From: Bacteroidia bacterium
GTDB taxonomy: Bacteria; Bacteroidota; Bacteroidia; Flavobacteriales; Flavobacteriaceae
Direction of reading: 5' to 3'
Assembly (NCBI GenBank): GCA_030428865.1
Contig: JAUIEK010000005.1
Location: forward strand, 1-64,000
Length of the DNA stretch: 64,000 nucleotides
This document shows positions 1 to 64,000 of this stretch, piece after piece (the stretch's first letter is position 1; each line of letters opens with the position of its first letter). The notes beneath the pieces are model-generated. The model did not search any database and had not been told where the DNA came from. It saw nothing but the letters and a program-made list of their open reading frames with translations. The position numbers and the translations under genes are program-made.

Positions 1-127
1 ATCGAAGTTGGGTTGCCTTAAATTAACATATCCTGATTATAATACTGAACTTAAAATAGTTCATCGAAAGGATATACTGACCTCAAAAAATACGACTGAA
101 AAAGCATATAGCAATCAGGTCTTTGGT
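1..127 (+). repeat. Left copy of a 127-bp perfect direct repeat (RHS leader)
   Basis: Bases 1-127 are identical to 7422-7548 by direct reading, after which the two sequences diverge abruptly. The repeat codes for the first 40 residues of RHS tips 1 and 2 and stops exactly after the codon for Gly40 in 'QVFG'. The copies are 7,421 bp apart and in the same reading frame relative to their tips. The right copy sits next to a tyrosine recombinase gene, as attachment sites often do. The window begins at the repeat, so it may extend further left. Confidence 0.9.
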
Positions 128-994
128 CTTGAACATAAAGGATACAATAACGTAGTAAGAGGCACAGAAAATAACTATCAAACGTACAATGGTAAAGAAC
201 ATGTACAAGAACTCGGATTAAACTGGCATGACTTCGGCGCAAGGAATTATGATGCTTCTTTAGGAAGATGGTTTAGTACTGATCCGCTAACAGAGGAAAT
301 GTCTTCTTGGTCGCCATATAATTATGCGTTTAATAATCCTATCTATTTTGTTGACCCTGATGGAATGGCGCCAGTTGGAAATCCAATACTTAAAAAGATT
401 CTTAAACAAATAAAAAATGCTCTTAGTACGATTGGACGAAGAGGACATCAAACAAAGTTAAAATCTTTAGTGAATGACCCAAGGATTGGTAGAGCAGATA
501 AAGGTTGGATAAAACAGGAAAAAAATAGAATTAAAAGAGGTCAAACCACCTATGTTAGAAACCCACCAGGAAAAGCTTTAGCTCATGAAAGAGGTCGTGA
601 AGCTGCTAAAGGATATGATTACAAGTATTCTAATTTGCAAGATGAAGGACTTCATAAACTCCAACACAAGCACGATAAAAATGGAAAGCTGAATAAAGAA
701 AGACCTGTGATTGAAACTGCTACAATTGGTGTTGCTACAGTTGCCTCTACTTCTGGCACAGAATATGGCAGTATGGAAACAGCAAATAACGATACGACAG
801 AAGCTACAGCGAAAAAAGCTATAAGTTTTGGTTCTAAAATGACTGATTTTGTTGAAAACTTTGGTACTAAAATATTTGGAAACAATCAGTTTGGTAGAAC
901 GTTGAACGAGCTTAATATTTTAAACATAGGACTGTCAGATATATTCAAGAGTGCAGACAAAACACTAAATAAAAAAGAGGAAGAAAAGAAATAA
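8..994 (+). CDS. RHS-core orphan/tip 1 with a Ntox8-like C-terminal toxin
   Basis: Carries the conserved end of an RHS core (about residues 41-120, with 'GLNWHDFGARNYD', 'GRWFSTDPL' and the terminal 'DPDG') followed by a variable tip (121-328). The tip has 'RNPPGKALAH', 'RGREAAKG' and 'LHKLQHKHD' (about 184-223), which I recognise as similar to polymorphic toxin type 8 (Ntox8, a predicted RNase). Residues 1-40 are encoded by the 127-bp repeat. A TTG at 8 can serve as start, but the frame is open to the window edge, so this may instead be the 3' end of a full-length rhs gene. A DUF2750 gene follows 9 bp downstream as likely immunity. The toxin assignment is from memory of the family pattern. 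Confidence 0.75.
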   Translation: MGCLKLTYPDYNTELKIVHRKDILTSKNTTEKAYSNQVFGLEHKGYNNVVRGTENNYQTYNGKEHVQELGLNWHDFGARNYDASLGRWFSTDPLTEEMSSWSPYNYAFNNPIYFVDPDGMAPVGNPILKKILKQIKNALSTIGRRGHQTKLKSLVNDPRIGRADKGWIKQEKNRIKRGQTTYVRNPPGKALAHERGREAAKGYDYKYSNLQDEGLHKLQHKHDKNGKLNKERPVIETATIGVATVASTSGTEYGSMETANNDTTEATAKKAISFGSKMTDFVENFGTKIFGNNQFGRTLNELNILNIGLSDIFKSADKTLNKKEEEKK

Positions 995-1003
995 CATAAT
1001 AAA

Positions 1004-1393
1004 ATGAATTTAAATACAAAAGAGATAGAGAGTGTTTCAAGGCTAGCACCTTTTGAAAGGTATAAATATTTTATTAAGAGAGTAGTCGGTTTTGGGTTTT
1101 TATGGACAATAAAAGATAAAAATAACGACTTAGCACTTTTATCTATAGGAGATAATATTTTAGTTTCATTATGGTCAGCAGAACCATTCATTAAGAGTAA
1201 TTTAGAAGGCGATTGGCAGGAGTTCGTCCCTTATAAAATAGATTTGGATGAGTTTGTAGATACATATTTACCTCTTATTTTGAAAGAGGAGTATCTTATA
1301 AATATTTTTCCTTTAAATAAAAAGGCTGGTTTTGTTGTTGATGTAGAAGAGTTTTCAAGAGACTTGAATATGGAATTAGACAATTATCGATAA
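1004..1393 (+). CDS. DUF2750 family protein, likely immunity to tip 1
   Basis: 129 residues. The layout matches DUF2750: 'RYKYFIKRVV' near the start, a 'LLSIGDN..LVSLW' strand, acidic 'WQEFVPYKIDLDEF', and a C-terminal 'FSRDLNMELDNY'. It is a small soluble cytoplasmic protein. It starts 9 bp after the RHS tip 1 stop, as immunity genes do, so I infer it neutralises that tip. DUF2750 proteins are found in such neighbourhoods, but the specific pairing is inferred. Confidence 0.7.
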   Translation: MNLNTKEIESVSRLAPFERYKYFIKRVVGFGFLWTIKDKNNDLALLSIGDNILVSLWSAEPFIKSNLEGDWQEFVPYKIDLDEFVDTYLPLILKEEYLINIFPLNKKAGFVVDVEEFSRDLNMELDNYR

Positions 1394-1509
1394 ATAAGAT
1401 AATGGTACAGATTAATTGATGATGAACTTTAACTAACAAACTAAAACTACTCAAAAGCGGTTTTTTATAAAATCCAAAAACTTATCAACACTTATTTACT
1501 ACTGAAAAC

Positions 1510-1547
1510 ACCCCCATTTTCTGCGACCTGCTAGGGTGGTTTTGGGG
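1510..1547 (+). repeat. Left arm of a 38-bp perfect inverted repeat
   Basis: The reverse complement of this 38-mer occurs without mismatch at 3630-3667. It is C-rich at one end and G-rich at the other and is itself a weak quasi-palindrome around 'CCTGCTAGG'. The two arms bracket about 2.1 kb with the SLOG gene, the small ORF, the hairpin repeats and the DUF6261 gene. It lies 116 bp after the tip 1 immunity gene. The intergenic stretch 1394-1908 otherwise holds only this arm and the hairpin at 1779-1851. Confidence 0.9.
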
Positions 1548-1778
1548 TGCAAGCTTGCCTAGATTAAAGTCTTTGAAGCAATCGATTTTTATGGTACTGC
1601 GAGCCTAATCAGTATATGCGCCTTTTACATCTAGTAGTACAAGGATTATTGGTTTGTTATTGCCGTTTGATTGGTTATATGTAGGGTTACTAAAACGAGC
1701 CTGTTACTACGCTATACCAAGCTGTGCCATTATATAGGTATTAAAATTCTGCCGCAATAGTAGCCCCAAGCTTTTTAC

Positions 1779-1851
1779 AGCAAGGTCAAGGACAAGTTAG
1801 CCACAGTTTTTTGTAAGCGAAGCCGTAAAAAAACGGTAGCTAAACCTTGCT
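1779..1851 (+). promoter_or_regulatory. Long nested hairpin upstream of the SLOG gene
   Basis: Three nested complementary pairs are visible: AGCAAGGT (1779-1786) with ACCTTGCT (1844-1851), TTAGC (1797-1801) with GCTAA (1839-1843), and GTTTTTT (1806-1812) with AAAAAAC (1828-1834). Together they form one extended imperfect stem ending 57 bp before the SLOG start codon. It could be a structured 5' leader, a recombinase or replication site, or a transfer-origin-like hairpin. Its function is unknown. Confidence 0.55.
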
Positions 1852-1908
1852 TTTAAAAAGTCGTTTTTGGGTCTGTATGGGGCATCATAATTTTTAATAT
1901 CTATTATT

Positions 1909-2271
1909 ATGTCACATTCTGTTTTTTATTTAGTAGTATCAGGCTCTCGCCATTTTAGCAATCCTTCATTATTAGCCAGCCACTTGTCGGCGGCACTTCA
2001 AAAGCAGCCAGGTCTTGTACTGGTCTGTGGCAACGGCAAGGGCTGTGATACACTGGTTAGGCAGTGGGCAGCAAGCAATAAAGTGCCTTTGTTAGTTGCT
2101 CCTGCACATTGGTCTAGTTTAGGCAAGGCAGCAGGCCCAGTCCGCAACCAGTTTATGCTCTCTATGGCACAGGGCGTTTTAGCGTTTCCATTGGCAGGTA
2201 GCAAGGGCACAACACATGTTATCCGCAGTGCACAGCAGTTAGGGCTTCCACTTCGTGTGGTAGCAGCCTAG
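1909..2271 (+). CDS. SLOG/DUF2493-like Rossmann-fold protein
   Basis: 120 residues. An N-terminal 'YLVVSGSRHF' strand and glycine turn, a 'LVLVCGNGKGCDTLV' motif (about 38-52), and 'KAAGPVRNQFML' (about 73-84) match the DUF2493/YpsA-type SLOG fold. That fold is predicted to bind nucleotides or nucleotide sugars and is common in phages and other mobile elements. No signal peptide or membrane segment is visible. A hairpin terminator follows directly. In this setting it may act in element maintenance or as a nucleotide-sensing defence component; the role is unproven. Confidence 0.75.
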   Translation: MSHSVFYLVVSGSRHFSNPSLLASHLSAALQKQPGLVLVCGNGKGCDTLVRQWAASNKVPLLVAPAHWSSLGKAAGPVRNQFMLSMAQGVLAFPLAGSKGTTHVIRSAQQLGLPLRVVAA

Positions 2272-2276
2272 CACTT

Positions 2277-2299
2277 AGGGGCTGTTAGCCCCTTTTTTT
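2277..2299 (+). terminator. Rho-independent terminator after the SLOG gene
   Basis: A perfect 7-bp stem AGGGGCT/AGCCCCT with loop GTT (2277-2293) is followed by a run of six to seven T. It begins 5 bp after the SLOG stop codon, making that gene a separate transcript from the downstream DUF6261 gene. Confidence 0.85.
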
Positions 2300-2342
2300 C
2301 TTAGACTTGCTGATTACCATTTTTACTATTTATCTTCGTGCT

Positions 2343-2483
2343 ATGAAACGAAAAAAATTGCCGACTTGGTTAAGATACATCAGGTATCTATTTAACTGTT
2401 TGTGGTATCATGTGCTTTTTCCTGTGGGTGTTGAACGAGATGCGTTCTCTAAAGCGTTTTTCCATAAGAATAAACACGATTAA
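2343..2483 (+). CDS. Small 46-residue basic ORF of the mobile element
   Basis: An ATG at 2343 opens a 46-codon frame ending in TAA at 2481-2483. It begins 'MKRKKLPTWLRYIRYL' and ends 'KAFFHKNKHD', with a hydrophobic, aromatic middle ('FNCLWYHVLFPVG') that could lie in a membrane. It is placed between the SLOG terminator and the hairpin repeats, with its own AT-rich upstream stretch. I do not recognise a family. It could be a small membrane peptide or a chance frame; comparison with related elements would decide. Confidence 0.4.
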   Translation: MKRKKLPTWLRYIRYLFNCLWYHVLFPVGVERDAFSKAFFHKNKHD

Positions 2484-2580
2484 AACAAGCGGGTTAAAAA
2501 TCATACTGCTAATACTGTAATTTATTGATTTTTATACTCAAGCAGTGTTCAAGGCGATTCTATGCCACGAGCAGAACCGT

Positions 2581-2763
2581 CCTGCACTGTGCAGCAAGCC
2601 TCTGTTACCACGACGGAGCTACGCCAAGGATGCAGGACGGTTTTGCTGCTCCTACAAAGTGTTCCTGCACGATGCAGGAAGCTTTTGCTGCTGCGTTGGA
2701 GCTACGCCAAGCATGCAGGGCGACTTTGTTGCTCCTACAAAATGATGCTGCACCATGCAGCAG
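2581..2763 (+). repeat. Tandem structured repeat, 83-nt period, covarying hairpins
   Basis: Two full 83-nt units (2581-2663 and 2664-2746) and a partial third carry hairpins centred at 2588, 2671 and 2754, exactly 83 nt apart. All share CTGCA-N3-TGCAG. The second extends to 8 bp (TTCCTGCA/TGCAGGAA) and the third to 7 bp (TGCTGCA/TGCAGCA), so outer pairs change together. A second stem GGAGC...GCTCC is conserved in both full units. The block is much richer in G+C than its surroundings. Short open frames in all three frames here are by-products of the repeat. The rest of 2484-2873 shows nothing else. Confidence 0.75.
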
Positions 2764-2873
2764 GGTTCTGTGGTTTGTAAGATGATCTGGCACAGTCCAC
2801 ATTGCTATATTTTAGAGGGTTATGTTAAAAAAACAAGTATATTTATCGAACAAAACCTTAAAACTATAAATTT

Positions 2874-3608
2874 ATGAATGCCCCCTATTTAAACCGCTAT
2901 CGGCACGGTGAGTTTTTGCAATACCTCAAAGATATATTACAACTCTTAGGTGAACAAGATATAGCTGCGTTGCAGCTAACCACACAACACGATGCGTTGC
3001 AGCCACAAGTAGCTGCCATAGATGCCGCCTTTAAACAAAGTCAAGGTAGCGAGATTACACAAGAACTGATTACCTTAGACGAACAGCGAGATAACGCACT
3101 AACAGGATTGCGTGCTGTAATCAATGGTTATCAGTACCACTTTGAACAAGCTACAAGTAATGCAGCCAAAGCCTTATTGAACAATATTGACAATCATGGG
3201 AACAACATCCAACGCCTAAGCTATCAAGAACAAACCGCAGTATTAAACAGTATCATTGCTGATTGGGAGGGACAAACCGAGTTAACAGCAGCCGTAACCG
3301 CATTAAATTTAACAACGTGGCTCGATTACTTAAAAACCACCAATAGCAGCTTCGCAACACGATATTTATCAAGGGTTGAAGAACAAGCCGCAAACGCTAC
3401 GGGCGATATCCCAGAGTTAAGAGAACAAGCAACAACGTCTTATCGTGCCTTAATTGCTCATATTAAAGCACACGCCACATTAGCAACAGCTCCACAGCAC
3501 AGCACGTTATTAGAACAGATTAGCGTACTGGCAGGGCAATATAATCAAGTCGTTGACAATCGTAGTGCAACTACAAACGACACCACACAATCAAGTGAAG
3601 TGCAATAA
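2874..3608 (+). CDS. DUF6261 family protein
   Basis: 244 residues, apparently all alpha-helical, soluble, without signal peptide. The pattern follows the Bacteroidota DUF6261 family: an N-terminal 'YLNRYRHGEFLQYLKDI', a central 'LDEQRDNALTGLRAVI', then 'DNHGNNIQRLSYQEQTA', 'LTTWLDYLKTTNSSF' and a final segment ending in 'LAGQYNQVVDNR'. Function is unknown in the family, which often occurs in or near mobile elements. The gene lies just inside the right arm of the 38-bp inverted repeat. The Ala/Gln/Thr-rich tail suggests a flexible end. Confidence 0.75.
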   Translation: MNAPYLNRYRHGEFLQYLKDILQLLGEQDIAALQLTTQHDALQPQVAAIDAAFKQSQGSEITQELITLDEQRDNALTGLRAVINGYQYHFEQATSNAAKALLNNIDNHGNNIQRLSYQEQTAVLNSIIADWEGQTELTAAVTALNLTTWLDYLKTTNSSFATRYLSRVEEQAANATGDIPELREQATTSYRALIAHIKAHATLATAPQHSTLLEQISVLAGQYNQVVDNRSATTNDTTQSSEVQ

Positions 3609-3629
3609 AAAACAGCAACAGAAAGATAC

Positions 3630-3667
3630 CCCCAAAACCACCCTAGCAGGTCGCAGAAAATGGGGGT
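3630..3667 (-). repeat. Right arm of the 38-bp perfect inverted repeat
   Basis: Exact reverse complement of 1510-1547. It begins 21 bp after the DUF6261 stop codon and lies 106 bp before the ATPase gene, so inversion between the arms would not break any gene. The arm could alternatively act as a hairpin terminator or protein-binding site, since its CCCC and GGGG ends can pair. Confidence 0.9.
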
Positions 3668-3750
3668 TTCTTTGCTAGAGTTATTAACATAGACTATTTA
3701 TCATCAGCGGTTTAGCCTATTGATTTTGTGATTTGTTATGCGCTATTTTG

Positions 3751-3774
3751 TAGCCTAACAAACGCATTAGGCTA
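3751..3774 (+). promoter_or_regulatory. Perfect 8-bp inverted repeat touching the ATPase start codon
   Basis: TAGCCTAA (3751-3758) and TTAGGCTA (3767-3774) are perfectly complementary around an 8-nt spacer, and the last base is the A of the ATPase ATG. A further TAGCCTA half-site occurs about 40 bp upstream. The arrangement suggests an operator for a dimeric regulator or a hairpin that hides the start codon; autoregulation by the element's own proteins is plausible but unproven. Confidence 0.5.
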
Positions 3775-5375
3775 TGGCAAAACTCATTATTCACAACGCT
3801 AATTTTATCACGTGTAAGGCAGTGCTTTTTACGATTGATATTCTAGGTGGCGTTGATTTATCACAGGTGGAACGGATGATTTGCACGCTTCGCATCAGTT
3901 ATAAAAACTATCCGCCGCACCGCAGTACACTTGATTTATATAACGATAGGCAAAGTGATAAGTTAATACGAAGCTTGTGCGATAAATGGGAACTTAAATT
4001 AGTGGATGTTTCCAAGACCTTACACGAACTAACCTTACAGCTTGAAGATTACCGACTGGAACAGCTAAAATTTAAAGGCAAGCATCAACGTCCAGTGTTT
4101 GAACCAAGCCAAGCCGACCAAAAAGAAGCGATTAAAACACTAAAAAGCAAGTCGCTACTTAAACAACTGGTTACAAAACTGAACACAACGGGCATCATTG
4201 GCGAAGATGATAACGCTACCATACTATTTTTAGCATTGGCATCGCATAAGTTCAGCAATCCATTTTCTGTATTGTGTTTAGCAAAAAGTGGTATCGGCAA
4301 AAGCTACGTCTTACAGAAGCTAGCCGACTGTATGCCGCAAGGGGCTTACAGCTTCCACACGCGTATTAGTTCCAACGCTCTATATTATTTTGATAGCAGC
4401 AACATACAAAACAAGGCGTTACTAATTGAAGATTTAGAATGGACAATGCAAATGCTTACACCTTTAGCTACGCTGCAATCACAAGGCAAGTTAATCCACA
4501 CGCGAACCACCAAAAATAAGGACGGCATGTTACACAGTACCACTTTTGAAGTAATAGGCAAGCTGTGCCTTATTGCTTGTGCGTATTCTGATAAGAACCT
4601 AGAAAGTTTATCGCTTCCGTTCTTGATGATACACCTGAACCATAGTGCAGCACAAGACCGTGCCATCATGAACTATCAACGAGCCGTATCTGCTGGACTG
4701 GTAGAGCTACATACGATTCAAAAAGCACAGCACGAACTTAAATGTATTGTTGCTTCATTAGAGAACATCAGTATTATAAATCCGTATGCAACCCTTATTG
4801 AACTGCCTGCCGATGTGGCGCATCCTCGTAAAAGCCTGCAACTCTTATTAAACTTCATTGAGGTTATTACTTACTTCTTCCAGTGGCAGCGCCACAGGCA
4901 AGTAAATAAAGATACTGGCGAGATTTATATAACCACCACGCCCGAAGATATTGCACTAGCCTTTAGACTTTTAAAAAACAGTTTGCTACGCAGGGCAGAT
5001 GAGTTAAGCACGACCACAAGAGGTTTTTATCATTGGCTTACAGACTATTTAAGTCAAGCAAAGACCAATCAATTTACAGCCTTAGATATAAGAAAGGTAC
5101 GAAGTGTCCATCCTAGAACCTTAAACAGGTATTTACAAGAACTAAAATTGTACAGCTACATTAAGGTAACAGGCGGCAATAAACATCGTGGCGGCTATAT
5201 CTACAAACTTACAGAACTGGGCAACCAAACAGACGTACAAAACCGTATTGAACAAGCATTACAAAACAATTTAGAACAGATACAACAAGCCTATCAAAAA
5301 CAGCAAGAACATACTGATAATACCAAAAGTCAACTTAGTCGGTCAGTTAGCCAAAAGGCGGTGTCCAACTCTTAA
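3774..5375 (+). CDS. P-loop (AAA+-like) ATPase with C-terminal winged helix
   Basis: 533 residues. A Walker A-like 'AKSGIGKSY' lies at about 170-178 and a Walker B-like 'ALLIEDLEW' at about 215-223. The C-terminal part (about 430-490, 'RTLNRYLQELKLYSYI') looks like a winged-helix DNA-binding domain. The N-terminal 110 residues are unrecognised and are followed by a charged linker. It is probably a helicase loader, replication initiator or recombination ATPase of the element, given two recombinases right downstream. No toprim or CHC2 zinc finger is visible, so it is not a complete primase. The exact family is uncertain. Confidence 0.6.
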   Translation: MAKLIIHNANFITCKAVLFTIDILGGVDLSQVERMICTLRISYKNYPPHRSTLDLYNDRQSDKLIRSLCDKWELKLVDVSKTLHELTLQLEDYRLEQLKFKGKHQRPVFEPSQADQKEAIKTLKSKSLLKQLVTKLNTTGIIGEDDNATILFLALASHKFSNPFSVLCLAKSGIGKSYVLQKLADCMPQGAYSFHTRISSNALYYFDSSNIQNKALLIEDLEWTMQMLTPLATLQSQGKLIHTRTTKNKDGMLHSTTFEVIGKLCLIACAYSDKNLESLSLPFLMIHLNHSAAQDRAIMNYQRAVSAGLVELHTIQKAQHELKCIVASLENISIINPYATLIELPADVAHPRKSLQLLLNFIEVITYFFQWQRHRQVNKDTGEIYITTTPEDIALAFRLLKNSLLRRADELSTTTRGFYHWLTDYLSQAKTNQFTALDIRKVRSVHPRTLNRYLQELKLYSYIKVTGGNKHRGGYIYKLTELGNQTDVQNRIEQALQNNLEQIQQAYQKQQEHTDNTKSQLSRSVSQKAVSNS

Positions 5376-5448
5376 TCGCTTTGCCTGCGGGTGCTAACCA
5401 CTAGGACGACACCAAAAGTCAAGAAGCTCGATACCTAAATGATAAACT

Positions 5449-6414
5449 ATGAATACTAAAATGCCTGCCGAGGCTCTCGGCTTTACACAATATCTACAGT
5501 CCAAAAAACATAGTAACAACACACAAAAACGATATACCGATAGTGTCAATGATTTTTTAAAGTGGTTCAAAAAAGACCCTATTAATGCTCGTAAAAAAGA
5601 TGTGCTTGGGTATTTATCCTACCTAAAAAAGAAGCGTAACCAAAGTAATAGTAGCCGCAAAGGACATTTAACAGGATTAAAACACTACTTTACTTTTTTA
5701 CAGGATGCTGATCTAATGGCTTCTAATCCGACCAACTTTATAAACATACGAGGCGCACGCAAAAAAATACTGTACAACATTTACAGCTTTACAGAACTAG
5801 AGGAACTTAACGACAACTTTTATCACTACTATATTAATAATGTAGGGTATAACAAGTATGTTAGCCAGCACGACCGCAAGCGTTCGCAGCTATGCAGACA
5901 GCGTAATTACACCATGCTTGGGGTGCTGCTCTTTCAAGGTATAGCAACTACCGAACTCAAAACAATAACACTTGATAATTTAGACCTAAACAAAGCTACG
6001 CTAACTATAAAAGGACGTAAAAGAAGTAATGGCAGAACCTTACCATTAAACGCAGCGCAAATGGGTACATTAATTAACTACACACAACAAATAAGACCAC
6101 AATTAGTAGCACTATATGGCAAAGAAAGCGACCAACTTTTTTTATCGCAGCCACTCTCTGGTCAGCAAAAAAGCCACGATGATGCAATGCGAGGCATGCT
6201 GCAATATCTTATGGCACAAGTCAAGCACATAGACCCCAAATTTGTAAACTTCAAGCAAATACGAGCATCGCTCATCACGCATTGGATAAAAAACGAGGGC
6301 TTACGCAAAGCACAATACTTGGCAGGACATCGGTATATATCCAGTACAGAAAGCTACAAGGTTAACGACCTTGAAAGTTTAACCGATGATATTGCTAAAC
6401 ATCATCCGTTTTGA
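5449..6414 (+). CDS. Tyrosine recombinase with degenerate active site
   Basis: 321 residues. An N-terminal SAM-like core-binding domain (about 10-105) is followed by a catalytic domain (about 112-310). By alignment with the next gene, the first catalytic Arg is Ala166 ('GIATTEL' where families have 'GLRxSEL'). In box II the His is Lys269 and the second His is Ala273, while Arg272, His294 and Tyr303 remain. It may therefore be an inactive or architectural partner. The next recombinase starts 36 bp downstream. A hairpin covers the stop codon. Confidence 0.8.
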   Translation: MNTKMPAEALGFTQYLQSKKHSNNTQKRYTDSVNDFLKWFKKDPINARKKDVLGYLSYLKKKRNQSNSSRKGHLTGLKHYFTFLQDADLMASNPTNFINIRGARKKILYNIYSFTELEELNDNFYHYYINNVGYNKYVSQHDRKRSQLCRQRNYTMLGVLLFQGIATTELKTITLDNLDLNKATLTIKGRKRSNGRTLPLNAAQMGTLINYTQQIRPQLVALYGKESDQLFLSQPLSGQQKSHDDAMRGMLQYLMAQVKHIDPKFVNFKQIRASLITHWIKNEGLRKAQYLAGHRYISSTESYKVNDLESLTDDIAKHHPF

Positions 6415-6427
6415 GTCGAGAGACTCA
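6412..6427 (+). other. Small hairpin over the first recombinase stop codon
   Basis: TGAGTC and GACTCA form a perfect 6-bp stem around a GAGA loop; the TGA is the stop codon of the upstream recombinase. It may tune the translation ratio of the two recombinases, or may be chance. Confidence 0.35.
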
Positions 6428-6450
6428 ACGTTCAATTAAAACAATTAAAG

Positions 6451-7356
6451 ATGAGTGCTAATTTTACAGTCATAAACCAAGCCTACAAAGACTGGTTAGA
6501 TACGTTGGGCTTCTCGCATGCTATCGTTTACGATTTTAACTTTAGAGCAAGAGATTTTTTTAACTGGCTATCGCTACAAGGCATCGCTCATATTAACAGC
6601 ATTACCAATAAGCATATTAGTACCTATTTTGATTACTTACAAACTCGCCCCAATAAGCGGCGGCAAGGAGGATTAAGTATCGCTTATCTAAACAAAACCT
6701 TTACAGCTATCGACAAGCTGCTAGAGTTCCTGCACCAAATGGAACTGCATACAGCACCATTGCCAACTAACTATCGCATTGAACAGGACAAGCAATTACG
6801 AGTAGAGAATATACAGCCCTTTACACAACAAGAAATAAAATTATTACAAGCGCACATCCCTAAAATCTATCCGAACTATCATTTTGAGAAGCGAGAGCGC
6901 AAGCACGAGCAGTTAAAACTTGTTTTTGCGCTCTTTTATGGCTGTGGCATCCGCAGAACCGAAGGAATGAAGTTAGAAGTAACCGACCTTAATTTTGACA
7001 GGCGCAGCCTGTTTATTAAGCAAGGAAAAAACTACAAAGATCGTATTATACCAATGAGCGCAGGCGTGTACAAAGTACTGGAACAGTACGTTTACAACTT
7101 TAGGAACTTCCAAAAAGTGGAGCATAAAAGACTGTTTATACACAGTGAATGTTCATTGGCTAACAGCTTAAAGGACTTACAAAGAATAACCCAAAACAAA
7201 GCGATACAAGGTAAAAAGTTAGCGTTCCATATCTTGCGCCATAGCATCGCAACACATCTTTTGCAAAATGGGGTAAGCATCGAAAATATTGCACAGTTCT
7301 TAGGACATAGCAGCTTAGAAAGCACACAGATTTATACACACATCGTTAACCGATAA
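6451..7356 (+). CDS. Tyrosine recombinase/integrase, intact active site
   Basis: 301 residues of XerC/D-like architecture. The N-terminal core-binding domain spans about 5-105 and the catalytic domain about 125-300. All signature residues are present: Arg168 ('GCGIRRTEG'), Lys193, His260/Arg263/His264 ('HILRHS'), His286 ('LGHSS') and nucleophile Tyr295 ('IYTH'). It should cut and rejoin DNA through a 3'-phosphotyrosine, perhaps as a heterotetramer with the degenerate paralogue upstream. It is the last gene before the right direct repeat (65 bp away), the usual place of an integrase beside its attachment site. Confidence 0.9.
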   Translation: MSANFTVINQAYKDWLDTLGFSHAIVYDFNFRARDFFNWLSLQGIAHINSITNKHISTYFDYLQTRPNKRRQGGLSIAYLNKTFTAIDKLLEFLHQMELHTAPLPTNYRIEQDKQLRVENIQPFTQQEIKLLQAHIPKIYPNYHFEKRERKHEQLKLVFALFYGCGIRRTEGMKLEVTDLNFDRRSLFIKQGKNYKDRIIPMSAGVYKVLEQYVYNFRNFQKVEHKRLFIHSECSLANSLKDLQRITQNKAIQGKKLAFHILRHSIATHLLQNGVSIENIAQFLGHSSLESTQIYTHIVNR

Positions 7357-7399
7357 CCAAACTTACTACGTTTTTATAAGGATAATTAGGCTATTTTTT

Positions 7400-7407
7400 T
7401 AACTTTG
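7400..7407 (+). promoter_or_regulatory. TAnnTTTG -7 box at the element edge, facing RHS tip 2
   Basis: TAACTTTG matches the Bacteroidota -7 consensus TAnnTTTG exactly. It lies 14 bp before the right direct repeat and 21 bp before the TTG start of RHS tip 2. No clear TTTG -33 box is seen about 19 bp upstream, only a T-rich stretch. It could drive tip 2 independently of the upstream rhs gene. Confidence 0.45.
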
Positions 7408-7421
7408 GAAACACAATAATT

Positions 7422-7548
7422 ATCGAAGTTGGGTTGCCTTAAATTAACATATCCTGATTATAATACTGAACTTAAAATAGTTCATCGAAAGGATATACTG
7501 ACCTCAAAAAATACGACTGAAAAAGCATATAGCAATCAGGTCTTTGGT
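7422..7548 (+). repeat. Right copy of the 127-bp perfect direct repeat
   Basis: Identical to 1-127. It starts 65 bp after the intact recombinase stop codon. An in-frame TAA at 7417-7419 lies just outside the repeat, so nothing can be translated into tip 2 from the element side. After the repeat the sequence turns into a different RHS core from that of tip 1. Confidence 0.9.
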
Positions 7549-8418
7549 ATGAAAATGAGAGGATTTAATGAGGTAGTTTCTGCTAATGGGAATTCTTTAG
7601 GACAAAAAGAGAAAACGTTCCAAGGACAACGTTTAGATGATGACTTAGGTTTGAATTGGCATGCCTTTAAGTATAGAAATTATGATGCTGCAATAGCAAG
7701 ATTCTTTAATATTGATCCTCTAGCCGAGGAGTATACTTATAATTCCACATATGCTTTTCAAGAAAATAAATTAGGTTTAGGTATAGAGCTTGAAGGATTG
7801 GAATTATTTGAAAGAATTAAAAATGGAGTCACGCAATTTCTTACAGGGGCTGATGATTTAGCTCAAAAAAATGTTAAAAATAATATCAAAGCTAAGTTTG
7901 AAAATGCCAAGACATCAAAACCAAATGCAATTGAGAACAGTAAGCATGAAAAATTGATGGATACTTCAAAAGCTCTAGGAAATATGGGAGAGGGAGTTAT
8001 TGAAGCAACAAAAGGTACTGCACAAGTTGCAGGTACAGTATTAGAAGTTTCTGGAGATGCAGTGAGTACAGTAGGTGTTTATACAGCCCAACCTGAGGTA
8101 GTAATTGCAGGAGAAGCCATGAGTGGTGTTGGAGCAGGGGTAAATGCTTTAGTTGATTATTCTGATGGGAAGCCTTTATCTACTATAGGAACAGAAGCAG
8201 CTGTAAAACAGGTTTTTGGAACTGCTTCTTCGCAAGGAATTAAAGCTACAAGAAAAGTAGCTGGAGATAAATATGTTAAAGCAGGTAAAAATGTAATATC
8301 AGAATCAATAATACATTCAGTTGTGAAATTAAAAGAAACTATTTTGACACCTATAATAGTACCTGCAATTGAAAACAAAATTGTTTTACCAATAATGGGA
8401 CCTGTTAATCAACAATAA
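7429..8418 (+). CDS. RHS-core orphan/tip 2 with hydrophobic C-terminus
   Basis: The first 40 residues are those of tip 1. They are followed by a different RHS core end (about 41-123: 'GMKMRGFNEV', 'LGLNWHAFKYRNYDAA', 'FFNIDPLAEEY', 'ENKLGLGIELEG') and a tip (about 124-329). The tip has long Gly/Ala/Val-rich stretches around 'VIEATKGTAQVAGTVLEV' that could insert into membranes. No known toxin domain is recognised. The TTG start has no clear ribosome site, so the gene may be a silent orphan cassette awaiting recombination, or be driven by the box at 7400. Two small genes follow as candidate immunity partners. Confidence 0.7.
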   Translation: MGCLKLTYPDYNTELKIVHRKDILTSKNTTEKAYSNQVFGMKMRGFNEVVSANGNSLGQKEKTFQGQRLDDDLGLNWHAFKYRNYDAAIARFFNIDPLAEEYTYNSTYAFQENKLGLGIELEGLELFERIKNGVTQFLTGADDLAQKNVKNNIKAKFENAKTSKPNAIENSKHEKLMDTSKALGNMGEGVIEATKGTAQVAGTVLEVSGDAVSTVGVYTAQPEVVIAGEAMSGVGAGVNALVDYSDGKPLSTIGTEAAVKQVFGTASSQGIKATRKVAGDKYVKAGKNVISESIIHSVVKLKETILTPIIVPAIENKIVLPIMGPVNQQ

Positions 8419-8429
8419 AAAAATAGTAT

Positions 8430-8624
8430 ATGAATATTTTAAGATTACTAATTGGTTTGATTTTATCTGTTTGGGCTGTATATTATTTTTATAATCAATA
8501 TAAATTTAAAAAATATAAAAAAGATGGTTGGGTAGTAGGTAAAGGTCAAGTTTATTACGGAACATTCGTTTTAGGTTTAATAGGGATATATTTATTTTTA
8601 GTGGAAATCAATAAGCTGTTATGA
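8430..8624 (+). CDS. Small two-helix membrane protein, candidate immunity to tip 2
   Basis: 64 residues with hydrophobic segments at about 4-20 and 44-60, separated by a basic stretch ('KFKKYKKDG'). It starts 11 bp after the tip 2 stop, and its stop overlaps the next start (ATGA). A membrane immunity protein beside a hydrophobic tip suggests a membrane-acting toxin; this is inference. Confidence 0.5.
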   Translation: MNILRLLIGLILSVWAVYYFYNQYKFKKYKKDGWVVGKGQVYYGTFVLGLIGIYLFLVEINKLL

Positions 8625-9046
8625 AATACATTTTAGTTATTATATCACTAATAGCAGCATCAAATTCTTTTTCTCAGGGAGAAGTAGATTGTAAGAGCTT
8701 AAAATCAGGTGTTTTTGAAATACATGACAAAGGACAAAAAATATTAAGAATATATAGACAGAATAATTTTCAGATAGAATATTATCCCGAAGAAAATTTT
8801 TTGAACATATTAAAAATCAAATCAAAAAAGTGTAATTATTATTTCAAAAGATATGAGATAAGAAATGATTTGGATACAATAACTTGGATAGTGTCTTACA
8901 CTAAAAACAAGAATTTTTACAATTATATAGCAAAGCCTTTATACCTTAAAATAGATTATAAATATGAGGGCATTATTAAGAAAGTAAGTGACACAATATA
9001 CAATAGAAAAATTTTAAATACTTTTTTGACTTTAAAGAAAAAATAA
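8621..9046 (+). CDS. Exported protein of the tip 2 module
   Basis: 141 residues with a signal peptide ending near 'SNSFSQ', then a basic domain with cysteines at 'VDCKS' and 'KKCNYYF'. It is translationally coupled to the upstream 64-residue gene by a 4-bp overlap. I do not recognise a family; its place in the tip module suggests a periplasmic immunity or accessory role. Confidence 0.45.
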   Translation: MKYILVIISLIAASNSFSQGEVDCKSLKSGVFEIHDKGQKILRIYRQNNFQIEYYPEENFLNILKIKSKKCNYYFKRYEIRNDLDTITWIVSYTKNKNFYNYIAKPLYLKIDYKYEGIIKKVSDTIYNRKILNTFLTLKKK

Positions 9047-9104
9047 GCAGGATAAAATTTACCCAGAAGGATATGTACAGTATGATAATGGACAGTTCTC
9101 TTAT

Positions 9105-10097
9105 GTGTATCAGTATAAGGATCAAGTCGATAATGTTAGACTCTCGTATTCAGATAGTAATAATAACGGAGTTATTGAACCCACAACTGAAATTATTGAA
9201 GAATCTAACTACTATCCTTTTGGTCTTGAACACCGCGGGTACAGCAATGTGGTAAGAGGCACAGAAAATAACTATCAGACGTACAATGGAAAAGAACATG
9301 TACAAGAACTCGGTTTAAACTGGCATGACTTCGGCGCAAGGAATTATGATGCTTCTTTAGGAAGATGGTTTAGTATTGATCCACTAACAGAGGAAATGAG
9401 AAGGTACTCTCCTTATAATTATGCGTTTAATAATCCAATTAGATTTATTGATCCTGATGGAATGAAACCCTTTGCTGAAGAAGATTGTTGTAATAACTGG
9501 AATCCTGTCTCTGGAATAGGAGATGGTATTACAAGGTCTTTTATAAATACAGTTAATAGAGCAAATAAATCTTTAAGTAATATGGCTAATAGCATTGCAT
9601 CTCTTTTTAAAGAAGAAATAGAGCCAACTATAGATTCGGGAGATGATTTTGTAGAAGTAGGTTCTGAGGTTATAGCTAAAGAGACAGGAAGTAAGTTTGC
9701 CAAAAATATTTCAAGAAAAGCAGGAGTTTTAGGAACTGTAAATACTATAACTTCTTTAACAATAGAGGCGGCTGAAAATGGGATATCTGAAGATTTAGTG
9801 CAAAAAGGTACGGGTGAGTTAGTAGCTAATGCAACAGGACCTGCCGCACCACTTACGGAAATAGTTTTGCAAGATGGTAGATCTGATGATGGTGTAACTA
9901 ATACTTCAAATATGTCGAATAACTTTGCTCAAAGTGGAAGGCAGCGAAATGCTTATATATATAGAAGCTTTACTATGAGAAATCAACGAACAGTAGATAC
10001 TCGACCTGCTTCTGTTAGAAATGCCGCTGCCCAAGAGAAAGCTAAAGGCAATCCAATACTTCAATTTTGGAACAGAGTATTACCAGCAAGAGACTAA
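9105..10097 (+). CDS. RHS-core orphan/tip 3, without its own start region
   Basis: The RHS frame is open from 9036, inside the upstream gene. From about 9057 it reads as RHS core ('YPEGYVQYDNGQFSYVYQY', 'SNYYPFG', 'GLNWHDFGARNYD', 'GRWFSIDPL', 'DPDGM'). No ATG is seen in that frame, only a GTG at 9105, so I read it as a displaced C-terminal cassette rather than an expressed gene. The core from 9225 on is about 87% identical to that of tip 1 by my count (31 differences in 240 nt). The tip after 'DPDGM' (residues 121-330, ending 'WNRVLPARD') is unrecognised. Confidence 0.65.
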   Translation: MYQYKDQVDNVRLSYSDSNNNGVIEPTTEIIEESNYYPFGLEHRGYSNVVRGTENNYQTYNGKEHVQELGLNWHDFGARNYDASLGRWFSIDPLTEEMRRYSPYNYAFNNPIRFIDPDGMKPFAEEDCCNNWNPVSGIGDGITRSFINTVNRANKSLSNMANSIASLFKEEIEPTIDSGDDFVEVGSEVIAKETGSKFAKNISRKAGVLGTVNTITSLTIEAAENGISEDLVQKGTGELVANATGPAAPLTEIVLQDGRSDDGVTNTSNMSNNFAQSGRQRNAYIYRSFTMRNQRTVDTRPASVRNAAAQEKAKGNPILQFWNRVLPARD

Positions 10098-10109
10098 AAA
10101 AACATTATA

Positions 10110-10469
10110 ATGAACCTAATAAGTAAATACTATGCTAATATTTTAGGACTAATTCGATTTTTAGATATTGGGGTCGGCAATGAAGATGCAAGAGCTTCTT
10201 CGGTGTTTACCCTTACTGTTTCTGCTTTATTTGGAATTTTATTAAAGCTAATTGATTTTGATATCAGAAGCCTAGGAATATTCTTTTTGGTGCCTTGTGT
10301 TTTAGCAATATTCTTTATTACCTACTATTTTTTTTCAAAAAAAGGAAATAAAGTAAAAGTTGAAAATTGGCTTTCTAACAGTTCTCGTAAAGACAAGTTA
10401 ACAACTGGTTTAATATCCTTAATCTTTTTTATAACCTTGCTAATTACTTTATTTAGATTATATGGTTAA
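10110..10469 (+). CDS. Membrane protein, candidate immunity to tip 3
   Basis: 119 residues with three likely membrane helices (about 33-50, 57-75, 97-115). It starts 12 bp after the tip 3 stop and overlaps the next gene by 8 bp. No family is recognised. The position right behind an RHS tip is the basis for the immunity guess. Confidence 0.45.
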   Translation: MNLISKYYANILGLIRFLDIGVGNEDARASSVFTLTVSALFGILLKLIDFDIRSLGIFFLVPCVLAIFFITYYFFSKKGNKVKVENWLSNSSRKDKLTTGLISLIFFITLLITLFRLYG

Positions 10470-10737
10470 AAACATATTAACAATTTTAATTTTCAGTTAT
10501 GTGACTAGTTTATCTTCACAAGTTGACATGGAAAAAGTTAAAGCTATAAATACAATACTTTGTGATTGTTTAGAATCCAATAAATTAAAAGATGATAGAA
10601 CTAGAATAGATGAATGCTCTTCTGTTTTATTCGACGGGTTATCAGTAATTAAAGACAAATCAACAAGGGAAATATATGCGCAAAAATCTGACACATATTT
10701 ACAGCGCAAGTGCCTAGAATGTGCGTATTATTTATAA
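10462..10737 (+). CDS. Small exported Cys-containing protein
   Basis: 91 residues with a signal peptide cut near 'VTSLSSQ', then a helical domain with Cys in 'LCDCLES', 'DECSS' and 'RKCLEC'. Both ends overlap neighbouring genes (8 bp upstream, 17 bp downstream), pointing to one transcript. No family is recognised; possibly part of the tip 3 immunity set. Confidence 0.4.
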   Translation: MVKNILTILIFSYVTSLSSQVDMEKVKAINTILCDCLESNKLKDDRTRIDECSSVLFDGLSVIKDKSTREIYAQKSDTYLQRKCLECAYYL

Positions 10738-11074
10738 AAATGTTTTTGATAGCTCAAAAACTATCTCACTAAAAAAGATTATTGGAAGTTATTTTTACAA
10801 AGATTATTTAGGAGAAGTTTTTAATGTTGAGATAACAGAATCATCTTGGAATGAAAAGATGTCATCGTCTAATAATTATATTAAATTTTATTTTAACGAA
10901 TCTAATAAATCTTTAGTTTTTAAGGAGTCAAACGATATCTTTTTTCAAGATTTTTACAAAAAAGGAGAAGAAATAGAGATAAAGTATGTATTAAATAAAA
11001 CTAGTAAACTAGAGATTGTTTTTGACTATGGAAATGATATTTACATAAAAAAAACTCTTATAAAAAAAGAGTAA
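10721..11074 (+). CDS. Hypothetical small protein of the RHS tip array
   Basis: 117 residues from a GTG at 10721, mostly beta-strand-like ('YIKFYFNESNKSLVF', 'KLEIVFDYGNDIYIKK'). No signal peptide is visible from this start. The 17-bp overlap with the upstream gene suggests coupling. Alternatively the two were once one exported protein split by a frameshift. No family is recognised. Confidence 0.4.
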   Translation: MRIIYKNVFDSSKTISLKKIIGSYFYKDYLGEVFNVEITESSWNEKMSSSNNYIKFYFNESNKSLVFKESNDIFFQDFYKKGEEIEIKYVLNKTSKLEIVFDYGNDIYIKKTLIKKE

Positions 11075-11095
11075 AAACTTGATAAATGGTTTTAA

Positions 11096-11317
11096 AGTGC
11101 ATCTACCAAAGCTTCTGATAAAATATCTAAGTTCTTAGGTTTGGGTAAGAGATTGCTTCCTGTACTTGAAATGACATTAGAATCTACCACACTAGGTGAT
11201 GGAACAATGAACTCATTGAATAAGCAAAGAGCAATGGATGCCTTTAACAATAAAGTAAAACCAAGATTAGATTTTGGTACATTAATTAAAATATCAGAAC
11301 ATCAGTATGAGAAATAA
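11096..11317 (+). pseudogene. RHS tip 4 remnant, without any RHS core
   Basis: An open frame with no start codon follows a stop at 11093-11095 and reads 'ASTKASDKISKFLGLG', 'DGTMNSLNKQRAMDAF' and finally 'KISEHQYEK'. The frame ends inside the start of the next gene, an exported protein, as tip-immunity pairs do. I read it as the C-terminal part of an RHS toxin whose core has been lost. It is too short and start-less to be expressed alone. Confidence 0.5.
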
Positions 11318-11891
11318 AATAATTACTAAGCCTATTCGATTAATAGCTTATTGTATTCTTTTCCTTGGTATTTACAGCTGCTCTCCTAAGTTACCTATTT
11401 TTGAAATAGAGGAAAAAATAAATGATGACTATACAGCTCATTTTGAAGGTGATATTGAACATATGATTAGAGATACACCAACTAAGCTCTTAAAAAAATA
11501 TGGTGAAAAAGGTTTAAGAAAAAAGCTAATGTTAGTCTTTAACGATAGTAGGGAGTATCCTGTTGGTTATAGTAATATTGGAGAGTTAGATGTTAAAAGA
11601 GAAGGCAAATGCCGTTCTTATCGTTATTATGATGTTACATATTTAGTAACAAAATCTCAAATGACACCTTTTATAGATTCTACGGCTTTAAAACTGAATT
11701 ATAAAGAATACGGTAAAGAGAATGTTTACCTTAATCCAAGTTCAAAGATTTTACATGTTACAGAAAGGAAGCATACAATATTAGTGTACGATAGAGACAA
11801 AAACTGGAAAATACTCAGTTACGACATTAAATTTTTAGAAGAAGCCTTTGGTAAAAAGTTTTCTGATTGTTTAGAGAGTAACGAAAATTAA
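11307..11891 (+). CDS. Lipoprotein, candidate immunity to tip 4 remnant
   Basis: 194 residues. A basic start, a hydrophobic stretch and a lipobox-like 'LGIYSC' predict an outer-membrane or periplasmic lipoprotein. The mature domain is mixed alpha/beta with 'YRYYDVTYLV' in the middle. It overlaps the end of the tip 4 remnant by 11 bp. No family is recognised. Confidence 0.5.
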   Translation: MRNKIITKPIRLIAYCILFLGIYSCSPKLPIFEIEEKINDDYTAHFEGDIEHMIRDTPTKLLKKYGEKGLRKKLMLVFNDSREYPVGYSNIGELDVKREGKCRSYRYYDVTYLVTKSQMTPFIDSTALKLNYKEYGKENVYLNPSSKILHVTERKHTILVYDRDKNWKILSYDIKFLEEAFGKKFSDCLESNEN

Positions 11892-11912
11892 ATATTGATT
11901 CAATATTGCAAG

Positions 11913-12287
11913 TTAAAAGAATCGATTAAAATTTCTTATGAGTTTTTTTTGTCCTTGAAGCCAAACAAAATAAACTATAGGTGGTATTGCGATACCTATT
12001 GGTAGTAAAAATTTAGCCTGTACATTTTTAGCTTCAGTAAAAGAGTCATATAAGTAAGTAGATATAAATATGATAGAGATTACTGTGGTACAAATGAATA
12101 TTAAACTCCATAGTCCTTTTGTTGCATAAACATCATTTACAGAATATTTTTCTTTTTCTCCACAAAATCTACACTCTCTTACAAATGTATCACCTAAAAA
12201 TCTTGAAAGTTCTACACGGTCATTGGCTCTTTTAGTTATTCGGTTAGTAGACTTACAATTTTTACAATTAAAAACTAAAACCATCAT
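11913..12287 (-). CDS. Zinc-ribbon membrane protein
   Basis: 124 residues. The N-terminal half has two CxxC knuckles ('CKNCKS' near 8 and 'CRFCGE' near 40), a likely zinc ribbon. Two membrane helices follow (about 60-78 and 90-108), then a basic tail. It is convergent with the lipoprotein gene, with a short AT-rich inverted repeat between. Function is unknown; similar small proteins occur at edges of RHS arrays. Confidence 0.55.
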   Translation of the reverse strand: MMVLVFNCKNCKSTNRITKRANDRVELSRFLGDTFVRECRFCGEKEKYSVNDVYATKGLWSLIFICTTVISIIFISTYLYDSFTEAKNVQAKFLLPIGIAIPPIVYFVWLQGQKKLIRNFNRFF

Positions 12288-12340
12288 GCTATAGATTTAA
12301 GCTTTACATTTTTAATTAAAGCACCTAACGTATATAATAT

Positions 12341-12470
12341 TGTAAGTCTCCCTAAAAACTGGGCCGTTTATTATCCTACTAAATAGAAGTTTAATTAATA
12401 CATTTAGGATATGAAACAAAGCAAGTTTAGTGATAGTCAAATACTATCGATTTTAAAAGAATACATCTAA
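12341..12470 (+). mobile_element. Remnant of an IS3-family element (left end and OrfA start)
   Basis: A 20-codon frame (12411-12470) reads 'MKQSKFSDSQILSILKEYI' and then stops. This resembles the start of IS3-family OrfA, which continues for about 90 residues in intact copies. The upstream 'TGTAAGTCTCCCTAAAA' at 12341 resembles the left terminal repeat of such elements. The rest of the element is missing; 12471-12547 holds nothing recognisable. Confidence 0.55.
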
Positions 12471-12547
12471 AATCCACCTCAATGATCTGAAATCATATAA
12501 AATACTGAGGTTATTACATATTATGCACTTTTATTGAATCCTAACTA

Positions 12548-12856
12548 ATGAGTTTTTCTTTTTTTATTCACTACGGACTTCATTTCATCGCACCTTTTTT
12601 TATCAGCTATTATTTATTAAAAGATAAATGGCTTCGTGTTTACACTATTTTTATTTTATCTATGCTAGTTGACTTAGATCATTTACTTGCCAATCCTATC
12701 TTTGATCAAAATAGATGTAGTATCAATTTTCATCCTCTTCATAGTTATTACGCTATCTGTATTTATCTAATGATGTTGTTTTTCAAAAAAACACGAATAA
12801 TAGGAATTGCCCTTTTATTTCACATGATTACAGATGCTATTGATTGCTGGATTTAA
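12548..12856 (+). CDS. DUF6122 family membrane protein
   Basis: 102 residues, three to four membrane helices. It has the 'HYGLHFIAPFF' start, a 'VDLDHLLANPIFD' segment, 'FHPLHS' and a final 'HMITDAIDCW' typical of DUF6122. The His/Asp-rich motifs between helices recall membrane metal-dependent hydrolases of the YdjM type. Its end overlaps the flippase gene by 4 bp on the opposite strand. Confidence 0.7.
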   Translation: MSFSFFIHYGLHFIAPFFISYYLLKDKWLRVYTIFILSMLVDLDHLLANPIFDQNRCSINFHPLHSYYAICIYLMMLFFKKTRIIGIALLFHMITDAIDCWI

Positions 12857-14316
12857 ATTTTAAGTATTCGTTTTACTAACAAGTTGATCTCATTAGAAAT
12901 TTTAAGTTTAATACTTAAAACACAATACACAATAATAATCAATATACTTTTTAAGATGATGTTGATTATTGGGTGAAAATTAAAATCCCAGAAATAGAAA
13001 GCGAAAAACAAACCAATAATAATAAGCAGAATCAAAACTGTTTTGTCTGTAAACGGACTCATCTTAAACTTCCAACAAACAAACCACAGCTTGACTGTAT
13101 TAAAAAGAAAAATAGTAAGAAAAGTAGCTATTGCTAAACCATCTGTTCCAAAATCAAGATTAAAATAAAATAGTTTATTGAGTAAGTAAACCATTACTGC
13201 CATACCAATACCTATAGGTAAAGTAACCTTATAAAATTTAGATGTGTTGATAATATCACCATTGTTTCCCAAGAACATGTTATACAATTTTACTAATGAA
13301 ATCAGTAAAACAACTAATTCTCCGCCCACATAACCTTTATCAGGCATCAGGTGAAATAACTCACTCACATTACAGTTAATTAGTAAAAAAAAGAAGCCTC
13401 CTATCAAAAGTAGATTTATCGAACTCTTTTTGTATAAAGAGTGTAGTTCTTTGTCGTTTTTTTCATTAAGCGTCTGAGATGTTAATGGCTGTAAAATTTG
13501 TTTCATTGCTCTACTAGGTGCTTCGATAAAAGAACCGATAAAAACAGCAACCGAATAATAAGCTGCAGTTTCAATTGTATCTTTCCCCGGAATCATTACT
13601 TTATCTATGTCTAACAATATAGCACCAGCACTTCCTGCCATTAAAATATATAATGAATACCTCACTACTTCTATAAAGTCAGATGGTAACGCAAACTTGA
13701 TTCGGGGCATATATAGTTTAAATGCGTAGAGCATCATAACTAATGTTCTTAATACATATGCTCCAGTTAAAAAGTATATAAACTCGGGTTTAGATATCAA
13801 TTCAAACATTACAGCTATCAATAGAATCATTACTACTGCTCTATTCCAAAGTTCTTTTAAAAAGTTCCCAAAAACGGAATGCAATTGCACTTTTGCCCAA
13901 GAATAAAAAACTTCAAAATACGCACAAGAAATAGCAACAATGTATATCACAGGAGTATAACTTGCTATAACAGCATTCTCTTCTGGAATTTTTGTTAGAA
14001 TCCAATCATGAAAATAATCCCACAAAAATCCTAAAGGAATCGCTATGATTAAAGGAAAAAAAAGAACAACAGACAAAAACTTATCTTGATCTTCTTTTGT
14101 TTTATAGGAAGAGAAAAATTTTATAATTGTAAAATGAACTCCTAAAGCCGTTAAAGGCATAATAAGATTAGAGGCTGATAACAAATAGGTTACCAATCCG
14201 TAATATTCCGACTTAAGAAATCTTGGATAAAAAATAATCGTATTAATCCCGCCTACTAGAAATCCTAGATAGATTATTAACGAATTCTTGAATGATTGCT
14301 TAAATACAATACCCAC
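12853..14316 (-). CDS. Polysaccharide flippase (Wzx/MOP type)
   Basis: 487 residues, about 14 hydrophobic helices throughout, no large soluble domain. This fits oligosaccharide flippases of the MOP superfamily, which move lipid-linked glycan units across the inner membrane. It overlaps the WecB-type gene by one base and is the last gene of a four-gene polysaccharide operon. The substrate cannot be told from sequence. Confidence 0.8.
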   Translation of the reverse strand: MGIVFKQSFKNSLIIYLGFLVGGINTIIFYPRFLKSEYYGLVTYLLSASNLIMPLTALGVHFTIIKFFSSYKTKEDQDKFLSVVLFFPLIIAIPLGFLWDYFHDWILTKIPEENAVIASYTPVIYIVAISCAYFEVFYSWAKVQLHSVFGNFLKELWNRAVVMILLIAVMFELISKPEFIYFLTGAYVLRTLVMMLYAFKLYMPRIKFALPSDFIEVVRYSLYILMAGSAGAILLDIDKVMIPGKDTIETAAYYSVAVFIGSFIEAPSRAMKQILQPLTSQTLNEKNDKELHSLYKKSSINLLLIGGFFFLLINCNVSELFHLMPDKGYVGGELVVLLISLVKLYNMFLGNNGDIINTSKFYKVTLPIGIGMAVMVYLLNKLFYFNLDFGTDGLAIATFLTIFLFNTVKLWFVCWKFKMSPFTDKTVLILLIIIGLFFAFYFWDFNFHPIINIILKSILIIIVYCVLSIKLKISNEINLLVKRILKI

Positions 14317-15401
14317 TAGGCTTCTATTAAACTTAAAATTGAATTGTAAATTTTTTCTCCCACATTGCTTCCGTACAAATCTCTAGAAAAATCTGTTTGG
14401 GTTAAAGAAAAATCACTAAACGATTGAATAATTTTTTTTGTATTTGAACCTACAAGTGTTGCGTAACCATAATTAACTAGTTCTGACCATTCTGTTTCTT
14501 CTCTTAACACTACACAAGGTTTTTTATTAAAATAGGATTCTTTTTGTAGTCCGCCACTATCAGTTATAACTAAGGAACAATTTTTTAACAACTCTAACAT
14601 ATCAAAATAACCAACAGGATCAATAAGTTTAACTTTCGTTTTTACTTTATATTCTTTTAACTTTTCTTTTGTTCTGGGATGCAGAGGTAAAATAACTGGC
14701 TTTTTTAGATAAATATTATCTAATGCATTAAATATAGCGTTTAATTTTTTAGAATCATTTGTGTTTTCTTGTCTATGGATAGTTGCTAAAACAAAATTAG
14801 ATCGAGTCAAATTTAGATTTGAAATAATAGATGATTTTTCTGATGAAAAATCGCTATAAAAGTCTACTGCATCTTTCATAATATCTCCATGTTTTTCTAC
14901 AATAGCAGATAGATTATCATATCCTTCTAATTTTAAGTTATTGACAGCCGTTTGAGTAGGGCAACTCAATAAATCAGATATTCTATCCGTCAAAATCCTG
15001 TTAACTTCTTCTGGCATTTTCATATTAAAAGATCGTAAACCTGCTTCTATATGAACTGTCTTTATATGTAGCTTTTTTGCAGCTAAAACCCCAGCTAAAG
15101 TAGAATTTGTATCGCCGTATACTACTACTGCATCAGGGTTTTCTTTAACAAGAGTTTTTTCTATTTCTTCAAGCATCCTACCCGTCATTGCTCCGTGACT
15201 AAGGTTGTTAACATTTAAATTGTATTTTGGTTTAGGAATTTGCATTTCTTGAAAAAAAACGTCGCTCATATTTTCGTCAAAATGTTGTCCCGTATGAATA
15301 ATTATCTCTTCAATTTCAGACATTTCTTTGATAATTCTACTTAATACAGCCGCCTTTATAAACTGAGGTCTTGCTCCTAAAACAGTTACTATTTTTTTCA
15401 T
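14316..15401 (-). CDS. wecB: UDP-N-acetylglucosamine 2-epimerase (non-hydrolysing)
   Basis: 361 residues, the normal length. Conserved WecB blocks are all visible: 'GARPQFIKAA', 'HTGQHFDENMSDVFF', 'VYGDTNSTLAG', 'HIEAGLRS', 'MPEEVNR', 'ITDSGGLQKE' and 'LREETEW'. It converts UDP-GlcNAc to UDP-ManNAc in the cytoplasm for surface glycan synthesis. It overlaps both neighbours by 1-4 bp, so the operon is tightly coupled. Confidence 0.9.
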   Translation of the reverse strand: MKKIVTVLGARPQFIKAAVLSRIIKEMSEIEEIIIHTGQHFDENMSDVFFQEMQIPKPKYNLNVNNLSHGAMTGRMLEEIEKTLVKENPDAVVVYGDTNSTLAGVLAAKKLHIKTVHIEAGLRSFNMKMPEEVNRILTDRISDLLSCPTQTAVNNLKLEGYDNLSAIVEKHGDIMKDAVDFYSDFSSEKSSIISNLNLTRSNFVLATIHRQENTNDSKKLNAIFNALDNIYLKKPVILPLHPRTKEKLKEYKVKTKVKLIDPVGYFDMLELLKNCSLVITDSGGLQKESYFNKKPCVVLREETEWSELVNYGYATLVGSNTKKIIQSFSDFSLTQTDFSRDLYGSNVGEKIYNSILSLIEA

Positions 15402-16684
15402 GAGTCAGCTTTAATCGTTTCTAAAACTTCTACTAATTTTCTTGTTAGTTCTTTTCTATGATATTGGTTGATTTCTGATTGATTCAAATGCAAAGTTCCT
15501 TTCTTATATTCCTTGTAAAAAATAAGTATTTGTTTTTTTAATGACTCCTTATCATTAAAATCAATACAAACTCCCGAATTGGTGTTTTTAATAATTTCTG
15601 CTGCATCACCATCTACAGGTCCAATTCCTAATATAGGACGCTTAGCTTGTAAATACTCAAAAATTTTACCTGTGATGATTCCTTTAGCAGACGAAACATT
15701 ATTAATGATTAATAGGAGTAATTGAGCGGATTGTTGATAACTACTTACTTCTTCATGCGAGACAAAATCTATTAACTCTAATTGTTCTTTATCAAATACT
15801 TTTAGGTTTTCTTCTACTTCAGAAGATAGTCCACCTATTAATTTTATTCTCAGATCATTGGAGAAATCAGGATATTCGTCACAAAGTTGTTTCAATACTT
15901 TCCATAATAGTCTTGGGTTTCTATCAGAATTCATCATTCCCGTATGCGCAATAGTAAAATTCTTGTCCAGCTCCTTAATTGCATGAAACTCTTCAGTATC
16001 ATATCCATTCGTTATAACAAAAGTATTAGAATTGAGCTTTTCAAAATCTCTTTTCATTGTTTCTCCTACAACAACAGTGGCATCTGCAGAAGATATTACA
16101 TCATTCTCCATTCTAACATGTTTTCTAAGAGCTTTTTTTGTTAACGGAAGATGATGAAAATAATCAATCTTTGTCCAAGGATCTCTAAAATCTGCCAACC
16201 ATTTTACGGCTAATAATTCTTTTAACTTTTTGCCTATTAAATGAACACTATGAGGAGGTCCTGTTGTAATGATCACATCTATTGGATTATTTCTTAAGTA
16301 GTTCTTTAGATATTTAACAGAAGGCTTAATCCAAAATTTTCTTGTATCTGGAATAAAAAGATTTGCCCGGACATATAAGGCAAGGCTACTTAAAAAACCT
16401 TTTCTCGACTTTAACAGTCCGCCACTTTGCTTCTTTGTCTTACTAAATAGAAATTGATTGGGTTCAAAAATAGGATATGTAAGCATCTTCAAATCCTCTG
16501 GCAGTTCATTTTCAAGAGACTCATCTACAACAGGATAACTAGGGTTTTTAGGGGTAAAAAGAACTGGTTCTACACCAAAATAATTTAAGTATTTTACAAA
16601 TTTAAGCCAGCGCTGTACAACCACTCCTCCTGCTGGTGGCCAATAATATGTAATAATAAGCACTTTAAGCTTAGATTTTTTCAT
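15398..16684 (-). CDS. Glycosyltransferase, GT4-like
   Basis: 428 residues, GT-B fold. The N-terminal domain starts with 'LKVLIITYYWPPAGG', a typical loop of this group. The middle holds 'WLADFRDPWT' and the C-terminal donor domain has 'IAHTGMMNSDRNP' and 'KIFEYLQAKRPILG'. It probably transfers a sugar from a nucleotide donor to a lipid-linked glycan. It overlaps the upstream glycosyltransferase by 14 bp. Confidence 0.8.
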   Translation of the reverse strand: MKKSKLKVLIITYYWPPAGGVVVQRWLKFVKYLNYFGVEPVLFTPKNPSYPVVDESLENELPEDLKMLTYPIFEPNQFLFSKTKKQSGGLLKSRKGFLSSLALYVRANLFIPDTRKFWIKPSVKYLKNYLRNNPIDVIITTGPPHSVHLIGKKLKELLAVKWLADFRDPWTKIDYFHHLPLTKKALRKHVRMENDVISSADATVVVGETMKRDFEKLNSNTFVITNGYDTEEFHAIKELDKNFTIAHTGMMNSDRNPRLLWKVLKQLCDEYPDFSNDLRIKLIGGLSSEVEENLKVFDKEQLELIDFVSHEEVSSYQQSAQLLLLIINNVSSAKGIITGKIFEYLQAKRPILGIGPVDGDAAEIIKNTNSGVCIDFNDKESLKKQILIFYKEYKKGTLHLNQSEINQYHRKELTRKLVEVLETIKADS

Positions 16685-17855
16685 ACATCTTAACTAACTC
16701 TTTAGAAGTAATTTCCCATGAAAACTTGTCTTCAATAAATTTCTTCCCATTCTGTCCAAAAGTAGCTAGAGTTTCTTTATTGTGATATAACTCTAAAATT
16801 TTATCTTCAAAATCTTTAGCATTCTTTTCTTTATGTACCAATCCTGATTTTGATATTTTCACTATTTTTTCTTGAGCAATAGCATCGCTTACTACTAGAG
16901 GTTTTCCGTAACTCATATACTGAAAAATCTTATTTGCATAGGTAGTATCATGATGTAAGTTTCTATGCAAAGGAGATATGCAAATATCACTACTTTGTAT
17001 ATACAAAGGAAATAAAGAAAGGTCTCGCCAACCTTCAAAATCCACAAAACTTTCCAAGTTTAATTCTTGTACTTTCTTTTTTAGAATAACATCAGTAGTA
17101 TTACTTCCTACAATAACTAATTTATAATTTTTTATTTTCTTTGATAGTTGTTCGCTGGCTTCAATTGCAGTAAGCAGCCCTCTACGAATATTAGTATCTC
17201 CTACATACAAAATCACAAAATGATCTTTGTATTTATTTAAAATATCAGATTTCAAATTACTTCTCTCGTAAAAAGAACGGCGAACACTATTGGGAACCAC
17301 AGTAATTTTATCTCGTTTAACCCCTACTCTATTTATAATTTCTTGAGCTGCTTCTTCAGTTACAACAATTACCTGAGATGCCCTTTTAATAAACTCTTCT
17401 TCTTTACGTTTCCATCTCTTTAACGAGATTAGATACTTTCCGGGAAATTTTTGAAGATGCGGATAATATTTCATTATTTCAGGGCGATTTTCATGCAGGT
17501 CAAGTACAATAGGCAAATCAAACTTCATATTAGCTCTAAAAACAGCCCCTGCAATTCTCATATCATGAATATGCAGAACATCTATTGTATTGCAATCAAT
17601 AAAATCCTGAATTTTTCTACTCATTCTATTTGAATACCATGGAAACGTATATGCTAATGCAGACAGCTTATACTCCCATTTAGATGAAAAATACCTCCTT
17701 AACTGTATCTTATTAATTTCTTCTTGTAGGCTTTCTCTTTTATAGGATAAACAAAAAAGGAACACATTATGACCATTTTCAATAAGTGTAACAGCTTCAT
17801 TCTCGACTCGCGGATCAGGAGGAAACGGTTGATCTAAAATCATTCCTATATTCAT
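16671..17855 (-). CDS. Glycosyltransferase family 4 protein
   Basis: 394 residues, GT-B fold. Visible are 'ILDQPFPPDPRVENEA' at the start, 'VLHIHDMRIAG', the hinge 'ITVVPNSV', the donor-domain 'ILYVGDTNIRRGL', and 'KIFQYMSYGKPLVVSD' with the EX7E-like region. First gene of the polysaccharide operon, 88 bp after yfhO. Sugar specificity is unknown. Confidence 0.8.
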   Translation of the reverse strand: MNIGMILDQPFPPDPRVENEAVTLIENGHNVFLFCLSYKRESLQEEINKIQLRRYFSSKWEYKLSALAYTFPWYSNRMSRKIQDFIDCNTIDVLHIHDMRIAGAVFRANMKFDLPIVLDLHENRPEIMKYYPHLQKFPGKYLISLKRWKRKEEEFIKRASQVIVVTEEAAQEIINRVGVKRDKITVVPNSVRRSFYERSNLKSDILNKYKDHFVILYVGDTNIRRGLLTAIEASEQLSKKIKNYKLVIVGSNTTDVILKKKVQELNLESFVDFEGWRDLSLFPLYIQSSDICISPLHRNLHHDTTYANKIFQYMSYGKPLVVSDAIAQEKIVKISKSGLVHKEKNAKDFEDKILELYHNKETLATFGQNGKKFIEDKFSWEITSKELVKMYEKI

Positions 17856-17943
17856 TTCATATGTGCATTTAATATATGAAGATAATTAGACTCCGTCAAT
17901 TTAAAGTAAAAAGGAGCTACACTATCTGAATATCTAAAGTCAA

Positions 17944-20355
17944 TTAACTAGATTTTCTTTTTTTAAAAAACCACCAACTTATAGGAATCAATAATAAAAG
18001 AGCATACGAGGTTAGCACCAATTTGTTTGATTTCTGAATAGTTTGAGGTTCAAACTTAAATTTAATTGTGTGTTTTCCTTCAGGAATTACCATTCCTCTT
18101 AATACGTAGTTCACACGAACATGCGGTACTTTTTCTCCGTCCAAATAGGCATTCCACCCATTTTCATAATACATCTCTGAAAAAACAGCAAATTGTTGTG
18201 AAGCAGCATCTATTTGATATACTAACTCAGCCAAATTGTATTTTATCAACTCAATAGTTGATAAGGAATCTTTTTTATAAGTGATAGGCATATCTGGATA
18301 ATTGGAATTCCAGATGCTTTTTTCAACTACAGCTTCTTGTTTTGTTTGCAAACTATCTAATGCTCTGATTTCTTCGTCAGTAGAATCAGCAATGCGAATT
18401 GATTTAACGAGCCACACATTTCCATTAGCTTCTTGATTTATTTGTACTTCGTTAGCTTCTTTCCCTAAAATAAAGTACTTTGTATTAAGCATGTTAAATA
18501 CTTCTTGATTTTGTTTCGAAATATGAAAATCGATTAAATCTTGATATCTGCCCATTTTTGCTGCATGATAACCACCAATAGATTTGTGAAAATACGAGGT
18601 GCTACCATCTTCCATTGGATTTACTGTAAAATTTGCAACTCTGTAATGACTTTTATCTTTTAGAATTTCTTTATCTGCATTTGTTTTGATAAAAGGTTTT
18701 TCAACCTTTCTTGCTATTTGAAAATCATCATCATTTACATAATTCAAGTTTATACTAACCAAATCAAATACAATGATAACTCCAACTAAGATGATTGTTT
18801 TTAAACGATTGATTTTCTCTTTACTATATAACCACAAAGCGCCTCCTATAAGAGAAATCAACAAAAAAGACCGAAATGTATCTTTGTACAACATACTTTT
18901 TCGATCAGCAATAACTGCATCTAGAAGTCCTTCATATTGTGAATAGTTTGCATCTCTAATTCCCTCAAAAGTGGCTGAAGTAACCGCATATAACAATCCT
19001 AAAACCAATACTCCGCCAGTTATGTACAAAGCTTTTTTCAGTTTTTGTATTTGCTCTTTTTTATCTGAAATCTCAAAAAATTGCTTTAACGCCAAGATTC
19101 CTAAAATAGGCACACTCATCTCAGCAATTACCTGGATAGAAGAAACGGCTCTAAACTTATTGTACAGCGGAACATAATCAATAAAGAAATTAGTCAAGAA
19201 AGAAAGGTTTTTTCCCCAGCTTAATAAAATGGAAAAAATAGTAGCCGAAATCAGCCAGTATTTGAGCTTTCCTCTAACTACAAAAATTCCTAAAAAGAAC
19301 AAGAAGAAAATAGCCGCGCCAATGTAGGCAGGAGCTTCTACAATAGGTTGATCTCCCCAATAAGTTAATACTTGTTTGGTAAATGCACTTGCTTGTTGTT
19401 TACCTGCCAAAGATTCTACAAACTGATATGCATGAGAATCTTGATCCAATTCTTCCACTGTTCCTCCTCCCATATACCTGGGAATAATCAGATTAAAAGT
19501 TTCTGGAATTCCGTAACTAAATTGTGTTATATATTCTTTACTTAGACCCGACTTTGATTCTTTTGAGCTGCCATCTGGATTGATCGTTAGTTCTGATTTT
19601 CCTCTCGTGCTGGCATCTGCATATTCTTTCGTGGAAAGCAATCGTGATGAGTTTACTCCAATTCCTATACAACCAGCAGCCAACAGTATAGTTATTTGCT
19701 TTGTAAACTCCTTTAATTTTTTGGTTTTAAGTGCTTCGATTAGTTCAATAATTCCTAAAATCAATAAAGAAAAGAAAAGGTAATAAGACATTTGAGGATG
19801 ATTTGCCATTATTTCTAAGGCAACTGATATACTTGCTACAATAAATCCTAAGAGGTATCTTTTTTGAAAAACCCATAAAACACCTGCAACAACTAATGGC
19901 ATATAACCAATAGCATGTGCTTTTGCATTATGTCCTGCTCCAAAAATAATAATTAAATAGGTCGAAAATCCAAAAGTAAGAGCTCCTACAATGGATAGTT
20001 TCCAATCAATTTTTAATGCTAGTAGTAAGATAAAAAAACTTAAAAAATAAAGAAATAAATAATCTACCGGTCTTGGTAAAAATCGAATTACTTTATCTAC
20101 ATAATACACATAATCATTTGGATAGTGCGCACTTATTTGAAAGGCTGGCATACCGCTGAAAGTACTATCCGTCCAATAGGGTTCATTACCTGTTTCAGCT
20201 CTATAATCTTGTATATCTTTAACCATTCCTCTAAACTGAGTAATGTCTGACTGAAGAATTTTTTCTCCTTTAAGAACGGGATGAAAATAAATAAGAGATG
20301 TGATTACAAAAATTCCTAGAGCAACTAAATAAGGTATAATTTGTTTACTTTTCAT
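17944..20355 (-). CDS. YfhO family membrane protein
   Basis: 803 residues with at least a dozen hydrophobic helices. A first extracytoplasmic loop has 'TFSGMPAFQISAHYPND', and a large C-terminal periplasmic part ends with 'YENGWNAYLDGEKVPHVRVN' before a last helix. This is the YfhO pattern (GT-C-like membrane proteins implicated in sugar modification of cell-wall polymers in Firmicutes). The role in Bacteroidota is unknown. It lies one base from the DUF4834 gene and upstream of the polysaccharide operon. Confidence 0.85.
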   Translation of the reverse strand: MKSKQIIPYLVALGIFVITSLIYFHPVLKGEKILQSDITQFRGMVKDIQDYRAETGNEPYWTDSTFSGMPAFQISAHYPNDYVYYVDKVIRFLPRPVDYLFLYFLSFFILLLALKIDWKLSIVGALTFGFSTYLIIIFGAGHNAKAHAIGYMPLVVAGVLWVFQKRYLLGFIVASISVALEIMANHPQMSYYLFFSLLILGIIELIEALKTKKLKEFTKQITILLAAGCIGIGVNSSRLLSTKEYADASTRGKSELTINPDGSSKESKSGLSKEYITQFSYGIPETFNLIIPRYMGGGTVEELDQDSHAYQFVESLAGKQQASAFTKQVLTYWGDQPIVEAPAYIGAAIFFLFFLGIFVVRGKLKYWLISATIFSILLSWGKNLSFLTNFFIDYVPLYNKFRAVSSIQVIAEMSVPILGILALKQFFEISDKKEQIQKLKKALYITGGVLVLGLLYAVTSATFEGIRDANYSQYEGLLDAVIADRKSMLYKDTFRSFLLISLIGGALWLYSKEKINRLKTIILVGVIIVFDLVSINLNYVNDDDFQIARKVEKPFIKTNADKEILKDKSHYRVANFTVNPMEDGSTSYFHKSIGGYHAAKMGRYQDLIDFHISKQNQEVFNMLNTKYFILGKEANEVQINQEANGNVWLVKSIRIADSTDEEIRALDSLQTKQEAVVEKSIWNSNYPDMPITYKKDSLSTIELIKYNLAELVYQIDAASQQFAVFSEMYYENGWNAYLDGEKVPHVRVNYVLRGMVIPEGKHTIKFKFEPQTIQKSNKLVLTSYALLLLIPISWWFFKKRKSS

Positions 20356-20356
20356 A

Positions 20357-20632
20357 CTAATCTATTTCTTCAAAATCTACATACTCTCCTGCATCATCAT
20401 TATTTGAAGGCTTTTTAGAGTATGGTTTTTTATCAATTACTGTTTCTCCTTCTTTAACAGTAGTATTTCTTGTTTGATGATTATAATATTGCTCTGTCTG
20501 ATTTTGCATTTTAGCCGCCATTTTTCTCATCACATAAGGAGCTAATAAACGAGCCAAAAACTTAAAAGCATAATAAACTAGGAGTAAAATAAGTATAGTT
20601 CTGAATAAAGTCACGATTCCGGCTTCTTGCAT
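20357..20632 (-). CDS. DUF4834 family small membrane protein
   Basis: 91 residues from the ATG at 20632 ('MQEAGIVTLFRTILI'), which fits the family start better than the in-frame ATG 21 bp upstream. One membrane helix (about 8-28) with 'YYAFKFLARLLAPYV' is followed by a charged, probably disordered tail ending 'GEYVDFEEID'. It is usually found next to yfhO in this family, as here. Function is unknown. Confidence 0.8.
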   Translation of the reverse strand: MQEAGIVTLFRTILILLLVYYAFKFLARLLAPYVMRKMAAKMQNQTEQYYNHQTRNTTVKEGETVIDKKPYSKKPSNNDDAGEYVDFEEID

Positions 20633-20781
20633 TGTAAAAATTATCGATTCCAAAAGTACTAATTTGAATAGAAATCAGGCGTTAACAGATTCCAAAACTT
20701 TTTTAACCATAAATAATACACCAAATTTTAATCTGTCTGATTTTTGTATGTTTGTGATACCAGTAACTTCATGTATTTCAA

Positions 20782-21399
20782 ATGAACAAAAAGCTTTTTG
20801 ATGAAACATATCAAAACATAAAAAATGGAGTTCGTAATCATGAGTTCATTAGTTTAATTAATTGGATAAAAACGGAATTTAACATTGATGTTTACAACAT
20901 TACTTATGAAATAATTCTTCCTGATAAGTTATCTCGCCTTAATTTCATTTTAAAAACAACAGAAGATATAGCTAAATTTAGAGAAAACCTTAGTAATTAT
21001 GGCAATGAAAGAGTAGTTACTTTTTTTCGCGAGCATTATTCAGCATTAAATAATTACACAACAAAGGAAGTTCATATAACATGTGAACCATTCGACAAAT
21101 ACTTAGTAGACAAATTATCTACAAAATTGGCTAAGTTGGTTAGAGAAATAGTAGATAACCATAATGAAATATGGACGATAAAACAAATGAATCTTAGTTT
21201 CACTTGCTTTACGTATAAACAAAATCAAATTAACCATCTGTCTTCTTATTCTAGTCAATTTCGAAAACTTTTTTTTGACGTGATTAAATCGAAAGATGAA
21301 TTTGATATTTTTAGCATAAATAAAATTCACCTTTTTTTTGACAGTAAAGAGAATTTTGATAAAAAATACCAAGGCAACTGGAGAAACTACTTCAACTAA
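20782..21399 (+). CDS. Hypothetical protein
   Basis: 205 residues, no signal peptide or membrane helix. It has alternating helices and strands, rich in Asn, Lys and Phe, with 'FREHYSALNNYT' and 'EIWTIKQMNLSFTCF' in the middle. No family is recognised. It lies in the divergent promoter region opposite the DUF4834 gene and 15 bp before the GNAT-like gene, so it may share its transcript. Confidence 0.55.
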   Translation: MNKKLFDETYQNIKNGVRNHEFISLINWIKTEFNIDVYNITYEIILPDKLSRLNFILKTTEDIAKFRENLSNYGNERVVTFFREHYSALNNYTTKEVHITCEPFDKYLVDKLSTKLAKLVREIVDNHNEIWTIKQMNLSFTCFTYKQNQINHLSSYSSQFRKLFFDVIKSKDEFDIFSINKIHLFFDSKENFDKKYQGNWRNYFN

Positions 21400-21414
21400 A
21401 ACACACAAACTAAA

Positions 21415-22533
21415 ATGATTGAAATTAAAGAGATAGGCAGCAAGAAAGAAATGCTTCAATTTGTAAAATTTCCGTTTGCCCTATACAAAAATAACCCTTA
21501 TTGGGTGCCTCCTATTATAAAAGATGAATTAGAAACGTTAGATAAAAGTGTAAATCCTGCTTTTGAACACGCTGATGCTCGTTTTTTTCTTGCTTATAAA
21601 AATGGGAAAATAGCTGGTAGGATTGCAGCGATTATAAATCATTATGAAACAGAACAACAAGGCATTAAAAAAATGCGGTTTGGTTGGTTTGATGTAGTTG
21701 ATGATGTAAAAGTTACAGAAGCCTTGTTAAACAAAGTAAAACAAATTGGAAAAGATAATAGCTTAAGTTACACAGAAGGCCCTGTTGGGTTTTCTAATTT
21801 AGATAAAGTAGGTGTTTTAACTGAAGGGTTTGATCATATTGGCACGATGATTACCTGGTACTCACAACCTTATTATAAAGATCATTTAGAACAATTAGGT
21901 TTTGTAAAAGAAAAAGAATATTTAGAAAATAAATTTCCTTTTAAAAATGTAAACGTAGATCGTTATATACGAGCGGCCAATATTGTAAAAAAACGTTTTG
22001 AGTTAAAAGAAAAAAACTTTCAATCAACCAAAGAAATTATGTTATATGCGGATGAAATGTTTGATCTGTTTAGCAAAACGTATTCTAAGCTTGCTTCTTT
22101 TGTTCCTATTTCAGAGAATCAAAAAGCCTATTTTAAAAAGAAATATATATCTTTTATCAATCCAGAATATATTCATTTTGTGATGGATAAAGATGATAAA
22201 ATAGTTGCTTTTGGTATTGTTATGCCCTCTTTTTCAAAAGCGCTTCAGAAAGCAAAAGGGAAATTATTTCCTTTTGGCATTTTTTACCTTTTGCGTGCCA
22301 AGAAACATGCAAAAGATGTTACGTTTTATTTAATTGGCGTAGATCCAGAATATCAAAGTAAAGGTGTAACTAGTATTATTATGGCAGAGTTTGGTAAAGT
22401 ATTCCAAAAAAAGAAAATAGAAAACTGTATTAGAACTCCCGAATTAGAAGAGAATAAAGCAATTCACTCAATGTGGAAAGATTTCAATCCAATTACTCAT
22501 AAAAGAAGAAGAACTTATAGATACAATTTATAA
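21415..22533 (+). CDS. GNAT-fold N-acetyltransferase-like protein
   Basis: 372 residues. The N-terminal half carries 'ALYKNNPYWVPPI' and 'FLAYKNGKIAGRIAAIINH', and the C-terminal half has 'FYLIGVDPEYQSKGVTSII', an acetyl-CoA-binding-like loop (Q/RxxGxG/A variant). This is the double-GNAT layout common in Bacteroidota. The substrate is unknown. The stop overlaps the rsmE start by one base, so the two are co-translated. Confidence 0.75.
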   Translation: MIEIKEIGSKKEMLQFVKFPFALYKNNPYWVPPIIKDELETLDKSVNPAFEHADARFFLAYKNGKIAGRIAAIINHYETEQQGIKKMRFGWFDVVDDVKVTEALLNKVKQIGKDNSLSYTEGPVGFSNLDKVGVLTEGFDHIGTMITWYSQPYYKDHLEQLGFVKEKEYLENKFPFKNVNVDRYIRAANIVKKRFELKEKNFQSTKEIMLYADEMFDLFSKTYSKLASFVPISENQKAYFKKKYISFINPEYIHFVMDKDDKIVAFGIVMPSFSKALQKAKGKLFPFGIFYLLRAKKHAKDVTFYLIGVDPEYQSKGVTSIIMAEFGKVFQKKKIENCIRTPELEENKAIHSMWKDFNPITHKRRRTYRYNL

Positions 22534-23240
22534 TGCAACTTTTCTATAATCCAAATCTTAGTAAAGACACACAACAAATCGTGTTCGATAAAGCTGAAAG
22601 TAGACATATTATTAAAGTCTTAAGAAAACAGACAAACGATGTGTTACTGATAACAAATGGGAAAGGATTAGTTGCAAAAACAAGTATTGAAAGCGCAAGT
22701 GATAAAAAATGTATTGTAAAAGTTATATCTATTGATTCAAAACAAAAAAGTAGAGATTATTACCTTCATATTGCTATAGCTCCTACAAAGAATAATGATC
22801 GTTTGGAATGGTTTTTAGAAAAAGCAACTGAGATAGGAATTGATGAAATTACACCTATTATTTGTGAAAATTCAGAGCGAAAAGTAGTCAAGTTAGAACG
22901 TTTAGAAAAAATGGTGATTTCGGCAATGAAGCAATCACTTCAGTTTTATGCACCAAAGTTAAACGCTGCAATATCTTTTTCCGATTTTTTAAAAACTGAT
23001 TTTGATGGCGTAAAATACATTGCGCATTGTGAAGATGGCGAAAAAGAATCACTAAAAAATAGCGCAAAACCAAAGCAAAATATTCTTATTTTAATTGGTC
23101 CTGAAGGTGATTTTAGTCAAAATGAAATAAATAAAGCTTTACAAGAAAACTACAGTCCGATTAGTTTAGGTAAAACGAGACTCCGCACGGAAACAGCAGG
23201 AATTGTTGCCGTGCAAAATATTGCTTTCATCAATCAATAA
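22533..23240 (+). CDS. rsmE: 16S rRNA (uracil(1498)-N(3))-methyltransferase
   Basis: 235 residues, normal length. The N-terminal PUA-like part contains 'SRHIIKVLRKQTND'. The SPOUT methyltransferase domain shows 'ATEIGIDEITPI', 'ILIGPEGDFSQNEI' and the knot motif 'SLGKTRLRTETAG'. It methylates U1498 of 16S rRNA using S-adenosylmethionine. It is coupled to the upstream GNAT gene and followed 7 bp later by a DUF4159 gene. Confidence 0.92.
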   Translation: MQLFYNPNLSKDTQQIVFDKAESRHIIKVLRKQTNDVLLITNGKGLVAKTSIESASDKKCIVKVISIDSKQKSRDYYLHIAIAPTKNNDRLEWFLEKATEIGIDEITPIICENSERKVVKLERLEKMVISAMKQSLQFYAPKLNAAISFSDFLKTDFDGVKYIAHCEDGEKESLKNSAKPKQNILILIGPEGDFSQNEINKALQENYSPISLGKTRLRTETAGIVAVQNIAFINQ

Positions 23241-23247
23241 TGGTAAA

Positions 23248-23892
23248 ATGAAAATTAGATATCTCATTTTTTTATTCGTTTTTCTTTCTCAAATAACGCT
23301 AAGTCAAGAAGTAGCGATTCTTAAATATAGTGGAGGAGGCGATTGGTATTCTAATCCTACTGCCGTTCCAAACTTGATTGCTTTTACCAACAAAAACATA
23401 AAAACAACTATTAGTAAAAACCCAGAAACTGTTGCTACTAACAGCCAAGATATATTCAATTTTCCTATTATTTTTATGACTGGTCATGGCAATGTTTTCT
23501 TTTCTGATGAAGAAGCTAAAAACCTTCGAAACTATTTAACTTCTGGCGGATTTTTGCATATTTCTGATAATTACGGAATGGACAAATACATAAGAAATGA
23601 GCTAAAAAAAGTTTTTCCAGAACTGCAACTGCAGGAGATTTCAAAGAATCATCCTATTTACAATCGAACGTTCAAATTTAAAAACGGATTACCTAAAATT
23701 CATGAACACGACAGAAAACCGCCACAAGGTTTTGGACTGTTTTATCAAGGCAGATTGATTTGCTTTTATGACTATGAATCAGATTTAAGTGATGGTTGGG
23801 AAGATGCCAGCATTCACAATAATCCAGAAGAAATTCGTTTAAAAGCGCTACAAATGGGGAGTAATATTATTGAATATGTTTTTAGTAATTAA
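23248..23892 (+). CDS. DUF4159 domain-containing exported protein
   Basis: 214 residues from the ATG at 23248, giving a clean signal peptide ending near 'QITLSQ'. The mature part reads 'LKYSGGGDWYSNPTAVPNL', 'FMTGHGNVFFSDEEA', 'GGFLHISDNYG' and 'EHDRKPPQGFGLF', as in DUF4159 (a glutamine-amidotransferase-like fold without a clear catalytic Cys). It follows rsmE closely and converges on safE with a 4-bp overlap. Confidence 0.8.
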   Translation: MKIRYLIFLFVFLSQITLSQEVAILKYSGGGDWYSNPTAVPNLIAFTNKNIKTTISKNPETVATNSQDIFNFPIIFMTGHGNVFFSDEEAKNLRNYLTSGGFLHISDNYGMDKYIRNELKKVFPELQLQEISKNHPIYNRTFKFKNGLPKIHEHDRKPPQGFGLFYQGRLICFYDYESDLSDGWEDASIHNNPEEIRLKALQMGSNIIEYVFSN

Positions 23893-24587
23893 TGACAACT
23901 TTGAGCTGCATCTACAAGATTTACAATTGGCTTGGGTGATAAAAAAGGAATATCTAAACCTAAACCTCTAAAAACAAAAAGTAAACCAATAACCACAACA
24001 AAAATGGGTATTACTTTTTGAATTTTTTGACGGTTAATTTTTTGAGTTACAGATCCTAAAAACACAACGCTTGTCATTAAAGGAACTGTTCCTAATCCAA
24101 ATAAAGACATATACAGCATTCCTTCTAAAATACTTGTTGTTGTTAGTGCTCCAAAAACAGCCATATACACAAGCCCACAAGGCAGCAAACCATTTAAAAA
24201 TCCAATTGTAAAAAAGGTAGAATTCTCTTTTCTTTTAAGAGAATATCCTAACGCATTTTTAAGTTTAGCCGTTAGTTTATAGAAAGGTTTTACTACGTTA
24301 ATTTTCTTAAAAATATTAGGAAGTAACACAACGGCAATCATCATTACACCCATTATAATTGATAGCTTTTGTTGCATTCCAAAGAAATAAAAGCCTTTTC
24401 CTAAAATTCCAAAAACAGCTCCTAAAGTAGCGTATGAAAATATTCTTCCTAAATGATACAAACTAATTTGGAAATAACTTTTAAGCTTATTATTGTGGCT
24501 TATGGGAAGCATAAATGCAATAGGACCACACATTCCCATACAATGAAAACTTCCTAACAATCCAAAAATTAGTGCAGAAAAAAGCAT
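23889..24587 (-). CDS. Sulfite exporter TauE/SafE family (cytochrome oxidase maturation context)
   Basis: 232 residues, six or seven membrane helices. It starts with 'LLGSFHCMGMCGPIAFML', the Cys/Met motif of the DsbD-like TauE/SafE group that sits at the end of cbb3 oxidase clusters, and has a second 'GLLPCGLVYMA'. Likely part of copper or thiol handling for oxidase assembly. It is separated by one position from ccoH and is the last gene of the cco operon. Confidence 0.8.
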   Translation of the reverse strand: MLFSALIFGLLGSFHCMGMCGPIAFMLPISHNNKLKSYFQISLYHLGRIFSYATLGAVFGILGKGFYFFGMQQKLSIIMGVMMIAVVLLPNIFKKINVVKPFYKLTAKLKNALGYSLKRKENSTFFTIGFLNGLLPCGLVYMAVFGALTTTSILEGMLYMSLFGLGTVPLMTSVVFLGSVTQKINRQKIQKVIPIFVVVIGLLFVFRGLGLDIPFLSPKPIVNLVDAAQSCH

Positions 24588-25028
24588 TTAGTAAGTAATT
24601 TCTTTTGTAAAAAAATATCGTTTTGATTGATACATAACATCAACAGTTATGTTCCAACGACCACCCAACAAACGTTTGTCAGGCACGAGCAAATAAATAT
24701 CGGAAAATGAAATAGGCATTTCAAAATCCAATTGTTTATTAGATGGTCTGTATAGGAACACTTTTCCTTTTATTTCTGAGGTTTTCATTGATGGAGGAAA
24801 AACAATTTGTAATCCTTCTTCTGTTTTCTTTACTAGAATATCTTCTCCTAATTCACTTACATTTCTAGCTGCATTAATCTTTTGTTGATAATAGAGTTCT
24901 TGCTCGTAATACTTTTCTGTAACCAAATCATGATCATACTTCTTATCTGTATTCATTGTAATTACGAAATACATAATAAATCCTATAAATGCTACAATTG
25001 CTAAAAAAATTCCTTTACCCCAATTCAT
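24588..25028 (-). CDS. ccoH: FixH/CcoH family cbb3 oxidase assembly protein
   Basis: 146 residues with one N-terminal membrane helix (about 6-24) and 'KKYDHDLVTEKYYEQELYY' just after it, the family hallmark. A beta-rich periplasmic domain follows, with 'LLGGRWNITVDV' near the end. It is thought to help assemble or stabilise the cbb3 oxidase together with CcoG, CcoI and CcoS. Located 14 bp after ccoG. Confidence 0.85.
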   Translation of the reverse strand: MNWGKGIFLAIVAFIGFIMYFVITMNTDKKYDHDLVTEKYYEQELYYQQKINAARNVSELGEDILVKKTEEGLQIVFPPSMKTSEIKGKVFLYRPSNKQLDFEMPISFSDIYLLVPDKRLLGGRWNITVDVMYQSKRYFFTKEITY

Positions 25029-25042
25029 CTTATTTATAATTT

Positions 25043-26467
25043 TTATCGGAAACTTCTAGGCCCCAAAAAGTTGGTTGTAGTTGTTTCTATTAGTTTGTCG
25101 TTGCTAAAAACTCCTATTTTTATTTTAATTTTATCTTTTTTCAAAGAAGATCTTGGTAATTCTATAAACAATGATCCTTCGGCAATTCCTTGCTCTGGAA
25201 CGGTAAAACTATTACTCGCTACTAGCTTGATTACTCCTTCTTTGTGTGATAATAGCTTATAACTAACCTCATCAATTTTATTAGTTGTTTTATTGATTAC
25301 TTTATAAGTATATACGTTGCTGATTGTATTTTGGGCTGTTTTCTGATACAACTGACCTGGCAACCTAAGAATAGTAGCTTCTACATCATTTCGCAAGAAT
25401 AGCATTCCTGCAAGCACAAAAATCAAAATTGTTAATACCGCAGTGTATCCTTTCATTCTAGCAGTAAAGCGAAAAGGAGCTTTTTTTTCTATATTATCTA
25501 TACTTGCATATCGGATCAATCCTGTAGGTAAACCTACTCTCTCCATCATATGATCACACTCATCTATACAAGCAGTACAATTAACACACTCTAACTGCGT
25601 TCCATTTCTGATATCAATTCCTGTTGGACAGACGTGTACACACAAACTACAATCTATACAATCTCCTTTACCTGAAGCTGGCCGATCTTCTTTCTTATTA
25701 AACTTTGCGCGTCCTTTTTCTTTTTCTCCACGTTTATAATCATACGCAACAACTACTGATTGATTGTCTAACAACACACCTTGTAATCGTCCATACGGAC
25801 AAGCAATTATGCAGACTTGCTCTCGAAACCAAGTAAAAACAAAGTAAAAAACTCCTGTAAAGATAAGCAGCGACACTAATGTTCCTATATTTTCTGAAGG
25901 AGGAGAAAAAATGTAATTAATTACACGATCACTACCTATAAGATAGGCTAAAAACACATTAGCAATAAGAAACGAGATGATAAAGAACAATGTCCACTTT
26001 AAAAGTCTTTTCTTAATCTTTTCACTATTCCAAGGTTGCTTGTCTAATCGCATTTGTTTTCCTCTATCGCCTTCTATCCAATATTCAATTTTTCTAAATA
26101 TCATTTCCATAAAAATGGTTTGCGGGCAAATCCATCCGCAAAAAATCCGACCAAAAACAACAGTAAACAACGTAACAAAAACAACACCTATAATTATAGA
26201 AATGACAAATAGATGAAAGTCTTGCGGCCAAAAAGGAAATCCAAAAATGTTAAACCGTCTTTCTAAAACATTAAACAGTAAAAACTGATTTCCTTTTACT
26301 TTGATAAATGGCGCAGCGAACAGAAATAATAATAGCGCATAACTAACCCAAGTTCGGTATTTATAAAATTTACCACTTGGTTTTTTAGGATACACCCAAG
26401 ATCGCTTCCCTTCTTGGTTAACAGTACCAATACTGTCTCTAAAAGATTCATTCTTGGGTGCTTCCAT
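25043..26467 (-). CDS. ccoG: Cytochrome c oxidase accessory protein CcoG
   Basis: 474 residues, about five membrane helices. It has 'FGRIFCGWICPQTIF', two ferredoxin-type clusters ('CIDCSLCVHVCP' and 'CVNCTACIDECD') and a C-terminal Ig-like FixG domain. CcoG is known in other bacteria as a cupric reductase that feeds Cu(I) to cbb3 oxidase assembly. Located 33 bp after ccoP in the cco operon. Confidence 0.93.
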   Translation of the reverse strand: MEAPKNESFRDSIGTVNQEGKRSWVYPKKPSGKFYKYRTWVSYALLLFLFAAPFIKVKGNQFLLFNVLERRFNIFGFPFWPQDFHLFVISIIIGVVFVTLFTVVFGRIFCGWICPQTIFMEMIFRKIEYWIEGDRGKQMRLDKQPWNSEKIKKRLLKWTLFFIISFLIANVFLAYLIGSDRVINYIFSPPSENIGTLVSLLIFTGVFYFVFTWFREQVCIIACPYGRLQGVLLDNQSVVVAYDYKRGEKEKGRAKFNKKEDRPASGKGDCIDCSLCVHVCPTGIDIRNGTQLECVNCTACIDECDHMMERVGLPTGLIRYASIDNIEKKAPFRFTARMKGYTAVLTILIFVLAGMLFLRNDVEATILRLPGQLYQKTAQNTISNVYTYKVINKTTNKIDEVSYKLLSHKEGVIKLVASNSFTVPEQGIAEGSLFIELPRSSLKKDKIKIKIGVFSNDKLIETTTTNFLGPRSFR

Positions 26468-26500
26468 TTTTAAACTGAAAAACTAACTTTAACTACTTTT

Positions 26501-27364
26501 TTATTCTTCTTCCCAGATTTCTCCTTCTGCTTTCTTAGGATTAGCAGGAGTTGTTCCTTGCAGCGATAACACATAACTGGCTACTTTCTGTATATCTTGA
26601 GGTTTTAATGTTTTATTCCAAGCAATCATTCCTTTTCCAGAACGTCCTCCATTAGATACAGTATTGAATACATTTTGTATACCGCCTCCTAAAATCCAGT
26701 TTTTATCTGTTAGGTTTGGACCAATACCGCCTCCTCCATCAGGTGCATGACAACTCGCACAGTTTAAATTAAACACAGCTTTTCCTCTTTTTAAAGAAGC
26801 GTCATCTGCTAACAATTCAATATTAGCAACATCGAATAAATTAGGGGTTGATTCTTTATACTTTTCTAACTCTGCTTTTGCCGCTGCAACTTCTTTTTCA
26901 TACTCTACCGCTTGAGTATCTCCTCCTAAAACATGAAAGCGAATTAGGTAAATAGCTGCGAATAATATTGTTCCATAAAATAGATATAACCACCAAGGAG
27001 GCAAAGAGTTATCCAATTCTCTTATTCCATCGTAGTTATGATCAATGATAATCTCACTCTCTTCTTCTATTGGCTTTGATTTAGTAAATAGCTTCATCAT
27101 TTTCTTAAACCAAGCATACTTATCAATTGTTGAAGGGTCAATTCCTTCTTTTTCTAATTTTAGTTTTTCTGCTTGTTCAAGTGAAACGATATTAAGAATT
27201 TCTTTTAAAATAACTACAAGTATAAATGCAATTAAGGCTATCCATACCAACGGATTTTCATAGAGATCAAAAGGATTTTCATAGCTAACAAAAGCTTTTG
27301 TTAATCCAATAAAAGCTACTGTTAAAAAGAGAATATATATTGTTGATTGAAAATATTTTTTCAT
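26501..27364 (-). CDS. ccoP: cbb3 cytochrome c oxidase subunit III
   Basis: 287 residues. Two N-terminal membrane helices plus a third near 130-150 precede one cytochrome c domain with CASCH at about 202-206 and an axial Met near 246 ('GKGMIAW'). Only one haem site is present, unlike the two in proteobacterial CcoP. It passes electrons toward the CcoN-CcoO part. It starts 14 bp after the small ccoQ gene. Confidence 0.92.
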   Translation of the reverse strand: MKKYFQSTIYILFLTVAFIGLTKAFVSYENPFDLYENPLVWIALIAFILVVILKEILNIVSLEQAEKLKLEKEGIDPSTIDKYAWFKKMMKLFTKSKPIEEESEIIIDHNYDGIRELDNSLPPWWLYLFYGTILFAAIYLIRFHVLGGDTQAVEYEKEVAAAKAELEKYKESTPNLFDVANIELLADDASLKRGKAVFNLNCASCHAPDGGGGIGPNLTDKNWILGGGIQNVFNTVSNGGRSGKGMIAWNKTLKPQDIQKVASYVLSLQGTTPANPKKAEGEIWEEE

Positions 27365-27378
27365 GTTTTCTAAATTTA

Positions 27379-27546
27379 TTAATCTTCTAATGGTATACGA
27401 CTAACTTTCTTTATGTATGCTTTTTTAGCAGAAAAAACCCACCAACCTAATGCAACAAAAAAAGCAAAGAATATTACTAATGATATCATAGGATAAATAG
27501 CTACGTTATCTATACTTTCCATATGTCCTTTTACAAACTTTAACAT
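27379..27546 (-). CDS. ccoQ: CcoQ/FixQ-like small oxidase subunit
   Basis: 55 residues. One membrane helix (about 20-38, 'MISLVIFFAFFVALGWWVF') is followed by a basic stretch 'SAKKAYIKKVSRIPLED'. Size, single helix and position between ccoNO (3 bp upstream) and ccoP match CcoQ, the small subunit IV that stabilises the complex. Confidence 0.85.
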   Translation of the reverse strand: MLKFVKGHMESIDNVAIYPMISLVIFFAFFVALGWWVFSAKKAYIKKVSRIPLED

Positions 27547-27549
27547 GAT

Positions 27550-29751
27550 CTACTTTTTTAAACTTAATTGATCTTCTATGTCTACTAACTTAATATCTGT
27601 TCCTAATCTTTGGAGATATGCAATCAATGCAACAATCTCTCGATTTTTCATTTCTACAAAAGGCAAATTGTTTTCCTTTGCGTATTTCTTATCCTCTTCA
27701 TATGAGGACACAAAATCTGGATCGGAATATAAGTTCTCTTCTATTTTGGTTCCTTGCGCTAGCATACTTTTTTGTGCATTTGAAATATCTTCATCTGTGT
27801 AAGGAACACCCAAACTCACCATTGCTTTCATTTTATCTTCAGTATCTGATTTATCCAACTCATTTCTTATTAGCCATTGATAAGCCGGCATAATTGAGCC
27901 TGAAGAAGTACTTTGCGGATCATACATATGATTGAAATGCCAATTATCTGAGTATTTACCTCCAACTCTTAATAAATCTGGACCTGTACGTTTACTACCC
28001 CATAAGAAAGGATGATCATATACATATTCTCCTCCTTTAGAATATTCTCCATAACGCTCTACCTCACTTCTAAAAGGGCGAATCATTTGAGAATGACAAC
28101 CCACACAGCCTTCTCTAATGTAAATATCTCTTCCTTCTAATTCTAATGCGGTATATGGTTTTACACTAGTAATTGTAGGAATATTTGACTTTACCAATAA
28201 GGTTGGTATAATCTGTATAACTCCTCCTATCAAAATAGCAATTGTTGCATAGATTGTAAGCTTTACAGGTCTTCTTTCTAACCAAGCATGGTACTTTTCT
28301 GATTTTTGTCTGTATTTAGGAACTCTTTCTAAAGCAGGAGCTTCTGCTAATTCATCTTTAACTTTAGATCCTGATCTAACAGTCATTGTAATATTGTATA
28401 GCATTACAATAGATCCTACTATATACAAACTACCTCCAATTGCACGCATCCAATACATCGGAATGATCTCTGCTACTGTTTCTAAGAAGTTACCGTATGT
28501 TAAGGTTCCATCAGGATTAAATTGTTTCCACATAGAAGCTTGTACAAAACCAGCTACATACATTGGTAAAGCATAAATAACAATACCTAATGTGCCAATC
28601 CAAAAATGAGCATTTGCCAAGTTTCTAGAATATAGTTTTGTTTTAAATAGTTTTGGGAATAACCAATACAAAACACCAAACGTCATAAAACCATTCCAAG
28701 CTAATGCACCAACATGTACATGCGCTATTACCCAATCACTAAAATGTGCTATTGCGTTTACATTTTTAAGCGATAACATAGGTCCTTCAAATGTTGCCAT
28801 TCCGTAACCCGTAATAGCTACTACCATAAATTTTAATACAGGATCTGTTCTTACTTTATCCCAAGCCCCACGAAGTGTCAATAAACCGTTTATCATACCT
28901 CCCCAAGACGGAGCAATCAACATAACTGAAAAAGCTACTCCTAAGTTTTGTGCCCAATCTGGCAAAGCAGAATAGAGTAAATGATGAGGACCTGCCCAGA
29001 TATAAATAAAAATTAACGACCAAAAATGAACAATCGAAAGTCTATAAGAATAAACAGGTCTATTAGCTGCTTTTGGAACAAAGTAATACATCAATCCTAA
29101 GAAAGGAGTTGTTAAGAAAAATGCTACGGCATTATGCCCATACCACCATTGTACTAAAGCATCTTGAACTCCTGCATAAACAGAATAACTTTTTAAGAAA
29201 CTTACTGGTAATTCTAGACTATTGAATATATGTAGTACTGCAACTGTAACAAATGTGGCTAAATAAAACCATACAGCCACATACAAATGACGTTGTCTTC
29301 TTTTAAAAATAGTCCAAATCATGTTTACTCCCCAAGCAACCCAAACTAGAGCAATAGCAATATCAATTGGCCATTCTAGTTCTGCGTATTCTTTTGAAGT
29401 TGTATACCCTAAAGGAAGTGTAAGGGCAGCCACAACAATAATCAATTGCCATCCCCAAAAATTAAAATTGCTTAGAAAATCACTTGCCATTCTTGTCTTT
29501 AGCAATCGCTGTAGCGAATAATAAACTCCCGCAAAAATTGCATTTCCTACAAAAGCAAAAATAACTGCATTGGTATGCAATGGTCTTAATCTACCGAAGC
29601 TCAGCCAAGGAATTCCATCTGTTACATTTGGGAATAAAAACATGAAGGCCAGTAGCAATCCTACTGAAAACCCTACAATACCCCAAAGCATTGTTGCATA
29701 CATGAATTTTTTTACGATTTTGTTATCGTAATAAAATTGTTGCGTTTCCAT
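27550..29751 (-). CDS. ccoNO: Fused cbb3 oxidase subunits I and II (CcoN-CcoO)
   Basis: 733 residues from the ATG at 29751 ('METQQFYYDNK'); an in-frame ATG 12 bp upstream would overlap ccoS. The first about 480 residues form the 12-helix haem-copper subunit I, with His-rich 'PLHTNAVIF', 'WYGHNAVAFF' and 'HVHVGALAWNG'. The C-terminal third is CcoO with a membrane helix and one cytochrome c site, CVGCH (about residue 550), plus 'IMPAYQWL'. It is the catalytic, oxygen-reducing core. The CcoN-CcoO fusion is the usual form in Bacteroidota. Confidence 0.94.
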   Translation of the reverse strand: METQQFYYDNKIVKKFMYATMLWGIVGFSVGLLLAFMFLFPNVTDGIPWLSFGRLRPLHTNAVIFAFVGNAIFAGVYYSLQRLLKTRMASDFLSNFNFWGWQLIIVVAALTLPLGYTTSKEYAELEWPIDIAIALVWVAWGVNMIWTIFKRRQRHLYVAVWFYLATFVTVAVLHIFNSLELPVSFLKSYSVYAGVQDALVQWWYGHNAVAFFLTTPFLGLMYYFVPKAANRPVYSYRLSIVHFWSLIFIYIWAGPHHLLYSALPDWAQNLGVAFSVMLIAPSWGGMINGLLTLRGAWDKVRTDPVLKFMVVAITGYGMATFEGPMLSLKNVNAIAHFSDWVIAHVHVGALAWNGFMTFGVLYWLFPKLFKTKLYSRNLANAHFWIGTLGIVIYALPMYVAGFVQASMWKQFNPDGTLTYGNFLETVAEIIPMYWMRAIGGSLYIVGSIVMLYNITMTVRSGSKVKDELAEAPALERVPKYRQKSEKYHAWLERRPVKLTIYATIAILIGGVIQIIPTLLVKSNIPTITSVKPYTALELEGRDIYIREGCVGCHSQMIRPFRSEVERYGEYSKGGEYVYDHPFLWGSKRTGPDLLRVGGKYSDNWHFNHMYDPQSTSSGSIMPAYQWLIRNELDKSDTEDKMKAMVSLGVPYTDEDISNAQKSMLAQGTKIEENLYSDPDFVSSYEEDKKYAKENNLPFVEMKNREIVALIAYLQRLGTDIKLVDIEDQLSLKK

Positions 29752-29755
29752 AGTT

Positions 29756-29944
29756 TTAATCATTTTTATTAGTCTCGTTAGTCAATTTTTCGTTGTCTTT
29801 TACCAGTTCATCTTCAAATAGTATTCTTACAGACGGCGTATACGAATCATCATACTGACCGCTTTTTACGGAAGCAATGAAGGCTACAAAAAATACTAAT
29901 GCAACAAGAACACTCAAGGTGAGTAATAGATAAATTACGCTCAT
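29756..29944 (-). CDS. ccoS: cbb3 oxidase maturation protein CcoS
   Basis: 62 residues. One N-terminal membrane helix ('VIYLLLTLSVLVALVFFVAF') and a short acidic tail beginning 'SVKSGQYDDSYTPSVRILF' match CcoS, needed for cofactor insertion into cbb3 oxidase. First gene of the cco operon, 52 bp downstream of an FNR-like box. Confidence 0.88.
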   Translation of the reverse strand: MSVIYLLLTLSVLVALVFFVAFIASVKSGQYDDSYTPSVRILFEDELVKDNEKLTNETNKND

Positions 29945-29995
29945 AAATGCCTGATAAAATCGTAGTAAAAGTAGGTGTAGTCTTATTCTTAAAAA

Positions 29996-30009
29996 ATGAC
30001 TTTTGTCAT
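29996..30009. promoter_or_regulatory. FNR-like box before the cco operon
   Basis: ATGAC-TTTT-GTCAT is a perfect 5+5 bp palindrome with a 4-bp spacer, the layout of Crp/FNR sites. It is centred exactly 33 bp upstream of a -7-like TACTTTTA (minus strand, 29966-29973) for ccoS, so roughly at -40, a class II activator position. The same spacing recurs before ccoI. The likely regulator is the Crp/Fnr gene at 35205. Confidence 0.7.
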
Positions 30010-30020
30010 GTTTTAGAAAA

Positions 30021-31370
30021 TTATATCGTTAAAGAAAAACGATTTTCTTTTTCTTTTTTATTTAGCAAATACTGATCAAAAGCCATGCATACATTTCTAA
30101 CAAAAGGTCTTCCTTTTTCTGGAATTTTTAGATATGAATTATCCAAATATATTAATCCATCTTTTTGTAATTCTTCTAATAAATTAGCATCAATCTTAAG
30201 AGACTCAAACGAGTTTTTTTCTGTATAAAATTGACACATAAGGTCTAGAATTATTTGGCGTATTTGCAAATCTTTATTTTTTAACAAATGACCTCTAAAG
30301 ACAGGAATTTTTCCTTTATTAACTAACATTTGGTATTCTTTAACCGTTTTAACATTCTGAGCAAATGCATACCAAGAATCTGATATTGCAGACATACCCA
30401 AACCAATCATTACCTGTGTTTTTTGGGCGGTATAACCCATAAAATTTCTATGCATTGTTCTATTTTGCATTGACTGATATAACGAATCTGATTCCAATGC
30501 AAAATGATCCATTCCTACTTCTTTGTACCCTACTTTTTCCAGCAGTTTTTTACCTTCTTCATAAAGTCTTCTTTTTTCTTCATCTTTTGGTAAATCACCT
30601 TCATCAAAACCACGCTGTCCCACACCTTTTATCCAAGGAACATGCGCATAGCTGTAAAAAGAAATTCTATCTGGCAAAACGGATTTTGTCTTGCGTATGG
30701 TTTCTAAAACGTTTTCTAATGTTTGATGCGGTAAGCCAAAAACCAAATCATGACTAACAGATGCGTAACCTATTTTTCTGGCTAAATCTGTTACTTTCTT
30801 TACCTTATCAAAAGATTGAATTCTATGAATTGCCTTTTGAACTGTTTGATTATAGTCTTGAACACCAAAACTAACTCTGGTAAACCCTACATCGAACAAT
30901 GTTTGAAGATGTTTTTTTGTTGTATTATTAGGATGTCCTTCAAAACTAAACTCATAATTTGAGTGCTTAACCGATTTGGATAAAATTCCTTTTATTAATC
31001 GTTTTAACTGATTCGGCGAAAAGAAAGTTGGAGTACCTCCTCCTAAATGAATTTCTTTTATAATTGGTTTTTCATCTACCAAATTGAGATATAAATTCCA
31101 TTCTTTTAAGACAATGTTAATGTATTCTTCTTCTACTTCATGACGTTTTGTAATGTGTTTATGACAAGCGCAAAACGTGCAAAGACTTTCACAAAACGGC
31201 AAATGAATATAGACGCTTATTCCTTCTGATTGATTACTCTTAGAGTACGATTTTTGAAAGGATTGAATCCATTGTTCTTTGGAAAAACTTGCTACATCCC
31301 AAAAAGGAACTGTAGGATAACTTGTATATCTTGGTCCAGGAACATTATATTTTTGAATTAACGAACTCAT
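30021..31370 (-). CDS. hemN: Oxygen-independent coproporphyrinogen III oxidase
   Basis: 449 residues, radical-SAM enzyme. The cluster motif '[10 protein letters not shown]' (Cys60, 64, 67, 69) and '[13 protein letters not shown]' are visible, as is the N-terminal '[14 protein letters not shown]' of true HemN. It makes protoporphyrinogen without oxygen, supplying haem for the cbb3 oxidase. It overlaps deoD by 4 bp, so it is transcribed from the ccoI promoter. Confidence 0.93.
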
Positions 31371-32068
31371 TGTACAGTATCTAAAGCGATTTCTACCATT
31401 TCTTTAAATGACGTTTCTCTTTCTGATGCAGTAGTTTTAGCTCCTGAAACTAAATGATCAGATATAGTTAAAATACTTAATGCATCTACATTATGCTTTG
31501 CAGCAATTGTGTATAAACCTGCTGTTTCCATCTCCACACATAACACGCCAAATTCTGCCCATAACTTAAAGTCATAAAAATCATCAGCATAAAATGTATC
31601 AGATGTTAAGACGTTTCCTGCTTTAACATCAATATTTTTCTGCATAGCTATTTCTATTGCTTTTTTAAAGAGTTTAAAACTAGCAGTAGGGGCAAAATCT
31701 GCTCCTCGAAATCGATGTCTATTAATTGCCGAATTAGAAGATGCTGCCATAGCGATTACTATATCTCTTATTTTTACATCTTTTTGATACGATCCTGCAG
31801 ATCCTACTCTTATGAGGTTTTTGACATCGTAATCGATTATGAGTTCGTGTGCATAAATTAATGCAGAAGGAATTCCCATTCCTGTTCCTTGCACCGAAAC
31901 TTTTTTCCCTTGATAAAAACCTGTATATCCCAACATGTTTCGAACTTCATTATAGCAAATAGCTTCTTCTAAAAATGTTTCGGCTATCCATTTTGCTCTA
32001 AGAGGATCTCCAGGCAATAAAACTGTTTCTGCAATTTCTCCTTTTTTAGCCGCCAAATGTACACTCAT
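31367..32068 (-). CDS. deoD: Purine-nucleoside phosphorylase, DeoD type
   Basis: 233 residues, normal for the hexameric type. '[15 protein letters not shown]', '[19 protein letters not shown]', '[10 protein letters not shown]' and '[10 protein letters not shown]' are the phosphate and ribose site motifs. It splits purine (deoxy)nucleosides with phosphate. It overlaps deoC and hemN by 4 bp on each side, an unexpected place inside an oxidase-maturation operon. Confidence 0.93.
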
Positions 32069-32721
32069 ATCTTTTCTACTGTATTTGTTACGATTTGAAT
32101 TCCTGATGATGTTCCTATTCTATCTGCACCTGCCTCAATAAATTGAATGGCTTGTTCTGTTGTTTTAATTCCTCCAGAAGCTTTTATTTTTATTAGTTCG
32201 CCAACTACTTCTTTCATCAATTTAACATCTTCTAACACAGCTCCGCCAGTTCCAAAACCTGTGCTGGTTTTAATAAAATCTGCTTTTGCATTTACAGCTA
32301 GTTGAGAAGCCACAATGATTTCTTCTTTTGTTAAATAACAGTTTTCTAAAATCACTTTTAATACTTTATCGCCAATCATTTTTTTAATTTGCTCTATTTC
32401 ATTTCTGACATACAAATAATCACATGATTTTAAAAACCCAATGTTAATAACCATATCGATTTCGTCTGCTCCATTTTTTATCGCTTGATTTGCTTCAGCT
32501 ATTTTCGATTTTGTATCCATTGCGCCGAGAGGAAAACCAACAACTGTTGCTAATTTTACCGAACTGTTTTTTAACTGTTTTTTAGCTAGAGGAATAAAAC
32601 AGCTATTAACACAAACGGCATAAAAATCATAATCTACAGCTGTTTTACAAAGTTTTGAAATGTCATCTTTTGTTGCTGTAGGTTTTAATACTGTTTGATC
32701 TATAAATGTGTGTAATTTCAT
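32065..32721 (-). CDS. deoC: Deoxyribose-phosphate aldolase
   Basis: 218 residues, TIM barrel. '[15 protein letters not shown]', '[14 protein letters not shown]', '[13 protein letters not shown]', the Schiff-base '[11 protein letters not shown]' and 'KASGGIKT' are all present. It cleaves deoxyribose 5-phosphate to glyceraldehyde 3-phosphate and acetaldehyde. With deoD it forms a deoxynucleoside salvage pair inserted between ccoI and hemN, with 4-bp overlaps. Confidence 0.93.
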
Positions 32722-35093
32722 GACAATTGTTTTTTACCAATTAAGTTAGTAGCTACTGTTGTAAATATCACAATACTAATAGAACTCAGCGGCATTAAAA
32801 TAGCAGCCACTACAGGAGATAACTGGCCTGTTATTGCAAAGTAAAGCCCTATAATATTATAAAAAAATGATAAGACAAATGCATATTTAATTACACTCAT
32901 AGACTGTTTTGACAATTTTAATAAATTCGGAATTTTTGAAAATGATGATGCGTCTATAATGATATCGCAAGCTGGTGAAAATACATTGATGTCTTCTGAA
33001 ACCGCTAAACCAACATCACTCTGAGCAAAAGCTCCAGAATCATTAAGCCCGTCCCCTACCATTAAAACCTTCTGTTTTCTTTCTTGTAGTTTTGCAACAA
33101 AATCTAATTTATCTTGGGGTTTTTGATTGAAATACAACTTTGTTTGTGATGGTAATATATTTTTTAAATAAGTCTTTTCTCCTTCATTGTCTCCTGATAA
33201 AATAATTGTCTTGTACTCTTTATTTAGCCAACTAAACAGTTTTTCTACACCTTTTCTATATTTATTTTTGAGTGTAAACTTTCCTTGGTAAACATCATCA
33301 AAACTAATATGAACAGACGTATCAAATCCGATAGTTTCTTCTTTATGACTCACAAAAGATTCTGATCCTATTTTCACTTTGGTTTTGTTTACTGTAGCTT
33401 CTACTCCTTTACCTAAATACTCATTAAAGTTTGTAACTATTTCAGCTTCTACATCATCAAGCTCATTGTATATTCTTCTACTTAACGGATGGTTAGAAGC
33501 TCTTAAAATACTTTTTAACTTCACTTTACTTGAATGATCTAACAATTTTCCGTTGTAGATAAAATCACTCTCTTTATTGGTAGTAAGCGTTCCTGTTTTA
33601 TCAAAAATTGCAGTATCAATGTCTGCTAATTTTTCTATTGTTCTTGTGTTTTTTAAATAGATTTTTTGATATCCAAAAATCCGAAGCATATTACCAAGCG
33701 TAAATGGAGCTGCCAAAGCAATTGCACAAGGACACGCTATAATTAATACTGCAGTAAATACATTTAATGCTAAACTAGGTTTATAAAACAACCAAAAAAC
33801 TGCAGAAAAAGTAGCTATTAATAGAACAATGGTTGTAAAATGCTTGCTAATAGTATCTGTAATTGTTTGATAGGTTGTCGATTCTTTTTCACTAAACACA
33901 TCATTACTCCAAAGTTGTGTTAAATAACTTTGTGATATAGAAGAAACAGCTTCTATTTCTATGGCGTCATTGATTTGTTTACCTCCAGCAAATAGCTTTT
34001 CTCCAGAATGTTTAACTACTGGTTTTGATTCTCCTGTTACAAAACTATAATCGACTGTTGCAACTTCTGAAATTAAAATGCCATCAACAGGAATTAATTC
34101 TTCATTTCGAATCAGCAACCGATCTCCTAATTTGATATCATAAATTTCAATAATTTCTTCTTTTTCTTTTTTTATTCTGGTAATTGCAATGGGGAAATAC
34201 GATTTATAATCTCTTTCAAAAGATAAGAAACTGTAGGTTTTTTGCTGAAAGAATTTTCCTAATAACAAAAAAAACACCAATCCAGATAAACTATCTAAAA
34301 AACCCGTTCCGATATCTAAAAAAATCTCAATTGTACTTCTTACAAATAATACAGAAATTCCTAAAGCGATTGGAACATCTATGTTTAATATCTTATTTTT
34401 CAATCCTTTGTAAGCAGAGATAAAAAAATCGTTTGCCGAATAAAAAACAACTGGAAGAGAAAAGAAAAACATCAGATAACGAAAAACATACTTATACTTT
34501 TCTAACCAAAATTCAGAAATTTCGAAATACTCAGGAAAAGAAAGGAACATTATGTTTCCAAAAGCAAAGCCTGCAACGCCTAATTTGTATATCATCGATC
34601 GATTTACATTTTTAGGTTTTGCATTTAAATTATCTAAACTTATATACGGTTCGTAACCAATAGAGTTTAATAGCAGTACTATTTCTTTAAGCGAAATTTT
34701 CTTTGGATTGTATGAAAGCCTTATTTCTTTCTTTGGAAAATTAACTTGTGAGTTTATAATATCTGATTGCAGTTTGTTTAAGTTTTCTAACACCCAAATA
34801 CAAGAGCTACAATGAATATGAGGAATATAAAGTGTGATAATATGCAGCTCTTCTTCTTGAAATTCCAGCAGTTTATTCTGAATTTCTTCTTTATCCAAAT
34901 AATCATATTTCTCTGCTATTTCTTTTGGAATTGCTCCTGGATTTGATTGAAAATCGTAGTAACAAGTCATGTTGTTTTCAGATAATAACTCATACACTGT
35001 TTTACAACCATTGCAACAGAAGTTTTTATCTTGAATAGAAATACTTGAAGAATTACAAGAATTACCGCAGTGAAAACACAGTGGTTTGCTCAT
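32718..35093 (-). CDS. ccoI: Copper-translocating P-type ATPase CcoI/FixI type
   Basis: 791 residues from the ATG at 35093 ('MSKPLCFHCGNSC'); a longer frame to 35156 would cover the promoter. In order: Cys-rich metal-binding N-terminus ('CFHCG', 'CCNGCKTVYELL'), an HMA domain with 'HIHCSSCIW', eight likely membrane helices with 'CPCAIALAAPF', phosphorylation motif 'DKTGTLTTN', and 'GDGLNDSGAF'. It exports copper for cbb3 oxidase assembly. First gene of the ccoI-deoC-deoD-hemN operon. Confidence 0.92.
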   Translation of the reverse strand: MSKPLCFHCGNSCNSSSISIQDKNFCCNGCKTVYELLSENNMTCYYDFQSNPGAIPKEIAEKYDYLDKEEIQNKLLEFQEEELHIITLYIPHIHCSSCIWVLENLNKLQSDIINSQVNFPKKEIRLSYNPKKISLKEIVLLLNSIGYEPYISLDNLNAKPKNVNRSMIYKLGVAGFAFGNIMFLSFPEYFEISEFWLEKYKYVFRYLMFFFSLPVVFYSANDFFISAYKGLKNKILNIDVPIALGISVLFVRSTIEIFLDIGTGFLDSLSGLVFFLLLGKFFQQKTYSFLSFERDYKSYFPIAITRIKKEKEEIIEIYDIKLGDRLLIRNEELIPVDGILISEVATVDYSFVTGESKPVVKHSGEKLFAGGKQINDAIEIEAVSSISQSYLTQLWSNDVFSEKESTTYQTITDTISKHFTTIVLLIATFSAVFWLFYKPSLALNVFTAVLIIACPCAIALAAPFTLGNMLRIFGYQKIYLKNTRTIEKLADIDTAIFDKTGTLTTNKESDFIYNGKLLDHSSKVKLKSILRASNHPLSRRIYNELDDVEAEIVTNFNEYLGKGVEATVNKTKVKIGSESFVSHKEETIGFDTSVHISFDDVYQGKFTLKNKYRKGVEKLFSWLNKEYKTIILSGDNEGEKTYLKNILPSQTKLYFNQKPQDKLDFVAKLQERKQKVLMVGDGLNDSGAFAQSDVGLAVSEDINVFSPACDIIIDASSFSKIPNLLKLSKQSMSVIKYAFVLSFFYNIIGLYFAITGQLSPVVAAILMPLSSISIVIFTTVATNLIGKKQLS

Positions 35094-35140
35094 TTTATTA
35101 TTTGCTCTTTTACCCAATGCAAATATTGATTTGTTTTTTA

Positions 35141-35163
35141 TGATAAAAAATGACATTTATCAG
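35141..35163. promoter_or_regulatory. FNR-like box between ccoI and the crp/fnr gene
   Basis: ATGAC-ATTT-ATCAG (35150-35163) closely matches the box before ccoS, including the A-run in front. Its centre is 33 bp from a -7-like AATATTTG (minus strand, 35120-35127) for ccoI, the same distance as at ccoS. On the plus strand it is only 20 bp from a -7-like TTACTTTG (35173-35180) for the regulator, so there it may repress. An outer perfect pair TGATAAA/TTTATCA (35141-35147, 35156-35162) overlaps it. Confidence 0.7.
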
Positions 35164-35204
35164 CTTTTTTCGTTACTTTGAAACAGGCATTAATAAAATA
35201 AATC

Positions 35205-35891
35205 ATGAGCAAATGTGAACAATGTATTGTTCGTCAACTCAACTCTTTAAATGAACTTACCAAGGATGAACTCATCAGGATTTCTGCTTGCAAAACTTCA
35301 AAAGTGATTAAAAAAGGAGAAATTCTTTTTAATGAAGGAGAATACATAAATGGTGTTTTTTGTATTAAAGATGGTGTATGTAAGGTTACAAAAATGAGTG
35401 ATAATGGGAGAGATCAAATAATTAAACTCGTAAAAAAAGGAGATTTATTGGGTGAAAGAAGTTTAATTTCGGAAGAAGCAGCCAACTTACGAGCAACTGC
35501 CTTAAATGATTTAGAAGTTTGTTTTATTCCAAAAGAAGAGATTGTAAAAGATTTAAAGCAGAATAATAATTTTACAATGAGCATGCTAAAAGAACTAGCT
35601 GTTTCATTACGAGAAGCCGATGATGTTATTGTAGATATGGCTCAAAAAACAGTAAAACAACGTTTGGCAGAAACTTTGCTTTACTTGCATAATAATTATA
35701 CAAAAACCGAAAATGGTGCTTTAGAAATACAGCTTTCTAGAGATGATATTGCTAGTATTATTGGAACCGCTACCGAATCTGCAATTCGTTTGCTATCTAG
35801 CTTTAAAAAAGACGAACTCATTAAACTTAAAGGAAAAGATATTTTTATTTTAAATCCTGAAAAGCTGAAGAAAATTGCCGAAGGGTTTTAA
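35205..35891 (+). CDS. Crp/Fnr family transcriptional regulator
   Basis: 228 residues. An N-terminal Cys pair 'CEQC' (4, 7) and Cys29, plus Cys53 and Cys59, could hold an oxygen-sensing iron-sulfur cluster as in FNR. Then come the cyclic-nucleotide-like beta-barrel (about 25-140) and a C-terminal winged helix with 'LSRDDIASIIGTATESAIRLL'. Divergent from ccoI with a shared FNR-like box, so it probably activates both oxidase operons when oxygen is low. Autorepression is inferred from the box position. Confidence 0.85.
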   Translation: MSKCEQCIVRQLNSLNELTKDELIRISACKTSKVIKKGEILFNEGEYINGVFCIKDGVCKVTKMSDNGRDQIIKLVKKGDLLGERSLISEEAANLRATALNDLEVCFIPKEEIVKDLKQNNNFTMSMLKELAVSLREADDVIVDMAQKTVKQRLAETLLYLHNNYTKTENGALEIQLSRDDIASIIGTATESAIRLLSSFKKDELIKLKGKDIFILNPEKLKKIAEGF

Positions 35892-35908
35892 TTATTTTAT
35901 CAAAACAA

Positions 35909-38827
35909 TTACTCTATTATAGCTCCTTGAATAATCTCTTGTATTTTGGTTCTGATGCCTTGCTTTACCAACCCTCTATTTTCCATGGTAGGATATACTC
36001 TGTTTGATAAGAAAACATATACAACTCCGCTATCAGGATCTGCCCAAGTGTATGTGCCTGTAAAACCGCTATGACCAAAACTATTATCTGAAACACAACC
36101 ACAAGTAGAATGTACTTCTGGATCGAGTTGCGGTTTATCAAAACCTACACCTCTTCTAACATTTTTATCTTGATAATAACGTTTATTGTACTTTCTAAAC
36201 GTAGAAGCTTTAAAGTATTGTTTACCACCATAGTAACCTTCTTGCAAATACAATTGCATCATTTTAGCCACATCATTTGCGTTAGAAAATAACCCCGCAT
36301 GACCACCAACTCCGCCTAACATTGCCGCGCCCATATCATGAACATATCCATGAACTAGTTGATTTCTGTAATATGTATCCTCTTCTGTAGGTACAATTTG
36401 GCTTTTCCAATATTTTCTTAATGGCAAATAAGTCATTCTGTATGCTCCCATGGGTTCATAAAAAGCATCCGTTACTAACTTATCTAATCTATTTTTATAC
36501 TTTCGTTCAATTCCTTCTTTTAATATATAATATCCCAAGTCACTATATTTATATCCTGGCGTTTCTCGCTGCCGTAAATTTTTAATGTACTTGTACATTA
36601 TTTTTTTATAATCTTTAGCTAAATACAGGCTATCTGCAACTTTAGTTGGGAATTTTCTAGACCATCTTTTACGATAAAATTTAGGTAAATTGATATTGGC
36701 AATTGTATCCTGTGTCAATCTGTAAAACGGAATCCACGCTCGCAATCTACCATAATGAGACAATATTTCTTTTACAGTTATTGTATCTTTATTTGAATTA
36801 GCAAAATCGGGTAAAATATCACGAATACTAGAACTTAAGCTAATTGTTTGTTCCTCATCTGCTTTCATTACCATTGGTAGAGAAGCCAGTATTTTTGTCA
36901 ACGAAGCTAAATCGTATAAATGAGAATTTCTAACACGACGTTTTTTCTCATACGTGTGATATCCAAAACTTTTTTGATACACCACATGACCGTCTTTGGC
37001 AACTAAAATTTGCATACCAGGAGCCATGCTATCTTTTACCACCTTACGAGCTATGTAGTCTATTTTTCTCAACTCTTTAGATGACATACCTACAGACTCA
37101 GGAATTCCATAACTTAATCTTTTTAGGTCTTCTGTTACAATTCCGGTTCCTTCTTTAAATTCATCATTGATAGAAACTGGCAGCTTTCCATTTGTTTCTA
37201 CAGCTCCAAAAATAGCTTGTGCTGCAATTTTTTGAGCTTCAATGCTATTTTGATAAGCCACAAAAACACCTTCAATATTTGTAAAAGATTTTACATCTCT
37301 AAGACTATATGGGCTAGCAAAAACAGATAATATTACTTTTTTTTCTCTAGCAATTTCGTTTAACCAAACCAGCTCCTTATTACTAAACTTATAGTCTTTC
37401 CAAGGGCTTTTGTTTGACTTGTGATAGCCTACAACTACTAGATCATACGGTTTTAATTTTTTAACAAGTCTATCTAAATATTTTTCCGAAATCATGTTTA
37501 CTTGTGTATAATTTCGCAGCATATTCACAAAAGCCCAACTTGAATCATCTCCTAACTTTACGTAAGCAATTTTCTTATATTTTTTTAGATCTTGTATAGG
37601 GAACAAACGTTCTTTGTTTTTAATAACAGTAAGAGAATTCTTGACTAATTCATGGTGTAAAACTCTATCAGATATTGATTTTAAATCGCTTGATAAATTT
37701 GAGGTGTCTACAGGTTTGTATTGATGTAAACCAGCCCAATATTTTGCTAATAAAATCTTACGCACAGATTTATTGATTCTTTCCTCTGTTAGCGTTCCCA
37801 TTTGTAGAGATTGTTTCATTAAAGCAATCGTTTCAGGGATATTTTGAGGAATTAATAACACATCATTTCCTGCTAAAATTGCTGCTAAATTAATTTCTTC
37901 AGGAGTCGCATAATTAGATGCGCCTTTCATATTCAATCCATCTGTAAAAATAAGACCTTGAAAACCAATTTCTTCTTGAAGCAAACCTGTAACAACATCA
38001 TAAGATAGAGAAGTAGGAAGCTTTTCATCAGACTCTAGAGCAGGAACACTTAAGTGCGCTGTCATTACACTGGCAACTCCGGCATCAAAAATGTGATCAT
38101 AAGGATACAGCTCTACATCATGCAATCTTTTTTTATCAAAATTCAATACTGGTAATTCTACGTGAGAATCCGTAGAAGTATCTCCATGCCCAGGAAAATG
38201 TTTTGCCGTAGCTAGCACACCATTACCTTGCATACCTTTAATTAATGAAATTGATTTTTGAGTAACATTTTCTTTTCGTTCTCCAAAAGAGCGATTACCA
38301 ATAATAGGATTTTCAGGATTGGTATTAATATCAACTACTGGAGCGAAATTCACATGAATTCCTAAACGTTTACAATGCTGCGCTAAATGCTTACCAAATT
38401 TTTCAATAAGTTCATTATTTTGAATAGCACCCAGCGTCATATTCCATGGGAATTTATAGGTGTTTTTCAATCTCATATCTAATCCCCATTCTCCATCAAA
38501 GCCAATTAGAATCGGAACTTTAGACAGCTCTTGATACGTGTTAGTTAGATTTGCTTGTTTTTTGGGCTTTCCTTGCATAAAAATAAGATTCCCAATATGA
38601 TATTTATTAATCATTTCTTTAACCTCTCTTTCATGCTTACGTCCTTTATTAGAATAAGCTTGTATCATAAATAACTGGCCTATCTTTTCATCGAGCGTAA
38701 GGTTATTTAATATACTATCAACCCACTTTTCTTGAGCATCATAATCTTTTGTTCTCAAAGGATCTAATCTCTGACTATAACTTAACGTAGTTAGTAAAAA
38801 GAAGGTTAAAAAAAATATCTTTCTCAT
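35909..38827 (-). CDS. GH3 beta-N-acetylhexosaminidase fused to a serine beta-lactamase-like domain
   Basis: 972 residues from the ATG at 38827, which gives a signal peptide ending near 'TTLSYS'. The GH3 half (about 20-370) has 'AKHFPGHGDTSTDSH' and the nucleophile loop 'IFTDGLNMKGA'. A GH3 C-terminal domain follows. The last about 370 residues are a class C-like serine hydrolase with SLTK near 642-645, Tyr-Ser-Asp near 761 and 'HSG' near 919. This known Bacteroidota fusion probably trims peptidoglycan fragments in the periplasm. Confidence 0.9.
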   Translation of the reverse strand: MRKIFFLTFFLLTTLSYSQRLDPLRTKDYDAQEKWVDSILNNLTLDEKIGQLFMIQAYSNKGRKHEREVKEMINKYHIGNLIFMQGKPKKQANLTNTYQELSKVPILIGFDGEWGLDMRLKNTYKFPWNMTLGAIQNNELIEKFGKHLAQHCKRLGIHVNFAPVVDINTNPENPIIGNRSFGERKENVTQKSISLIKGMQGNGVLATAKHFPGHGDTSTDSHVELPVLNFDKKRLHDVELYPYDHIFDAGVASVMTAHLSVPALESDEKLPTSLSYDVVTGLLQEEIGFQGLIFTDGLNMKGASNYATPEEINLAAILAGNDVLLIPQNIPETIALMKQSLQMGTLTEERINKSVRKILLAKYWAGLHQYKPVDTSNLSSDLKSISDRVLHHELVKNSLTVIKNKERLFPIQDLKKYKKIAYVKLGDDSSWAFVNMLRNYTQVNMISEKYLDRLVKKLKPYDLVVVGYHKSNKSPWKDYKFSNKELVWLNEIAREKKVILSVFASPYSLRDVKSFTNIEGVFVAYQNSIEAQKIAAQAIFGAVETNGKLPVSINDEFKEGTGIVTEDLKRLSYGIPESVGMSSKELRKIDYIARKVVKDSMAPGMQILVAKDGHVVYQKSFGYHTYEKKRRVRNSHLYDLASLTKILASLPMVMKADEEQTISLSSSIRDILPDFANSNKDTITVKEILSHYGRLRAWIPFYRLTQDTIANINLPKFYRKRWSRKFPTKVADSLYLAKDYKKIMYKYIKNLRQRETPGYKYSDLGYYILKEGIERKYKNRLDKLVTDAFYEPMGAYRMTYLPLRKYWKSQIVPTEEDTYYRNQLVHGYVHDMGAAMLGGVGGHAGLFSNANDVAKMMQLYLQEGYYGGKQYFKASTFRKYNKRYYQDKNVRRGVGFDKPQLDPEVHSTCGCVSDNSFGHSGFTGTYTWADPDSGVVYVFLSNRVYPTMENRGLVKQGIRTKIQEIIQGAIIE

Positions 38828-38864
38828 TTTTTGGCAAATTTTTCTGAACATAACACGACACACA

Positions 38865-39353
38865 CTAATTTACTAAAAATTTTTGATGCCAACTCTGTTT
38901 AACTGGAACTTCCCATTGAGTTTCAAATTCTTCTTTCACAGTAATCATATTGTTAAAAACAATTGTTTCTGAAGTTACCTTACCTTCTTCAACATACTTC
39001 TTAAATGAACTCATCGGTACAATATTAATATGATTACCAACTCTAAATGAAACATTCATTTTATTTAATAAATCAATTTCTAATTCTTTTTCTATTTCTT
39101 TAACAAAACGGACTGAAGCGTCAATTGAACAACCTGAGACATTGTTAAAATTCTCATCTACTGCTAATATTAAAAATTGATCATACTTAATAGTAAAAGA
39201 TCCTTTTAGATCTTTTCCATGACGTGTCCATTGTTCAATAAAATCTTTTGCTTTTTCTGAAATAAAATTAATCTGTTCTTTAGCAAACTCCTTATTGGAT
39301 TGGTATATCCAAATTCTTGAATTATTGGGTAACTGTTTAAAAGGTATAAACAT
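38865..39353 (-). CDS. Conserved Flavobacteriia protein (often misnamed ABC transporter ATPase)
   Basis: 162 residues, soluble, beginning 'MFIPFKQLPNNSRIWIYQS' with a 'RHGKDLKGSFTIKYD' centre and 'SGCSIDASVRFVKEIE'. Homologues are commonly labelled 'ABC transporter ATPase', but no Walker A, Walker B or signature motif is present. True function is unknown. It sits 37 bp upstream of the GH3 fusion. Confidence 0.65.
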   Translation of the reverse strand: MFIPFKQLPNNSRIWIYQSNKEFAKEQINFISEKAKDFIEQWTRHGKDLKGSFTIKYDQFLILAVDENFNNVSGCSIDASVRFVKEIEKELEIDLLNKMNVSFRVGNHINIVPMSSFKKYVEEGKVTSETIVFNNMITVKEEFETQWEVPVKQSWHQKFLVN

Positions 39354-39367
39354 AATAATCTACTTAT

Positions 39368-40246
39368 TTAGTTTGATAATGTTGCAGAAATTGATAATGA
39401 AACACCTTTCTGCTTAAGATAGCTTGGCTTAATCCACTTCCCTTTTGAAAAGGTATAATTCTGATTTGAATTTTTATACTTCGACTTCATTAAACCTAAA
39501 ACAGGAGAGTATAATATACTATTTGTATATCCTGGTATTTCGTAATACTTATTAAATGGGATAAGCAATTTTTCAATTGCTATAAAAAACCCATCTTCCG
39601 GAATCTTAATAAACTCATCTTCCAGATTTATCTCTTTTGTTGCATTCTTTAATTCTTTATCAATTGTAACAGCAATATTCTTTACTAATAAATCATTTCT
39701 TGGTAGTCCTGTTTCTGGATCTTTATCAAAAATACGCACTCTAAACTTTGATTTTTTTAGTTTATCCTTAGGAAATTGAATCTTAATTTTTGATAGATAC
39801 TGACAACATTCATTTTTTTTCGTGTTTGGAAAATACTTAGCCATCATTCTCAACCCTCTAGTATGGAGTGGATACACTTTTCTTCTAATAGGATCTAATT
39901 CTACTTTCTTCTGCTTTAAATTTGTCAATATAATTTCTTGTAAAACTTCTGATTTCTGTGACAGAAATATTGTTTTATTTATTAAACTTTTCACGCTAAT
40001 TATAGTGTCTTTATAGTTTAAGCACGAAATGTGAATTTTGGCATTTAAATCTTCTTGATTAACATACATTGAAAATGTTCCTTCCTCAGTAGTAGAAATT
40101 CCTTTTTCGGTATTTAAAAAACTTAAGTTTGCATAAATAATAGGATCATGTGTTTCTTTATCTAACAGTTTTCCTTTAAACTCAAAGGTTTGAGCATTAA
40201 GAACTGTAACACTAACAAAAAGAAACAATGTAATGAATATTCTCAT
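39368..40246 (-). CDS. Exported carboxypeptidase-regulatory-like domain protein
   Basis: 292 residues. A signal peptide ends near 'VLNAQ', followed by a CarboxypepD_reg-like domain (about 20-100: 'GKLLDKETHDPIIYANLSFL', 'KGISTTEEGTFSM'). The rest is unassigned, with 'KFRVRIFDKDPETGLP' and a final beta-rich part. No TonB barrel follows, so it is a short stand-alone member. Located one base from the exonuclease gene. Confidence 0.75.
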   Translation of the reverse strand: MRIFITLFLFVSVTVLNAQTFEFKGKLLDKETHDPIIYANLSFLNTEKGISTTEEGTFSMYVNQEDLNAKIHISCLNYKDTIISVKSLINKTIFLSQKSEVLQEIILTNLKQKKVELDPIRRKVYPLHTRGLRMMAKYFPNTKKNECCQYLSKIKIQFPKDKLKKSKFRVRIFDKDPETGLPRNDLLVKNIAVTIDKELKNATKEINLEDEFIKIPEDGFFIAIEKLLIPFNKYYEIPGYTNSILYSPVLGLMKSKYKNSNQNYTFSKGKWIKPSYLKQKGVSLSISATLSN

Positions 40247-40247
40247 T

Positions 40248-41075
40248 TTATCGCAAGTTGAACTTTTGTTGCAATGCTTTTAATTTCTCTTCATCGCTCA
40301 TCTTTTTTTCTGGAGAAATCATTCGTTCTTTAATCTGTTTTAATACTTTTTTAGTGTATAAAGGAAAATCTGCATTTTGCATCCAAGCATAATATCCTGG
40401 ATTTTCCTTTAACACCTCTTCTACTGTTCTATCTTTATATTTACCAAAAGAAAAAATCTCTTGCTTTTTATCATTAAATAAAATGAATCCAGCAAAATCA
40501 GCTCGTTTTGTCTGTGTTGAAAACTCACTCAAAGCTGTTACTGAATTTTCAATATCATCATATCTATCTAATTGTGCTTTTAAAATTTCGTAAGTAGCAT
40601 TTGTATCTGCCTCTGCCGAATGAGCGTCTTCTAAATCTTTACCACAATAAAATTTATACCCTGCACTTAATGTTCGTTGTTCTTTTTTATGAAAAATTAC
40701 CTGAACATCTACTGATTTTCGATTGCTCATATCAAAATCAATGCCAGCACGTAACATTTCTTCAGCAAGCAATGGTATATCAAAACGAGTGGAGTTAAAA
40801 CCTGCTAAATCTGAATCACTTATCATCTTACTTATGGTTGACGCCAACTCTTTAAAAGTAGGCTCAGTTACCACTTTTTCATTTGTTATTCCGTGAATAG
40901 CTATTGCTTGAGGTGGAATTTCAATCTCTGGGTTAACTAACCATGTTTTAGATTCTTTATTCCCATTAGGATAAATCTTTAGTATAGATATTTCTACTAC
41001 TCTATCTATTGCGATGTTAACTCCTGTAGTTTCTAAATCAAAAAAAACAAGTGGTTTTGTAAGCTGTAATTCCAT
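40248..41075 (-). CDS. DnaQ-like 3'-5' exonuclease
   Basis: 275 residues. Exo motifs: 'VFFDLETTGVN' (Asp14, Glu16), 'FNSTRFDIPLLAEE', and 'DAHSAEADTNATYEIL' (HxxxxD, DEDDh type). A C-terminal part (about 195-270, 'FGKYKDRTVEEVLKENPGYY') looks like the putative nucleic-acid-binding extension seen in exonuclease X-like proteins. It probably acts in DNA repair or RNA turnover. Confidence 0.85.
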   Translation of the reverse strand: MELQLTKPLVFFDLETTGVNIAIDRVVEISILKIYPNGNKESKTWLVNPEIEIPPQAIAIHGITNEKVVTEPTFKELASTISKMISDSDLAGFNSTRFDIPLLAEEMLRAGIDFDMSNRKSVDVQVIFHKKEQRTLSAGYKFYCGKDLEDAHSAEADTNATYEILKAQLDRYDDIENSVTALSEFSTQTKRADFAGFILFNDKKQEIFSFGKYKDRTVEEVLKENPGYYAWMQNADFPLYTKKVLKQIKERMISPEKKMSDEEKLKALQQKFNLR

Positions 41076-41262
41076 GAGGTTTATAAAGATTGTAAAACGA
41101 CAAAGGTATAAAAACAGCTATTAAAATACCTTTAGAAACCACTTTTAACATCATCAATCTTTATGAGTTTAGTAAGTCTTTTTGTATTGAGGATTTTTAT
41201 TATACAGAAAAATAAACTCTGTACATTTTTTGAAGACTTTACTTAAAAAACTCAAAGGGTTA

Positions 41263-41520
41263 TCAAGAATCAATAGAACCCATAACTCGATTCATAAAAG
41301 CATTTAATGCTTCTTTTTTAGGAGTTCCTTCTTTTATCATTTTGTTTACCTCTATTGCACCATACATATTAGATATCAACTCTCCCATAACATCAAGTTC
41401 CTCATCTTTTAAAGAAGAAACCTCTGTCAGTGCTTCAAGTGTTTCTATCGTCTCAAGAATATAATCTTGATCGTTTTCCTCGATAAAATTTGTTAAATGT
41501 TTTATAACAGGTAGTTTCAT
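41263..41520 (-). CDS. DUF6952 family small protein
   Basis: 85 residues, helical, acidic: 'KLPVIKHLTNFIEEND', 'ETLEALTEVSSLKDEELDV' and 'GELISNMYGAIEV'. The family is typically found, as here, directly after a small thioredoxin and peroxiredoxin in Flavobacteriia (7 bp between genes). Function unknown; a redox-related role is suggested only by context. Confidence 0.65.
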   Translation of the reverse strand: MKLPVIKHLTNFIEENDQDYILETIETLEALTEVSSLKDEELDVMGELISNMYGAIEVNKMIKEGTPKKEALNAFMNRVMGSIDS

Positions 41521-41527
41521 TTAGCAA

Positions 41528-41833
41528 CTATATTTGATCAACTAATTCTTTTAAAACATCAAACTTATTTGTTTGCACTTGTTTTACAAAAACTCCATTT
41601 TCAAAGGTAGCAAAGGTAGGGAGGTTATCAACAGTTGCTAGTTTTCTACTTTCTGGATACTTTTCTGCATCAGCAATTATAAACATAGCATCCTCTTTTT
41701 CTGAAGATAGTTTTTTAAACTTTGGCTTCATTATTCTACAGTTGCCACACCAGCTTGCCGAATACTGCACAACAACTTTTGGGTTATTAGCTACAATTTC
41801 TTGTAAGTTATCTTGATTTAATTCTTGTATCAT
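41528..41833 (-). CDS. Thioredoxin family protein
   Basis: 101 residues, single thioredoxin fold. The active site is 'ASWCGNCRIMKP' (CGNC instead of CGPC) near 28-31, and a cis-Pro lies in 'DNLPTFATF'. No signal peptide, so cytoplasmic. Likely reduces the 2-Cys peroxiredoxin encoded 67 bp upstream. Confidence 0.85.
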   Translation of the reverse strand: MIQELNQDNLQEIVANNPKVVVQYSASWCGNCRIMKPKFKKLSSEKEDAMFIIADAEKYPESRKLATVDNLPTFATFENGVFVKQVQTNKFDVLKELVDQI

Positions 41834-41900
41834 AATTATTTTTTTACATCAAAAACCACAGATCATAAAAAATTTACAATCTGTGGATATAAATTGTTTA

Positions 41901-42542
41901 TTAATGAGAAGCTAAGTATTCTGCAGTTCCTTTTGCGTTAGGAGCCATAGCATCTTTTCCTTCTTCCCAATTTGCAGGGCAAACTTCTCCATGAGTTTGT
42001 ACATGAGAATATGCATCAATTAAACGTAAAAATTCATTTACATTTCTACCTACAGGCATGTGATTGATTCCTTCATGAAAAACAGTACCTTCTTCATCAA
42101 TTAAGTAAGTAGCTCTATAGGTAACATTATCTCCAACAACTTGTACCGTATCAGTATCTTCATCATATCTCTCTTCAGTAATGTCTAAAATACCAAGAAC
42201 GCTTGATAAATTTCTATTACTATCTGCCAAAATTGGATACGTAACTCCTTCAATTCCTCCATTATCCTTAGCTGTGTTTAACCATGCAAAATGAACCTCT
42301 GGAGTATCACAAGAAGCACCAATTACCATTGTGTTTCTTTTTTCAAATTCTGATAACGCTTCTTGAAAAGCATGTAACTCTGTTGGACAAACGAATGTGA
42401 AATCTTTAGGATACCAGAACAACAATACTTTTTTCTTGTTTTTAGTAGCTTCCTCTAGTACGTTTAACTTAAAAGTATCTCCCATTTCGTTCATGGCATC
42501 TACGGTAATATTTGGAAATTTTTTTCCTACAGCTGTTGACAT
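41901..42542 (-). CDS. 2-Cys peroxiredoxin (AhpC/TSA)
   Basis: 213 residues from the ATG at 42542 ('MSTAVGKKFPNITVD'); a longer in-frame start 51 bp upstream is unlikely. The peroxidatic Cys52 lies in 'DFTFVCPTELHAF' and the resolving Cys near 188 in 'GEVCPANW', the typical 2-Cys pattern. It reduces hydrogen peroxide and organic peroxides. Thioredoxin and DUF6952 genes follow. Confidence 0.92.
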   Translation of the reverse strand: MSTAVGKKFPNITVDAMNEMGDTFKLNVLEEATKNKKKVLLFWYPKDFTFVCPTELHAFQEALSEFEKRNTMVIGASCDTPEVHFAWLNTAKDNGGIEGVTYPILADSNRNLSSVLGILDITEERYDEDTDTVQVVGDNVTYRATYLIDEEGTVFHEGINHMPVGRNVNEFLRLIDAYSHVQTHGEVCPANWEEGKDAMAPNAKGTAEYLASH

Positions 42543-42694
42543 GTGTTGTATAGTTTTAAATTGATTAATAATATTTATTTTTTTCACAAACAAAGATATT
42601 ATCCGTTCGTGTTGATATGTAAAAAATTTGATGCAATTTTCCTATTTCTATATCAGCTTTATTTATACAAAGCACAAGGAACAATAATTTAATT

Positions 42695-43858
42695 TTATTT
42701 ACTAGCAAACAATTTAACATCACTTTCGGATACTATTTGTTCTCCAAGAATTATTAATCGCTCTACTACATTGCGTAACTCTCTTATATTACCAGTCCAA
42801 TCATAGCCTTGTAATAATTTAATGGCATCAGCAGAAAATTCTTTTTTTGCAATTCCCTGCTCTTCAGCAATTTTTTTAGTGAAAAAATCTACCAATAAAG
42901 GTATATCTTCTCTTCTATTATTTAGTGCGGGAACTTCGATAAGAATAACAGCTAACCTGTGATACAAATCTTCTCTAAACTTTCCTTCTTCTATTTCCTT
43001 CTTCAAATCTTTGTTTGTAGCTGCAACAACTCGTACATTCACTTTAATATCTTTATCACTCCCAACACGTTGAATTTTGTTTTCCTGAAGTGCCCTAAGC
43101 ACTTTTGCTTGAGCAGATAAACTCATATCACCTATCTCATCAAGAAATATTGTACCACCATTTGCCGCTTCAAATTTTCCTGCTCGATCTTTATTAGCAC
43201 CCGTAAAACTTCCTTTTACATGCCCAAACAATTCACTTTCAATTAATTCTGATGGTATTGCCGCACAGTTTACTTCTATCATTGATAGTTGAGATCGATC
43301 TGATTTTTGGTGTAGCCAATGCGCCACCAACTCTTTCCCTGTTCCGTTAGGACCTGTTATAAGAACTCTTGCATCCGTAGCAGCAACTTTTTCTATGATT
43401 TCTTTAATATGAGATATTGCCTTACTATCTCCTATCATCTCATAATTTTTACTTACTTTTTTCTTAAGACGTTTGTTTTCTGCTACTAAGTCTTTTTTCT
43501 CAAGTGCATTTCGCACTGTGTTAAGAAGTCGATTTAAATCTGGTGGTTTTGATATATAATCAAAAGCTCCTAATTTCATTGTACTTACAGCTGTTTCTAA
43601 ATCTCCATGTCCAGAAATCATGATAAAAGGAGTTTCTGGTTTTATTTTTTTAGCTTTTTCCAACACCTCTACTCCATCCATTTTAGGCATTTTAATATCA
43701 CACAAAACCAAATCAAAATCATTATCTTTAATCATTTCTATTCCAGATAATCCGTCTTCTGCTTCTACTATTTTGTACTGCTTATTTTCATCTTCTATAA
43801 TTTTTTTCAGCACTCTTCTAATCGCACCTTCATCTTCTATTATTAATATGTTACTCAT
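42695..43858 (-). CDS. Sigma-54-dependent response regulator without DNA-binding domain
   Basis: 387 residues. A receiver domain (1-120, phosphoacceptor Asp54 in '[12 protein letters not shown]') is followed by a sigma-54 AAA+ domain with '[10 protein letters not shown]', the sigma-54 contact loop 'GSFTGA' (a GAFTGA variant) and '[13 protein letters not shown]'. The protein ends at 'SDVKLFASK' with no Fis-type helix-turn-helix, so it may act from solution. Divergent from the MarR gene, with the operators between them. Confidence 0.88.
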
Positions 43859-43934
43859 ATCAAATGTAATTTTTGATAAAGGTAAAATTTTTGAACCTTA
43901 TTATTCTTTGAAAAGAAAAAAATGATTTTTTTAC

Positions 43935-43974
43935 TATGCGCGCATAATTTTTTTCAATTTACTATGCGTGCATA
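43935..43974. promoter_or_regulatory. Twin MarR-type operators
   Basis: ACTATGCGCGCATAAT and ACTATGCGTGCATAAT differ at one base; the cores TATGCGCGCATA (43935-43946) and TATGCGTGCATA (43963-43974) are palindromes 28 bp apart. They lie 25 bp or more upstream of the MarR start at 44000, with a TAATTTTG -7-like box at 43986-43993. The MarR protein probably binds here to repress its own beta-oxidation operon, perhaps released by acyl-CoA. Confidence 0.75.
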
Positions 43975-43999
43975 ATATTTTTTAGTAATTTTGGGGAGA

Positions 44000-44440
44000 A
44001 TGGAAAAAAATAAATCAATAGATCATCAATTAAGAGCCACATGGCAAGCAGTAGCTAAGTTATACAATGAAAGAGCTGCTAAACATAATAGTACAATGGC
44101 AATGGCTTTTGTTTTATTAAATATTGATTATGAAAACGGTACATCCTCAACCGCGTTGGGTCCACAAATGGGAATGGAACCTACTAGCTTGTCTAGAATC
44201 CTTAAGGCGATGGAAGAAAAAGGAGTTATTGTGAGAGCAAAAAATCCTGATGATGGTAGAGGTGTAATTATTAAGCTAACCAATTTTGGAAAAGAAATGA
44301 GAAAGGTTTCTAAGGAATCTGTAATCATTTTTAATGATAAAATAAGAGAACATATTTCTGAAAGTGAACTGAATGCTTTTTTTAAAGTGACTAGTACTAT
44401 TAACAGACTTATTACTGAAAAAGAAATTTATACCGATTAA
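44000..44440 (+). CDS. MarR family transcriptional regulator of beta-oxidation
   Basis: 146 residues from the ATG at 44000 ('MEKNKSIDHQLRATWQAVA'), which matches the conserved start of the Flavobacteriia fatty-acid MarR group; a TTG 9 bp earlier is unlikely. The winged helix contains 'MEPTSLSRILKAMEEKG' and 'NPDDGRGVIIKLTNFG'. First gene of the operon, 30 bp before the fadB-like gene. Twin palindromic operators upstream suggest autoregulation. Confidence 0.85.
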   Translation: MEKNKSIDHQLRATWQAVAKLYNERAAKHNSTMAMAFVLLNIDYENGTSSTALGPQMGMEPTSLSRILKAMEEKGVIVRAKNPDDGRGVIIKLTNFGKEMRKVSKESVIIFNDKIREHISESELNAFFKVTSTINRLITEKEIYTD

Positions 44441-44470
44441 CAAAATCATACAAAACACAATCAAAAACAA

Positions 44471-46876
44471 ATGACAAGAAGAATTAAAAAAGTAGCAATA
44501 ATTGGTTCAGGCATTATGGGATCAGGTATTGCATGTCATTTTGCTAACATTGGCGTTGAAGTTTTATTATTGGACATCGTTCCAAGAGAACTTAACGACA
44601 GAGAAAAAGCAAAAGGCCTTACCTTAGAAGACAAAGTAGTTCGTAACCGTTTGGTTAATGATGCTTTAGCTGCTTCATTAAAGTCGAAACCATCACCTAT
44701 CTACAACCAAAAATTTGCAGATAGAATTACTACTGGCAATCTTGAAGACGATTTATACAAAATCAAAGATGTAGATTGGGTTATGGAAGTAGTTGTTGAA
44801 CGCTTAGATATTAAACAAAGTGTTTTCGAACAAGTTGAAAAATACCGTACCCCAGGTACTATAATTTCTACCAACACTTCTGGTATTCCTATTAAGTTTA
44901 TGAACGAAGGACGAAGTGAAGATTTCCGTAAACACTTTGCGGTAACGCACTTCTTTAATCCTCCTCGTTATTTAAAATTATTTGAAGTTGTTCCAGGACC
45001 TGACTGTAAACAAGAGGTAACTGATTTTTTAATGGACTACGGTTCTAAATTCTTAGGAAAAACTTCTGTATTAGCTAAAGATACTCCTGCTTTTATTGGT
45101 AACCGTATTGGTATCTTCGGAATTCAATCTTTATTCCACCAAGTAAAAGAATTAGGATTAACTGTTGAAGAAGTTGATAAATTAACAGGACCAGTAATTG
45201 GTCGTCCAAAATCAGCTACTTTCCGTACTGTTGATGTAGTCGGATTAGATACATTGGTACACGTTGCTAATGGTATTTATGAAAACTGTCCTAACGACGA
45301 AGCTCACGACTTATTTAAGTTACCAGATTTCATCAACACAATGGTAGAAAATAAGTGGTTAGGAGATAAAACTAAGCAAGGTTTCTATAAAAAGACAACC
45401 AATGCAGAAGGGAAACGTGAAATTTTAGCGTTAGATCTAGACACAATGGAATACCGTCCGTCTAAAAAAGCAAAATTTGCAACCCTTGAATTAACAAAAA
45501 CTATTGATAAGCCAATCGACCGATTTAAAGTACTAGTTGGAGGAAAAGATAAAGCGGGTGAGTTCTACCGTAAGAACTTCGCAGCAATGTTTGCGTATGT
45601 TCAAAATAGAATTCCAGAAATTTCTGACGAATTATATAGAATTGACGATGCTATGAAAGCTGGTTTCGGATGGGAAAATGGTCCTTTCGAAATTTGGGAT
45701 GCTGTAGGTGTTGAAAAAGGTATTGAATTAATGAAAGCTGAAGGAAAAGAACCTGCTGCTTGGGTTACTGAAATGATAGCTAAAGGAGAAAAATCTTTCT
45801 ATACAGTTAAAGACGGTGCAACATATTACTACGATGTACCTGCAAAAGCACAAGTTAAAAAGCCAGGACAAGATTCATTTATCATCTTAGACAACATCCG
45901 TAAAACTACTGAGGTATTCAAAAACTCTGGAGTTGTGATTGAAGATTTAGGAGACGGAATCTTAAACTGTGAATTCCAATCCAAAATGAACACCATTGGT
46001 GGTGATGTTCTAGCGGGATTAAACAAAGCAGTTGATTTAGCTGAAAAAGACTTCCAAGGATTAGTTATTGGTAACCAAGGAGCAAATTTCTCTGTTGGTG
46101 CCAACATCGGAATGATTTTTATGATGGCTGTTGAACAAGAGTACGACGAATTAAACATGGCTATCAAATATTTCCAAGATACAATGATGCGTATGCGTTA
46201 TTCAGCTATTCCAACTATTGCTGCTCCTCACGGAATGACTTTAGGAGGTGGATGTGAATTATCATTACATGCCGATAAAGTAGTTGCTGCTGCTGAAACC
46301 TACATCGGACTAGTTGAGTTTGGAGTTGGAGTAATTCCTGGTGGTGGTGGATCAAAAGAAATGGCATTAAGAGCACAAGATTTATTCCACACTGGTGATG
46401 TGCAATTAAACGTATTACAAGAACACTTCTTAACTATTGGTATGGCGAAAGTGGCAACTTCAGCTTATGAAGCATACGACTTAAACTTACTACAAAAAGG
46501 AAAAGACGTTGTTGTTGTAAATAAAGATAGCCAAATAGCTGAAGCTAAAAAACACGCTATGTTATTAGCAGAAGCAGGTTATACACAACCAGTAAAACGT
46601 AAAGATGTTTTAGTATTAGGCAAGCAGGCTTTAGGTATGTTCTTAGTAGGAACAGATTCTATGGAAGCTTCTAAATATATTTCTGAACACGATCAGAAAA
46701 TTGCAAACAAACTAGCCTATGTAATGGCAGGTGGAGATTTATCAGAACCAACAAAAGTATCTGAACAGTATTTATTGGATATAGAACGCGAAGCCTTCTT
46801 AAGTCTAACCACAGAGCGTAAAACATTAGAGCGTATTCAGCACATGTTAAAAACTGGTAAACCATTACGTAATTAA
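44471..46876 (+). CDS. 3-hydroxyacyl-CoA dehydrogenase / enoyl-CoA hydratase, fused
   Basis: 801 residues. An N-terminal NAD-binding domain ('GSGIMGSGIACHFANIG') and the dehydrogenase C-terminal domains come first, then an enoyl-CoA hydratase domain in the last about 300 residues ('GANFSVGANIG', 'GMTLGGGCELSLHAD', 'GVGVIPGGGGSKEM'). The order is the reverse of E. coli FadB/FadJ. It carries out the second and third steps of fatty acid beta-oxidation with the thiolase encoded next. Confidence 0.92.
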   Translation: MTRRIKKVAIIGSGIMGSGIACHFANIGVEVLLLDIVPRELNDREKAKGLTLEDKVVRNRLVNDALAASLKSKPSPIYNQKFADRITTGNLEDDLYKIKDVDWVMEVVVERLDIKQSVFEQVEKYRTPGTIISTNTSGIPIKFMNEGRSEDFRKHFAVTHFFNPPRYLKLFEVVPGPDCKQEVTDFLMDYGSKFLGKTSVLAKDTPAFIGNRIGIFGIQSLFHQVKELGLTVEEVDKLTGPVIGRPKSATFRTVDVVGLDTLVHVANGIYENCPNDEAHDLFKLPDFINTMVENKWLGDKTKQGFYKKTTNAEGKREILALDLDTMEYRPSKKAKFATLELTKTIDKPIDRFKVLVGGKDKAGEFYRKNFAAMFAYVQNRIPEISDELYRIDDAMKAGFGWENGPFEIWDAVGVEKGIELMKAEGKEPAAWVTEMIAKGEKSFYTVKDGATYYYDVPAKAQVKKPGQDSFIILDNIRKTTEVFKNSGVVIEDLGDGILNCEFQSKMNTIGGDVLAGLNKAVDLAEKDFQGLVIGNQGANFSVGANIGMIFMMAVEQEYDELNMAIKYFQDTMMRMRYSAIPTIAAPHGMTLGGGCELSLHADKVVAAAETYIGLVEFGVGVIPGGGGSKEMALRAQDLFHTGDVQLNVLQEHFLTIGMAKVATSAYEAYDLNLLQKGKDVVVVNKDSQIAEAKKHAMLLAEAGYTQPVKRKDVLVLGKQALGMFLVGTDSMEASKYISEHDQKIANKLAYVMAGGDLSEPTKVSEQYLLDIEREAFLSLTTERKTLERIQHMLKTGKPLRN

Positions 46877-46889
46877 AATTACTATGCTA

Positions 46890-46938
46890 TTAGCCTCTAG
46901 CTGTTAGCAAATAGCTAAAAGCCAATAGCCAAAAGCAA
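46890..46938. repeat. Seven-unit heptamer repeat with invariant AGC
   Basis: Seven consecutive 7-mers all carry AGC at positions 3-5 (TTAGCCT, CTAGCTG, TTAGCAA, ATAGCTA, AAAGCCA, ATAGCCA, AAAGCAA). It lies in the 68-bp gap between the dehydrogenase and thiolase genes of one operon. Such AGC-phased heptamers occur between genes in Flavobacteriia; the role is unknown. Confidence 0.7.
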
Positions 46939-46944
46939 GAAAAT

Positions 46945-48135
46945 ATGAAAACAGCATATATAGTAAAAGGATATAGAACTGCCGTAGGGAAATCTAAAAA
47001 AGGTGGTTTTAGATTTAAAAGAGCAGATGAGTTAGCTGCTGAAACCATTCAATACATGATGGGAAAACTTCCTGAGTTTGATGTAAAGCGTATTGACGAT
47101 GTTATTGTTGGTAACGCAATGCCAGAAGGTTCTCAAGGGTTAAACATGGCAAGAATTATTTCTTTAATCGGATTAAACTCTGTTGATGTTCCTGGAGTTA
47201 CCGTAAATCGTTTCTGTTCTTCAGGGTTAGAAACCATTGGTATGGCAGTAGCAAAAATCCAATCTGGAATGGCAGAATGTATTATTGCTGGTGGAGCAGA
47301 AAGCATGAGTTCTGTACCAATGACAGGTTTTAAACCAGAATTAAACTACGATATCGTAAATGCAGGTCACGAAGATTACTATTGGGGCATGGGTAATACT
47401 GCTGAAGCAGTAGCACAACAATTTAAGGTATCTCGCGCAGATCAAGATGAATTTGCATACAATTCTCACATGAAAGCTTTAAAAGCTTTAGACGAAGATC
47501 GATTCCAAGATCAAATCGCACCAATTGAAGTTGAAGAAACATATATTGATGGAAAAGGCAAAAAAGCGAATCGTAAATACACTATAACTAAAGACGAAGG
47601 CCCACGTCGTGGAACTAGCGTAGAAGCCTTAGCTAAATTACGTCCTGTATTTGCCGCTAATGGTTCTGTTACTGCTGGTAACTCATCACAAACAAGTGAC
47701 GGAGCAGCTTTTGTAATGGTTATGAGTGAAGAAATGGTAAAAGAGTTAAACTTAGAACCTATTGCTCGTATGGTAAGTTATGCTGCTGCAGGTGTACCTC
47801 CAAGAATTATGGGAATTGGCCCTGTTGCTGCTATACCAAAAGCATTAAAACAAGCAGGTTTACAACAAAACGATATAGACTTAATAGAATTAAATGAGGC
47901 GTTTGCTTCACAATCATTAGCTGTCATTCGTGAGTTAGACTTAAATCCAGATATCATCAATGTAAATGGAGGAGCTATTGCATTAGGTCATCCCCTAGGA
48001 TGCACAGGAGCAAAACTATCCGTTCAATTATTTGACGAGATGCGTAAACAAAATATGCAAGGAAAATACGGAATGGTTACTATGTGTGTAGGAACTGGGC
48101 AAGGAGCTGCCGGAATTTTCGAATTTTTAAAATAA
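46945..48135 (+). CDS. fadA: Acetyl-CoA C-acyltransferase (3-ketoacyl-CoA thiolase)
   Basis: 396 residues. The nucleophile Cys91 lies in 'VNRFCSSGLETIGMA', the His motif in 'GGAIALGHPLGCTGAK', and the second Cys in 'TMCVGTGQGAAG'. It performs the last, thiolytic step of beta-oxidation, releasing acetyl-CoA. Between the fused dehydrogenase-hydratase and the acyl-CoA dehydrogenase, so the operon covers all four steps. Confidence 0.93.
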   Translation: MKTAYIVKGYRTAVGKSKKGGFRFKRADELAAETIQYMMGKLPEFDVKRIDDVIVGNAMPEGSQGLNMARIISLIGLNSVDVPGVTVNRFCSSGLETIGMAVAKIQSGMAECIIAGGAESMSSVPMTGFKPELNYDIVNAGHEDYYWGMGNTAEAVAQQFKVSRADQDEFAYNSHMKALKALDEDRFQDQIAPIEVEETYIDGKGKKANRKYTITKDEGPRRGTSVEALAKLRPVFAANGSVTAGNSSQTSDGAAFVMVMSEEMVKELNLEPIARMVSYAAAGVPPRIMGIGPVAAIPKALKQAGLQQNDIDLIELNEAFASQSLAVIRELDLNPDIINVNGGAIALGHPLGCTGAKLSVQLFDEMRKQNMQGKYGMVTMCVGTGQGAAGIFEFLK

Positions 48136-48158
48136 GAATCACTTAAAAAGAAATAAAT

Positions 48159-49961
48159 ATGGAAACTCAAAATAAAGAACTTTTAAGAGGCGGACAATTC
48201 CTTGTAAAAGAAACAAACTGTGAAGATGTTTTTACACCAGAAGATTTTTCTGAAGAGCAAAACATGATGAAAGAAGCGGTTATAGAATTTAACAATCGTG
48301 AAATTATACCAAATAAGCCGCGTTTTGAAAGCAAAGATTTTGCACTAACAGAAGAGTGCATGGTTAAGGCAGGAGAACTTGGTTTCTTGGGAGTTTCAGT
48401 ACCAGAAGAGTATGGTGGCTTAGGAATGGGGTTTGTTTCTACAATGCTTGTGTGCGATTATATCTCCAGCGGAACAGGGTCGTTTAGTACTGCTTTTGGG
48501 GCTCATACAGGTATTGGCACTATGCCAATTACGCTGTACGGAACTGAAGAGCAAAAACAAAAATATGTCCCAAAACTAGCTAGTGGAGAGTGGTTTGGTG
48601 CTTATTGTTTGACTGAACCAGGTGCTGGATCTGATGCTAACTCAGGAAAAACTACTGCAGAATTAACAGAAGACGGGAAACACTACAAAATTAATGGTCA
48701 GAAAATGTGGATTTCTAATGCAGGGTTCTGTAAATTATTTATTGTATTTGCTAGAATAGAAGATGATAAAAACATCACAGGTTTTATTATAGAAAATGAT
48801 CCAGAAAATGGAATCACTCTTGGTGAAGAAGAGCATAAATTGGGTATTAGATCTTCATCAACAAGACAAGTGTTTTTTAACGACACCTTAGTTCCTGTTG
48901 AAAATATGTTATCTGAGCGCGGTGGCGGATTCAAAATTGCTATGAATGCACTAAATGTGGGACGTATTAAATTGGCTGCAGCGTGTTTAGATTCTCAAAG
49001 GAGAATTATTACTGAAGCTGTTAAGTATGCTAATGAAAGAAAACAATTTAAAACTCCTATTGCAGATTTTGGAGCAATCAAAGCAAAATTAGCTGAAATG
49101 GCTACTAGCGCTTATGCTGGAGAGTCCGCTTGTTACAGGGCAGCAAAAAATATTGAAGATAGAATTGCTATTAGAGTAGCAGAAGGAAACACACACCAAG
49201 AAGCTGAGTTAAAAGGCGTAGAAGAATATGCTATTGAATGTTCTATTTTAAAAGTAGCTGTTTCTGAAGATATACAGAATTGCTCTGATGAGGGAATACA
49301 GGTTTTTGGCGGAATGGGATTCTCTGAAGAAACACCAATGGAAGCAGCATGGAGAGATGCTAGAATTGCTAGAATATATGAAGGAACAAACGAAATTAAC
49401 AGAATGTTATCTGTAGGTATGCTTGTTAAAAAAGCAATGAAAGGTCATGTAGATTTACTAAACCCTGCAATGGCTGTTGCAAATGAACTAATGGGTATTC
49501 CTTCTTTTGACACGCCTGATTATTCTGAGTTGTTTGCAGAAGAAAAAGAACTTATTAAAAAATTAAAAAAGGTTTTCTTAATGGTAGCTGGATCTGCTGT
49601 TCAAAAATATGGACCAGATTTAGAAAAACATCAGCAGTTATTATTAGCTGCTTCAGATATTCTAATTGAGATTTATATGGCAGAATCTACTATCCTAAGA
49701 ACGGAGAAAAATACAAAACGTTTTGGAGAAGATTCTCAGAAAACTCAAATAGCTATGGCTAAGTTGTATTTATATAACGCGGTAGAAATTATCAATAGAA
49801 AAGGAAAAGAAGGGATTATTTCTTTTGCTGAAGGTGATGAACAAAGAATGATGTTAATGGGATTAAAGCGATTTACGAAATACGCAAACTATCCTAATGT
49901 TGTAGAACTTAGAAATACCATTGCTGAAAGAATAAAAGCTGATAATAGTTATCAGTTGTAA
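48159..49961 (+). CDS. Acyl-CoA dehydrogenase
   Basis: 600 residues, longer than the usual 380 because of a C-terminal helical extension (about 440-600), as in VLCAD-like enzymes. 'YCLTEPGAGSDANSG', 'KMWISNAGFC', 'QRRIITEAVKYANERKQF', 'QVFGGMGFSEE' and 'IYEGTNEINRM' mark the FAD and substrate sites. It does the first oxidation of long acyl-CoA. Last gene of the MarR-controlled operon, ended by a strong terminator. Confidence 0.92.
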   Translation: METQNKELLRGGQFLVKETNCEDVFTPEDFSEEQNMMKEAVIEFNNREIIPNKPRFESKDFALTEECMVKAGELGFLGVSVPEEYGGLGMGFVSTMLVCDYISSGTGSFSTAFGAHTGIGTMPITLYGTEEQKQKYVPKLASGEWFGAYCLTEPGAGSDANSGKTTAELTEDGKHYKINGQKMWISNAGFCKLFIVFARIEDDKNITGFIIENDPENGITLGEEEHKLGIRSSSTRQVFFNDTLVPVENMLSERGGGFKIAMNALNVGRIKLAAACLDSQRRIITEAVKYANERKQFKTPIADFGAIKAKLAEMATSAYAGESACYRAAKNIEDRIAIRVAEGNTHQEAELKGVEEYAIECSILKVAVSEDIQNCSDEGIQVFGGMGFSEETPMEAAWRDARIARIYEGTNEINRMLSVGMLVKKAMKGHVDLLNPAMAVANELMGIPSFDTPDYSELFAEEKELIKKLKKVFLMVAGSAVQKYGPDLEKHQQLLLAASDILIEIYMAESTILRTEKNTKRFGEDSQKTQIAMAKLYLYNAVEIINRKGKEGIISFAEGDEQRMMLMGLKRFTKYANYPNVVELRNTIAERIKADNSYQL

Positions 49962-50010
49962 AATATTCTCAACCTAAATTAAATAGGTTTTAGAATTTAG
50001 TTGTTTGTTT

Positions 50011-50043
50011 AAGTCGCCATACAAATTGTATGGCGACTTTATT
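50011..50043 (+). terminator. Terminator of the beta-oxidation operon
   Basis: A perfect 12-bp stem AAGTCGCCATAC/GTATGGCGACTT with loop AAATT (50011-50039) is followed by a T-rich run. It lies 49 bp after the acyl-CoA dehydrogenase stop. Confidence 0.88.
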
Positions 50044-50094
50044 TTAACACTCTTTTTCATAGCTTAGAATACTTATTCTTTTTACATTTAGAAT

Positions 50095-50394
50095 GTGAAA
50101 AATCAACTTTTTAAAAACTTAGTAACTCTACTACTTTTAGTACTTTTCTCAAGTGCAAAAGTTGCTAATTATCACTCATACACACACGATAGTCACGATA
50201 TAATTCATTGCGAATTTTGTGACATCTCTCTACAAAATCAGCTTTTACCTATTCTGACGCCAGATTTAACAGATCTTAAAGTCAAAGTTTTCTGTGTTTT
50301 AAAAGAAAGTAATCAGCTTGATTGCACTCAGCATTTCAAAAGTTTTTTAGAAAAAGAGAATCTTCATTGTAGGCCTCCTCCCTTCTACATATAA
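50095..50394 (+). CDS. Small exported His/Cys-rich protein
   Basis: 99 residues from a GTG at 50095. A hydrophobic N-terminus ('LVTLLLLVLFSSAKV') is followed by 'YHSYTHDSHDIIHCEFCD', dense in His and with CxxC, and by 'LHCRPPPFYI' at the end. This could bind a metal. It lies about 140 bp upstream of a DUF5916 gene. No family is assigned; similar small proteins precede TonB-type metal genes in Bacteroidota. Confidence 0.5.
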   Translation: MKNQLFKNLVTLLLLVLFSSAKVANYHSYTHDSHDIIHCEFCDISLQNQLLPILTPDLTDLKVKVFCVLKESNQLDCTQHFKSFLEKENLHCRPPPFYI

Positions 50395-50535
50395 CTATAT
50401 CTGGTTTTTTGTTTCAGGCACTTATACACAATCCTGAAAAAATATACTTAAGCATAATATATACTGATAAAGAACAATATAATCAGCAAAAAGTGCTATG
50501 AGTACAAGTATTCTTATAAATCTAAAAAATTAAAT

Positions 50536-52737
50536 ATGCGTTTAATTATATTACTAATATTACTTGTATGTTTTCGCGTACAAGCTCAAAAACATGAAGC
50601 AGGAAATTTTCCTCCTCCAAAAACACCATTACAAATAGAAGTCCCTAGAATTGAAACTAAAATAAAAATAGATGGAAAACTAAATGAATCTGATTGGAAA
50701 AATGCAAAGATTATTAATGATTTTTTCCGAAGAGAACCGAGACAAGGTGATGAGATTATTAACAAAACAACTGTTTACTTTTTATATGATGATAAAAACT
50801 TATACGTAGGTGCTTTTTGTCAAGATACACTTGGCATAAAAGGAATACGAGTTCAAGATTTGAAACGCGACTTTAATTGGGGAGAGAATGATTTTTTTGG
50901 AATAGCTCTTGATCCTCAAAATTTAAAACAATATGCTCAAGGTTTTCAAACAACTCCTTATGGAAATCAGAAAGATTTTCAGAATTTTAATGGTAATTTT
51001 TCTGACAGCGGCTGGAACACATTATGGAATGTAAGGACAAAAAGAACAAGTAAAGGGTACACTGTAGAATTTGCAATTCCATTTAAATCTTTAAGATATA
51101 ATCTTCCTAAAGATAAAAACACTATCGAAATAGGCGTCACATTAGTACGCTACTCAAGGAAGTATGTAGAAGAATCAACGTTTCCAGCAATACCCCAATC
51201 ATTCTCACCTTATCGAATGACATACGCTGCAAAGCTAACAGGTATTAAAGCTCCTCCACCTTCTCTAAACATAAGAGCTGAACCATATACGTTATATAAA
51301 TTTAATAAACAAAAAATAGGAATTTCGACCGAAAATGAAAGCGATAATTTAAAAACGGGGATAGATGCAAAATGGGTAATTGATCCTAAGACAATATTAG
51401 ATGTTACTGTGAATACAGATTTTGCTCAGGCAGATGTTGATTTAGCTGTAAATAACCTTGAGCGTTTTAATATTTTTTTTCCAGAGCGTAGACAATTCTT
51501 CTTAGAAAACTCGGGTATATGGTCTGGCAGTTCCCAACAATCAATACAACCTTTTTTTAGTAGACGAATTGGTTTAAAAGGAGCATTTAATGCAGCATCT
51601 GTCCCTATTGAATTTGGCACTCGATTTACACAGCGAACAGAAAAACAAACATTAGCTGGTTTATTTGTAAGGCAAAGTGGAACAGATAATTTTGCCCCAT
51701 CAAACTTTAGTGTAGCTCGTTATCTTAGAAATTATGGTAAAGAAAATAATATTGGATTAATGATAACGCATCGTATTGATGAACAAAATCAAACAGAGGA
51801 AGAAAACCATAATACAACCATTACTATAGATGGAAGAATAAGACCCGAAAGCACTTGGGATATTCAGTATTTACTATCCTCTTCAATAGATCAAATTTCT
51901 GGAAAAACAGGATATGCTGGACGGGTTTTTGCAGGAAAGTCAACTAACGATTACTATTTCGGATGGGTAACAGAATATATAGATGATAAATATGATCCTA
52001 AAATGGGTTTTATAAAGCAAAGTAACATTGTTAGCCATAATCCTGGAGGATATTATATTTGGCGCCCTAAGGGAATTGATTGGATAAGACGATGGGATCC
52101 AGGTATATTCATAAATTATAATCATGATGCTACAAAGTTTTCAAAATTTCAACAAGCATCAATCTATATTTTTCCTGTTTACGTATGGTTTAGAGACAAT
52201 AGTTTTGTTGAATTTTCCTCAACACCTACTTGGCAAAACATTAATTTTGACTTCGCTCCTCTTGGGCTTCAAATAGAGCAAGATGATTATTTTTATAATA
52301 GATATTTACTGCGCTACAACACAGATCAGTCTAGAAAATTATCCACAACTATGAGCCATAGTTTTGGAGGGTTTTACAATGGCAATAGAAATACTACAAA
52401 GGTTTCTACTCGCTTTGCTCCTATTCCTCATATATCTCTCTCATTAAATTATGAACACAATGAGCTAAAGAAGGTTGGTGTCAACAAAAGAAATCTATCA
52501 ACTAATTTGTACTCTGGTAATTTGCGATTAGCTTTAAATCCCAGAGTTCAATTATCTTCTTTTTATCAATACAATAGCTTTAATAAACAAGGAAGCATGA
52601 ACATTAGGTTTAGCTGGGAATATTCTCCTCTTTCTTTTATTTACTTAGTTTTTAACGATGTTAGAACAGAATCTCTAAATCCAGTGGAGCAAAACCAACA
52701 GTTTATTAGTAAAATTTCTTTCTTAAAACAGTTTTAA
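50536..52737 (+). CDS. DUF5916 domain-containing outer-membrane protein
   Basis: 733 residues with a signal peptide ending near 'CFRVQAQ'. A CBM9-like sugar-binding fold (about 35-225, 'IKIDGKLNESDWKNA') is followed by a DUF5916 beta-barrel-like part with 'FFPERRQFFLENSG' near 315. It is probably an outer-membrane protein of unknown ligand. It shares a bidirectional terminator with the convergent gene downstream. Confidence 0.82.
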   Translation: MRLIILLILLVCFRVQAQKHEAGNFPPPKTPLQIEVPRIETKIKIDGKLNESDWKNAKIINDFFRREPRQGDEIINKTTVYFLYDDKNLYVGAFCQDTLGIKGIRVQDLKRDFNWGENDFFGIALDPQNLKQYAQGFQTTPYGNQKDFQNFNGNFSDSGWNTLWNVRTKRTSKGYTVEFAIPFKSLRYNLPKDKNTIEIGVTLVRYSRKYVEESTFPAIPQSFSPYRMTYAAKLTGIKAPPPSLNIRAEPYTLYKFNKQKIGISTENESDNLKTGIDAKWVIDPKTILDVTVNTDFAQADVDLAVNNLERFNIFFPERRQFFLENSGIWSGSSQQSIQPFFSRRIGLKGAFNAASVPIEFGTRFTQRTEKQTLAGLFVRQSGTDNFAPSNFSVARYLRNYGKENNIGLMITHRIDEQNQTEEENHNTTITIDGRIRPESTWDIQYLLSSSIDQISGKTGYAGRVFAGKSTNDYYFGWVTEYIDDKYDPKMGFIKQSNIVSHNPGGYYIWRPKGIDWIRRWDPGIFINYNHDATKFSKFQQASIYIFPVYVWFRDNSFVEFSSTPTWQNINFDFAPLGLQIEQDDYFYNRYLLRYNTDQSRKLSTTMSHSFGGFYNGNRNTTKVSTRFAPIPHISLSLNYEHNELKKVGVNKRNLSTNLYSGNLRLALNPRVQLSSFYQYNSFNKQGSMNIRFSWEYSPLSFIYLVFNDVRTESLNPVEQNQQFISKISFLKQF

Positions 52738-52755
52738 GCAATAAAAAGTTAATTC

Positions 52756-52789
52756 ATACAAAAGGAGATAAAATTACCTCCTTTTGTAT
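52756..52789. terminator. Bidirectional terminator between convergent genes
   Basis: A perfect 12-bp stem ATACAAAAGGAG (52756-52767) / CTCCTTTTGTAT (52778-52789) with a 10-nt loop lies between the stop of the DUF5916 gene and the stop of the convergent PagL-like gene. A-rich on one side and T-rich on the other, it can serve both strands. Confidence 0.75.
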
Positions 52790-52790
52790 A

Positions 52791-54014
52791 TTAAAATGTT
52801 TTTCCTAATGTAAATTGTATAGGAACGGCAACACCTGCATTCCTATTAAATATATTACCGTTTGAATAATGCATAATACGTAATTCAAAATTGTATTTTC
52901 TTGTTTTCCCTAAAAAAACACCTAACCCCATAGTATCTTGATACGTTATTTTAGGTCCAGAAATAAAGCCATCAATATCCGATTTTGTAAGGTATGTTGG
53001 TCCTATTATTGAGTAATTTGTATAAAGATCAAATGTGTTATTTCGCCATAAATAAAATCTTAGCACTGGAAATACTGAGAATGCGAAAACATTTGTTTTA
53101 CCAAGTTCGGATTGAAACCCTGTTATGCTAGCACCCCAATCTAACGAAAACAACTTTCTAGATCGGTACGCAGTTCTTTGGTAAGTTATAGAAAATGAAT
53201 GTTGTGCTTTTACATCACCAACCCAAAAAATAGGAATTCCAAAACTTTCAAAATTCCCTACTTTAGTACTCATTCCAAAAAACCGATTTACTCCATATCC
53301 TATACCGCCATTTCCATAACTAATTTGAATAATATTTCTAGGAAAGAAATATGGATTGGCAGCTTGCTTAAGCGCTTTTTCTTTTGATTTTTGCTGTAAA
53401 TGATATTCAAAACCTAAAGATGCTTGAGATATTGCTGGCTGATTATGTGTATCCGATTTTGGAATGTATGTTCCGTTTAAAGACAACCGCCACTTATCAC
53501 TTAGTTTATACTGCAATCCAAATGCTGTTATAATTTCTCCAAAATGGGCATCTGAATATATCTCTGTATCATCAATTGAAAATCCAACTCTGGCAACATT
53601 AGCCCAACCTAATTCTCCATATAAAGACCATTTATCATCAATAGTAAAGTTCTTTTTTAATGATAAAGACCAAACATTTACCCATACACTTCTAAAATAA
53701 CCTATATTATTAATATTATCGTATTTAAACCAAGCAGCCGGCCTCATAACTCCAAACTGAACTGCTAAATTTTCATTTAACTTATGTCCGAGTAATAATC
53801 TACCTGAAAAAAAATTTCTGCTAACTGAGCTAGAGCTATAATCTTCTGGAAGGTTGTGATTCCCGTAATTATAAAAAATCCCACCCAGATTTATACTATA
53901 GTAAGATTTAGACAAAAAAGATGAAAGTTGAGTTAACAATCTTTCATCTTCTTTTTCTTGTGATTGTATGGCAACACAAAAAAGATATAAAAAAATAAAA
54001 AGTCTAAACTTCAT
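52791..54014 (-). CDS. Acyloxyacyl hydrolase / PagL-like lipid A 3-O-deacylase
   Basis: 407 residues from the ATG at 54014 ('MKFRLFIFLYLF'), giving a signal peptide ending near 'VAIQSQ'; the longer frame overlaps trxB. The mature part looks like an outer-membrane beta-barrel. The C-terminal 'ELRIMHYSNGNIFNRNAGV' matches the catalytic His-Ser region of PagL-type enzymes, which remove an acyl chain from lipid A. The N-terminal half is longer than in PagL itself and unassigned. Confidence 0.7.
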   Translation of the reverse strand: MKFRLFIFLYLFCVAIQSQEKEDERLLTQLSSFLSKSYYSINLGGIFYNYGNHNLPEDYSSSSVSRNFFSGRLLLGHKLNENLAVQFGVMRPAAWFKYDNINNIGYFRSVWVNVWSLSLKKNFTIDDKWSLYGELGWANVARVGFSIDDTEIYSDAHFGEIITAFGLQYKLSDKWRLSLNGTYIPKSDTHNQPAISQASLGFEYHLQQKSKEKALKQAANPYFFPRNIIQISYGNGGIGYGVNRFFGMSTKVGNFESFGIPIFWVGDVKAQHSFSITYQRTAYRSRKLFSLDWGASITGFQSELGKTNVFAFSVFPVLRFYLWRNNTFDLYTNYSIIGPTYLTKSDIDGFISGPKITYQDTMGLGVFLGKTRKYNFELRIMHYSNGNIFNRNAGVAVPIQFTLGKTF

Positions 54015-54022
54015 TATTTTTA

Positions 54023-54967
54023 TTACAATGATGCTAAATAACGTTCTGCATCTAATGCAGCCATGCAACCTGTTCCTGCAGCAGTAACAGCTTGCCTATA
54101 CTCTTTATCCTGCACATCTCCTGCAGCAAAAACTCCTGGCATATTGGTTTTTGTACTTTTTCCTTTTGTTATAATATAGCCTGTCTCATCCATATCAATG
54201 ATTCCTTTGAATAGATCTGTATTTGGTTTGTGTCCAATCGCTATAAAAACACCTGTTACAGAAAGTTCGGTTTTTTCTTCCGTTTGATTATTTATAATTC
54301 GAACACCTTCCACAACATTTTCTCCTAAAACCGCATCTAGTTCTGTATTGTATAAGACTTCTAGATTTTTTGTATTACTAACTCGATGTTGCATAGCTTT
54401 AGACGCCCTCATCTCATCTTTTCTCACAAGCATTGTAACTTTTCTGCATAATTTGGCTAAATAAGTAGCTTCTTCAGCAGCAGTATCTCCTCCTCCAACA
54501 ACAATTACATCTTGACCTTTATAGAAAAAACCATCACATGTAGCACAGGCAGACACACCTCCTCCAATCAATCGTTGTTCACTCTCTAAACCTAAATACT
54601 TTGCTGATGCCCCTGTAGAAATTATTACTGATTCTGCTTCGATAACTTTAGAATTATCTACAGTAATTTTGTGAATTCCTCCTTCTTTTTTTGAAAAATC
54701 AACTGCGGTAACCAAACCAAAACGAACATCTGTACCAAAACGTTCTGCTTGTTTTTTGAAATCTTCCATCATCATTGTTCCATCCGTTCCATCTGGATAT
54801 CCTGGAAAATTATCAACTTCTGTTGTGGTAGTAAGCTGTCCCCCCATTTGCATTCCCGTATACATAACTGGCTTTAAATCTGCTCTAGCTGCATAAATGG
54901 CTGCTGTATAACCTGCTGGTCCTGATCCTATAATTAGGCATTCTATTTTTTCAATAGTATCTGACAT
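54023..54967 (-). CDS. trxB: Thioredoxin-disulfide reductase
   Basis: 314 residues. FAD site 'IIGSGPAGYTAAIYAARA', redox-active 'CATCDG' (near 139-142), NADPH site 'VVGGGDTAAEEATYLA' and FAD site 2 'GVFAAGDVQD' are all in place. It reduces thioredoxin with NADPH in the cytoplasm. The PagL-like gene starts 8 bp after its stop. Confidence 0.94.
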   Translation of the reverse strand: MSDTIEKIECLIIGSGPAGYTAAIYAARADLKPVMYTGMQMGGQLTTTTEVDNFPGYPDGTDGTMMMEDFKKQAERFGTDVRFGLVTAVDFSKKEGGIHKITVDNSKVIEAESVIISTGASAKYLGLESEQRLIGGGVSACATCDGFFYKGQDVIVVGGGDTAAEEATYLAKLCRKVTMLVRKDEMRASKAMQHRVSNTKNLEVLYNTELDAVLGENVVEGVRIINNQTEEKTELSVTGVFIAIGHKPNTDLFKGIIDMDETGYIITKGKSTKTNMPGVFAAGDVQDKEYRQAVTAAGTGCMAALDAERYLASL

Positions 54968-55149
54968 ATAAACTGAATTTTACGACTACAAATGTATTTT
55001 TTTAAACAAATATTTACTCATTTTTTGTATGATAATTTGCAATGATTCAATAACAAAAATTAATTACATTAAAGAAATTTTGATTATTGTTAATTTTGTT
55101 TTACTTGCTGTTTAATATATGATATTAAAGTTGTAGCTTGCGTAGCCTT

Positions 55150-55224
55150 CGGGGTGTAGCGTAGCCCGGTTATCGCGCCTGCTTTGGGAGCAGGAGGTCG
55201 CAGGTTCGAATCCTGCCACCCCGA
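55150..55224 (+). tRNA. tRNA-Pro (anticodon TGG)
   Basis: A 7-bp acceptor stem CGGGGTG/CACCCCG, D-arm 'GCGTAGCCCGGTTATCGC', anticodon stem CCTGC/GCAGG with loop TTTGGGA (anticodon TGG), and T-arm CGCAGGTTCGAATCCTGC form a complete cloverleaf. CCA is not encoded. It stands alone, 182 bp upstream of trxB on the other strand. Confidence 0.95.
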
Positions 55225-55263
55225 CAAAATTTCATGAACTTCACAATCAAAATTTCACTTATA

Positions 55264-55746
55264 ATGAAAAAACTAACACAATTCAGTTTATTAATTGCTT
55301 TATTTTTATTTACTCAATTATCTTTTTCTCAAAATTATACTGGAAACAAATCTGATATTGATGAAATTTTAAAAAAAGTAACTCTTTTTTCTAAACATTA
55401 TGTTACAGGAAATCATGAAGAGATTGCTAATTTGTACACCAAGGGAGCTAAGTTATTACCTGGGGGATCAGAGATTCTTCATGGACGAAACAATATTTCA
55501 AATTTTTGGAAAAGACCCAAAAGTGTCAAAATTTTCTCTCATAAAATAACTCCTGAAGAAATTAAAGTTTTAGGAGATTATGCTTACGACTATGGTTATT
55601 ATGAAGGTGTATCGTTAAACAATTCTACTAATAAAAAAGAGCACTGGAAAGGAAAATATACTATAATCTGGAAAAAAGTAAACTCTACATGGTTAATGGA
55701 CGTGGATATATGGAATAGTGTACAAACTAATAATGAAAATCAATAG
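55264..55746 (+). CDS. Exported SnoaL/NTF2-like (DUF4440-type) protein
   Basis: 160 residues from the ATG at 55264 with a signal peptide ending near 'TQLSFSQ'. The rest is one NTF2-like fold with 'VTGNHEEIANLYTKGAKLLP', 'GRNNISNFWK' and 'KGKYTIIWKKVNSTWLMDVD'. Function is unknown; the fold is used by ketosteroid-isomerase-like enzymes and binding proteins. A longer start at 55234 would crowd the tRNA. Confidence 0.75.
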   Translation: MKKLTQFSLLIALFLFTQLSFSQNYTGNKSDIDEILKKVTLFSKHYVTGNHEEIANLYTKGAKLLPGGSEILHGRNNISNFWKRPKSVKIFSHKITPEEIKVLGDYAYDYGYYEGVSLNNSTNKKEHWKGKYTIIWKKVNSTWLMDVDIWNSVQTNNENQ

Positions 55747-55815
55747 TACTACTTTTTTAAAATAATACTACTAACCCTTTTTTTACTTAATTCAAAAACT
55801 AAAAACATCTGTTAA

Positions 55816-56124
55816 ATGAGCTTGTTATTATACCATATTTTAACAGCCTGTATTCTTTGGTTTACAGGATATTTTCATCATGGGAAATACGTAAGACCTA
55901 AATGGAAAATTCCTGGAAAGTTTTTATTTTACACGTTAGTAACTGGTATTCTTACCCATTGGTTTCAATATTACGCACTTATTTTTATAATTGGTCATCC
56001 TCTTATCGGATTATTGTTTTATATAAAAATTTGTAAAAAATATGATATTAATTGGAAAACTTGCAAACCTCTTGATAAATATCTTGATTTACAAGAAAAA
56101 TGGGCAAAAGGAAAATGGAATTAA
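55816..56124 (+). CDS. Small membrane protein
   Basis: 102 residues with hydrophobic helices at about 3-20, 34-50 and 54-70, then a basic/acidic tail 'LDKYLDLQEKWAKGKWN'. No family is recognised. It overlaps the start of the alpha/beta hydrolase by 10 bp. Confidence 0.55.
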   Translation: MSLLLYHILTACILWFTGYFHHGKYVRPKWKIPGKFLFYTLVTGILTHWFQYYALIFIIGHPLIGLLFYIKICKKYDINWKTCKPLDKYLDLQEKWAKGKWN

Positions 56125-57041
56125 GTTTAAATCAGTGTAATCTGCAACTAGATGATGGTCGAATTTTAGCGTATTCTGAATGGGGAGATCAAAACGGAAT
56201 TCCTTGTTTTTATGCACATGGTTGCCCTGGCTCTAGATTAGAAGGATTATTATTTGATAAAAAAGCTAAACAATATGGAATTCGTTTAATAGCAATTGAC
56301 AGACCTGGAATGGGTAATTCATCCTATCAAAAGAAAAGAACTTTTTTAGATTACCCGAAAGATGTTTTGAACCTTGCTGATAAATTAGCTATTGATAAAT
56401 TTGGAATTTGGGGTTGGTCTGGTGGTGGCGCGCATGCTTTAGCTTGTACTTACTCTATTCCAAAAAGAAAATTACTTTTTGTTATTGATTGTGCTGGATA
56501 TACAAATTTTGCAGAGTTATCTGATGCGAAAAGCTTGTTAACTACAAAAGCAGATAAATGGTCATACAAACTGGCTCAAAATAGCAAAGTCCTTTTTCAA
56601 TTATTCTTTTATTTATTTTATATCGCCATAAAATACTTTCCTTCTCTTTATGTTAAACTGTTAAAAAAAGGACTTTCTAAAGAGGATTCAAAAGCATTTA
56701 ATCATCCTGATATAATCAAAAATTTTGTAGAAGATCAGAAAGAAGCTTTTAAGAAAAAATCAAAAGGAGTTACTATAGATGCTTTCATTCATTATAAAGA
56801 TTGGGGCTATAAAATACGTGATATCGAAACTAAAGTTATCATCTTTCATGGAAGTCAAGACAAATACGTCCCTTTCAAATATTCTTTACATAAAAAAGAA
56901 CAACTCCAACATTGTGAACTACATGAACTAAAAAATCAAGGTCATTTTTTCCCAATAAATCATCAAGATTTAATTTTTAGCACCATATTAAATGAAGTAA
57001 AATCTACTCGGACAAATGAGAGTCAGAATAGCGAAGATTGA
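56115..57041 (+). CDS. Alpha/beta hydrolase
   Basis: 308 residues from the ATG at 56115; an alternative ATG at 56100 adds five. The oxyanion region 'FYAHGCPGSRLEG' and nucleophile elbow 'GWSGGGAHALA' (Ser in GxSxG) are clear, with a late 'IIFHGSQDKYVPF' acid and 'LKNQGHFFPI' His. Substrate unknown. It overlaps both neighbours and belongs to a small-enzyme run. Confidence 0.8.
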   Translation: MELSLNQCNLQLDDGRILAYSEWGDQNGIPCFYAHGCPGSRLEGLLFDKKAKQYGIRLIAIDRPGMGNSSYQKKRTFLDYPKDVLNLADKLAIDKFGIWGWSGGGAHALACTYSIPKRKLLFVIDCAGYTNFAELSDAKSLLTTKADKWSYKLAQNSKVLFQLFFYLFYIAIKYFPSLYVKLLKKGLSKEDSKAFNHPDIIKNFVEDQKEAFKKKSKGVTIDAFIHYKDWGYKIRDIETKVIIFHGSQDKYVPFKYSLHKKEQLQHCELHELKNQGHFFPINHQDLIFSTILNEVKSTRTNESQNSED

Positions 57042-57465
57042 AGACATACCAACACTTCAAGAAATAAGAAACTCTGTAAGGGAAAATATTTTATCAAATC
57101 CTAATATCATATCACAAGAAGATTATAAAGAGTACTTAACAACTCGAGGAAAAGGATGGGTTTGTGAAATGGGCAAACGTATTGTTGGTTTTGCAGTTAT
57201 TGATATAGAAGAAAATAATGTTTGGGCTCTATTTGTAATGCCAAATTATGAAAAAAAAGGAATAGGAAAACTATTACATACAACAATGCTAAAATGGTAT
57301 TTTAACATTACGCAAGAAACAATCTGGCTTGGAACAGATCCTAATACTCGAGCTGAAAATTTTTACAGAAATATAGGGTGGTCTGCAATAGGCACTCATA
57401 ACAAAACCGAAATAAAATTCGAAATGACTTTTGATCAATGGCGGAAAAATAACAAGGAAAAATAG
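57016..57465 (+). CDS. GNAT family N-acetyltransferase
   Basis: 149 residues. The typical GNAT order is visible: 'RIAKIEDIPTLQEIRNSV' helix, 'VWALFVMPNYEKKGIGKLL' with the acetyl-CoA loop (about 77-87), and 'RAENFYRNIGWSAIG' at the end. Substrate unknown. It overlaps the hydrolase gene by 26 bp. Confidence 0.83.
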   Translation: MRVRIAKIEDIPTLQEIRNSVRENILSNPNIISQEDYKEYLTTRGKGWVCEMGKRIVGFAVIDIEENNVWALFVMPNYEKKGIGKLLHTTMLKWYFNITQETIWLGTDPNTRAENFYRNIGWSAIGTHNKTEIKFEMTFDQWRKNNKEK

Positions 57466-57534
57466 TTAGTTTTTTATCAATTATGCTAAACGGTATGAGT
57501 ACCTTTAGATTCTTAATTAAACTTAATTTTAACT

Positions 57535-57900
57535 ATGGAAATTAAAGTAGTAAATCTAAAAGAGAAGTTCAATACCTTCAATGATTATTGGAGCCCTAAA
57601 ATTGTAGGAGAACTAAACAATCAATTAGTAAAAGTAGCAAAATTTAAAGGGGAATTTACCATGCATCAACATGAAAATGAAGATGAACTATTCTTCGTTA
57701 TAGATGGCACATTATATATTGAAACAGAAAAAGAAGTACTGACAATAAATCCTGGTGAATTTGTTGTTATGCCTAGAGGTGTTTATCATAAACCTTTTGC
57801 AAAAGAAGAAGTTAAAGTCTTATTATTTGAACCTAACACTACATTAAATACAGGGAACGTTACAAATGACTATACGGTAAGTGACCTCGAGAAGATATAA
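57535..57900 (+). CDS. Cupin domain protein
   Basis: 121 residues, one cupin barrel. Motif 1 'FTMHQHENEDELFFVIDG' with metal-ligand His, His and Glu is followed by motif 2 'PGEFVVMPRGVYHKPFA'. Likely a small metal-binding enzyme or sensor. The next gene starts directly at its stop codon. Confidence 0.82.
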   Translation: MEIKVVNLKEKFNTFNDYWSPKIVGELNNQLVKVAKFKGEFTMHQHENEDELFFVIDGTLYIETEKEVLTINPGEFVVMPRGVYHKPFAKEEVKVLLFEPNTTLNTGNVTNDYTVSDLEKI

Positions 57901-58821
57901 TTGATTCTACTGAAATACCATACACTTAAATATTCAAAAAGGCATATAAGTTATCTAGATTATAATTCTAACTCTGATAACGATATTACTCTTGTCTGTT
58001 TTAGCGGTGCGGCATCAGATAGTTATGATTGGATTCCTTTCTGCACAAAAATTTCTGCTAAAGGCTACAGGATTATAATTATAGATAAGCCTGGGTTTTT
58101 ATTGACAGATTTACCTTATAAAAATGATTTTTTTAATCAAGTTACAGAGGATGTTTTTAATGTGTTGCAATCACTAAAAGTTAACTCTATTTTTTTAATA
58201 GGGCATTCAATAGGGTTTTTATCGGCTCTTATGTTTGCAGAAAATTATAGAGATTCAGTAAATATAAAAGGGATTTGTTCATTAGATGGATTAGCATTAA
58301 CTCCTGCTAATTATAACCTAATGAATAAAATTCAACCCAACAACTTTTTCAAGTCTCTACAAAAAGCTACAATCATTCACTTAAGGTTATTTAGGAAACA
58401 TCTCACTACACCTCTAAGTGAATATCCAAAACCATTTGAATTTGTAGATCAGTCCTTCAAAAATCTTGTTCAAAAACAAAGGCTATCAAGACAGTATGCT
58501 AAGGCTATTTTAAAGGAGACTTATGCAATTCCTTCTGTATTAAAAGAAAATGAAAATACCTACAAAGAATCACTAGCACTACCTCTATTATTAATTAAAG
58601 CTGACGAGAATAATGAGCCTGAAGAACAGCAAAACGACTCACAACTTCAAGAATTACTAAATTTAGCTGATAAAGAAGAAAAAGAGTGGCATAATTATTT
58701 ATTAAAGAAAAACCTTAATAGTGAAAAAAAAATAATTAAAGCCTCTCATTTTTTGCATGGCGAAGAACCCGAAATCGTTAGTAATTATATTATAAATTTT
58801 ATCTTTAAACATAATTTATAA
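57901..58821 (+). CDS. Alpha/beta hydrolase, TTG start
   Basis: 306 residues beginning with TTG directly after the cupin stop. It has 'TLVCFSGAASDSYDWIPF' (oxyanion region), 'FLIGHSIGFLSALMF' (nucleophile Ser in GHSIG) and 'IIKASHFLHGEEPE' (His). Substrate unknown. No ATG is available before the conserved core. Confidence 0.72.
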   Translation: MILLKYHTLKYSKRHISYLDYNSNSDNDITLVCFSGAASDSYDWIPFCTKISAKGYRIIIIDKPGFLLTDLPYKNDFFNQVTEDVFNVLQSLKVNSIFLIGHSIGFLSALMFAENYRDSVNIKGICSLDGLALTPANYNLMNKIQPNNFFKSLQKATIIHLRLFRKHLTTPLSEYPKPFEFVDQSFKNLVQKQRLSRQYAKAILKETYAIPSVLKENENTYKESLALPLLLIKADENNEPEEQQNDSQLQELLNLADKEEKEWHNYLLKKNLNSEKKIIKASHFLHGEEPEIVSNYIINFIFKHNL

Positions 58822-58834
58822 TGACTTAATAAAA

Positions 58835-59659
58835 GTGTCGGAAGATTTATCAAATTTAAATATTAGACAACTTTACACACCTATTCAGCCTTCTGTGGTA
58901 AAAACTCAAAGTATTTCGTATCAGGAGTTTTTACCTAAAATTGAACTTCAAAATTATATTTACTGTTATTGGGAACTAAAAACCTTAAAAGAGCTTGATA
59001 AACCTTTCGTTTATCGAGTTGTATCTGATGGTTGCATCGATATTTTGTTTGAACTTAACAACATAGACGAAAACTTTGCTATGGGTTTTTATAACAAATA
59101 CACAGAAGTTGAGTTAAAAAAAGAATTTCGCTATGTAGGAATTCGTTTTTTACCAACTAAATTTCCCATTTTATTTAATGTTCCTGCTTCTAAGTTAAGT
59201 AATGTCTGCGAGCCATTAATTAATGTACTTCCCAATGTGTCAAAATTTATCTCTTCTTGTTTTACAAATACACAACCAACTAGAGAAATAATTGATAAGC
59301 TTGACAAGCATTTTATAAATGTAATTAAAGAAAAAAAAGAGCTCCCTTTCGATAATCGTTTTCATAAAGCAATGCTTATCATCTTAAAAAACAATGGAGT
59401 ATTAAATATTGAAAAAGATATTGATGTTGGCATAAGCCCAAGACAATTAAGAAGATTATTTAAATTTTATGTTGGCAATACTGCTAAGACGTTTTGTAAG
59501 ATGGTTCAATTTCAAAATATCTTAAAAGCCAAACCCTCTAAACAAAGTTTACAAAAAGATAAGCTCTTTTATGAAATGGGGTATTTTGACCAATCACACT
59601 TTATAAAAGATTTTAAAAATTTCTACGGCGTTACTCCTTCTCAAACCTACAATAGGTAA
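58835..59659 (+). CDS. AraC family transcriptional regulator
   Basis: 274 residues from a GTG at 58835. The N-terminal DUF6597-like sensor part has 'YIYCYWELKTLKELDKPF' and 'YRVVSDGCIDILFEL'. The C-terminal double helix-turn-helix has 'ISPRQLRRLFKFYVGNTAK' and 'YEMGYFDQSHFIKDFKNFYG'. It probably controls the cupin/hydrolase genes before it or the VOC genes after it. Confidence 0.82.
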   Translation: MSEDLSNLNIRQLYTPIQPSVVKTQSISYQEFLPKIELQNYIYCYWELKTLKELDKPFVYRVVSDGCIDILFELNNIDENFAMGFYNKYTEVELKKEFRYVGIRFLPTKFPILFNVPASKLSNVCEPLINVLPNVSKFISSCFTNTQPTREIIDKLDKHFINVIKEKKELPFDNRFHKAMLIILKNNGVLNIEKDIDVGISPRQLRRLFKFYVGNTAKTFCKMVQFQNILKAKPSKQSLQKDKLFYEMGYFDQSHFIKDFKNFYGVTPSQTYNR

Positions 59660-59768
59660 TTATGTCCGTTTTTTACTATTCCTGATTTTTAATAGACAGT
59701 ACTTTTGGTGTGTAATTAATTCTCAAGAGAATAACATCAAAAAATATTAACTATTAAAAATCAAAAAA

Positions 59769-60146
59769 ATGAAACTAAACGCAGGTATTATTACAGAAAA
59801 AATCAATGAAACTAAAAAGTTTTATTCAGAAGTACTAGATTTTGGAATTGCATTCGAAAATGAATTCTATCTTTTAATGCACACGCCTAATCATTCAGCT
59901 TTTTTAAGCTTTTTATTACCAAATCACCCAACACAGCAGTCTTTATTTCAAAAACCATTTCAGCAGCAAGGAGTATATCTTACGATAGAAGTTGACAATG
60001 TAGATGAATATTACAAAGCTATAAAAAGTAAAGGAGTTGACATCAAAATCGAATTAAGAGACGAACCTTGGGGAGATAGACACTTTGCTATTCAAGACCC
60101 AAATGGAATTGGAATTGATATTGTGACTTATAATGCTCCTAATTAA
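59769..60146 (+). CDS. VOC (glyoxalase/bleomycin-resistance fold) protein A
   Basis: 125 residues, two beta-alpha-beta-beta-beta modules. It starts 'KLNAGIITEKINETKKFYS' and ends with 'WGDRHFAIQDPNGIGIDIV', with the metal-ligand-like Glu near the end. Function unknown. It is about 85% identical to the cytoplasmic part of the next gene and heads a three-gene VOC cluster. Confidence 0.8.
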   Translation: MKLNAGIITEKINETKKFYSEVLDFGIAFENEFYLLMHTPNHSAFLSFLLPNHPTQQSLFQKPFQQQGVYLTIEVDNVDEYYKAIKSKGVDIKIELRDEPWGDRHFAIQDPNGIGIDIVTYNAPN

Positions 60147-60180
60147 AAAACAGTAATATTAACTTTAAAAAACAACCGCC

Positions 60181-60651
60181 ATGAAAACACTAATAAAAAC
60201 AGTATTTGTATTATTTATAACGATAAACAGCATCGCTCAATCAAGCGCAAAAAAAGACTTGAAAATGAAATTAAACGCGGGTATTATTACAGAAAAAATT
60301 GACGAAACTAAAAAGTTTTATTCAGAAATATTAGGGTTTGGTGTTACATTTGAAAACGATTTTTATCTCTTAATGCACACGCCTAATCATTCAGCTTTTT
60401 TAAGTTTTTTACTACCCAATCATCCTACACAAAAATCGTTGTTTCAAAAACCATTTCAGCAACAAGGCATATATCTTACCATAGAAGTTGATAATGTAGA
60501 TGAATATTATAAAATGATAAAAGATAAAGGAATTGATATTAAAATTGAACTAAGAGATGAGCCTTGGGGCGATAGACATTTTGCTATTCAAGACCCAAAT
60601 GGAATAGGTATTGATATTGTTACTTATAAAGCTCCGAGCAGTGAAAATTAG
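60181..60651 (+). CDS. VOC protein B with a signal peptide
   Basis: 156 residues. The first about 20 form a signal peptide ('FVLFITINSIAQ') followed by a short linker. Then 'MKLNAGIITEKIDETKKFYS' matches the start of the preceding gene almost residue for residue, to the end. It appears to be a duplicate that gained an export signal. The internal Met at this junction could also be a second start. It overlaps the third VOC gene by 11 bp. Confidence 0.78.
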   Translation: MKTLIKTVFVLFITINSIAQSSAKKDLKMKLNAGIITEKIDETKKFYSEILGFGVTFENDFYLLMHTPNHSAFLSFLLPNHPTQKSLFQKPFQQQGIYLTIEVDNVDEYYKMIKDKGIDIKIELRDEPWGDRHFAIQDPNGIGIDIVTYKAPSSEN

Positions 60652-61018
60652 TACCGAAGTGTATACAAGTAAAGTAGAAGAATGCAAACTCTTTTATTCA
60701 AACCTACTTGATTTTGCTGTGAAGGATGAAAATGAAGGGTTTGTAGTTCTTCAACACAAAACAAAACCTATGTATGAGCTTATGTTTTGTGTACCCAACT
60801 CTCCTTTTGTAAATAAAGTTTATCATAAGGAATTTAAAGGTAGCGGAGTTTTGATACAGATAGAAACAGACGATGTTTATAATATGTATTATAAAATAAA
60901 AGAATCGGGCACTCCGCTTGTTTTAGATTTAGTGTCTGAACCTTTTAATGGCACTCACTTTACCATAAAAGATCCAAGCGGCGTGTTGATTGATGTAGTG
61001 CAATTTGATAAAAATTAA
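60641..61018 (+). CDS. VOC protein C
   Basis: 126 residues from the GTG at 60641, overlapping the end of the previous gene. It starts 'VKISTEVYTSKVEECKLFYS' and ends 'FNGTHFTIKDPSGVLIDVV', the same fold as the two preceding genes but much more diverged. A strong hairpin terminator follows 12 bp after the stop and closes the cluster. Confidence 0.75.
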   Translation: MKISTEVYTSKVEECKLFYSNLLDFAVKDENEGFVVLQHKTKPMYELMFCVPNSPFVNKVYHKEFKGSGVLIQIETDDVYNMYYKIKESGTPLVLDLVSEPFNGTHFTIKDPSGVLIDVVQFDKN

Positions 61019-61030
61019 TGAAAATAATAT

Positions 61031-61063
61031 AACAAGTGAGAAGTTCTTCTCACTTGTTTCTTT
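61031..61063 (+). terminator. Terminator of the VOC cluster
   Basis: AACAAGTGAGAAG (61031-61043) and CTTCTCACTTGTT (61046-61058) form a perfect 13-bp stem followed by T-rich sequence. It shows that the alkylation-repair-like gene starts at 61080, not at an upstream in-frame ATG at 61005. Confidence 0.88.
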
Positions 61064-61079
61064 AAAAAACGTAAAAAAA

Positions 61080-61877
61080 ATGGGAACTAGTTATAGTATA
61101 ACAGAGTATTTTGGGGCAAATCTAGCTGAAAAATTGTCCAATAAAATCATAACTGTCTATCCTGAATTTGATAGTAAAAGCTTTATAAATGAAATTCAAA
61201 AATTATGTATAAATAAGTCGTATACAAAAAGAATTGTCTTATTAGCAGAAAAACTATATGAATATTTACCTAATGATTATGATAAGTCTGTTAAGATTTT
61301 ACTAGCAATACTAGGAGAAGAAAATCCAGAACAAACAGGGATGTTCACTAATTATTATTGGATTATGCCAATTGGTAAATTTGTAGAATTATATGGTTTA
61401 GATCATTTTGATAGTTCTATAAATGCCATCGCAGAAATCACAAAGAGAAATACAGGTGAATACGCAATTAGGCCATATGTTAGAAAATATCCTGAAAAAA
61501 CATTAAAAATTATGAAACAATGGGCTTTTTCAGAGAATTTTCACTTAAGAAGACTTGCATCAGAAGGACTTAGGCCTAAACTTCCTTGGTCTACAAAACT
61601 AGATACCTTTAATGAAAATCCTTATCCTGTATTTGAAATTCTTGAAATTTTAAAAGAAGACACAATAATGTTTGTAAAAAAATCTGTAGCAAATCATATT
61701 ACAGATTGGTTAAAAGTAAATCCAGAACCAACTTTAGAGTTATTAAAAAACTGGTCTAAATCAGAGAATAAGCATACTAAATGGATTATTAAACGAGCAA
61801 CACGAAAAATAGATAAAATTTTAGGTAAAACGTTTCTTCCTCTTAATGAAATTAAACAATCATTACTAATTGACTAA
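61080..61877 (+). CDS. DNA alkylation repair protein-like (HEAT-like, AlkD family)
   Basis: 265 residues from the ATG just past the terminator. All-helical, with repeat-like helices and 'IDSSINAIAEITKRNTGEY'-like spacing; 'AIRPYVRKYPEKTLKIMKQW' and 'HLRRLASEGLRPKLPW' match this family. AlkD relatives remove alkylated bases from DNA without base flipping; whether this one does is untested. Confidence 0.7.
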   Translation: MGTSYSITEYFGANLAEKLSNKIITVYPEFDSKSFINEIQKLCINKSYTKRIVLLAEKLYEYLPNDYDKSVKILLAILGEENPEQTGMFTNYYWIMPIGKFVELYGLDHFDSSINAIAEITKRNTGEYAIRPYVRKYPEKTLKIMKQWAFSENFHLRRLASEGLRPKLPWSTKLDTFNENPYPVFEILEILKEDTIMFVKKSVANHITDWLKVNPEPTLELLKNWSKSENKHTKWIIKRATRKIDKILGKTFLPLNEIKQSLLID

Positions 61878-61918
61878 ATAAAAGTTGTTTTAACTATCTT
61901 TAGCGCTCATTTACTAAA

Positions 61919-62596
61919 ATGGGAAAAAGACGATTATTTTCACTTGCTAATTCTAAAGGTTTTGCTGTCAAATATATTATTGGAGAAGTTCTGCTTTTGT
62001 TTATTGGTATAAACCTAGCAATTCAATTTAATAATTGGAATAGCACCCGTCAAGCTAGGAAATCTATTGAGATAGCGATTGAAAAAATAAATGAAGAGAC
62101 AACTTATAATAAAAACGAGTTAGAAAACTCAATCGAAAGCCATCATAAAATTATTGCTTTTTTAACTGCTTATAAAGAGATAGGGAATTTCAATACTGAT
62201 ATTGTTACTTCTACTGACTTAATGAGTAAATTCAGAAAAGATTTCTCTGACTTTTATATTGTTAAAGACTCTTCTAAACTAGGACTTGATAAATATAACT
62301 ATAGAGGGCAAATTGGTATTGAAATAGAGGTAACCGATTTAAAAAGTATTGCTTGGGAAACCGCAAAATCAACCTCTATATTAGATTTTGCAAGTTATAA
62401 TTGCCTGTATGAACTTGAGAGTGTTTATAATTTGCAAGAGAAAGTAAAAATAAGTATTGACCATGCAATGTCAGATTTTTATAATGGAAATTTTGAAAAG
62501 CTATTAAGGTCGCTAAAATATCTTGTACAATTACAGGATCAACTAATTAAAATATACGATAAATTACCAAATAAATTACTAACCTGTAAATCTTAA
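61919..62596 (+). CDS. DUF6090 family membrane-anchored protein
   Basis: 225 residues. It starts 'GKRRLFSLANSKGFAVKY', then one membrane helix 'IIGEVLLLFIGINLAIQF' and 'NNWN', the family hallmark. The rest is helical and faces the periplasm. Function unknown; common in Flavobacteriia. Ends 4 bp before the next gene. Confidence 0.8.
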   Translation: MGKRRLFSLANSKGFAVKYIIGEVLLLFIGINLAIQFNNWNSTRQARKSIEIAIEKINEETTYNKNELENSIESHHKIIAFLTAYKEIGNFNTDIVTSTDLMSKFRKDFSDFYIVKDSSKLGLDKYNYRGQIGIEIEVTDLKSIAWETAKSTSILDFASYNCLYELESVYNLQEKVKISIDHAMSDFYNGNFEKLLRSLKYLVQLQDQLIKIYDKLPNKLLTCKS

Positions 62597-62600
62597 ATAG

Positions 62601-63563
62601 ATGAGAATTACTTTTATTTTACTTGCATTATTCTATTCACTTAACTTAATTTCTCAAGGAAGTGTTGAAGCGGAGTTCGACACAATTTACAAATACGATT
62701 TTAAGCCTATAAAAGAGAACCACAATAAAAAGGTTTTAGTTGATGCAGGGCATAATACAATATATTCTCTATCTTACGGCAGGCAGAGTGCACGAGAAAT
62801 GTTACGGATACTAGAAGCCGATAAGTTTCAATTGAACTTTACTGACAAAAAACTAAATGCTGATGTTTTAAATAGTGAATCTTCCGATTTATTAATTATT
62901 CACGGAATCCCAAATGATAGAACTGTTTTAAAAGACAATGGAATTAAAGAAGTTCTTTATACTTCTCCATTAACCAATAGTGAAGTAACTAATATTGCTA
63001 AATATGTGTATAATGGAGGTGGACTTCTTATGTTCTTATCTCATTTCCCTGGAGGCAGTGGCGGCTTACCTTTATTAGAAGCTTTTAGCGTTAAATTTAG
63101 AGATGGTTATGCTTTTAATAAAGATTATCATATTAGTGAAGGTGGAAATTGCGGTCATTTTTTAATGAATGAAAAAAATGGCATGCTAAATAGTAAACAC
63201 CCTGTTTTTAATAATACAATTCGCCGAAAAGACATCCCTAAAAATGTCAAATTTTATTGTGGTGCTGCAGTTTTCAGAAATCCAGAAGATGTTATTTTAC
63301 CGTTCCCAAAAGAAACTATTAACTACACTCCTGCGACAACTAGCAAGAAAGAACTTGAAGAAACATCAAATTATTATGCTGGAATGATTGGGTTTACTTA
63401 CGGAAAAGGAAAAGTAATTATTTGTACAGATCAAGGTATTTTTAGAAGTCTCGATTTACTAATAGATGACAAAAAAATTCCCGTTACAATTCACGATCCT
63501 GAGAGTGAAAATGCAGCTTTATTTCTAGCCTCTATTAGATGGTTGACAAATCTAAAAAAATAA
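62601..63563 (+). CDS. Exported glutamine-amidotransferase-like protein
   Basis: 320 residues with a signal peptide ending near 'NLISQ'. It has 'VLVDAGHNTIYSLSYGR', 'DLLIIHGIPND', 'YVYNGGGLLMFLSHFPGGSGG' and 'GMIGFTYGKGKVIICTDQG', a class I amidotransferase-like (DUF4350-type) flavodoxin fold. No catalytic Cys is seen at the elbow. Function unknown; perhaps a sugar-polymer or binding protein. Paired with the DUF6090 gene. Confidence 0.65.
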   Translation: MRITFILLALFYSLNLISQGSVEAEFDTIYKYDFKPIKENHNKKVLVDAGHNTIYSLSYGRQSAREMLRILEADKFQLNFTDKKLNADVLNSESSDLLIIHGIPNDRTVLKDNGIKEVLYTSPLTNSEVTNIAKYVYNGGGLLMFLSHFPGGSGGLPLLEAFSVKFRDGYAFNKDYHISEGGNCGHFLMNEKNGMLNSKHPVFNNTIRRKDIPKNVKFYCGAAVFRNPEDVILPFPKETINYTPATTSKKELEETSNYYAGMIGFTYGKGKVIICTDQGIFRSLDLLIDDKKIPVTIHDPESENAALFLASIRWLTNLKK

Positions 63564-63607
63564 TAATCGTAAGGTAAGGATAAGAAGAATTTACTTACTA
63601 TAATTAT

Positions 63608-64000
63608 TTAAGCAACCTCTTTACTTTTCACGATTCGTTTTCTTATTCTACTTAGAGATTGTGGCGTAACCCCTAAGTAAGAAGCAATATAGTGATTTGG
63701 AACTCTCCTTAATATTTCTGGTTTGTTTTCTAACAAATTCATATATCTTTCTTCTGGTGAGTTCACAATAAAAGAGGTTATTGTTTGGTAGCAATCAATT
63801 AAATTGTTTTCTAACTGATCTTTTAAAAAGCTGTTAAGTTTTGGAACTTCTCTTATTATTTTATCTAAACCTTCTTTAGTACACATAACAACCTCTCCAT
63901 CTTCAACACAATCTATATGAAATTGTGATGGTTGTTTTCTAAAAAAACTCTCGTGAGAAATTACAAATTCATCTTCTAAAAATAGATTAATTGTTTTTTC
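63608..64000 (-). CDS. Crp/Fnr family regulator, 5' end outside the window
   Basis: The frame is open to the right window edge. From 64000 it reads 'EKTINLFLEDEFVISHESFF' and continues through the beta-barrel into a C-terminal winged helix 'VPNHYIASYLGVTPQSLSRI'. About 131 residues are visible, the C-terminal two thirds of a cyclic-nucleotide-binding-type regulator. An internal Met at 63886 is not the start. It differs clearly from the regulator at 35205. Confidence 0.82.
   Translation of the reverse strand, partial: EKTINLFLEDEFVISHESFFRKQPSQFHIDCVEDGEVVMCTKEGLDKIIREVPKLNSFLKDQLENNLIDCYQTITSFIVNSPEERYMNLLENKPEILRRVPNHYIASYLGVTPQSLSRIRKRIVKSKEVA

Follow-up and report, generated by a model that had tools for sequence, protein, structure and literature searches.

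A Crp/Fnr-type box at a fixed distance from the -7 element: a candidate conserved low-oxygen switch of cbb3 oxidase operons in Flavobacteriaceae

Introduction

The FNR protein of E. coli has its ligand cysteines arranged as C20-x2-C23-x5-C29 plus C122, reads the box TTGAT-N4-ATCAA and works as a class II activator from sites centred at -41.5. In rhizobia, a Crp/Fnr protein (FixK or FixK2), itself under FixLJ, activates fixNOQP by way of a different box. The delta-proteobacterial HcpR, which responds to nitric oxide, is given the consensus wyTTGACnnnnGTCAArw in the passage of PMC1274295 that deals with it. Crp-Pg of P. gingivalis is described, in the part of PMC12040651 used here, as governing biofilm and virulence independently of cAMP, and an excerpt of PMC8510549 assigns homologs from bioreactor Flavobacteriales, which may or may not be the protein dealt with below, to MalR-like carbon sensing. 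In the open-access literature, mostly titles and abstract openings and with subscription journals largely outside, no Bacteroidota FNR motif or regulon was seen described.

The window analysed here is a stretch of 64,000 nucleotides from a Bacteroidia bacterium of the Flavobacteriaceae, in which two operons of cbb3 oxidase genes lie beside a divergent Crp/Fnr-family gene at 35205 (Table 1). As with FixK, a Crp/Fnr protein would activate a cbb3 operon and be itself controlled; unlike FixK, which is under FixLJ, the 35205 protein has cysteines of its own, and the box differs. The core TGAC-N4-GTCA is common to the box type here and to that of HcpR, whereas the outer base is A here and T in HcpR, and the neighbours here are cco genes. 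The best solved relative by sequence is Crp-Pg (2GAU, E 1.7e-28), in a match that omits the first 34 residues of the 35205 protein, including Cys4, Cys7 and Cys29. With the FNR proteins of E. coli and A. fischeri the 35205 protein has in common the Crp/Fnr fold (A. fischeri FNR by sequence: E about 1e-18), half-sites separated by N4, a predicted centre at -41.5 and respiratory targets. It differs from them in the box, by sequence ATGAY-N4-RTCAT here, in the recognition helix (T190-E191-S-A-I194-R195 here, V-E-T-I-S-R in FNR) and in the -7 element, which here is the Bacteroidota TAnnTTTG.

Results

Table 1. Genes, boxes and promoter elements of the cco locus (positions in the window)
Feature	Position	Strand	Sequence	Basis or remark
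DsbD_2 membrane protein after ccoH	23889..24587	minus		PF13386
ccoH (FixH)	24588..25028	minus		PF05751
ccoG-like ferredoxin protein	25043..26467	minus		position and conserved order; name from context
ccoP-like cytochrome c subunit	26501..27364	minus		position and conserved order; name from context
Small ORF where ccoQ would stand	27379..27546	minus		position and conserved order
ccoNO, cbb3 subunits I and II fused	27550..29763	minus		domain scan
ccoS, cbb3 oxidase maturation; first gene of operon 1	29756..29944	minus		PF03597, TIGR00847
ccoS -7-like element	29966-29973, centre 29969.5	minus	TACTTTTA	box 1 at 33.0 bp
Box 1	29996-30009, centre 30002.5		ATGACTTTTGTCAT	ATGAC-N4-GTCAT, perfect palindrome; predicted class II site of the ccoS promoter
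hemN, oxygen-independent coproporphyrinogen oxidase; last gene of operon 2	30021..31370	minus		TIGR00538
deoD, within operon 2	31367..32068	minus		TIGR00107
deoC, within operon 2	32065..32721	minus		TIGR00126
ccoI, copper P-type ATPase; first gene of operon 2	32718..35093	minus		domain scan and relatives' alignment
ccoI -7-like element	35120-35127	minus	AATATTTG	box 2 at 33.0 bp
Box 2	35150-35163, centre 35156.5		ATGACATTTATCAG	ATGAC-N4-ATCAG, between ccoI and regulator
Regulator -7-like element	35173-35180	plus	TTACTTTG	box 2 at 20.0 bp
Crp/Fnr-family regulator, 228 aa	35205..35891	plus		PF00027, PF13545, PF00325 over cut-off

The names that the initial annotation gave to ccoS, ccoI and the regulator are correct by the Pfam/NCBIfam-type matches in Table 1, and the small ORF between ccoP and ccoNO is presumably ccoQ. 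Read letter by letter, the sequence bore out the spacing claimed for both boxes, 33 bp from a -7-like element, as well as the 20 bp between box 2 and the -7-like element of the divergent regulator; each of these three elements has one mismatch to TAnnTTTG. Predicted starts are at 29961 for ccoS, 35115 for ccoI and 35185 for the regulator, with leaders of 17, 22 and 20 nt. Box 1, 11 bp beyond the end of hemN, is the only zero-mismatch place among those listed in the genome. Box 2, predicted to be both a candidate class II site for ccoI and an occluding site for the regulator, also lies within an open frame, an upstream extension of ccoI starting at 35156; the alignment of relatives begins at 35093, which is the ccoI start adopted here.

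In the part of the F. psychrophilum start-site map seen (PMC9723704), the -7 box occupies -12 to -5, so that a spacing of 33 bp would put the box centres at -41.5, the class II activator position, at the predicted starts. A dimer of the 35205 protein would bind there in place of the -33 element and contact RNA polymerase, i.e., class II activation, and ccoS-NOQPGH and ccoI-deoC-deoD-hemN would be turned on jointly when oxygen is low, the signal arriving via an Fe-S cluster in the 35205 protein. Computation shows the two boxes, their unvarying 33-bp distance among relatives and the box-regulator link across genomes; that the 35205 protein binds the boxes, activates the operons, represses itself and answers low oxygen through the cluster we infer. 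The protein probably binds both boxes and activates both cco operons in the class II manner at low oxygen, and it may also block its own gene.

The window by itself is only suggestive. It has 24 matches to ATGACNNNNGTCAT with at most two mismatches, box 2 being a two-mismatch one, against 23.07 expected. Of its four TGAYNNNNRTCA cores, only those of boxes 1 and 2 have a -7-like element (at most one mismatch) at 33 bp; such elements occur at 1.2% of window positions and at 9 of the 368 positions near the cores. Across the whole genome the bare box with at most one mismatch is not enriched (45 places, control 60), and the full geometry with at most two is barely in excess of its reversed control (151 against 131 matches). 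The two cco sites belong to the nine full-geometry places with a single mismatch, none being free of mismatches, and the other seven lie inside open frames of 224-1013 codons. Since enrichment is absent, the motif could not have been discovered from the source genome alone, and, given no clear genome-wide excess, the regulon of this organism may be limited to the two cco operons.

It is conservation in relatives that raises the geometry above chance. In 80 named Flavobacteriaceae loci, only the score of the box decided which one was picked; neither the -7 element nor its distance entered into the choice. A ccoS box was found in 70 of 71, each of the 70 having a -7 element exactly 33 bp away (an exact TAnnTTTG in 67), and ccoI, the divergent neighbour of the regulator in 75 of the 80, has its element (at most one mismatch) at 33 bp in 73/75. 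The box core and the -7 element each carry about 2 bits of information per position, against 0.0-0.4 bits at -24 to -19, so the compared promoters have diverged. The motif is not clearly enriched in the window or the source genome, as would be expected of palindromes and spacings arisen by chance; the spacing held in these named loci leaves that explanation a negligible probability. In the same-genus genomes (n=40), a gap of 22 bases, i.e., 33 bp, accounts for 93 of the 150 matches listed for gaps 7-37, the next best for 8, and the whole count is 198 against 40 for the reversed control. Class I sites would lie near -61.5 or, in phase, further upstream; at such distances (spacings of 47-77 bp) these 40 genomes show no excess, with 62 matches against 59 for the control. 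If class II geometry alone is used, as the spacing counts of this one genus suggest, this bears on how activators contact the Bacteroidota polymerase.

Further loci of the same family (n=24) have the ccoI element at 33 bp in 16 cases, at 34 in four and at 32 in one, with none in three. Support from conservation thins outside Flavobacteriaceae: among six loci with ccoI beside the regulator, the ccoI side has its -7 element at 33 bp in L071 and L076 and at 32 in L077, and none was found on that side in L070, L074 and L075, whilst of the two loci with ccoS, L071 has a 33-bp element with one mismatch and L075 lacks a good box. Related sequences are not independent. The activation of both operons proposed in the initial annotation is well supported in silico: among Flavobacteriaceae relatives the distance of 33 bp is fixed, and with the -7 box position reported for Flavobacterium it amounts to -41.5. 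Since relatives have the same box at the same distance, a putative conserved low-oxygen switch is readable from sequence.

An exact search for ATGAY-N4-RTCAT, N22 and TAnnTTTG in 296 Bacteroidota genomes gave 196 sites against 4 for the reversed control. Of the 58 genomes that encode a close relative of the regulator, 41 have sites (176 in all), as have 13 of the 238 that do not (20 sites); with six genomes set aside because their relative shows no N-terminal match, sites occur in 36/52 against 18/244. The usable motif that had been promised is supported, its sites lying mostly in genomes with a relative of the regulator, and the proposed scan at 33 bp from TAnnTTTG, barely productive in the source genome, is strong in the genus and the phylum. 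Written as 'box, 22 bases, TAnnTTTG', the rule is precise enough for predicting flavobacterial low-oxygen promoters and their starts.

The sites outside genomes with a close relative, such as one before ccoNO at 33 bp in G035, suggest that paralogs of the regulator may read the same box. In the source genome too, a Crp/Fnr protein other than the neighbour could in principle read it, there being two further ORFs with a cNMP domain, one over cut-off. However, at E 0.001 no Crp HTH match was found in either, 35205 being the sole gene in the genome with both domains over cut-off, and sites strongly track the regulator relative across the 296 genomes, which makes another reader very improbable. TTGAY boxes at the same distance number 61, in 43 of the 296 genomes (reversed control 0), and within the 58 genomes with a relative there are 25 such exact sites, above control, against 176 of the ATGAY type, so that a second set of Crp/Fnr sites, of TTGAY type, seems to exist.

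For a survey of the regulon, 40 sites were picked by hand from the 93 listed at 33 bp in the genus, ccoS left out, and the first ATG-started ORF of at least 60 aa was taken as the downstream gene. This gave one for 38 sites, no such ORF following those of L122 and L124; at five of the 38 (L112, L113, L115, L138 and L144) the ORF begins 156-218 nt past the predicted start. Among the 27 of the 38 proteins that were family-scanned, no Pfam family was found for L115, L118, L121, L123, L127, L128 and L133 and no NCBIfam family for L137 and L142. Plausible targets preceded by the sites are nirK, nrfH, hemA, pta and usp, and the genes downstream fit a response to oxygen limitation.

Discussion

The protein that would work this switch is not an orthodox FNR. 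The cysteines of the 35205 protein are Cys4, Cys7, Cys29, Cys53, Cys59 and Cys106, of which Cys4 and Cys7 (the N-terminal CxxC) and Cys106 align with ligand cysteines of FNR. The third ligand place is held by Asn13. Among 140 distinct relatives, 119 of them at least 55% identical and 21 less so, this place is always N, S or T, whilst Cys53 is invariant instead; four cysteines are near-universal. The candidate of a strict E. coli-type FNR was rejected on the absence of that third cysteine, on ATGAY instead of TTGAT and on 92 bits from the NCBIfam model NF008365, whose cut-off is 228. The FNR label of the initial annotation is thus apt for the mode of working, which by sequence appears FNR-like, and fails for strict membership.

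The predicted structure of the 35205 protein has a mean pLDDT of 75.1, and its top fold match is the cAMP-type regulator 4cyd (Z 21.3, 3.0 A over 217 aligned residues), FNR of A. fischeri (5e44; Z 18.0, rmsd 3.7 A, 220 aligned) ranking lower; as far as the model goes, this ranking leaves the family undecided. Residues 1-30 average 49-55, so the distances between the cysteines cannot be judged from the model. The strands with Cys53 and Cys106 are, we assume, adjacent in the barrel. It is tempting to speculate that Bacteroidota have an FNR kind of their own, a [4Fe-4S] oxygen sensor with ligands C4, C7, C53 and C106, the third moved from the N-terminal loop to Cys53 of the beta barrel, reading ATGAY instead of TTGAT via a Thr at the specificity position, acting at the class II distance only, on TAnnTTTG promoters, with a low-oxygen regulon in several families; as a whole we hold this tentatively, and with more doubt than belief. 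Oxygen sensing by the 35205 protein we infer, and the cysteine pattern turns how flavobacteria sense oxygen into a direct biochemical question.

The same boxes, protein and class II action could instead answer nitric oxide, heme or thiol redox via the conserved cysteines, with no oxygen acting at an Fe-S cluster. The FNR cysteine set as such is not conserved in the relatives of the regulator, 33-bp sites precede nirK and nrfH in related genomes, and HcpR and PgRsp of P. gingivalis bind heme, as stated in the relevant part of PMC12040651. In F. psychrophilum, moreover, the passage seen of PMC9723704 has hypoxia-induced genes, unnamed there, rising on iron scarcity too, an awkward behaviour if their activator needs an Fe-S cluster. 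On the other hand, the targets in the source genome are cbb3 genes and hemN, the same source reports that limiting oxygen raises the cbb3 oxidase and heme synthesis, and the four near-universal cysteines are as many as a [4Fe-4S] cluster needs. Such a different signal is unlikely, and oxygen stays the preferred one.

Autorepression is plausible, and less secure than activation. A dimer on box 2 would lie over the spacer and the -33 region of the promoter that serves the regulator gene, and for this reason should block the gene: in 63 of 75 named loci the regulator's -7 element is 19 bp from the box, which spans about -34 to -21, and in the source genome the centre is at -28.5. Alternatively, box 2 could serve ccoI alone, its overlap with the regulator promoter following from how short the divergent intergenic region is and autorepression being slight or nil, to which we give somewhat under even chances. 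Against it, the 19-bp distance recurs in the compact loci, L158 keeps the box and both spacings though no ccoI was found there, and a dimer at -27.5 should block the polymerase regardless of what selected the box. In its favour, the repression geometry that the initial annotation proposed, present in those 63 loci, is missing from eight with longer intergenic regions (L240 and L244-L250; gene start 141-150 bp from the box), which keep 33 or 34 bp toward ccoI and not toward the regulator, and from seven of the eight loci in which no ccoI was found beside the gene (L252-L255, L177, L219 and L062), which have no box upstream of the regulator. In L243, finally, one box stands 33 bp from TAnnTTTG both ways, and self-activation is predicted there.

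Box spacing and its conservation in relatives

The initial annotation had put an FNR-like box before ccoS and another before ccoI, each with its centre 33 bp from that of a -7-like element, and the second 20 bp from the corresponding element of the divergent regulator gene; coordinates and distances proved exact on recheck (33.0, 33.0 and 20.0 bp). Each of the three elements has one mismatch to TAnnTTTG, and box 1 is the sole zero-mismatch ATGACNNNNGTCAT among the matches listed for this genome (2.26 Mb, 9 contigs). Since there is no clear excess of the box motif in the window (24 matches vs 23.07 expected) or of the box/-7 geometry in the whole genome (151 matches vs 131 in the control), the window's own sites, taken alone, are no more than suggestive. 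The two cco sites are the only convincing ones in its genome.

Features of the cco region and its surroundings in the window
Feature	Position	Strand	Remarks
ccoS-ccoNO-Q-P-G-H-DsbD_2 gene set	29944 to 23889	-	Q, P, G named from context
ccoS predicted start	29961		leader 17 nt
ccoS -7-like element	29966-29973	-
TTTT tract	29991-29994		one base 3' of box 1
Box 1	29996-30009
ccoI-deoC-deoD-hemN gene set	35093 to 30021	-	domain/family matches; relatives' alignment begins at 35093
deoC and deoD	31367-32721		deoxyribose metabolism; between ccoI and hemN
Stretch before the aligned part of ccoI	35094-35156		longest ORF reading starts at 35156, inside box 2
ccoI predicted start	35115		leader 22 nt
ccoI -7-like element	35120-35127	-
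Box 2	35150-35163
Regulator -7-like element	35173-35180	+
Regulator predicted start	35185		leader 20 nt
Crp/Fnr protein (regulator)	35205-35891	+	228 aa; divergent from ccoI; domain matches
Second cNMP-binding ORF	63851-64000 (G000:C1:63851-64105)	-	about 200 aa; over Pfam cut-off

Sequences of relatives decide the case for the boxes (L-numbers denote relatives' loci, G-numbers genomes). Of 31 stretches taken around the regulator, 23 from the same genus and eight from other families, 21 of the former preserve the gene order ccoI-hemN and ccoS-NO, the exceptions being L049 (ccoI and hemN without ccoS) and L062 (regulator only); deoC and/or deoD were found between ccoI and hemN in 14/23. Among the other families, L071 and L075 carry ccoI together with the cco operon, ccoI adjoins the regulator in L070, L074, L076 and L077, and L072 and L073 have neither. 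A box precedes ccoS in all 21 same-genus loci with this gene, with TAnnTTTG at 33 bp exact in 20 and singly mismatched in L047, and of the two other-family ccoS loci one has a box and a one-mismatch element at 33 bp (L071) and one lacks a good box (L075).

ccoS was found in 71 of 80 named Flavobacteriaceae loci, with a box in 70 (absent in L215); all 70 show a -7 element at 33 bp, exact in 67. ccoI is divergent in 75 of the 80, always with a box, its element (at most one mismatch) lying at 33 bp in 73, at 34 in L164 and at 32 in L176, and the regulator's element is at 19 bp in 63/75. Another 24 same-family loci in which ccoI adjoins the regulator (L228-L251) have the ccoI element at 33 bp in 16 cases, at 34 in four and at 32 in one; three have none, and L251 has a poor box only. 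Columns of the box core and of the -7 element carry close to 2 bits of information, those from -24 to -19 between 0.0 and 0.4; picking the box by score biases the box columns, but not the -7 element, the spacing or a TTTT tract at -33 to -30. This tract of the ccoS promoter, one base 3' of the box in relatives too, is T in 100, 98, 88 and 98% of the 70 loci, position by position, where a -33 element would sit.

The first T of TAnnTTTG is missing from the ccoI element (35120-35127 in the window) in 72/75 loci of L148-L227 (A in 33, G in 31, C in 8) and kept in the ccoS element in 70/70. The ccoI promoter may be a conserved weak one, and ccoI may therefore depend more on its activator. Automatic annotation may mask this promoter, because relatives align from 35093 and the longest ORF runs from 35156.

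The pattern ATGAYNNNNRTCAT-N{7,37}-TANNTTTG occurs 198 times in 40 same-genus genomes vs 40 for the reversed control, and among the 150 matches listed 93 have a gap of 22 (33 bp), eight are at 32 bp and seven at 34 bp, with at most five at any other spacing. Gaps of 36-66 gave no excess in these genomes (62 vs control 59) and no peak near -61.5. Across 296 Bacteroidota genomes, 54 contain 196 exact 33-bp sites, vs four for the reversed control. Sites are found in 41 of the 58 genomes that encode a close regulator relative (E at most 1e-60; 176 sites) and in 13 of the 238 without (20 sites), or, excluding six relatives that match from residue 16 on only and lack the N-terminal cysteines, in 36/52 (162 sites) vs 18/244 (34 sites). 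Shared ancestry would inflate any p-value on these counts, and none is relied on here. G330, of another class of the phylum, has the most exact ATGAY class II sites of the 296 (18), plus four TTGAY ones. In the same-genus G029 (G029:C1:2022329-2022502 and G029:C1:2017294), the regulator is matched over its first 58 residues only, at 69% identity, and 8/10 listed sites keep the 33-bp spacing; perhaps the regulator is broken or divergent and paralogs are taking over.

Probable activation and possible autorepression

Class II activators bind centred at -41.5. In F. psychrophilum, start-site mapping is reported to put the -7 box between -12 and -5 (PMC9723704), and with the 33-bp spacing the box centres before ccoS and ccoI are therefore predicted at -41.5, i.e., in the class II position relative to the predicted starts. 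With this spacing fixed in relatives, we judge it likely that the neighbouring regulator activates both cco gene sets as a class II factor. The same source reports the cbb3 oxidase strongly up, and heme synthesis enzymes also up, under oxygen limitation (PMC9723704); here hemN belongs to the ccoI gene set, and hemA follows a site in relative L140. Oxygen is the likely signal, low oxygen presumably acting through a putative cluster in the regulator.

Box 2 had also been read as repressing the regulator. Relative to the predicted regulator start, the box centre would lie at -28.5 in the window and at -27.5 in loci with a distance of 19 bp. Autorepression is plausible in compact loci. However, the box mostly follows ccoI: in L240 and L244-L250, 141-150 bp separate it from the start of the regulator gene and the ccoI distance is still 33 or 34 bp, and in L252-L255, L177, L219 and L062, where no ccoI was found beside the regulator gene, the region upstream of that gene is without a box. 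The exception is L158, with both spacings and the box kept and ccoI not found. Overall, we put the odds of autorepression between about even and moderately likely. In L243 (G241:C6), the box lies 65 bp before the regulator and 33 bp from a -7 element on both sides, a layout predicting that ccoI and the regulator are both activated.

The regulator and its family

The regulator is the genome's sole ORF with both Crp/Fnr domains over cut-off; the second cNMP-binding ORF gave no Crp HTH match at E 0.001. Going by this regulator, the nearest named relatives of the window's genome are a Flavobacteriaceae MAG at 79% identity and an uncultured Flavobacterium MAG at 77%, followed by Tenacibaculum at 70-73% and by Polaribacter. 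Judging from 119 relatives at >=55% identity and 21 below 55% (eight of them still same-family), Cys4, Cys7, Cys53 and Cys106 are near-universal, being kept in 118, 118, 119 and 118 of the former (one row ends before full coverage at Cys106) and 21/21 of the latter. Cys29 is kept in 115/119, and is S, H, E, I, Q or L in 20 of the 21 (one row not shown); 11 of the 21 have a cysteine three residues beyond.

Cys4, Cys7 and Cys106 align with ligand places of FNR in the A. fischeri sequence, but the regulator has no cysteine at the third such place. Thr190 (kept in 114/119 and 21/21), where FNR has Val, presumably corresponds to CRP residue 180, going by the FNR alignment and the CRP numbering. In CRP, this residue has been tied to the base at the half-site's outer end (PMC1274295). 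The outer base of exact 33-bp sites, in genomes with a regulator relative, is A in 176 vs T in 25. The regulator seems to work like FNR but, with the third ligand cysteine absent and an outer A in its sites, does not qualify as an orthodox FNR.

Candidate regulon

Genes following 40 other same-genus 33-bp sites include those for copper nitrite reductase (L108 over cut-off; L114, L119 and L141 of like length and the same similarity group), nrfH (L112 over cut-off, L144 in its group), hemA, phosphate acetyltransferase (L135), universal stress protein (L111, and weakly L143), OmpW (L120, with L131 in its group), a ribosome hibernation-type protein (L126), cytochrome c (L132), a PAS protein (L129), an alginate-export-like porin (L125) and ccoNO (L138, first residues only). 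ArsR, a TPMT-type methyltransferase, glyoxalase and an MlaE permease are less telling, and several proteins after these sites gave no family match on scanning. Small proteins of one family (113-115 aa; L123, L127, L139) are encoded immediately after 33-bp sites in three genomes, with no Pfam match for the two scanned. Three further 33-bp sites (G016:C1:236234, G034:C1:80021, G029:C1:2791012) closely follow the 3' ends of more distant Crp/Fnr-type genes, pointing away from them, and a near-identical site sequence in G061 leads to the universal stress protein of L111.
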